Below are positions 1-25,066 of a DNA stretch of 25,066 bases, in pieces. Source of the DNA: a virus; IMG/VR virus record IMGVR_UViG_3300017971_000728, positions 1-25,066 of that record; one strand, 5' to 3'. Numbering within the stretch: the stretch's first letter is position 1; each line of letters opens with the position of its first letter. A program made the translations under genes and the position numbers. Below the pieces are notes generated by a model. It worked only from the letters and a program-made list of their open reading frames with translations, searched no databases and was not told the DNA's origin.

Positions 1-561
1 GATAATGCTGCTTTCCGCGAATGCTTTGGCAGTAGCAGCGATCTTTTCTCCAATACGGATTTTTCCCTCATCGGTCTGCTCGGCTGCATAATCCTCCATG
101 GCCTGATTGACCATCTTTTCGAGCTGACCGCGGCCCCGGTTCGTAATAACCTGCGCCTTTTTCGCCTGGATTGTCCTCATGAACTCCGAGGATCGCCATT
201 CATAGGCCCTATCCACGGCCTCCTGCAGCTTGTGATCATCCCCGATCGCTTCGTTATAGTTCGTGCGAATGCTTTTTATGAATTCATCAGCTTCTTTGTC
301 GAAGTTCTCAAAATCCGTTCGCATCCTGAAGGATTCAGCGGCATCCTCCAGGTCACTTCTCATTTGAGATTCGAGCTCGGATGCTTTTACCCGGCGCTCC
401 GCTTCGTCGATCACATCAAAAACCCGCATCCCGTACTGGCCTGTCTGTTCTATCTGTGCCCCTGCCCTTGCAAGTGCGGAATAAGGAGCAGCCGCAATCC
501 CCGGTGACATTTTCGGGGATCTGATTACCTTATCTGCTTGTATCCGTGGAATACGTGGCAT
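1..561 (-). CDS. Internal virion / DNA-ejection protein, N-terminal part (cut by window edge)
   Basis: An open frame runs from an ATG at 561-559 to the left edge without a stop (187 codons seen). The start directly abuts the TAA of the upstream gp14-like gene, as expected for coupled genes. The N-terminus is Pro/Ile/Arg rich (MPRIPRIQ), then Ala-rich. The remainder is charged and predicted helical, with no membrane segment seen. By position it follows the gp13- and gp14-like genes, where T7-type phages place the large internal core proteins gp15 and gp16 that form the ejection channel. The role is inferred from order and helical composition, not from a recognised catalytic motif. The missing C-terminus could carry a lytic transglycosylase domain, as in T7 gp16, but that lies outside the window. 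Confidence 0.6.
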   Translation of the reverse strand, partial: MPRIPRIQADKVIRSPKMSPGIAAAPYSALARAGAQIEQTGQYGMRVFDVIDEAERRVKASELESQMRSDLEDAAESFRMRTDFENFDKEADEFIKSIRTNYNEAIGDDHKLQEAVDRAYEWRSSEFMRTIQAKKAQVITNRGRGQLEKMVNQAMEDYAAEQTDEGKIRIGEKIAATAKAFAESSII

Positions 562-993
562 TTATTTCCTCGCCGCATAAAAGCCTAAGCCGGTCTGCCC
601 GAGCCCCGTTAGAAACGTGCTAATCCCTCTCATCCTGCCTGCTTTCTTGGCCTGTCTGCCATAAAATCTCTCAAGCCGTGCTTCTTCCTTGCCGCCGCGC
701 CTTATGGCCAGTGCTTCTTCTTCACCTTCCCGCGCTGTCTCTGCCATGATAAGCAAGGGACTTCCCTCTGAAATATCGACCCCTGCCTTGGCAAAGAGGG
801 CCCGTTGCGTTCCGAGCAATTTTCTCGTCTTTTCCCTGGAGGCCTTTTCTTCCTGAGCAGATTTCCGCTCTACAATCCGGGCGCTGTATTCATGGGCAAC
901 CCCAGCCGCCCGGCCTTCCTGAACAGCAGAAAGCCCGCTGGTCAAGGCACCTACCCCAGCCATAACAGCGAATAAAGTAACTGGATCAGCCAT
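562..993 (-). CDS. gp14-like internal virion (core) protein
   Basis: A 143-aa protein. Its N-terminal 25 residues are hydrophobic and Gly/Ala rich (MADPVTLFAVMAGVGALTSG), the middle is charged and helical (about 30-60), and a second Gly-rich hydrophobic stretch lies near the C-terminus. The segment around 66-90 (AKAGVDISEGSPLLIMAET) is the hallmark of the podovirus internal core protein family that includes T7 gp14, which inserts in the host outer membrane during DNA ejection. It starts 8 nt inside the end of the GNAT-like gene and is followed immediately by the larger ejection protein. The order gp12-, gp13-, gp14-, gp15/16-like matches T7 and supports the call. Confidence 0.75.
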   Translation of the reverse strand: MADPVTLFAVMAGVGALTSGLSAVQEGRAAGVAHEYSARIVERKSAQEEKASREKTRKLLGTQRALFAKAGVDISEGSPLLIMAETAREGEEEALAIRRGGKEEARLERFYGRQAKKAGRMRGISTFLTGLGQTGLGFYAARK

Positions 994-1441
994 GGCTAAA
1001 TATCCTCGAGTACATAATCATATTTTCGTTGCTTGGTCCGTATGCCCTCATGAGCCCTTCTTCCTGAAAGCCCAAATGCTCCATGAATCGCTTTGCTGCA
1101 TCGAAATCCGGGTAGATCACCGCTTGAATCCGTATGAGCTTGTGGGCTTTCACGATCTTTTCCAGGTGCTCCCGAAACAATTTGAAGCATGTTTTCTTGT
1201 ACCTATAGAATGAACCTGAAAGTAAAGCCCATGCTTCGCCGCGCTTCCAATCCAAAAGAATAATGCCAGCAGAAAGAACAATTTCACTATCGATAAAAAG
1301 AGTATAAGCCGGGCCGCCGTCTTTCCAGCCCTGTGCAAATGTTCTCCATTCGGAATAAGGCTTAATGCCTCGTTCCCTGACATTGCGTTCAATAATCTTA
1401 ACACCGTGTATCGGCTCATAAGGCACTACTTCAACTTTCAT
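986..1441 (-). CDS. GNAT-fold gp13-like virion assembly protein
   Basis: A 151-aa protein with the pattern of a GNAT acetyltransferase fold: a strand with an acidic turn (YTLFIDSEIVLSAG, about 46-60), the AWALLSGSF strand near 71-79, and a C-terminal GFQEEGLMRAYGP segment near 125-137 like the last motif of GNAT enzymes. Proteins of this type sit between tail nozzle and gp14-like genes in many podoviruses and are compared with T7 gp13 (internal protein A). I do not see a clear acetyl-CoA pyrophosphate loop (R/QxxGxG/A), so catalysis is doubtful and a structural role is more likely. It overlaps the end of the tail nozzle gene by 11 nt and the start of the gp14-like gene by 8 nt. Confidence 0.65.
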   Translation of the reverse strand: MKVEVVPYEPIHGVKIIERNVRERGIKPYSEWRTFAQGWKDGGPAYTLFIDSEIVLSAGIILLDWKRGEAWALLSGSFYRYKKTCFKLFREHLEKIVKAHKLIRIQAVIYPDFDAAKRFMEHLGFQEEGLMRAYGPSNENMIMYSRIFSHG

Positions 1442-4427
1442 TGACCGTCACCCATGGTACGATCCCCAAAATCGTCATAGGCAATGGATCTTCCTGCAGT
1501 ATGGAAATCGTGGCTTCATCGGCCCACTCTGCGTCAAAAATGACCTCAAGATCATCCGTGGTTAGGGATCCAGACGTTAAATCGGTGAAATCCTGCAAAT
1601 TGGTTTGATCCGGCCCGTATTGAACACCATCGCCGGTCTGATAGAAACCGACTGTGATCCGACTAATCTTTTGTTTCTTACCCCTGGCGGTTCCCAACTG
1701 AGCGCCTGCATTCAATTTCATGGGCTCCACAATGCTCGTATAGGGCAATCCCACATGAATTTTGTTGCCATACCAATCAAGGCTCACTACACCGGATGAA
1801 ACGGTTTCGGCATCGTGCTTTACTCCATCGATCAGGATAGCTACCGATTCCCCCTCGAGATGGGTCAAATTCGATAAGCTATTGGTGACTTTCGTAACCG
1901 TGCCCCCGCTCGTATAGGCTGTATATTCGGATGAATTCACACCGGAGAGGGCAAAAGTTCCGGCATTTGGATCCGAAGAAGCCACGGTATAAGCCGTATC
2001 GGTGCCGATATTGATCTCAGTCATACCTAAGACGCCTTGGATCCGTACCTTGTCACCGTTATTTAAGGTATGGCCGGATGCTGTCACTACAGCGGGATTT
2101 GCCTTAGTTATTCCCGTTATGGTCACGGCATCCCCACCATCCCAGGTTAGGCCTGAATGCACAAAGAAACCGTCCTCTATCTGCCCGAAAAACTCTATGG
2201 GCTTGAAATACTCGACATATCGTTTCGTATTTCCGCCTATAGTTCGGTTCACGATTAGCCAAATCTCATCCTCGACACCTTCCTCTGAGATAACGGCGAT
2301 TGATTCAAAGGTTCCGTCTGTTACTACGCGAAACCAGGCATAGATATTTTCCTGCGTCTCATAAGTCATGCCCAAGAGCTGACCGTCTGCGCGAATTGCC
2401 CACAAGATAGGCAAAGGTTCTCTCTGGAAATCAATCTGAGTGATGCCGGATAAGGCTCTTGTGCTGCCCAAGGCGATATGCTTTGCAATCCGGGTCATAT
2501 CAGGAGCGATGTATTTATCCACTTCAAAGGAATAAAGAAGCTGCCTCACGCTGGTTCCGGCGCGAGTTACCCATAAGATAGAATCGGTTACAATTTCCGG
2601 CTCCAGGTCTTTGCAGCTCATACTAAGCTGCTGTTTTGTATTGATATCGGTTGGAGTAAGGGGATCTCCGGGAGAAGTAGCGCCCATTTTCCAAATACCG
2701 CCGACAGTTCCCGCCATGAGATAATCCAAACCCAGGAGCCAATAGATCCGGTCTATCCGCTGGGAAAGGATTGTGTATTGGATAGCATCGTCGTCGTCTG
2801 TGCCTAAATCGAAATTATCAAAATCAGCGGAAACACTGCAATTCAGCGTTTGCGGATCTTCATCTGAACCGGCAAGGCATAGACGCTGTTCGAAAAACGT
2901 GCCGCATGAGGGATATTTGTTCTCTATCAATGAATTTGCCGGTGCCCCGTAAAGATTTTCCTGAGCATATCCACCCGATGTATAAGCAGCATATTCGCTT
3001 GAATCCTCTTCAAATAATCGAAAGTTTCCTCCAGCTCCGGTAGTAATGGTCGTGACCATGAAATACCGTTCATTTACTTCCGTCATTCCTGCAACATTGT
3101 CGATATAAACGGTATCGCCTACTGTCAATGAGGTCGGAACAGTGGTACAGGTGACGACAGCCGGATTTGCTTTGGTAATGCCGGTAATCTCCATTTGATC
3201 GCCGATTAGGGTAAACATATCCGAGAGGGTCCAAGACGTATGATCCGTCCGGGTTAATTCTTTCGGGGGATAATCGGGGTGAAAAATATAAAGATAATCA
3301 GCACTTTGAACGGTTTTGATCCCGAAAACATCTTCAGCGGCGTAGGGCGTAGTTACCTCATAGGCAGTTGCACCGCCCCCGGTTAAGGCTCCGGTATCGG
3401 CGAAAGGATATTCTTGCGTGGGAGGGGTGAAATTGCTCGTCCAGCGGGCTACGCCTTTTGAAACTCGGAATTCATCGATCCAGCCGTTTGTGTGCGTAGT
3501 AGTATCGGGATGAACACTTCGATACCAGGCTGCGCCAACCCAAAAATCACCCGCTATATTGGGCCATGTAGCAGAGACGGTTTCGGTATCAATTGCGGTT
3601 CCATTGATACAAAGAGCCCAGCCATTACCAGCACCGCCCCATCCCCTAATCACAGCAATGTGATACCAAATACCAGCGGATATACTGGCGGTTCCCGTCA
3701 GAGTTACCTCATCGGCACCGCCGCCGGATTGAATGGTGAAGGTAAGTGTATCTTCACTGTCATCGTAATATAAATTGACTAAATTATCGTCATCTGCCCG
3801 TTGTGTAAATAACCCCCCATCACCTGAATTTTGCCGATACCAGAAATCAATCGTTACGGCCCCGGTGCTCATGTTAAAATCGGCATGATCGGCAATACTG
3901 ACATAGTCTCCCGTTCCGTCAAATAGGATTGAGCCTGTGCCGAATACAGATTGAGCAGTATCTATCTGAGCATCGCCTTCAGCAGATGGGGCATGTCCGG
4001 TATATCCACTATCTGTGATGGTGGTGCTTTCATCCGTGCCGTCACAATGCAGGAGCATTTTTGTATAGCTATCGACGGTACAAACTAACCCATCTTCTTT
4101 GAAGAACCTGAAATACTGATCTCCGGCCTCGATCACATAAGATTGAATCGTGGAGAATTGGAAGGGAATAAGTCGGGATTGCTTGCTCGAATCCTTTGTT
4201 TCCAGGGCAAAATAGGTGCCCGGCATCCTCGTTGCCCCGCCCTCGACGAGCGGGATCATGTTTTCTAAAGTTCGACAACCGGAATAGTATTTTTCGAGAT
4301 CGCTTCTTACATCCAGTTTCGGGGAAAGCTCACCGGCATTGAATGAAGAGATCAAAGGAGTGGCTTGCGCCCCGAGGAAAACAAGGGCGAAAAGACAAAG
4401 AACTATGTAGCTAATTCGCTTTACCAT
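1431..4427 (-). CDS. Tail nozzle (T7 gp12-like) with signal-like N-terminus, inserted LamG domain and two FCCH-like repeats
   Basis: A 998-aa protein from the ATG at 4427; a TTG at 4442 would add five residues. Residues 24-75 (LISSFNAGELSPKLDVR, then a conserved Gly-Gly-Ala/Arg stretch) match the N-terminus of podovirus tail tubular protein B, the lower part of the short tail. About 22 residues with a Lys/Arg start and a hydrophobic core ending AQA precede it, like a Sec signal, which is unusual for this family. Residues about 121-340 form a LamG/concanavalin-type insert (LHCDGTDES, LFDGTGDYVSI, FWVGAAWY, IDEFRVSKG). Residues about 412-487 and 768-843 are two copies of a repeat beginning ITGITKANPAVVT and ending YTSGG. 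The gene overlaps the tail adaptor gene by 7 nt. The family is about 800-1000 aa with such insertions. Confidence 0.8.
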   Translation of the reverse strand: MVKRISYIVLCLFALVFLGAQATPLISSFNAGELSPKLDVRSDLEKYYSGCRTLENMIPLVEGGATRMPGTYFALETKDSSKQSRLIPFQFSTIQSYVIEAGDQYFRFFKEDGLVCTVDSYTKMLLHCDGTDESTTITDSGYTGHAPSAEGDAQIDTAQSVFGTGSILFDGTGDYVSIADHADFNMSTGAVTIDFWYRQNSGDGGLFTQRADDDNLVNLYYDDSEDTLTFTIQSGGGADEVTLTGTASISAGIWYHIAVIRGWGGAGNGWALCINGTAIDTETVSATWPNIAGDFWVGAAWYRSVHPDTTTHTNGWIDEFRVSKGVARWTSNFTPPTQEYPFADTGALTGGGATAYEVTTPYAAEDVFGIKTVQSADYLYIFHPDYPPKELTRTDHTSWTLSDMFTLIGDQMEITGITKANPAVVTCTTVPTSLTVGDTVYIDNVAGMTEVNERYFMVTTITTGAGGNFRLFEEDSSEYAAYTSGGYAQENLYGAPANSLIENKYPSCGTFFEQRLCLAGSDEDPQTLNCSVSADFDNFDLGTDDDDAIQYTILSQRIDRIYWLLGLDYLMAGTVGGIWKMGATSPGDPLTPTDINTKQQLSMSCKDLEPEIVTDSILWVTRAGTSVRQLLYSFEVDKYIAPDMTRIAKHIALGSTRALSGITQIDFQREPLPILWAIRADGQLLGMTYETQENIYAWFRVVTDGTFESIAVISEEGVEDEIWLIVNRTIGGNTKRYVEYFKPIEFFGQIEDGFFVHSGLTWDGGDAVTITGITKANPAVVTASGHTLNNGDKVRIQGVLGMTEINIGTDTAYTVASSDPNAGTFALSGVNSSEYTAYTSGGTVTKVTNSLSNLTHLEGESVAILIDGVKHDAETVSSGVVSLDWYGNKIHVGLPYTSIVEPMKLNAGAQLGTARGKKQKISRITVGFYQTGDGVQYGPDQTNLQDFTDLTSGSLTTDDLEVIFDAEWADEATISILQEDPLPMTILGIVPWVTVNES
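1899..3194 (-). repeat. Two copies of a roughly 76-aa FCCH-like domain inside the tail nozzle gene
   Basis: Copy 1 is encoded by about 2967-3194 and copy 2 by about 1899-2126, both on the minus strand. Both begin ITGITKANPAVVT, carry a GDxVxI core followed by an xGMTExN segment, and end EY-x-AYTSGG. They resemble the FCCH-like beta domains often duplicated in phage tail and head-fibre proteins. They are about 840 nt apart and have diverged at DNA level, so this is an old duplication or separate acquisition rather than a recent one. Confidence 0.75.
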
Positions 4428-5428
4428 CCTGCATCTACCCAATCGCTAGAACCTGTTTCATTTCTGACGTAATCAGAGGATTGATTCAGGCCCTCAGCTC
4501 GTTTTAAAGCACCGTCATATTCTTTCATCATGGCGACGAATTTTTTATCATCTTTTGGAATGATAGGTGCCAATTCAGCGGCCAGCCTGTAGGCCAGGGC
4601 GGAAATGAAATGAGCGCTGTACTTCGCAACATCCGTTAGCCTCTTAATATAGACCAATTCAAGGGGATAATTCCCATCGTCGTAATTGATGAGAAGCACC
4701 TTGCTATCATCCGATAAAGTCTCCACAACATAGGAATACACATTGCCCCGGAGCTTCAAGAGCTGGTATTCGTTGAAATTGGTATTGTATCCACCAATTC
4801 CTTTGATCGCGGCATCGAAATCCCTCTGTTTAGCAACCTTCAGGAAATTATCGGGCAGGAGATAGGCGAAGTAATACTGGCCTGTCAGCACAGATGCCAT
4901 GTTCACCGCATCCAGGTCGATATCCGCTGTGCAAGGTGTAGCCGTGTATTCAGCATTCGCCGTCACAGTCCAGGCTGCTACCGATACACCGTTTACGGTC
5001 CCGAGAGCCTGTAAAGCTGTTTGAATATCACTGGCATCATTGTTACCTGGCGTAGCATTGGCCAGCTTGACAAGGATGTTTTGCGAATCATCGGGATCCA
5101 CGACAACGGAAAGAGCATCAGCGCTGTTTGAATAGACTTCGATTGATATATCCAAGGTATCAGCAAGATACTTATCGGCGGCAAAATAGAGATGCTTCCC
5201 ATTGCCGCAATTCAGATCTATCCGTGGAGCAACCTTGGAGAGCGTGGTTCTCGTCTTGGCGAAATTCCAGTTCCCCGCCTCGAGAACCTCATCACGCACG
5301 TATTCCCATGCAGCATAAGCAGCCGCAGCAGAAGGCTTTGTGCGTGCAATCCACTCCGCCGATGTGAGCAGTTTCTCTCCGAGCCGCTGAAGCCCGAAAT
5401 TGACGACACCGAGTTCAGTGTAAGCCAT
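4421..5428 (-). CDS. Tail adaptor (T7 gp11-like) with an internal insertion domain
   Basis: A 335-aa protein with a good start: GGAGG six bases before the ATG. Residues 1-72 (MAYTELGVVNFGLQRLGE, then VRDEVLEAGNWNFAKTR) and 190-300 (YLLPDNFLKVAKQRDF, then the helical FISALAYRLAAELAP) match the podovirus tail tubular protein A/adaptor that docks the nozzle to the portal. Residues about 74-185 interrupt this frame with a beta-rich stretch (SIEVYSNSADALSVVVDPDD, then ALGTVNGVSVAAW). It resembles the Ig-like decorating repeats seen in other phage structural proteins. Typical adaptors are about 200 aa, so the insertion accounts for the extra length. It sits directly upstream of the nozzle gene, as in T7. 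Confidence 0.8.
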   Translation of the reverse strand: MAYTELGVVNFGLQRLGEKLLTSAEWIARTKPSAAAAYAAWEYVRDEVLEAGNWNFAKTRTTLSKVAPRIDLNCGNGKHLYFAADKYLADTLDISIEVYSNSADALSVVVDPDDSQNILVKLANATPGNNDASDIQTALQALGTVNGVSVAAWTVTANAEYTATPCTADIDLDAVNMASVLTGQYYFAYLLPDNFLKVAKQRDFDAAIKGIGGYNTNFNEYQLLKLRGNVYSYVVETLSDDSKVLLINYDDGNYPLELVYIKRLTDVAKYSAHFISALAYRLAAELAPIIPKDDKKFVAMMKEYDGALKRAEGLNQSSDYVRNETGSSDWVDAGW

Positions 5429-5455
5429 TGCTTCCTCCGTTTTGTTAGGGAAACG

Positions 5456-5875
5456 TTAGCTTACAGCGGTTTCCTCTGTTTCTGCCTCGGTTTCCTCGGG
5501 ATTTTGAGCCTTTTTAATGGACGCAACCAAATCCTTCTTGCTTACCCCGGGTGCGATATTGATTTCAGGGAAATGCTTGGCGATCTCCCTGAGTTCCTGC
5601 ATTTTCAAATCATCGAGATCTTTTTTCTCTGTTTCCGGCTCTACCGCAACCACTTCAGGAACCTTCTTAAATCCCTGTTGTATCTTACCAGTTCTGTGCC
5701 TATCCGCTGAGGTCTTGTAATAAACCTCAGTTCCGGGCGGAAATCCCTTAAAATATTTGGCAACGGGATCTATCGGGTTGATCAATGCCTCATCGCCGGG
5801 AACATAGTGAATTTTGGTCTTTGAATCCCAGCATTCCCGAATACATTTGACTTTGAACTGTTCTATCTCTGGCAT
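5456..5875 (-). CDS. Small protein with C-terminal HeH/Rho-N-like helical motif
   Basis: A 139-aa protein. I start it at the ATG of MPEIEQF because AAGAGG lies six bases upstream. Residues 1-55 look beta-rich (KVKCIRECWDSKTKIHYVPG, then FPPGTEVYYKT). Residues about 85-122 (DDLKMQELREIAKHFPEIN, then GVSKKDLVASIKKA) fit the HeH/SAP or Rho N-terminal helix-extended-helix pattern, which often binds nucleic acid or DNA ends. The C-terminus is Glu-rich. In many podoviruses a protein of this type lies between capsid and tail adaptor genes. Its function in head completion is not known; the fold is an inference from the pattern. Confidence 0.6.
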   Translation of the reverse strand: MPEIEQFKVKCIRECWDSKTKIHYVPGDEALINPIDPVAKYFKGFPPGTEVYYKTSADRHRTGKIQQGFKKVPEVVAVEPETEKKDLDDLKMQELREIAKHFPEINIAPGVSKKDLVASIKKAQNPEETEAETEETAVS

Positions 5876-5894
5876 GATATACCTCTTGATTTGT

Positions 5895-5924
5895 ATTGAG
5901 GGGGGCAATAAGCCCCCGCTCAAT
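5895..5924 (-). terminator. Strong intergenic hairpin downstream of the cement gene (terminator-like, no U-tract)
   Basis: The arms 5895-5906 and 5912-5924 pair over 12 bp (ATTGAG plus GGGGGC against GCCCCC plus CTCAAT), with one bulged base at 5918 and a 5-nt loop. It lies between the cement and HeH-like genes. Neither strand has a run of T directly after the stem, so full rho-independent termination is unlikely. An RNA stabiliser or partial attenuator after the highly expressed head genes is more likely. Confidence 0.5.
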
Positions 5925-5942
5925 GGTTACAGGTTATCCGGC

Positions 5943-6347
5943 TTAATCAGCCGCGCCGTGAGGCCCAGGACCGAACCAGATATCGGATGCTCCGGCTGTT
6001 GCGTTTTCAGAAACAACCTCAAAAAGAGCCCTCGCATACTGCAAGAGTGGCGTCGATCCGCATGGAATGAAGAAATGAGCCCCAAGCGTTAGGCTTGCCA
6101 CCGGAATAAACATACCGGTGTGCTTTGTCGTCGGAGCTGTAGCTGCTCCATGGGCAATCCATAGAATACAGCCACTATCTAAACCGGTGTAGGCTGTCTT
6201 TACGACCATGTGAAGGCCGAAATTGCCGCTTTTATTCACTGCTGGCGTAGTTACACCGAAATTTACTTCATCATCGGTATATTCATCACCAGCATTTCCC
6301 AACACCTGATCTTCGCAAAGCAGATGTAAATAATCATACATAGGCAT
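5943..6347 (-). CDS. Bbp16-like capsid cement protein
   Basis: A 134-aa protein with AAGGAG seven bases before its ATG. The pattern is typical of the small jelly-roll decoration proteins next to Bordetella phage BPP-1-type capsid proteins (Bbp16 family): an LHMVVKTAYTGLDSGCILWI strand pair, a FIPVASLTLGAHFFIP segment, YARALFEVV near 105-113 and a Gly-rich C-terminus. These proteins stabilise the HK97-type shell from outside. It follows the major capsid gene in the same direction, as in BPP-1. The family assignment is by pattern and neighbourhood. Confidence 0.7.
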   Translation of the reverse strand: MPMYDYLHLLCEDQVLGNAGDEYTDDEVNFGVTTPAVNKSGNFGLHMVVKTAYTGLDSGCILWIAHGAATAPTTKHTGMFIPVASLTLGAHFFIPCGSTPLLQYARALFEVVSENATAGASDIWFGPGPHGAAD

Positions 6348-6411
6348 GGTGTTTCTCCTTCTAAATTGCTATGAATCTGTTACGTTACCCTCTTTCCTTA
6401 CCAAAGAACCG

Positions 6412-7437
6412 TTAGGACAGCTCTGTCTCGGTCTCCAGGAGCTTTTCGGCCAAGAGCACCGGGATTCCTCTGAATTTGGTAACATTCCTTCCGAACGCCT
6501 CATCAAAGGAGTATTCCACGTTGTTCTTATCCTTCACCCGGATATCCATCTGCGTACAGATCTTCCGTCCCGCAAGAATAACGGTTCCAGGAGCGGCCCC
6601 GCGATCAGGCAGGTTGTTGATAGCCGTGATCAGGTCGTCGTCGCTGAAGATATTGGCCTCTCCAGAAACTTCGATATTGCATATCCTCTGGACACACCGC
6701 TCATCTTCAACCACCAGGCCCATAAACCACTGAAAATGAGTCATGAGCACTTCCATGTACTTGACATTGGTATTTGCTACCTCTGTCAACATATCCGTGA
6801 TCTGACCCTTATCCTCAATGTTCAGACCGCCAGCCGGAAGGTTTTTCGGGTAGATACCGTAAACCCCATCAGGCCCGAGCTGCAGGACGAGAATGCTTGT
6901 GGTGTCTCCACCGCCGCCGCCGCCATCGATCACATTATAGGGCCATGAGCTGTCGCCGTTAGGCGCAGAGGTTAATGAATTGAACCGGGTAATAAGCCCA
7001 TTGAAGGCCCCCGGATCCGTGGCAAGATTGCCATAGAGCACAAGATTTTCCATTTTCTGAGTCATTGCCTCGATCTTCCTGCTGTCCTTCTGCTGTCTCC
7101 ATGCGTTCGGATCGTTCTGGATCTTCCAGAGGTTATAATCAACCTTGGAGTAATCCTCGACCATCGCAATCGGATCCGTGAAAGGAGTCACATGCGAAGT
7201 CGTGGGCGAAATGTACTCATTGAATCGCCTGGTGCCCGGTGTAGGCAAGTACGATTCCCTAGTACCGATGTTGCTCATGATCTGATTGGATGCTACCATC
7301 GGCAACCGCTCCGTGAGAGGGCACTTGCGGTTCAAAACCTTGGCCGCAAAGAGATACTGGCCCTTGGCATCCATGGAGCTATATTCATTTACGACGTCCA
7401 TAATGGTGTCGTAACCTAAAACAGCCGTTGTTCCCAT
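6412..7437 (-). CDS. Major capsid protein, HK97 fold (BPP-1 Bbp17-like)
   Basis: A 341-aa protein with GGAGG nine bases upstream. Residues 35-60 (NRKCPLTERLPMVASNQIMS) and 120-150 (MENLVLYGN, then AFNGLITRF) match the capsid proteins of BPP-1-related podoviruses. The second segment is the spine-helix and loop region of the HK97 fold in that family. A poly-Gly stretch (6 Gly) near 172-177 sits in a likely surface loop. The C-terminus (FGRNVTKFRGIPVLLAEKLLETE) is the usual end strand. It lies between scaffold and cement genes, which fixes the role even without the family match. Confidence 0.85.
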   Translation of the reverse strand: MGTTAVLGYDTIMDVVNEYSSMDAKGQYLFAAKVLNRKCPLTERLPMVASNQIMSNIGTRESYLPTPGTRRFNEYISPTTSHVTPFTDPIAMVEDYSKVDYNLWKIQNDPNAWRQQKDSRKIEAMTQKMENLVLYGNLATDPGAFNGLITRFNSLTSAPNGDSSWPYNVIDGGGGGGDTTSILVLQLGPDGVYGIYPKNLPAGGLNIEDKGQITDMLTEVANTNVKYMEVLMTHFQWFMGLVVEDERCVQRICNIEVSGEANIFSDDDLITAINNLPDRGAAPGTVILAGRKICTQMDIRVKDKNNVEYSFDEAFGRNVTKFRGIPVLLAEKLLETETELS

Positions 7438-7454
7438 CTTCTGTTACCTCCGAA

Positions 7455-8183
7455 TCATGCGTTATTCGGCGGCGTCGGGCTCTTATCGTAGATAATGCCC
7501 TCCTTTACCTGGTCTCCCTTCAGTGGTGTTCCTTGAGGGCTGAAATCCTCGCCCATCGCCTTGCCGACGCTCAAAAGGAATTCCATCAAAACGTCGTCGT
7601 GGCCAACTCCGTGCTTTGCGGTCCATTCGTCGAATTCGGAATTGGCAAACTTCTTCCAGCCGCGTTTGATAAATTCCACGTTCTTGTCAAAGTCGGTTCC
7701 CCACTTGGTTTTCAGAGCAGTTTCGGCATCGGTTCTTGCCTTTTCGTTGGCCTCTTCCTCCGCCTGGATCAGCCCGGCAAGAAAGGTGTTCCATTGCTTG
7801 CCGATATAAGCCGCTGTTTCCTTTGGCAGATTGGCCTCGAAAAAGACGCGTTGCGCCCAGGCGACCATGTTGGCATCGTTTTCCTGTCCCTCGATCGCCG
7901 GAAATTCATACTCTTCCGGTTTCTCGGGAATGCCCATAGCCTTTCTGTAAGCTGCCTTCTCCTCGTCGGTTGCCGATTCCCCTAGTTTCGGGATGGAATT
8001 AGCAAGTTTCCCCTCCAGGTCGGTTGCCTTCCCTTCGAGCGTTGACTTCTCCCCTTCCAGATTAGAGACTTTCCCTAACGTATCGATATGAGCCTTAGCG
8101 AAGTCGCTCAAGGTCTCAAACGAGGTAAAGGCCTCATGTTCTTTCAGGTCGTCGCTCAACTGAGCTATCCATTCACCCGCCAT
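7455..8183 (-). CDS. Capsid scaffold protein
   Basis: A 242-aa acidic, helical protein with GGAGG five bases upstream. Residues about 34-62 contain a Leu/Glu/Lys heptad pattern with repeated LEGxxxxLEGK units, indicating a coiled coil. Residues 72-100 carry ATDEEKAAYRKAMGIPEKPEEY, a signature of head scaffold proteins in podoviruses of this type. The position directly upstream of the major capsid gene is the standard one. The C-terminus is Pro/Asn rich and lacks the basic helix of P22 scaffold, so capsid contact may use another segment. No protease motif is seen. Confidence 0.8.
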   Translation of the reverse strand: MAGEWIAQLSDDLKEHEAFTSFETLSDFAKAHIDTLGKVSNLEGEKSTLEGKATDLEGKLANSIPKLGESATDEEKAAYRKAMGIPEKPEEYEFPAIEGQENDANMVAWAQRVFFEANLPKETAAYIGKQWNTFLAGLIQAEEEANEKARTDAETALKTKWGTDFDKNVEFIKRGWKKFANSEFDEWTAKHGVGHDDVLMEFLLSVGKAMGEDFSPQGTPLKGDQVKEGIIYDKSPTPPNNA

Positions 8184-8197
8184 AAATCCTCCATTGT

Positions 8198-8329
8198 TTA
8201 ATGTTTATGTTTGAAATATTCAATTTGCCGCAACCTTTTCTTGGCTGCTTTATAGGAGAGAGGTTTGCTTAATGCCTTCCCACTCTCCGAATAGACTTTG
8301 TATTTTCCTCTGCCTACTGACCGAATCAT
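8198..8329 (-). CDS. Small basic phage protein (43 aa)
   Basis: The ATG at 8329-8327 shares its A with the TGA of the upstream gene (TGATG), and the frame runs to TAA at 8200-8198. The 43-aa product is very basic. It contains KYKVYSESGKALSK and AAKKRLRQIEYFKH, a pattern recurrent in short phage and plasmid proteins with a central Ser-Gly-Lys and a Lys/Arg-rich C-terminal helix. The function is unknown; the charge suggests nucleic-acid contact. Conserved family pattern and translational coupling argue that it is real despite its length. Confidence 0.7.
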   Translation of the reverse strand: MIRSVGRGKYKVYSESGKALSKPLSYKAAKKRLRQIEYFKHKH

Positions 8330-8544
8330 CACACAATCCTTATGGTTTCGTCCTTGAATTCTTGGATAACATGGGTAAGAGCTAAGTCTAAAGCAATGCC
8401 TACATCATACTCTGCTGCATCTGTTTGCATTGCAAAATGCTCTTGCAGTTTGGCTCGCAATGTCTCCTCATTCCAGCGCCTAATCAGCCGGAATTTCTCG
8501 GTGTCGATATGCTGTAATATCGCAAATTCAAGCCCAGGCATCAC
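8329..8544 (-). CDS. Hypothetical phage protein (71 aa)
   Basis: The start codons ATGATG at 8544-8539 overlap the end of the upstream gene. The product is 71 aa, helical and slightly acidic, with a C-terminal helix (GIALDLALTHVIQEFKDETI). No membrane segment or known motif is seen. It is the second of three short genes (8198-8813) linked by 1- to 4-nt overlaps between the scaffold gene and the exported virion-like gene, so it is probably a small head-module accessory protein. I do not recognise the family. Confidence 0.6.
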   Translation of the reverse strand: MMPGLEFAILQHIDTEKFRLIRRWNEETLRAKLQEHFAMQTDAAEYDVGIALDLALTHVIQEFKDETIRIV

Positions 8545-8813
8545 ATAGCCTCGATTGCAGTCTTGAGATCATTGACAGCACTTGTGAGGGTATTTATGGC
8601 CTCTGTCAAAGCTCTTATATCCATAAATGGTTGCCTTACCCATTCGAGTTCTTTGGTGTCCCACGTAAGAAGGCATACTCTCAGAGCTCCCGTTTTTTCA
8701 TCTGCCTTCAGGCGTGTTGGCTTACCTTCAACATCTTCCACGGCCCCGGCAAGTTGCGTCCGTTCGATCTCAAGGGCGCTAGTTGGCCTGCCCCGCTGTG
8801 GTTTTTTACCCAT
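8541..8813 (-). CDS. Hypothetical phage protein (90 aa)
   Basis: A 90-aa protein with a basic N-terminus (MGKKPQRGRP), a middle segment likely to form beta strands (ALRVCLLTWDTKELEWVRQP) and a C-terminal amphipathic helix of the type LTEAINTLTSAVNDLKTAI. The C-terminal Leu/Ile spacing suggests a short coiled coil, so it may form oligomers. The start overlaps the last base of the exported protein gene, and its own end overlaps the next gene. The family is not recognised; context implies a head-module accessory role. Confidence 0.6.
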   Translation of the reverse strand: MGKKPQRGRPTSALEIERTQLAGAVEDVEGKPTRLKADEKTGALRVCLLTWDTKELEWVRQPFMDIRALTEAINTLTSAVNDLKTAIEAM

Positions 8814-9439
8814 TACGAAAGAACAGGATGCCCGTAAAATATGATGATAAGCTGCCCGGCATTGTAAACGCCGGTTGTAGCGGCCGTATCGCCTTCAACC
8901 AGATAAATATAGTCGTCGGCTGTCAACCCAGGCGCATCGACCACGTAACTATTTCCGGCTGCTACTCCACCGAGATTGCATTCAGCCTCCCCCGCAGCAC
9001 CATCGTATTCGAGAGTACCCGAGGAATTCCCAGCTAAATCAATATCTGTGGTGATAGTGGCCGTACCTTGGCCCGGTGTTTCGAGGCAGATCACTTCCAC
9101 GCGATAGACAACACCGAAACTGGCCGTGGTATATTGGCATAAATAAGCAGCGCCGCCAGCAGCAAGACCAATAACATCATTCGCGGCATCGCCTTTACAT
9201 GCCAACCCTGTAATATCCACATGAATCGTTGTGATTATGTGATCATTAAAGGTCCTTTGGAATACACGCGGCGAAAAAGCGGTTCCCAAGGCACCGGCGC
9301 CATGGCTATCAGGTTGCCCTACATCGGTGGTTATGGGTTTGGTAAAAGTCATTGGATCGTCTATACGCGTAGCCCAAGCAAAGGGAATAGCTACCATCAA
9401 GATAGCGACAATCACCCAACCTAGAATTCTCTTCTTCAT
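8813..9439 (-). CDS. Virion-like beta-rich protein with an N-terminal Sec-type signal
   Basis: A 208-aa protein. Residues 1-23 are a textbook signal peptide (MKKR, a hydrophobic core, then AWA before TRIDD). The rest is Gly/Ala/Thr-rich and beta-predicted. The segments HIITTIHVDITGLAC, VIGLAAGGAAYL and the C-terminal IYLVEGDTAATTGVYNAGQL resemble structural or head-decoration proteins of marine phages, in which a leader is not usual. Four cysteines near 79, 99, 112 and 154 are in the mature part. It lies inside the head module between portal and scaffold genes. It may be a virion protein that passes the membrane, a virion protein anchored by its N-terminus, or a periplasmic protein. The family match is moderate; the signal is seen directly. 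Confidence 0.6.
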   Translation of the reverse strand: MKKRILGWVIVAILMVAIPFAWATRIDDPMTFTKPITTDVGQPDSHGAGALGTAFSPRVFQRTFNDHIITTIHVDITGLACKGDAANDVIGLAAGGAAYLCQYTTASFGVVYRVEVICLETPGQGTATITTDIDLAGNSSGTLEYDGAAGEAECNLGGVAAGNSYVVDAPGLTADDYIYLVEGDTAATTGVYNAGQLIIIFYGHPVLS

Positions 9440-9717
9440 CTTTCTTCCTCCTGTGTTGTTGTTTTAGGCGCGACACTCGCCAGCGCCCTGACTACCTGTT
9501 CTAAAGTGTTATCAACAAAGATACCGCAATAATGCAGTATCGCCATCCCAACGTCATATCTTCCGATTTCTGCCGGATCATGGGGATTTAAGGCCTGCCC
9601 AAAATGACAGAAATCGCGCAAAATAGTATTCAAAACATCTCGCCCAACATCGCTCTCGAGCAAAGTAAGGCGGAATTTAGCTGTCAATTCCTCAAGTTCT
9701 TTCTTGCTTTTGGGCAT
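9436..9717 (-). CDS. Bbp19-like head-module protein
   Basis: A 93-aa protein. The core (TILRDFCHFGQALNPHDPAEIGRYDVGMAILH) fits the short BPP-1-type family in which a Cys or Phe segment is followed by a charged Gly-Arg-xx-Val-Gly helix. It starts one base from the end of the portal gene (TAATG-type coupling) and overlaps the next gene by 4 nt. Its role in head assembly is unknown. The name is by family pattern and neighbourhood and would need profile confirmation. Confidence 0.55.
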   Translation of the reverse strand: MPKSKKELEELTAKFRLTLLESDVGRDVLNTILRDFCHFGQALNPHDPAEIGRYDVGMAILHYCGIFVDNTLEQVVRALASVAPKTTTQEEER

Positions 9718-11465
9718 TACGCCTCTCCCTCTGCCATAAGGCTCTCAAGAGGACTTCCCGGCTCCGGTGCCTTTCCTGCTGCCGGAAGTGCCTTTGCTAT
9801 CTCAGAACCGGCCTCTATCGTTTGCGCTACTTGCTGCTGCTGTTCTCGTATCTTCCGAATCTTGGCGATTGCTGCATCATCCCTAGTTGCCTTGCTCGGA
9901 AATCCTACCGATTCCAAGAGGATCCGGGCGGTTTCATCGGGATCGATAACGTCTATTACTTGTGGTTGTATCTCTGCCAGGGGTCCAAGTGCCTCGATTC
10001 CTGCATTGATACCCTGGGATTTAAAGAGTTTCTTTTGCGCCTGACTCAAAGGGCCCATGTAGTCAATCTCAATGCCGCTTTCCGTGTATTCCAGGAGAAT
10101 ATCGGGGGGCTCGGGGATTCTTCCTGCCCTCTGTTCTATGGCGAACATCCGGTCATGAATAGGGTTTGCGTCCTCGGATTCCATTCTGCCTATCCGGGGT
10201 CCTAAGACAGCCGCCTTCTCGCCCATCATTTCAACCACTTGTGTCGCAGTGATATTGCGATTTTCCTGTGCGGTCTGAGAAAGCAAAAGAAAGAAGTCCA
10301 CAAAGAGATGTTCCCGGATCTTCTGATCTATCCGCTCTTGCTCATCAATCGCAAAGGGCAGAGCTGAGACAGTGTTAAGCATCTGAGGGATCTTGTCTTT
10401 GTTGTAATTCTGCATAAACGTCCAGCCCTTCGGCCCGGTCTGGACTAATCCCCTCAGATCTTCAGGACCGATCATGGGAGGCTCAGCCATCTTCTGAGCT
10501 GCAATGAGATTTGTTCTAGCGGCCTGGTTTCCCCTCATTACCTCTGCAAAAGCATCCCAGCAGGGCGATCGGCCATACCACTCATCATTGTTCTTGCGCC
10601 ATCTCCAGCAAATAAAGGGACGCTCATCATACCCGGATTCCAGGAGAAGATTTACGTTTGATCTGCCCTTGGTGCCCGTTAGAAGAAACCACATGGAAGC
10701 ATAGGGCTTATTGAGCTTATCCACTTTGTAGGGATCGTATTCATCCCGAGGAAAGATAGCATGGAGAACCTCGAGCTCCTCATGCCGGTTCTTATTGTAC
10801 CTGTCCTCAAAATCGGTCATGGCATTTTGCATTGTCTCAGCGCCGAACTTCTTGACGAGCTGCCGCAAGGTGAGCTTGTATTGTCGATATCTTGTATCCA
10901 CTTCACCGAAAGCGTTTTCCGCGATGTAGCACTCACGGAAATGAGGTAGTGTGAAGATAATTCGGCCGGCGTCCATATCTTCCTCGATATCCACATTCAC
11001 GGTTCCAATGGTAATAGCATCCTTGACCTTCTCAGGACTGATATCGTAGAAATTAGAGCGAAGAAACGCTGCATACATGACTTCCTCGCAGGATTCCAGC
11101 CAGTTCTTAACGTCCGGGTATTCATCCATGCGCTTGCCGGACCATGCTCTCATGCCGGACCAGCGAGGAAAGTTGAACTTGCCCGGAAGGGTGTATTCAA
11201 ACCAGCGGAAGGAGCGCGAAAAGGAGTATCCTGCAAGGCCATCGGAAGAAAGGTTGACCGCACCTAGAGCAGTGCTGTCATAGACCTGTCTCCCTGTTTT
11301 GTTCCCCTTCTGTCCGGTCTTTCCGCTAACAGTACGTCGGCCATGGTGGATATAGGTCAGAATATCGTCTATCATGCCCTCGTATGGTTGCCGGATCTGC
11401 TTGAGAACCTTGAGGATATTCAGGCAATCCTTTCCTTTTTCTTCATCTGAGCGTTTATCAGCCAT
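9717..11465 (-). CDS. Portal (head-tail connector) protein
   Basis: A 582-aa protein of the size of podovirus portal proteins (about 500-730 aa). Residues 60-100 (RQVYDSTALGAVNLSSDGLAG, then WFEYTLPG) and 280-330 (PFICWRWRKNNDEWYGRSPC, then the NQAARTNLIAAQKMAEPP helix) match the head-tail connector family (Pfam Head-tail_con) that includes T7 gp8. The C-terminus (about 520-582) is Gln/Ala-rich and probably forms the barrel or internal end. Portal forms a dodecamer at one vertex through which DNA is packaged by the terminase encoded just upstream and released to the adaptor. Confidence 0.88.
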   Translation of the reverse strand: MADKRSDEEKGKDCLNILKVLKQIRQPYEGMIDDILTYIHHGRRTVSGKTGQKGNKTGRQVYDSTALGAVNLSSDGLAGYSFSRSFRWFEYTLPGKFNFPRWSGMRAWSGKRMDEYPDVKNWLESCEEVMYAAFLRSNFYDISPEKVKDAITIGTVNVDIEEDMDAGRIIFTLPHFRECYIAENAFGEVDTRYRQYKLTLRQLVKKFGAETMQNAMTDFEDRYNKNRHEELEVLHAIFPRDEYDPYKVDKLNKPYASMWFLLTGTKGRSNVNLLLESGYDERPFICWRWRKNNDEWYGRSPCWDAFAEVMRGNQAARTNLIAAQKMAEPPMIGPEDLRGLVQTGPKGWTFMQNYNKDKIPQMLNTVSALPFAIDEQERIDQKIREHLFVDFFLLLSQTAQENRNITATQVVEMMGEKAAVLGPRIGRMESEDANPIHDRMFAIEQRAGRIPEPPDILLEYTESGIEIDYMGPLSQAQKKLFKSQGINAGIEALGPLAEIQPQVIDVIDPDETARILLESVGFPSKATRDDAAIAKIRKIREQQQQVAQTIEAGSEIAKALPAAGKAPEPGSPLESLMAEGEA

Positions 11466-11468
11466 TTC

Positions 11469-11672
11469 TTATCCTAACGAGGTTTTAAGCACCGAAGCCG
11501 TGTTACTCAGTCCTTGAGCTCCGGTGAGAATGGTTCCTCTCATTCCCCGGCGTTTCCTCAGTCTCTCTGCCTCTGCTTTAGCTGCTTGAGCAGCAGCGGC
11601 TTCGTCCTCAGTCGTCGCTTGTTGAGCAGGCGCCGGATATGAAATCTTTGGCTTTGAGAATAATGCAGCCAT
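11469..11672 (-). CDS. Small phage protein between terminase and portal (67 aa)
   Basis: The ATG at 11672 shares its A with the TGA of the terminase gene (TGATG) and has AAGGAG nearby. The N-terminal half is Ala/Glu-rich and helical. The C-terminal half carries RLRKRRGMRGTILTGAQGL, a signature (R-R-G-x-x-x-T-I-L-T-G) found in short proteins at this position in many podoviruses. The function is unknown. A Leu-Gly C-terminus is also common in the family. Position and signature make it a real gene. Confidence 0.72.
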   Translation of the reverse strand: MAALFSKPKISYPAPAQQATTEDEAAAAQAAKAEAERLRKRRGMRGTILTGAQGLSNTASVLKTSLG

Positions 11673-13252
11673 CAGTTTTCTCCTTGAAGTCCAAAGGTCA
11701 AAGGATCGTAATCCTCGTTTACTTTGTTTGCTATGTTCTTGCGGAGCGTGACCAGCTTCAGGGTATTGACAGAGCAGTAAATCACTGCATCGCCCTTGTC
11801 CGGTGATCTGCCCAGCGGTATCGCAGTTTTATGGAGCCTGGGCCCATGTATCAATTGCTCCTTTGATTCAATCTGTATTCCTTGAGGCGTTAAGGCCCAA
11901 TGAGGAGCGCAGAGATCAGCCTTCAATTCAGAATCCGGGGGAAGGGCGATATTATCTCCGGTTTTCGGATCCAGGGCCTCCCGAAATCTCCACCAAAGCT
12001 CTGCTCGTTTGTTCCTGGCCTTCAATGTCTTGCTTGCCTTATCCGTGAAACCGGGATCCGCAGCCTCAGCTCCGTTTATGGCCACCACCTGAACCTCGTT
12101 GCTCTTGAGATGATCCACGACCGAACCGCCTACCCCTATCACGTCCACATGGACAGGTGCCCCGTTTCTCACACAGGAAAAGATGATACCAGCAGCCGTA
12201 CCCCCATCAGGAGTAACGGTGCCCGGAAAAGCCTGGAGTGGCGCATACCAATTGCCATAGCGTGTTGCCACGATGGTTTGAGCACGGCCACCCCTGGCAA
12301 TATCGGCGCCTATAGAATCCATTTCCCCTTTCTTGCCGTCCTCAGACCAGCGTTTCATCGCAGCCTCAACCCATCCAGTAGGTATCACCTGCCAAATGCT
12401 GTCCTCCACACCGGCCCGGAAGTCACCGAGGAGCATTTGAGAGCGTAGGGGTTCCGGAAGGGCCTGGAGTATGGCCTCATAACCGGATTCAATCATGAAA
12501 GGATTGTCTTGCACTTTGGAAGGGATAAAGGTACGGGAAAGCGGTTGCACCCACATTCCTTTATGCAGAAAGGGATCCCCGTTTTCACATTCGATATCCT
12601 TGCCGTCAATCGTGGTGTACCAGCGCAATTCGCCGGGCTCTGCAGGGTGAGGATGCTGGGGATCCAGCCAGGGCCCCCAAAACCTCGTCACCCATTGGCC
12701 CTCTTCATTGGTTGGGGGATTGCCGGTACATACCACGCGCTTTCGAGGATTAGGACCACGAAGCCAGCCAATAAGAAAGCGAAATTGAGCTTCCAGGAAG
12801 TGAGTAATCTCATCGAAACCCTTGAGATCATGAGGACGTCCCTGGTATTTGATTTCACTGCCCGGATCCTTGCAAGAACCAAACTCGATCTGTCGGCCAT
12901 CCCCCCGCCATACGTTATCCTTGCCATTCCATCCTTCCCGGCTTTTCAGGATCTCATTAAGCAAGCGGTCCTGGAGAGCAAGGTGCTGGGTAGCTTCCCG
13001 GCGATAGATGATAGTACGCTCATGAGCTGTCAAGCCCAGGCCAAGGAGTAAATCGCTTTTGGATCCACCCGCAGCGCCGCCAAAGAAAAGAATATCTGCC
13101 GGGCAGTAGTAGGCATCACTTTGAGGACCGATCAAAGGCACCCAAATGGGAGACTCCTCAGCTATAATGCCGGTGACTTCTTCCCGTTCATCATCGCTCA
13201 GGTAGTTGAGCAAATCCGCTATCTCACTGATCTTTTGCGCTGCTGTCGGCAT
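11672..13252 (-). CDS. Terminase large subunit (ATPase and nuclease)
   Basis: A 526-aa packaging motor. The Walker A-like loop is GGAAGGSKS at 58-66, the Walker B region is LKGFDEIT with D147/E148, and VVCTGNPP at 173-180 fits the coupling motif. The RNase H-like nuclease part has IGADIARGG (D317), VHVDVIGVGG (D370) and PDKGDAVIY (D488), the three usual acidic sites. The residue that is often Asp after IARGG is Ala-Gln here, but the core triad is intact. It overlaps the small subunit gene by 29 nt and ends in a TGATG overlap with the next gene. Together with the small subunit and portal it cuts and pumps phage DNA into the prohead. Confidence 0.92.
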   Translation of the reverse strand: MPTAAQKISEIADLLNYLSDDEREEVTGIIAEESPIWVPLIGPQSDAYYCPADILFFGGAAGGSKSDLLLGLGLTAHERTIIYRREATQHLALQDRLLNEILKSREGWNGKDNVWRGDGRQIEFGSCKDPGSEIKYQGRPHDLKGFDEITHFLEAQFRFLIGWLRGPNPRKRVVCTGNPPTNEEGQWVTRFWGPWLDPQHPHPAEPGELRWYTTIDGKDIECENGDPFLHKGMWVQPLSRTFIPSKVQDNPFMIESGYEAILQALPEPLRSQMLLGDFRAGVEDSIWQVIPTGWVEAAMKRWSEDGKKGEMDSIGADIARGGRAQTIVATRYGNWYAPLQAFPGTVTPDGGTAAGIIFSCVRNGAPVHVDVIGVGGSVVDHLKSNEVQVVAINGAEAADPGFTDKASKTLKARNKRAELWWRFREALDPKTGDNIALPPDSELKADLCAPHWALTPQGIQIESKEQLIHGPRLHKTAIPLGRSPDKGDAVIYCSVNTLKLVTLRKNIANKVNEDYDPLTFGLQGEN

Positions 13253-13787
13253 CTGCTTTCTTCCGTTTCAGTGCTTGCTCGAGTAAAAACGCTAACTTGG
13301 TTGCTGCCTCGAGGTTTGTCAGGCCTCCCTCGATAGAAATAGGCCCGCCACTAGGCCCGGAGGCTTCGATTGCTTTAACGTCCTTCCAGCGTTCCGGCTG
13401 TCGGTTCTTCAGCCAGAAAATCATGCTTGTCGGATCAGCCGGGATAAGTTTGGAAATCTTCTTAGTGACCGACATTTCCAGATCAACCAATTCAGCAGTT
13501 TCATTCTTTTTGCGAATGATACAAGGTTCCCTGGTAGTTTCCGTGAACCGGATCCCGGTAGCGCGTTTATAAAGCGCTTTCTCTACCTTGCCGCTGTCAA
13601 ACTCATCCTTGCCCTTGCGTATGGCTTCCTCAAATTTCGGATGCTGCTTTCGCCACTCGTAAATCGTATCTCTGTGAACCCCGAACAGTTTGGCCAGTTT
13701 TTCGTCAGTAGCCCCCAGGTCGGCACACGCTACTCGCGCCTGCTCAATGAATTCTTCTTTGAAATCGGTAGGTCTGCCACGGCCCAT
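13224..13787 (-). CDS. Terminase small subunit (HTH DNA-binding)
   Basis: A 187-aa protein. Residues about 26-50 (ATDEKLAKLFGVHRDTIYEW) form a clear helix-turn-helix. Residues 68-78 (VEKALYKRATG) and 117-135 (PADPTSMIFWLKNRQPERW) are typical of small terminases of tailed phages. The C-terminus is Lys-rich. It recognises phage DNA and loads the large subunit, whose gene overlaps its 3' end by 29 nt. It starts just after the third lipoprotein gene (4-nt gap), at the border of the head and envelope modules. Confidence 0.85.
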   Translation of the reverse strand: MGRGRPTDFKEEFIEQARVACADLGATDEKLAKLFGVHRDTIYEWRKQHPKFEEAIRKGKDEFDSGKVEKALYKRATGIRFTETTREPCIIRKKNETAELVDLEMSVTKKISKLIPADPTSMIFWLKNRQPERWKDVKAIEASGPSGGPISIEGGLTNLEAATKLAFLLEQALKRKKADADSSAKDQ

Positions 13788-13791
13788 AAAC

Positions 13792-14226
13792 TCACTTCTT
13801 TTGGCTTTCCTTCAGGGCTGCTTCCAAGCCATCTCTAAAGCCGCCCAGGACGATTTTCAGCATATCAATGTAATCGCCGGTCAGAAATGGCATTTCAGGG
13901 GGTTGCAGCTCCGGGAATTCGAGGAGATTGATCAATTTCTTTAGTTGTAGCTCGAGGAAAGGCTCATCAAGAACAAGGTCAAATCCCTTTTTAAGCAGTT
14001 CCTCATAGGAAAAAACCGTATCTCCCTGCTGCAAAGCAAGAATAGGATCGAGCCATTTATTCCATTGCTCAATCTTATCGACATTATTCCTGCCCACATA
14101 GTAACCAATCGTAGTCGCGCTAATGTCTGCGCCGGTCTCAGTCGTTGCGTCTTTCTTGATCGACACGCCTGCGCACCCTATCAAGAAGGGTATCACTATG
14201 GCGAGTATCAATAGGTTTCTTTTCAT
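13792..14226 (-). CDS. Lipoprotein of unknown function (lipobox LIGC)
   Basis: A 144-aa protein with a lipoprotein signal: MKRN, a hydrophobic core, then LIGC with the lipidated Cys at 18. The mature part is helical and Leu/Asp-rich and ends Lys-rich. No Pro-rich o-spanin pattern is seen, and the length exceeds typical Rz1-like proteins. Its first 89 nt overlap out of frame with the end of the 52-aa gene upstream. It is the last of three lipoprotein genes in the block 13792-15723, adjacent to the small terminase. A lysis-linked envelope role is possible but not shown. Confidence 0.65.
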   Translation of the reverse strand: MKRNLLILAIVIPFLIGCAGVSIKKDATTETGADISATTIGYYVGRNNVDKIEQWNKWLDPILALQQGDTVFSYEELLKKGFDLVLDEPFLELQLKKLINLLEFPELQPPEMPFLTGDYIDMLKIVLGGFRDGLEAALKESQKK

Positions 14227-14296
14227 TTGATAGCGCCCTATCTAAGATTTTTGTTACGACCTTTTCGGCTATAAGCCAGGCCAGAGCCTTCCACAT
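14138..14296 (-). CDS. Small amphipathic protein overlapping the lipoprotein gene (52 aa)
   Basis: The ATG at 14296-14294 follows the stop of the 57-aa gene by one base (TGATATG), which suggests coupled translation. The N-terminal helix (MWKALAWLIAEKVVTKI) is amphipathic, with Lys and Glu inside, so it is a weak membrane segment at best. The C-terminal half is strongly charged (RVRRRVDQERRND). The last 89 nt overlap out of frame with the lipoprotein gene. This resembles nested Rz/Rz1 spanin genes in layout but not in protein features. The function is unknown. Confidence 0.5.
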   Translation of the reverse strand: MWKALAWLIAEKVVTKILDRALSNEKKPIDTRHSDTLLDRVRRRVDQERRND

Positions 14297-14297
14297 A

Positions 14298-14471
14298 TCA
14301 CTCGCCCTTTTTTGGAATGAGACCGAAAAGCTCACCGACTAGCGTACTGATCTTATCATCGAGTACACTCGGGGTCATTTTGGCAATGCCTTTGAGCAAT
14401 CCGAGGAAAAGAATGATTGCCAAGCTATTGCCTCCCACAAACTCAATGATGTACGGATCCGCTGTAAACAT
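14298..14471 (-). CDS. Small one-TM protein, holin-like candidate (57 aa)
   Basis: The ATG at 14471-14469 has AGGAG five bases upstream and the frame ends at TGA 14300-14298. The 57-aa product has a hydrophobic stretch at about 8-30 (IIEFVGGNSLAIILFLGLL), then a polar C-terminus with Lys. One membrane span plus a charged tail fits the smallest holins or antiholins, and the endolysin gene is about 1.3 kb upstream in the same operon. Other short phage membrane proteins also fit. The strong ribosome-binding site and coupled downstream gene argue that it is expressed. Confidence 0.55.
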   Translation of the reverse strand: MFTADPYIIEFVGGNSLAIILFLGLLKGIAKMTPSVLDDKISTLVGELFGLIPKKGE

Positions 14472-14503
14472 GGTTTCTCCTACACTTGAAGGTTATTGGA
14501 TTG

Positions 14504-15241
14504 CTACTCTATCCTATCCACCAGGCCATAGCTCAGTGCTTTCTCAGCCGAGAACCAGGTGGTTTGATGCTCGAGCTCTCCCCACTCCTCTTCGGTGAGG
14601 TTGCTGTACTGAACCAATTTGGAAATGTAGCGATTGCGAAGCAGCTCCATGAGCCTGTTCTGCGATCTAATATCACTAGCGGTTTCCCTTCCGGGCCACT
14701 TCCATATTGAGGTTTCATGAACCATGAAGATCGTACCGGGAGCAGCTAGACGCTCATTGCATACAGCAAAAACAGGCACAGCAGCACTGGCCACGATACC
14801 GGAGGCATGGGCAACAATGTGAAAGCCTGCTTTTTTAGCTCTCTCCATCTGATCAGCGAGGGCCAGCCCGGAAAAGGCATCTCCACCGGGGGAATTGATG
14901 AAAATGTTCAGTTTTCGAATGTCCGTGGTCTTGGTAAGCACACAAATGTCATTCCACATATTCGTGACGTCTGCCACGGTAAGCGCACTAAATATTTTTA
15001 TGTATGCCTCATCCTTGCAGATGAAAGACAGGTTTGAAAGTTCACCGCCCGGATTGCGAACCTGCATGCTCTTACGAACAATATCCTGGTCCTCTTCGCT
15101 TTCCTCGGAGACAGTGACCGGCTGATCAATGGCCTTAACAGTCAGCACGATCTCTTGAGGAACAGATTTAAGGGCTGGGACGCAGCCGGAAACGAAAAAG
15201 AAAGAGACAATGATGATAAAAAGCCAGGTATATGCTTTCAT
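14504..15241 (-). CDS. Lipoprotein with ClpP/SppA-like serine peptidase domain
   Basis: A 245-aa protein. Residues 1-20 are a lipoprotein signal ending FVSGC (lipid Cys at 20). Residues about 105-245 follow ClpP: INSPGGDAFSGLALAD at 115-130 (oxyanion-loop region), ASGIVASAAVPV with nucleophile-position Ser152, PGTIFMVHE with His175, and a C-terminal WFSAEKALSYGLVDRI segment matching the end of ClpP. Aligned on that segment, the catalytic Asp of ClpP falls on Thr227, so only a Ser-His dyad is evident. An ATP-dependent cytosolic protease domain on a lipid anchor is unusual; a periplasmic SppA- or NfeD-type role is an alternative. The start overlaps the haem-motif lipoprotein gene by 4 nt (ATGA). 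Confidence 0.78.
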   Translation of the reverse strand: MKAYTWLFIIIVSFFFVSGCVPALKSVPQEIVLTVKAIDQPVTVSEESEEDQDIVRKSMQVRNPGGELSNLSFICKDEAYIKIFSALTVADVTNMWNDICVLTKTTDIRKLNIFINSPGGDAFSGLALADQMERAKKAGFHIVAHASGIVASAAVPVFAVCNERLAAPGTIFMVHETSIWKWPGRETASDIRSQNRLMELLRNRYISKLVQYSNLTEEEWGELEHQTTWFSAEKALSYGLVDRIE

Positions 15242-15723
15242 ATCGGCTTTACCTCCTCTGCTACCCTGTCAGCATGACAGGTAAAGCATTCTTGTTTTTG
15301 GGCCTCGGTATAGGTGTATTCGCGATAATGCAGTTTGTCTGTATCGAAGGAGAACACATGAGGCTCATTGAGTTTAAAATACCGGTATGCCAAAACATTG
15401 CCATAGGCATCTGTTAGCAAGGCCACATGATCGATGGGCGAGGCTGTATCCACATTTGCGAGTATTACCCATACAGTTGAATAATCTTGCTGTAGGGTGC
15501 CCGCGTATGTCCATTTTGTCTCATTATTGAATTCGTGGGGATCCAGCTCACCATCCCAGGTGTAATCGGGATCCTCAGAAATAACTTCTTCCGGTGCATC
15601 TTTACGTGATTGCGTAGTCGCGCAGCCCTGCAGCAAAAAGAGTAAGGCAATGCCTATGATCACCAGAAGAGTCACCACGGCTTTCCAGCCGGTGTGCTTC
15701 CAAATGGTAGCTAAAAACATCAT
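15238..15723 (-). CDS. Lipoprotein with a c-type haem motif (CxxCH)
   Basis: A 161-aa protein. A basic N-terminus (WKHTGWK) and hydrophobic core end in LLQGC, with the lipid Cys at 34, so the mature protein should face the periplasm. Near the C-terminus, QECFTCHAD places Cys146, Cys149 and His150 as a canonical CxxCH haem-c attachment site. The middle is polar, with strands (STVWVILANV, then HVALLTDAYGN and VLAYRYFKL). An axial ligand partner could be His158-like elsewhere, such as His122 or His132. It lies between the amidase and the ClpP-like lipoprotein and ends in an ATGA overlap with the latter. No known phage family comes to mind. A single motif could occur by chance, but with export it deserves a test. 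Confidence 0.65.
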   Translation of the reverse strand: MMFLATIWKHTGWKAVVTLLVIIGIALLFLLQGCATTQSRKDAPEEVISEDPDYTWDGELDPHEFNNETKWTYAGTLQQDYSTVWVILANVDTASPIDHVALLTDAYGNVLAYRYFKLNEPHVFSFDTDKLHYREYTYTEAQKQECFTCHADRVAEEVKPI

Positions 15724-15736
15724 GGTTTTGCCTCTG

Positions 15737-16288
15737 TTAAAGGGTTAATGCCTTCCGAAAAGCAGCCAGATCAAACTTGTTTCCCGGACAGCTCTTATAT
15801 GCTGCATACTCCCTGTGACCCCTCACGCGGTTGACAGGGATCTCGAGCATGTAGAGCAGGGATTTGACGAGCTTGACGCCGAGATCCCATTGTTCCTTTG
15901 GGGGTGGGATCTTATCGAAATTGCCGATAAAGCAGATCCCTACTGATTTCTGATTCATACCGTTCTGTTTGCAGTGGGCCCCAGGCTCCGGGACGAAACG
16001 GCCATGCAGGATCTCATATCTATCGCCAATGAGTTCTATGCCATAGTGATAGCCGATATCATTCCAGCCGAGGGTTCCGACATGATACCGCCGTATGGCA
16101 TCCCAGGAGACTGTTTGGCTGTCGTGAGTCAGACTGTGATGGAGAAGGATATAGGTCGGGAAATCCTGATCTGCCATTTCATTGAGTTGTTTTTCAATTT
16201 CCATGACTTCATGAGTGAGCTGCCGGAGCAAATGCCCCATTATCATTGTACGGTTTCGTACCAGGTCCTTTATCTGCTCACTTTTCAT
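15737..16288 (-). CDS. N-acetylmuramoyl-L-alanine amidase, T7-lysozyme type (endolysin)
   Basis: A 183-aa protein with GAGGAG four bases before its ATG. Residues 1-42 form a charged helical extension. Residues 44-180 match the Amidase_2/PGRP fold of T7 lysozyme: FPTYILLHHS with zinc-ligand His50, NDIGYHYGI with Tyr80, GAHCKQNGMNQKSVGICFIG at 103-122, and RGHREYAAYKSCPG with His158, Lys165 and Cys167. These correspond to T7 His17, Tyr46, His122, Lys128 and Cys130. It cleaves the amide bond between muramic acid and L-Ala in peptidoglycan. No signal peptide is seen, so a holin or pore is needed for access. It is the first gene of the envelope block. Confidence 0.9.
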   Translation of the reverse strand: MKSEQIKDLVRNRTMIMGHLLRQLTHEVMEIEKQLNEMADQDFPTYILLHHSLTHDSQTVSWDAIRRYHVGTLGWNDIGYHYGIELIGDRYEILHGRFVPEPGAHCKQNGMNQKSVGICFIGNFDKIPPPKEQWDLGVKLVKSLLYMLEIPVNRVRGHREYAAYKSCPGNKFDLAAFRKALTL

Positions 16289-16307
16289 TAGCTCCTCTTT
16301 TTGGTTT

Positions 16308-16343
16308 GCCCGGCTGGGAAAAGGAGGCTAAACCCAACCGGGC
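16308..16343 (-). promoter_or_regulatory. Hairpin in the endolysin leader with an anti-Shine-Dalgarno-like loop
   Basis: The arms 16308-16318 and 16333-16343 pair over 11 bp with one G-U wobble and a 14-nt loop. Read on the minus strand, the loop contains CCTCCTTTT, partly complementary to the endolysin ribosome-binding region AAAAAGAGGAG about 10 nt downstream. This could restrain translation of the endolysin. No T-tract follows on either strand, so a simple terminator is less likely. Confidence 0.4.
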
Positions 16344-16409
16344 TTGCCGCAGGATGAGGATGTTGTGTTGTAGACTAGAGGATACAAAAGAAACAAAAGG
16401 TTTGCTAAA

Positions 16410-16474
16410 CGGGTCTCAAGAACGGGTTAATGGGGCGGGTGTCAAGGGCGGGTCTCAAGAACGGGTATTTTCAT
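16410..16474. repeat. Five tandem 13-bp repeats (iteron-like), each starting CGGGT
   Basis: Units begin at 16410, 16423, 16436, 16449 and 16462, an exact 13-bp period. Units 1 and 4 are identical (CGGGTCTCAAGAA) and unit 3 is CGGGTGTCAAGGG. Units 2 and 5 keep CGGGT and diverge after it. The array covers the 3' end of the HTH-like gene 16455-16712 and the region upstream of the endolysin leader. The spacing is close to 1.25 helical turns. Such arrays bind initiators at origins or autoregulators at operators. Which of these applies is not shown. Confidence 0.7.
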
Positions 16475-16712
16475 CTTTTTTTGAGGGATTCATTTTTTTT
16501 GAGAAAAACTCTCTGATCTTAAACTCATATCCCCACACAACGCGTCGGCGGCTCTTTCCTTTCCCTTTCCAGTGAGGACCGAACACAATACCTTTCTCGA
16601 GCATTTCCTTACCGTATTGCTTTCTCACGTAGTCAGCGCACCACGGAGTGCAGCGTCGCGCAATCTCCAACCAAGTTTCTATCGTGTAGCTGTCAAGCAT
16701 AAGGTCTGTCAT
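16455..16712 (-). CDS. Possible winged-HTH DNA-binding protein (85 aa)
   Basis: An 85-aa protein whose residues about 10-65 read like a DNA-binding winged helix: TIETWLEIARRCTPWCADYV as helix-turn-helix, then a basic KGKGKSRRRVVWGYEF wing. The C-terminus is Lys-rich. No good ribosome-binding site is seen before the first ATG, and Met5 is another start. Its last codons lie in the first units of the 13-bp array on the minus strand, so the array could be its own binding site; this is inference. Excisionase-like proteins have a similar pattern but are usually near an integrase, which is not seen here. Confidence 0.5.
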   Translation of the reverse strand: MTDLMLDSYTIETWLEIARRCTPWCADYVRKQYGKEMLEKGIVFGPHWKGKGKSRRRVVWGYEFKIREFFSKKMNPSKKDENTRS

Positions 16713-16730
16713 TTTTTTAGTGTCGGAAAA

Positions 16731-17018
16731 TTATCTTTGATGCACTCCCATCCTGTACTGCCGCCTATCTTCAGTCTCATCGATCTTCCATAACAACCAG
16801 GTTTCATCAATCTCCGCAATACAGTAAGGAATACGCTTCTTCCTAAAATCCCATGCCCACCGCTGCAGGATCCTCACATCATTAACTTTCTTCTTCTTCG
16901 CAACGATAAAGGCACAGATTTTCCGGCCAGTATTGTAGGCAATCAATAGCTTTTGAATGCCGAATTCCTCAATTATGCGGCCCTGGTTGAACTGGTAGTC
17001 CTTTTTCTTCCCCGGCAT
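16731..17018 (-). CDS. Hypothetical protein (95 aa), weak nuclease-like resemblance
   Basis: The ATG at 17018 follows GGAGATGGAGG, a strong ribosome-binding site, and the first 50 nt overlap the end of the exported CxxC gene. The product is 95 aa and rich in Lys, Arg and Ile. The segment ILQRWAWDFRKKRIPYCIAE resembles the last helix and strand of VRR-NUC nucleases. However, the acidic Pro-Asp and Glu-x-Lys core of those enzymes is absent, so catalysis is not supported. Function unknown. It sits in the replication part of the operon. Confidence 0.5.
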   Translation of the reverse strand: MPGKKKDYQFNQGRIIEEFGIQKLLIAYNTGRKICAFIVAKKKKVNDVRILQRWAWDFRKKRIPYCIAEIDETWLLWKIDETEDRRQYRMGVHQR

Positions 17019-17313
17019 CCTCCATCTCCTTGATGTTTTTATCCAATTGCTTAACCTGTTTTTTTAGCAGCTCGATACTTTCCTCAGCCGCTTTCTTTTG
17101 CCCCTCGAGAAAATCCCTGTGGCTCATCCACGTCTTGCCCTTGTTCTCATCTGCAAATAGGCCCTGATCGATCTTGATAGACAGGGTTTTTTTGCAGTAA
17201 GGGCAAGTGTACTTGATTACTGTGTCCTGAGAGGGACACTGCAGATCTGCTGTATCTGCTCCCAAAAACAGGAAAAACCCAATAACACATAGAATTGCTA
17301 ATAATGCTTTCAT
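16969..17313 (-). CDS. Exported protein with CxxC pair and C-terminal coiled coil
   Basis: A 114-aa protein. Residues 1-20 are a Sec-type signal (MKALLAILCVIGFFLFLGA). The mature part starts with Cys26, then YTCPYCKKTL at 35-44, a half zinc-ribbon or redox CxxC. Residues 68-100 are a strong heptad-type helix (EGQKKAAEESIELLKKQVKQL), likely to oligomerise. It begins 4 nt inside the replication gene and ends 50 nt inside the next. An exported protein in a replication cluster is odd; an envelope or spanin-like role is possible, since i-spanins are anchored coiled coils. No family is recognised. Confidence 0.6.
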   Translation of the reverse strand: MKALLAILCVIGFFLFLGADTADLQCPSQDTVIKYTCPYCKKTLSIKIDQGLFADENKGKTWMSHRDFLEGQKKAAEESIELLKKQVKQLDKNIKEMEDAGEEKGLPVQPGPHN

Positions 17314-18059
17314 AAACCCTCCTTACATTTCTCACAGATTAAGTTATCCCAACCGGCAAGCTCTTTGTCTTTGCCGCATTCTTTACAGGGCCCGAACACA
17401 TGAGCCCCTATTTGCTGATACTTCTTAGGATCGAACTTGAATCCCTTAAAATGCTTTTCGATCTCATCCAAAAGCCAGGATCCTTTTTTGAAGAGAGCGT
17501 AATGAGATTTATACGAGTAGCCTTTGGTTTCGATTTTGTTGTTGAGAAAATCGAGAGCCCACTCCAATTGATCCTCGGGCATCTCTTCCCTCAGCTTCTC
17601 TATTTCCTCATTAGTCATTAAAACATACTCTCTTATCTTATCTTTACTTAACTTAACTTGTGCGGGAGTAGATCCCGGCGTTACTCCTGGAGTAGGTCCA
17701 GGACTAGGCTGAATTCCAGTAGGGGCGGGAATTCCAGAAGGCTTCTCTCTATCCTTTCTAAGAATTTGCTCGTCTTTGAATCTCCGTAACTGAAGATACC
17801 GATCACCGTCATTTTGATATAAAACAATGAGTTCCTTTTCCGCCAATTCCAGAAGCATTTTATCTATCTTTCCCGGAGTCATGTGTTTTAATCGAGGAAA
17901 GATATTGCCTTTTACTACATAAGGATCCGCAGAGAACCGGCCTTCAATATCAAGGTGAGGTATCAACCAGGTATAAAGCAACCGGGCTGAATCTGAGGAC
18001 AGTTTGTTTACCCGCCTACTATCTGAGATTTTCTTTTTCAACATCCGACCTTCAGGCAC
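17310..18059 (-). CDS. Phage replication initiator-like protein with C-terminal zinc ribbon
   Basis: A 249-aa protein from a GTG at 18059 with GGAGG upstream; the ATG at 18044 (after AAGG) is a second possible start. Residues 1-100 (MLKKKISDSRRVNKLSSDSA, then LLYTWLIPHLDIEGRFS and VVKGNIFPRL) match N-terminal winged-helix domains of phage replication and DnaD/O-type proteins. Residues about 105-140 form a Pro/Gly/Thr linker (GIQPSPGPTPGVTPGSTP). Residues about 225-247 hold CKECG and CEKC pairs, a zinc ribbon. It should load the host helicase at the phage origin. In lambda O the origin lies in the gene itself, and the repetitive linker DNA here is a candidate. The neighbour upstream is a small zinc-like protein. 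Confidence 0.65.
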   Translation of the reverse strand: MPEGRMLKKKISDSRRVNKLSSDSARLLYTWLIPHLDIEGRFSADPYVVKGNIFPRLKHMTPGKIDKMLLELAEKELIVLYQNDGDRYLQLRRFKDEQILRKDREKPSGIPAPTGIQPSPGPTPGVTPGSTPAQVKLSKDKIREYVLMTNEEIEKLREEMPEDQLEWALDFLNNKIETKGYSYKSHYALFKKGSWLLDEIEKHFKGFKFDPKKYQQIGAHVFGPCKECGKDKELAGWDNLICEKCKEGL

Positions 18060-18251
18060 TCATCCCTCCCTTATTTCCTCAATCGGATACTTCCAGGCCT
18101 TACATCCTATACATTCCGGATCTTTCTCTGTCCACCGATGCCAAAAACAAACCTCGGGCCTTATCCGGCGCTCTTTACCTTTATAAAAACACAGAATGCG
18201 CTTGTTCTCATCTTCCGGGTTGGATTCAAGATCAAAGGATGCTTCTATCAA
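18060..18251 (-). CDS. Small Cys/His-rich protein (63 aa)
   Basis: A 63-aa protein starting in a 4-nt ATGA overlap with the methyltransferase end and ending directly before the GTG of the replication gene. It has Cys21, Cys35, His38 and a CIGC pair at 47-50, so one zinc site is possible. The rest is charged (GKERRIRPEV, then WKYPIEEIREG). Such Cys-rich small proteins are common in phage early operons, but the function is unknown. Close coupling to the replication gene suggests a role in DNA metabolism. Confidence 0.6.
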   Translation of the reverse strand: MIEASFDLESNPEDENKRILCFYKGKERRIRPEVCFWHRWTEKDPECIGCKAWKYPIEEIREG

Positions 18252-19081
18252 AACTTCGTTTCCTTTATCGCCATTATTATTTTATGTGCGACTTGCGGGA
18301 CGATGCTGTTTCCCAGCCCGCTAAGTAAGCTACGGTGTAACCCATCAACCACGCCGAAAGTGTCATCAGGCGCTCTGCGAACTTTTCCGTCAGCGCAAGA
18401 GAGCCAGAGGGAGTTATCCCACGTATTGGTTTTTGCCATTCCCCGTTGACTTGATTGTGTGCCGCTGGATTTGGACTCATGCTCTGCGGTGTCGGCCAAG
18501 TCGCCTTGACTTGATTCCGGAGTCTTTGTTGTGAGGTTGTCGGATTCCCATTGTGATATGCCTGGATTGCTTTCGGCCCATCCGACACTACCTGATCCTT
18601 TGCCGAGGGCGTGAGCCACGATCCAATACCTCGCCCTGAGTTGCGGGGCATTGACGGCGCAAGCTGGAATGATAAGCGGCGGTGCGACTTCGTAACCTTG
18701 GGCTTCCAGGTCAACAAGTATTCCTCCGAGCCCCACGTCGTCGATCCCAGGAGGGTTTTCAAAAAGACACCAATCGGGCCTTGCCTCGGAAACGACTCTA
18801 AGAGCTTCACCCCAGAGCCAGCGGTCGTCTTTCTTGCCTCCCTGCTTCCCGGCACGACTCGCAGGCTGGCAGGGTACGCCGGCAGTAAGCAAGAATCTTC
18901 CCCGCCATCTGGTTCCGTCGAACTCTCGAACGTCAGGCACAATTGGGATTCCAGGCCATGTTCGTTCAAGAAAGTGTCTGCATCGTTTGTCATTTTCACA
19001 CATCACATCCGTTTGTATGCCTGCCCAATGACAGGCAAGGGTGAAGCCGCCTATTCCCGTGAAGAGGTCAATGTGGGCCAC
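18248..19081 (-). CDS. DNA cytosine-C5 methyltransferase
   Basis: A 277-aa protein starting at a GTG (19081) with GGAGGGG about 4 nt upstream. Motif I is DLFTGIGGFTLA (5-16). Motif IV is AGVPCQPAS with catalytic Cys71. Motif VI is ENPPG at 108-112, motif VIII is QLRARYWIVA near 147-156, and motifs IX/X are GLGNSIVPQVAHKI at 255-268. The stretch between VIII and IX (about 160-235) is Ser/Thr/Gln-rich and short for a target-recognition domain. It probably methylates phage DNA against host restriction. Most of this gene is overlapped in another frame on the same strand by a 240-codon open frame (separate entry). The target site cannot be read from sequence. Confidence 0.88.
   Translation of the reverse strand: MAHIDLFTGIGGFTLACHWAGIQTDVMCENDKRCRHFLERTWPGIPIVPDVREFDGTRWRGRFLLTAGVPCQPASRAGKQGGKKDDRWLWGEALRVVSEARPDWCLFENPPGIDDVGLGGILVDLEAQGYEVAPPLIIPACAVNAPQLRARYWIVAHALGKGSGSVGWAESNPGISQWESDNLTTKTPESSQGDLADTAEHESKSSGTQSSQRGMAKTNTWDNSLWLSCADGKVRRAPDDTFGVVDGLHRSLLSGLGNSIVPQVAHKIIMAIKETKF
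18277..18999 (-). CDS. Nested alternative-frame ORF inside the methyltransferase gene (WPTP-type, uncertain)
   Basis: A 240-codon open frame on the same strand but another phase, wholly inside the methyltransferase gene. Its putative start is GTG 18999 or ATG 18993, with no good ribosome-binding site. The product carries GIGSWLTPSAKDQVVSDG and TWPTPQSMSPNPAAHN, and ends AERLMTLSAWLMGYTVAYLAGW. This fits the W-P-T-P and W-L-M-G-Y pattern of hypothetical proteins repeatedly annotated beside phage C5 methylases. Either such proteins are a genuine overprinted gene, or the pattern is what this methylase family spells in the other frame. I cannot decide. A plus-strand frame in the same area is also long, so open frames here need caution. 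Confidence 0.3.
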   Translation of the reverse strand: MKMTNDADTFLNEHGLESQLCLTFESSTEPDGGEDSCLLPAYPASLRVVPGSREARKTTAGSGVKLLESFPRQGPIGVFLKTLLGSTTWGSEEYLLTWKPKVTKSHRRLSFQLAPSMPRNSGRGIGSWLTPSAKDQVVSDGPKAIQAYHNGNPTTSQQRLRNQVKATWPTPQSMSPNPAAHNQVNGEWQKPIRGITPSGSLALTEKFAERLMTLSAWLMGYTVAYLAGWETASSRKSHIK

Positions 19082-19247
19082 ACAACCCCTCCCTCTCCGC
19101 GAACCAATCCTCGACCATCATTACGCCCTCGCCCACTATCTCGCCAACATCTCGAGGCACCCTGATTAGGATGCCGGCGCGATCGATAAGGAAGTCATAC
19201 GGGCTCGAATCGTGACGGAGATAGTCAAAGGAGATGCGGATTCTCAT
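19068..19247 (-). CDS. Hypothetical protein (59 aa)
   Basis: The ATG at 19247-19245 overlaps the RusA stop (ATGA) behind GAGGGGG, and the TGA at 19070-19068 lies 14 nt inside the methyltransferase gene. The product has 59 aa with an N-terminal MRIRISFDYL segment, FLIDRAGILIRVPR in the middle and an acidic C-terminal helix (VMMVEDWFAE). The tight overlaps on both sides fill the gap between RusA and the methyltransferase and support a real gene. No family or function is recognised. Confidence 0.65.
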   Translation of the reverse strand: MRIRISFDYLRHDSSPYDFLIDRAGILIRVPRDVGEIVGEGVMMVEDWFAEREGLCGPH

Positions 19248-19606
19248 TCCCCCTCGATCTCCACTTTTACCCCTTGCTGTTCGGCGCCATAGATAACTTG
19301 CTCCTGCCAGGCAACGATAGCCTTATGAGAATCGGTTTCCAGGATCCCCGACTTAACAAGGCCATCGAAAATAAATTTCTTTGCCGCTACCACGTTATCA
19401 GGATCCCGGCGCCGGTCCTTTTCATACCAGGTCAGCTTAATAAAGGCCTGCTTCACCTTGCGGAGATCTGCCTGGAGAATTTCGTAATAAACGATGCCGG
19501 TCCATTCCTGTTTCATGCGGTTGTATAGATAACGAGAAGAGTTTGATGCGGCAATCATCTTATTAAGGTCAGGAAAGCGGCCTTTGATGAAAAGAGTTTG
19601 AATCAT
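19244..19606 (-). CDS. rusA: RusA-family Holliday junction resolvase
   Basis: A 120-aa protein, the usual length for RusA. The signature YEKDRRRDPDNVVAAKKFIFD at 61-81 contains the catalytic acidic cluster (Asp68 and Asp70), followed by DGLVKSGILETDSHK with Asp92. These match the Asp70, Asp72 and Asp91 triad of Escherichia coli RusA. It cuts four-way DNA junctions during recombination or replication restart and may resolve branches before packaging. It is part of the leftward early operon, followed by the 59-aa gene with a 4-nt overlap. Confidence 0.85.
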   Translation of the reverse strand: MIQTLFIKGRFPDLNKMIAASNSSRYLYNRMKQEWTGIVYYEILQADLRKVKQAFIKLTWYEKDRRRDPDNVVAAKKFIFDGLVKSGILETDSHKAIVAWQEQVIYGAEQQGVKVEIEGE

Positions 19607-19658
19607 GGGCTTTGTCCTACACCTGTCAGCCGAGTGTCAGACAGACACCACAAAAAAA

Positions 19659-19940
19659 CTATGGTAAGGTGTCCAACACGGCCTTAACGGTTTTCCAATG
19701 ATCCCGGAGCTTATCTTTGTATGCGTAATGAGCCATGTAGAAATACATACCCTCGCGGGCAAGATCAGTCTTTGTGAGATTGTTTTCAAAACAGAAGTCT
19801 TTAACTTCTTCCTCGCGGTTAGGTTCAATGCGGAATTGAATGCGGGAGTCTTTGGATTGCTCGGGGATAACCTCAGGAGAACCTTTGATTAGCTGTTTCT
19901 CAATATGAGAATTGCGGAAATCAAAGTTTTGCTGGGTCAT
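19659..19940 (-). CDS. Ribbon-helix-helix-like regulator (93 aa)
   Basis: I start at the ATG of MTQQNFDF (19940) because GGAGG lies five bases upstream. Residues about 31-66 (SRIQFRIEPNREEEVKDFC, then ENNLTKTDLAREGMYFYM) fit a ribbon-helix-helix fold: a short strand followed by two helices with Thr-Asp-Leu at the second. Such proteins are small DNA-binding regulators. It is the second gene of the leftward early operon, 42 nt downstream of the Cro-like gene. The target is unknown. The long N-terminus (about 30 residues) is disordered-looking. Confidence 0.6.
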   Translation of the reverse strand: MTQQNFDFRNSHIEKQLIKGSPEVIPEQSKDSRIQFRIEPNREEEVKDFCFENNLTKTDLAREGMYFYMAHYAYKDKLRDHWKTVKAVLDTLP

Positions 19941-19982
19941 GGCGCCTCCATTTTTTTGTTGCCAATTTGCAAAAGACAAGGT

Positions 19983-20159
19983 TTAATTAGCGGAGATCAC
20001 CTGCATCACTTTTTCGATATTTCGCAGGTGCATGGATTCACTCTGCCCATTGAGCCAGCGATAAAGATTGCTCGGGGTAATCCCGGCCCTTTGAGCCAGT
20101 TTGTGAATGCTCCACCCTGTCCGCTGCAAAAAAGCGGTAATTTCTGCCTTATAGTTCAT
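19983..20159 (-). CDS. Cro-like HTH repressor (58 aa), probably from a leaderless mRNA
   Basis: A 58-aa protein. Residues about 16-38 (WSIHKLAQRAGITPSNLYRW) are a clear XRE/Cro helix-turn-helix; little else is present, as in small Cro proteins. The ATG at 20159 has no Shine-Dalgarno sequence, and the leftward promoter's -10 box ends at 20167, so the transcript should begin at about 20160, at or next to the ATG. It is the first gene of the leftward early operon, opposite the repressor-like gene across a shared operator. By analogy with lambda it should bind the same 18-bp operators and favour lytic growth; this is inference. Confidence 0.7.
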   Translation of the reverse strand: MNYKAEITAFLQRTGWSIHKLAQRAGITPSNLYRWLNGQSESMHLRNIEKVMQVISAN

Positions 20160-20166
20160 GAAGGCG

Positions 20167-20195
20167 CTTTTAGCACTAATGCAAATATTTGTCAA
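20167..20195 (-). promoter_or_regulatory. Leftward early promoter (PR-like)
   Basis: The -35 box TTGACA is at 20195-20190, the spacer is 17 nt, and the -10 box TAAAAG is at 20172-20167. The start point, about seven bases on, falls at about 20160, adjacent to the ATG at 20159. The spacer and -10 box hold the 18-bp operator shared with the rightward promoter. It should drive the Cro-like gene and the long leftward operon. Confidence 0.75.
20168..20185. promoter_or_regulatory. Operator copy 1 (18 bp, overlaps the leftward promoter)
   Basis: On the minus strand this reads TTTGCATTAGTGCTAAAA, identical over 18 bp to 20726-20743 on the plus strand. The core GCA-N4-TGC is symmetric with A/T-rich flanks, the form of a dimeric HTH operator. 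Placement between the -35 and -10 boxes means that binding would block the promoter. Confidence 0.8.
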
Positions 20196-20227
20196 GCTAT
20201 TTTGTTCGATTGCAAAAAAGGAGCCAC

Positions 20228-20647
20228 ATGAGTACAATCGAAAGAGCAGAAGCGGCGCGGAAAAAAATGATGGAATGGATTCGGGGGGAACTGGAAATAG
20301 CCTTAGAAAAGGAAGGAAACGAGAGTGCTCTTGCAAAAAGGCTCGGGTTCTCTCCGGGGGATCTTACGAGGTTTAAGAACAGGGATCCGGAGAAAGAAGA
20401 TCCTCCCCTCGAGACATTCCTTAAAATCTTTTACGGCCTTGAACTATCATTGATTGAGCTAATTCTAACCGTGAATCCCAGGAGATACCGCACCTTTTCA
20501 ATCGGCCGGTATTTCACCGAGGAAGAATTGCTGCGGTTTGAGGAATTAAGCCATGAGAGAAAAGAAATGCTTATCAGCATATTGAAAGCAGTTTTAGCCA
20601 AACCGGACGAGAGCATCACTCTCCACGACAAAGTTCTGGGTATATAA
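20228..20647 (+). CDS. CI-like HTH repressor without a LexA-type peptidase domain
   Basis: A 139-aa protein starting at the ATG of MSTIERAE (20228), with AAGGAG seven bases upstream. Residues about 30-60 (NESALAKRLGFSPGDLTRF, then NRDPEKEDPP) are an XRE-type HTH. Residues 61-80 (LETFLKIFYGLELSLIELIL) look like the packing helices, and 85-139 may be an oligomerisation part (YFTEEELLRFEELSHERKEML). There is no Ser-Lys dyad of the S24 family, so RecA-stimulated self-cleavage is unlikely. It lies between two identical operators and divergent from the Cro-like gene, as cI lies between OR and OL in lambda. I infer it maintains lysogeny. Its own promoter is not clear. Confidence 0.7.
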   Translation: MSTIERAEAARKKMMEWIRGELEIALEKEGNESALAKRLGFSPGDLTRFKNRDPEKEDPPLETFLKIFYGLELSLIELILTVNPRRYRTFSIGRYFTEEELLRFEELSHERKEMLISILKAVLAKPDESITLHDKVLGI

Positions 20648-20692
20648 GCCCCGCCTGGTTTTCCTGCCTCATACCCCTTTTTTTCACTTTTT

Positions 20693-20710
20693 TTTGGCGT
20701 TAATGCAAAA
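20693..20710. promoter_or_regulatory. Possible weaker operator upstream of the rightward promoter
   Basis: The core GCG-TTAA-TGC with flanking T and A runs aligns to the GCA-N4-TGC operator pattern with a single core change. It ends seven bases before the -35 box of the rightward promoter, where a second repressor dimer could bind cooperatively. The match is imperfect. Confidence 0.4.
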
Positions 20711-20716
20711 AAATGC

Positions 20717-20744
20717 TTGACTTCTTTTGCATTAGTGCTAAAAT
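20717..20744 (+). promoter_or_regulatory. Rightward early promoter (PL-like)
   Basis: The -35 box TTGACT is at 20717-20722, the spacer is 16 nt, and the -10 box TAAAAT is at 20739-20744. The start point should be near 20751, giving a roughly 26-nt leader that ends in the AGGGGGG ribosome-binding site of the first plus-strand gene. The operator copy at 20726-20743 spans spacer and -10 box. It should drive the recombination operon. Confidence 0.75.
20726..20743. promoter_or_regulatory. Operator copy 2 (18 bp, overlaps the rightward promoter)
   Basis: TTTGCATTAGTGCTAAAA on the plus strand, identical to operator copy 1 in reverse orientation about 540 bp away. It sits at the equivalent position within its promoter. 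Two identical operators at two divergent promoters are the lambda OL/OR arrangement and could allow looping across the repressor gene. Confidence 0.8.
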
Positions 20745-20776
20745 AAGACCAAACAATAATTTAACAGGGGGGCAAG

Positions 20777-21043
20777 ATGATCAATTGGGAGAAACTAACT
20801 AGGGGCGACATGAATCTTATAAATCATGTCACGGATCGGGCAGTAAATATGTTCCCGCAACTCGACAGACTGTCTATCCACATGGATGTGAGCGCAGTGC
20901 ATATCAGCGGCTGCAAGCTGGATCTTCAAAAACTGTTGAAGTTTGATGATTTCAACTTCGCCCACGATATTGCTGGGATCAGGAGCCATATCAATCGGCA
21001 AACGGGGGAACTTCAAGATTGTTTCGTTCCTCGATGTAGTTAG
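20777..21043 (+). CDS. Small early protein (88 aa)
   Basis: The first gene of the rightward operon, with AGGGGGG about seven bases before the ATG. The N-terminus (MINWEKLTRGDMNLINHVTD) followed by a helical and then mixed region resembles a family of short phage proteins of unknown function (possibly DUF6874; not verified). It ends FVPRCS. A competing minus-strand frame covers the same bases but lacks promoter and ribosome-binding context. As an early gene under repressor control it may act on host functions. No motif is decisive. Confidence 0.6.
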   Translation: MINWEKLTRGDMNLINHVTDRAVNMFPQLDRLSIHMDVSAVHISGCKLDLQKLLKFDDFNFAHDIAGIRSHINRQTGELQDCFVPRCS

Positions 21044-21053
21044 GAGAGGCAAC

Positions 21054-21236
21054 ATGAAACCTAGTTATCGTTTTGGGATCCGTTGGATCGCCAGAAATGA
21101 CAATGCTGGTGACAATGACGATGTGGAAACGATCGCCGGTTATATCAGCGTGTTACTTTTGGCTGATCTATTTGGTAAGGATCCCGGCACGGTTGCCAAA
21201 GACGTTATCAAGTTTAGAGAAGGGGGGACAAGATGA
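21054..21236 (+). CDS. Small early protein (60 aa)
   Basis: The start is the ATG at 21054, with TAGGAGAGG seven bases upstream. The 60-aa product has a basic N-terminus (MKPSYRFGIRWIARND) and a helix DVETIAGYISVLLLADLF followed by GKDPGTVAKDVIKF. The pattern DDVETIAGxxxVLLLADLFGK occurs in small phage proteins. It ends in an ATGA overlap with the next gene. Function unknown. An isolated early location suggests a host take-over or regulatory role. Confidence 0.6.
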   Translation: MKPSYRFGIRWIARNDNAGDNDDVETIAGYISVLLLADLFGKDPGTVAKDVIKFREGGTR

Positions 21237-21376
21237 AAACAGGCAAGAGAGTATGGTTTGGAGAAAGCAGCATTGAAGCTATGGCTCGATTTATACTCGA
21301 GCTCGTTTTTCATGGTGCTTCGTATGAAATCGAAAACACTGATACTGGTTGGTTCGTAACGGTGTTACACGCCTAA
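21233..21376 (+). CDS. Small early protein (47 aa)
   Basis: The ATG at 21233 overlaps the TGA of the previous gene (ATGA) behind AGGGGGG, and the frame stops at TAA 21374-21376. The 47-aa product (starting MKTGKRVWFGESSIEAMARF) ends in a short hydrophobic stretch. The coupled start and strong ribosome-binding site support expression; the function is unknown. It is followed by a structured leader. Confidence 0.55.
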   Translation: MKTGKRVWFGESSIEAMARFILELVFHGASYEIENTDTGWFVTVLHA

Positions 21377-21380
21377 GCCT

Positions 21381-21417
21381 TTACGGTGCTCAGGGCTCCG
21401 GTCCTGGGTAGCCGTAA
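21381..21417 (+). promoter_or_regulatory. Hairpin leader before the DUF6166-like gene
   Basis: TTACGG (21381-21386) pairs with CCGTAA (21412-21417), and CTCAGG (21389-21394) pairs with CCTGGG (21403-21408) with one G-U pair, across a small internal loop. The 8-nt apical loop contains CTCC. The ribosome-binding site AGGGGAGGG lies about 14 nt after the stem, so the loop could contact it. No T-run follows. Confidence 0.4.
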
Positions 21418-21442
21418 GAGCTTAACTAAAGGGGAGGGCAGG

Positions 21443-21769
21443 ATGAATAACACAATTTTTATTGAAGGAAACTTCGACACAAGGGCAGTTCATCTTAACG
21501 GAAAACTTCTATCCCCGAGGCGATCTCAGAAAGCCTACAATCACAGCCCCGATGGTTTTAATTGGGGATATGGTGGCTCGGGCCCTTCACAACTAGCATT
21601 GGCATTGATGCTTGAACTAGCTCCAGAACAGGCAATGAATCACTATCAGGATTTCAAGTGGGCTCTTGTGGCGAGGTTGCCGGAAGGAGATTTCAAGATT
21701 TTTCTTTCTAAGAGTAGATTTCAAAAATGGCTAAAAGCCCCGGCTTCTACAATGTCATTGCTCGACTAA
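21443..21769 (+). CDS. DUF6166-like protein (108 aa)
   Basis: The start is the ATG at 21443 after GGGGAGGGCAGG. The central pattern GKLLSPRRSQKAYNHSPDGF followed by NWGYGGSGPSQLALALMLEL is the signature of a family common in phages, plasmids and mobile islands (DUF6166), in which a conserved Gly-Ser-Gly-Pro-x-Gln helix precedes YQDFKWALVARLP. The biochemical role is unknown. The start 23 residues further upstream lacks a ribosome-binding site and was not used. It is the fourth gene of the early plus-strand operon. Confidence 0.7.
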   Translation: MNNTIFIEGNFDTRAVHLNGKLLSPRRSQKAYNHSPDGFNWGYGGSGPSQLALALMLELAPEQAMNHYQDFKWALVARLPEGDFKIFLSKSRFQKWLKAPASTMSLLD

Positions 21770-21781
21770 CCTCTTGTCCCC

Positions 21782-21825
21782 CTGGCTCTCCCCACCCTTT
21801 GACTCTTTCCTCCGGGGAGGGCCAG
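21782..21825 (+). promoter_or_regulatory. Hairpin leader before the exported early gene
   Basis: CTGGCTCTCCCC (21782-21793) pairs with GGGGAGGGCCAG (21814-21825) over 12 bp with one G-U wobble and a 20-nt loop. The loop ends CCTCC, complementary to the GGAGG ribosome-binding site at 21832-21836. An RNA switch or translational brake is possible. The stem is not followed by T residues. Confidence 0.45.
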
Positions 21826-21843
21826 TAGAGAGGAGGTAAGCAC

Positions 21844-22200
21844 ATGAAGAAACTCTTTGTAATCTTAATTCCCTTAATTCTTCTCCTGCCTATGAGTGCG
21901 GGAGCCGTAATTTTCACCTTTGAAAACCACTCGAATCAAACAGCTTATTATTGGGCCTGGTGGGTAGATCATCCCCATAAGGAGATTCTCGGACCAATGA
22001 ATATTTGCGGGGGAGAGGTTCAAAAAGGAGACAGCCATCAAGTGAGTTATCAGTATCCTGCAGGTATTTATGGTTTTCGAATTACCATAGGTGAATCTGA
22101 ATTTGAAGATCTATACAAAATATCCGCTGATATGAATGTCGTGATTTCAATTGGCGAGGATGGGGTTGAGTTATTAGGGACGGCTTTGGACAGGATATAA
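21844..22200 (+). CDS. Exported early protein (118 aa), moron-like candidate
   Basis: GAGGAGG lies seven bases before the ATG. Residues 1-21 are a Sec signal (MKKLFVILIPLILLL, then SAGA). The mature part of about 97 aa is beta-rich: AVIFTFENHSNQTAYYWAWW, then GDSHQVSYQYPAGIYGFRIT and a DMNVVISIGEDG strand. One Cys (about 54) is present. No lipobox is seen. An exported protein from the early operon may alter the envelope, for example to block superinfection, or act as a lysogenic trait. No family is recognised. It directly precedes the 530-nt gene-free structured region. Confidence 0.6.
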   Translation: MKKLFVILIPLILLLPMSAGAVIFTFENHSNQTAYYWAWWVDHPHKEILGPMNICGGEVQKGDSHQVSYQYPAGIYGFRITIGESEFEDLYKISADMNVVISIGEDGVELLGTALDRI

Positions 22201-22240
22201 AAGTCTCCGGTGTGCGCCGAAAAGTCTATCTACAGTAAAG

Positions 22241-22702
22241 AATGCCAAAAGGCGTTAAAACAGAGGTAGCGTTTCGGACGGCACCAGGGGATTTTCGATT
22301 TGCTCTTTGAAATGCTGGCACCCATGAGAAACCCTCCGGTGCAGTAGGGTAAAGGTGGGAAAAAAGATCTGAGGTTCCCGAGAGGGTTAATCCATGCAAT
22401 GCCAGCGCCCAACAATGCTAATGAGCCAGGGCCTTTCAAATACAGAATCAGAAGGTCGCGCTCCCTGGCCATTAGCACCAAACCGATGCCCCGAATAGAG
22501 GGGCAGATGAAGGGGCTAGGCGAGCATCGTTAATTGCATTGGGTTAGGTCGGCGGTCAACGGACGCCAAATTAAACCGACCTCCTAGCCCCACCCCTAAA
22601 GGCAATAACCTGAGAGGTTCATATCCAGCTCTTCTTAGGAATTGCAGAAACGGCATTTATTGTTAATCCCGAAAGGGCGCAACGAGGCCTGCGATAGTGG
22701 CC
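22241..22702 (+). ncRNA. Candidate large structured RNA in a 530-nt gene-free region
   Basis: No credible gene is seen in 22201-22733 on either strand, in an otherwise gene-dense operon. Helices seen by eye: 22241-22246/22251-22256; 22313-22320/22400-22407; 22331-22335/22346-22350; 22377-22379/22384-22386 with GAGA loop; 22416-22431/22463-22477 (15 bp, one bulged A at 22424); 22487-22492/22500-22505; 22512-22520/22583-22591 enclosing 22546-22552/22576-22582; 22607-22611/22615-22619; 22668-22670/22675-22677 with GAAA loop. The two GNRA loops (GAGA and GAAA) only occur on the plus-strand transcript, so a plus-strand RNA is most likely. It resembles in style the large ornate phage RNAs (GOLLD, ROOL) but no family match is claimed. 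Confidence 0.6.
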
Positions 22703-22733
22703 CCACATAAAAAGCCTAGAGAAAGGGGGTTCT

Positions 22734-22949
22734 ATGGCGACTGAAGATAAGATATTCACAATTTTTCAGGAGATCCAGGGACTCGAGCGCGAAAGGTGCG
22801 CTTTGATCTGTGATGAAGTGGCCAAACGCTATCCGGTCGATATTTTCCCGAGGAATGGGAAAAGCCTGGATTGCTTAGGAGCAAAAATGGCGCGGTTGAC
22901 TTGCGCGAACATCAAAAGGCTGATCATAGGGAGAAATGGACAAGGCTAA
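22734..22949 (+). CDS. Small early protein (71 aa)
   Basis: The ATG at 22734 follows GAAAGGGGG. The 71-aa product is basic and has ERERCALICDEVAKRYPVD near 19-37, a Cys-containing helix seen in other short phage proteins, then GAKMARLTCANIKRLIIGR at the C-terminus. Three Cys (22, 26 and 57) could form a metal site, but the spacing is not a known zinc motif. It overlaps the start of the nuclease gene by 14 nt. Function unknown. Confidence 0.6.
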   Translation: MATEDKIFTIFQEIQGLERERCALICDEVAKRYPVDIFPRNGKSLDCLGAKMARLTCANIKRLIIGRNGQG

Positions 22950-23520
22950 CTACATCCGGGTGACAGAAGTCCTCGGTATTTATGTCGATTTCTCCAAGAT
23001 CAAGCCGGATGTTCTTGATTTCGCCACGGACCGGGGCAGCAGAGTACACGCTTTGACAGCGGGCTATGCTCAGGATGTTTGGATACCGGAGATCCCCGAA
23101 TACTGTAAAGGCTATTTCGACAGTTTCACCGGATGGTTTGATAAGCATGTAGTCAGAGTGATCTATGTCGAGGAGCGATTCTATAACAACGTCTATTTCT
23201 ATGCCGGGCAACCGGATTTCATCCTGGAAATGAGAAGCGAGGGGATTGTATTGATCGATGAGAAAACCCCGCAGACTCACTATCCAACCTGGGCGGGGCA
23301 GCTTGCCGCTTACCTGAACTTGGAAATAGCAAAGCCAGAGGAACGGTTAGCTTACAGTGGATACCCCCATCAACTCCTCATTATTGATAAAGGTGGATCC
23401 CTGCAACTGGATCCCCACGGCAAGAATGCCCGGATGAATTGGTATAAGGAAAGTGCAGAGGACTACGCGCAATTCCTTCATGCTTTGTCAGCATATCGAT
23501 ATTTTACAGAAAGGAGATAA
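22936..23520 (+). CDS. PD-(D/E)XK nuclease, phage recombination exonuclease type
   Basis: A 194-aa protein starting at the ATG at 22936 within the end of the previous gene. The core elements of the RecB/Cas4-type PD-(D/E)XK fold are RGSRVHALTAGYA (His38), YAGQPDFILEM (Asp94), VLIDEKTP (Asp108 and Lys110) and WAGQLAAYLNL (Gln122). This order is that of phage exonucleases that make single-stranded DNA for an annealing protein. The Bet-like gene two genes downstream is the expected partner. No Cys cluster for an iron-sulfur centre is seen, so it is not Cas4-like in that sense. Confidence 0.78.
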   Translation: MDKANYIRVTEVLGIYVDFSKIKPDVLDFATDRGSRVHALTAGYAQDVWIPEIPEYCKGYFDSFTGWFDKHVVRVIYVEERFYNNVYFYAGQPDFILEMRSEGIVLIDEKTPQTHYPTWAGQLAAYLNLEIAKPEERLAYSGYPHQLLIIDKGGSLQLDPHGKNARMNWYKESAEDYAQFLHALSAYRYFTERR

Positions 23521-23525
23521 TCAAA

Positions 23526-24245
23526 ATGCCAGTAAACTTCGCAACGATCGGGGAAAGCAAAAAGACAAAACAAACAACCAAAGCCCCCCCACCCCAAAAC
23601 GATCAGATCATTACACTGAATACAGCCCTGGTAAACCAGCTTAATGCTTTTATCGCGCAGGGAGAGGAGATCAAGGCGCAGGCCCTCAAGATCAAAGTGA
23701 AAGATGATAAGACGAAAGAAACAGCCACGGACCTCGGCGCCAGGATCCACAAGTTCATAAAAGAGATTGATGCCAAGGCAGACGATATTATAGCAGCACC
23801 GAAAAACTTTCTGAATACTGCTAACAATATCCGTAAAAAGGTCAAGAAGCCTTTTGAGGAAAGTAAAGATTATCTCAAGGGCGAACTCAAACAGCACAAG
23901 GCGCGGGAAGAATTGGCAGCGGCACAGCGCAGAGAAGCAGCCCGGAAAGCTACCGAAGAATTGGAAAAGAAACTCAACGAGGAAGCCAAGGCCTCCGGGA
24001 TCCAAGAGAACATTAAGGTGGATCCGATTGCAACCCCCGGCGTGGATAATATCACTCGAGCAGAGAGCGGAACTTCTTTCGGCAAGAAGAAACCTGTAGT
24101 CGAGGTTGTGGATCTTGAAAAGGTCCCGCGTGAATATCTCAAAATCGAAATAAGACTAAAAGCGGTGCAAGATGCTATGCGCCAGGGAGTGACGGAGATC
24201 CCCGGTCTAAAGCTGGATTGGGAGGACGACATAGAATTTCGATAG
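23526..24245 (+). CDS. Coiled-coil accessory protein of the recombination operon
   Basis: A 239-aa protein. The N-terminal 30 residues are Lys/Thr/Pro-rich, and residues about 75-165 are a long charged coiled coil (KKPFEESKDYLKGELKQHKA). The C-terminal part, VVDLEKVPREYLKIEIRLK then GVTEIPGLKLDWED, is a signature common in proteins encoded beside phage exonuclease or RecT/Bet genes (V-P-R-E-Y-L and I-P-G). The role is unknown; a structural or single-stranded-DNA handling part in recombination is suggested by context. It starts 5 nt after the nuclease gene. Confidence 0.7.
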   Translation: MPVNFATIGESKKTKQTTKAPPPQNDQIITLNTALVNQLNAFIAQGEEIKAQALKIKVKDDKTKETATDLGARIHKFIKEIDAKADDIIAAPKNFLNTANNIRKKVKKPFEESKDYLKGELKQHKAREELAAAQRREAARKATEELEKKLNEEAKASGIQENIKVDPIATPGVDNITRAESGTSFGKKKPVVEVVDLEKVPREYLKIEIRLKAVQDAMRQGVTEIPGLKLDWEDDIEFR

Positions 24246-24308
24246 ATGATTAAGCGCACGGCGCTTAATAATAGCTCGGCCAGGCTGTCTCTACGACCTT
24301 CATTGTAG
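24246..24308 (+). CDS. Possible 20-aa leader peptide inside the Bet-gene leader
   Basis: The ATG at 24246 follows directly on the TAG of the previous gene (TAGATG), and 20 sense codons run to a TAG at 24306-24308 located in the inner right arm of the main hairpin. Ribosomes finishing here could open that hairpin. There is no separate ribosome-binding site; re-initiation would be needed. Attenuation is conceivable, but this may be chance. Confidence 0.25.
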   Translation: MIKRTALNNSSARLSLRPSL

Positions 24309-24331
24309 AGTGCGCTACAGCCTGACCGGGC
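24249..24331 (+). promoter_or_regulatory. Structured leader of the Bet gene: two hairpins with a complementary bulge
   Basis: Hairpin 1 is a perfect 9-bp stem with a 3-nt loop (24249-24257/24261-24269). Hairpin 2 pairs 24274-24279/24326-24331 (6 bp, one G-U), 24281-24288/24317-24324 (8 bp) and 24289-24294/24305-24310 (6 bp), with a 6-nt bulge TGCGCT at 24311-24316. That bulge is exactly complementary to AGCGCA in hairpin 1 (24253-24258), so the two could switch partners. The ribosome-binding site AAAGGAGAG follows about 14 nt later. No T-tract is seen. This is a possible RNA switch or processing site. Confidence 0.5.
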
Positions 24332-24359
24332 ACCACACTTTAACCAAAGGAGAGAAAGC

Positions 24360-25066
24360 ATGGCAGAAACGAAAGCCGCAGTCGTGCGGTACGAGGCAAG
24401 GGACGGACAGCAGATAGAGCTTACCTTTGACACGGTTAAGCGGTATCTCGTCCAGGGACATCCTGAATTTGTGACAGTGCAGGAGTTTATGTACTTCATG
24501 GGTGTCTGTCAATCTCAGGGAATGAATCCTTTTAAGAAGGATTGTTACCTGATCAAATACACTCAGAAGGATTCAGCCGCGATCATAAGCGCCATTGGTT
24601 TTTTGAGGAGCCGGGCAAAGGCGCAGCCTGATTGCAAAGGCTGGAATGCTGGGATCATTTTACAGAAAAACGGGCAGCTCGAATACCGGGAAGGAACTCT
24701 CATCCTGGATGGCGAAAAGCTGGTGGGCGGTTGGTTTCAGGCGAAACCCGCTGGTTGGGATGAACCTATCAAGTGGACTGTTCCCCTGAAAAGCTATCTG
24801 AAGCGAAGGCAGGACGGCAATCTTACCCGATTTTGGGAGCCCGACAATCAGCCTGGCCAGATTGCCAAGGTTGCAGAGGTCCAAGGTCTGAGGAAATGCT
24901 GGCCAGATGAATTCCAGAATCTCTATACCGATGCAGAGATTTCCCCGGACGATGGAGTAAAGGGGCTAACAGAGATCCCGGAGCATATAGCAGAAAGTGA
25001 AGGCGAGGAGACTGTGGATCCTAACGCTCATACAGAATTCGACGCAGCAGTCGGAAAACTCAAGGC
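24360..25066 (+). CDS. bet: Bet/RecT-family single-strand annealing protein (cut by window edge)
   Basis: The ATG at 24360 has AAAGGAGAG about seven bases upstream; 235 codons and two further bases are seen before the edge. Residues 20-60 (FDTVKRYLVQGHPEFVTVQE, then FMGVCQSQGMNPFKKDCY) and 65-85 (IKYTQKDSAAIISAIGFLRS) match phage Redbeta-like Bet proteins. Further on, GWFQAKPAGWDEPIKWTVPL and LRKCWPDEFQNLYTDAEI fit the family. It anneals complementary single-stranded DNA made by the nuclease encoded upstream. The last seen part (about 190-235) is acidic and variable, as usual for this family. The C-terminus is outside the window. Confidence 0.85.
   Translation, partial: MAETKAAVVRYEARDGQQIELTFDTVKRYLVQGHPEFVTVQEFMYFMGVCQSQGMNPFKKDCYLIKYTQKDSAAIISAIGFLRSRAKAQPDCKGWNAGIILQKNGQLEYREGTLILDGEKLVGGWFQAKPAGWDEPIKWTVPLKSYLKRRQDGNLTRFWEPDNQPGQIAKVAEVQGLRKCWPDEFQNLYTDAEISPDDGVKGLTEIPEHIAESEGEETVDPNAHTEFDAAVGKLK

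Follow-up and report, generated by a model that had tools for sequence, protein, structure and literature searches.

The 533-nt gap at 22201-22733, which lies between two genes on the same strand of an uncultured phage genome, holds no gene-like frame, folds modestly better than shuffled sequence and is situated within the early rightward operon. Our preferred reading, put forward tentatively, is that, in a temperate-type phage, this element forms an untranslated and partly structured portion of the early rightward transcript, and that it would work as RNA. The window, i.e. the whole stretch of DNA that was analysed, is a complete IMG/VR virus record of 25,066 bases and a fragment of an uncultured BPP-1/epsilon15-like phage. 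Among its leftward genes are those for a head-tail connector, an epsilon15-like major capsid protein and a terminase large subunit, the last having 45% identity to the terminase of Bordetella phage BPP-1 and being related to those of other phages too. The terminase encoded by a second record of 6,164 nt, IMGVR_UViG_3300017963_003379, shares 100% identity with the window's, and this record evidently represents another assembly of the same virus population. The rightward genes start after a gene on the opposite strand for a 58-residue Cro/C1-type HTH protein, and are ordered DUF6874, DUF6166, 118-aa ORF, 533-nt gap, 71-aa ORF, exonuclease, Gam/Gp157-like protein and RecT. The features of this operon that concern the gap are the following:

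20692-20743, plus strand: operator-like inverted repeats around the promoter, exact or near copies of TTTTAGCACTAATGCAAA
20717-20744, plus strand: probable promoter for early rightward transcription (TTGACT-16-TAAAAT with TG; 10/12 consensus match)
21844-22200, plus strand: 118-aa ORF directly upstream of the gap, with a signal-peptide-like N terminus as judged by eye only
22201-22733, plus strand: the gap as a whole, noncoding and a candidate structured RNA; no gene-like frame; MFE -189.8 kcal/mol, z -2.6 to -4.2
22734-22949, plus strand: 71-aa ORF directly downstream of the gap, with an ATG at 22734, an RBS and a codon score of 0.074
22936-23520, plus strand: exonuclease of the recombination module (phrog_298, E 4.7e-16)

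The 18-nt palindromic repeat TTTTAGCACTAATGCAAA is found at 20168-20185, 20692-20709 and 20726-20743, the last two copies overlapping the promoter-like site, and the arrangement of site and repeats reads as an operator-controlled early promoter. Located beside the Cro/C1-type HTH gene and the early promoter, the copies are likely operators of a lysis-lysogeny switch. The gap lies behind this promoter-like site and its palindromic operator-like repeats, in agreement with the rightward early operon position assigned to it in the original prediction; neither a promoter of its own nor a terminator-like site on the plus strand was found for the element at 22201-22733. Among the flanking genes, the 118-aa ORF gave neither a family match nor a phage match, and the 71-aa ORF showed a partial, weak match to a Pseudomonas phage protein (E 4e-3).

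The gap follows immediately on the stop of the 118-aa ORF at 22200. That the gap itself holds no credible gene, as had been proposed, was borne out by a codon score trained on this phage's own genes: its six frames and five listed ORFs scored between -0.12 and +0.03, the sole positive-scoring frame carrying many stops, while the 23 genes of the window scored from 0.017 to 0.265. No tRNA or tmRNA gene is present in the window, which is a fragment.

The z of the whole element on the plus strand was -3.17 with 100 shuffles, -3.74 and -2.57 with two sets of 20, and -4.19 with 60, and it ranged from -2.0 to -3.2 on the reverse strand. Values based on 20 shuffles are noisy, since a tile at 1947 moved from -4.84 to -2.6 when 60 shuffles were used. 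When 533-nt tiles were compared with 60 shuffles each, the element had the lowest z (-4.2), the sense-strand coding tiles having a mean of -0.87 (sd 1.38) and a best value of -3.96. The element is thus above chance and not far outside the coding sequence of the same phage; a few coding tiles reach a lower sense-strand energy, and the strand difference in MFE across the whole element is ordinary. The excess of folding stability over shuffled controls is therefore real but modest, given coding tiles down to -3.96. Perfect Watson-Crick stems of at least 7 bp number six in the element versus 2.3 +/- 1.5 in shuffled sequence, a count that 5 of 100 shuffles equalled, and the ensemble diversity of 72 compares with 128 +/- 33 (one of 25 shuffles was as low). 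The stretch from 1 to 561, considered as a second structured gap, was rejected because it is a coding frame truncated where the contig ends; used as a control, it had a z of -2.98.

The element was divided into five domains:

22203-22292, plus strand: domain 1, a long imperfect hairpin of 35 pairs; z -6.66 on the plus strand and -2.46 on the minus strand
22293-22411, plus strand: domain 2, a weak hairpin plus an 8-bp pair (22313-22320/22400-22407) enclosing 22330-22336/22382-22388; helices present, z -1.36
22416-22477, plus strand: domain 3, a 15-bp helix with one bulged A; exact stem, z -4.06 for 22412-22485
22487-22591, plus strand: domain 4, a 6-bp hairpin (22487-22505) and a 9-bp helix (22512-22520/22583-22591) with inner helices; z -2.87 for 22486-22600
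22592-22733, plus strand: domain 5, the 3' part, which takes in a 3-bp GAAA hairpin (22668-22677) and the next gene's Shine-Dalgarno region; z -1.40

The folding excess sits in 22203-22292, 22416-22477 and 22487-22591, the remainder being near shuffled sequence. The view that the entire 530 nt forms a single fold is consequently not sustained, as two of the five sub-segments are barely more stable than shuffles. The strongest element of the gap is domain 1, which had been overlooked in the original prediction; when 92-nt windows were scanned, it ranked with the five lowest of 625 on the plus strand, the other four being two windows antisense to genes, one within a gene and the gap at 24241, and windows away from the element reached z -5.7. 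The helices that had been predicted are largely present: the 15-bp helix with one bulge as 22416-22423/22470-22477 plus 22425-22431/22463-22469, the 8-bp long-range pair 22313-22320/22400-22407 with one G-U, and the 6-bp hairpin as 22487-22492/22500-22505. The 9-bp helix 22512-22520/22583-22591 is likewise found, but the 7-bp helix said to lie within it is only possible, the MFE structure favouring other pairing there. Two GNRA-capped hairpins (22378 and 22668) exist as well, but they have 3-bp stems and carry no evidential value, being at chance level (two in the element versus a shuffle mean of 1.15), and the one at 22378 competes with the better helix 22330-22336/22382-22388.

These results bear on two explanations that dispense with an RNA function. 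The gap could be no more than intergenic filler, left by a mosaic joint or by the decay of an insertion, its hairpins being incidental and the element as a whole lacking a function, in keeping with two of five segments that fold about like shuffles and with coding tiles of comparable z; this we regard as rather unlikely, as neither domain 1 nor the 15-bp stem was equalled in stability by any of 200 shuffles each, and 530 nt of unused DNA in a dense operon is seldom retained by phage genomes. Alternatively, the hairpins could be the palindromes of a DNA element such as an origin, a recombination site or a packaging site, and several stems (22416-22477 and 22512-22591) are indeed simple Watson-Crick inverted repeats able to fold on either strand. 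This is very unlikely: no iterons or direct repeats were found inside the element, its GC content of 51% is not AT-rich, and domain 1 strongly favours the plus strand. On the reverse strand domain 1 is much weaker (-2.46), so that G-U pairs on the transcribed strand matter, whereas the drop in the other domains is smaller.

The element is located directly upstream of the RBS of the 71-aa ORF, and the MFE structure pairs 22592-22597 with 22725-22730, masking the G-run of this RBS, as would be expected of a cis-acting leader or attenuator of the riboregulator type controlling translation or transcription of the 71-aa ORF and the recombination genes. The RBS of the 118-aa gene similarly lies within a hairpin (21766-21840). 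Such a role is nevertheless quite doubtful, since the element is much larger than usual leaders and lacks a terminator-like site on its plus strand, and since the pairing of the 71-aa ORF's RBS (0.54) falls within the range of 0.10 to 0.80 among this phage's genes; occlusion of this RBS was accordingly rejected as a special feature.

Sense-strand hairpins are also found in further gaps of the operon, at 21373-21424, 21766-21840 and 24249-24331. The first, in the gap before the DUF6166 gene, is a strong plus-strand hairpin confined to the sense strand (z -2.9 versus -0.8). The second is a long plus-strand hairpin before the 118-aa gene, enclosing its RBS (z -3.5 on the plus and -1.4 on the minus strand), and is a candidate translational switch for this gene. 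The third, on the plus strand between the Gam-like gene and recT, combines a long two-part hairpin with a perfect hairpin of 9 bp, ATTAAGCGC/GCGCTTAAT; its z is -4.6 on the plus and -3.7 on the minus strand. Because these other gaps hold stable sense-strand hairpins, the 533-nt gap may be merely the largest of several structured spacers of the operon and not an RNA class of its own.

To our knowledge, phages have few large RNAs of unknown function, namely GOLLD and ROOL. Both often occur near tRNA islands, a setting that is typical and not strictly defining. The original prediction placed the element alongside these RNAs, a relation that was not upheld by covariance-model searches at E up to 10. 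Rfam gave no match over the whole window at gathering scores, and a cmscan of 22050-22850 with all 4227 families and E up to 10 returned a single match, attributed to chance and situated where the next gene starts, with no covariance-model match to group I or group II introns, RNase P, tmRNA, HEARO or OLE. Single-model searches at E up to 10 were negative for GOLLD (RF02032) and for ROOL (RF03087), the ROOL negative being the weaker one because no control genome gave a match either. The element resembles ROOL in its phage or prophage setting, its size (about 570-660 nt for ROOL), its many helices and the absence of a protein frame, and resembles GOLLD in being a candidate large RNA encoded by a phage; it differs from both in having no model match, from ROOL in having no tRNA genes nearby, and from GOLLD in having no tRNA island and in its length of 533 nt, versus more than 800 nt in many GOLLD members.

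GOLLD and ROOL are phage RNAs of 600-850 nt whose function is unknown; they assemble as RNA-only cages, and GOLLD is expressed in lytic growth (PMC12286853). The strongest form of our preferred reading, overlapping with it, would be a new class of large ornate noncoding RNA that acts like GOLLD or ROOL, through homo-oligomeric assembly and in lytic growth. The 533-nt length, the many helices, the phage setting, the early operon and the precedent of these two RNAs (PMC12286853) point in this direction. We consider this form distinctly unlikely, as there was no Rfam match, no homologue was found, no tRNA genes lie nearby as they frequently do for GOLLD and ROOL, the GNRA loops are at chance level, and the stability of the middle and 3' parts barely exceeds that of shuffles. 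The data are compatible with a new class of large ornate RNA but do not support one. It is likewise unlikely, if slightly less so, that the element belongs to a new class of large structured RNA which a podovirus-like temperate phage makes early in lytic growth and which has no sequence relationship to GOLLD and ROOL.

Relatives of the element were sought at several levels. By blastn (E up to 10), nothing but chance matches of 26-36 nt was found in 50,697 phage records and 72,556 plasmids, and exact 17-18-mers found none in viral (IMG/VR) and genome contigs. No homologue was recovered from IMG/VR viral contigs with the neighbouring proteins as baits (exonuclease, exonuclease alignment, RecT, 118-aa ORF and 71-aa ORF), nor from IMG/VR with the element's reverse-strand frames as pseudo-protein seeds, and the element was absent from the longer records of terminase relatives (L002-L040), which were searched whole. 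The contig of one such relative (L006, G003) carries, near 58722-59705, a DUF6166 homologue (50% identity) close to a weak RecT-like match, in an order different from that of the window. Covariance models were derived from the sequence of this element alone for 22412-22600 (R1) and for 22201-22292 (R2), so that distant relatives would escape them; neither gave a match in related loci, and R1 gave none in whole related records. Across 990 sampled genomes of three phyla, R1 gave one match (L053), with a score of 25.9 bits and an E of 4.9e-4 per genome. This match was taken as chance (about 0.2 are expected over the 398 genomes of the search concerned), and has the appearance of a GC-rich terminator-type hairpin between genes, without domain 1. 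The absence of homologues is weak evidence, because single-sequence models would miss distant relatives and the genomes searched came from three phyla; it speaks for intergenic filler insofar as no collection searched yielded a homologue.

The comparison with the nearest exo-Gam-RecT module, that of Methanosarcina virus MetMV (MK170447), points the same way. Its exonuclease is 33% identical to that of the window, and is followed by an adjoining Gam-like protein with RecT behind, in the same order. In MetMV, however, the genes are packed, with no noncoding gap ahead of the exonuclease where the window has its 533-nt gap, as would be expected if the gap were filler.

The reading of the element as a partly structured segment of the early transcript is supported by the lack of a coding frame, the lowest tile z (60 shuffles), the sub-domain z values of -6.7, -4.1 and -2.9, a well-defined ensemble, the same-strand operon with its operator-overlapped promoter, and the other structured gaps. 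It is weakened by coding tiles to -3.96, by 92-nt windows elsewhere to -5.7, by the ordinary strand difference in MFE, and by the lack of a homologue, of a promoter of its own and of a plus-strand terminator at the element. Under this reading, the operator-controlled promoter near 20717 would fire and yield a transcript that includes the element, whose RNA would fold into several stable hairpins, chiefly 22203-22292, 22416-22477 and 22487-22591. A stable noncoding RNA might then remain once the flanking mRNA is processed or degraded; alternatively, the element might serve as a structured spacer that slows decay, or as one that separates expression of the upstream genes from that of the recombination genes (71-aa ORF, exonuclease, Gam-like protein and RecT).

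As a single sequence for which no match was found and which folds modestly better than shuffles, the element stands at present as a listed candidate, worth rechecking once relatives have been sequenced. If it does represent a further class of large RNA, its presence in an early recombination operon would help in asking what such RNAs do.
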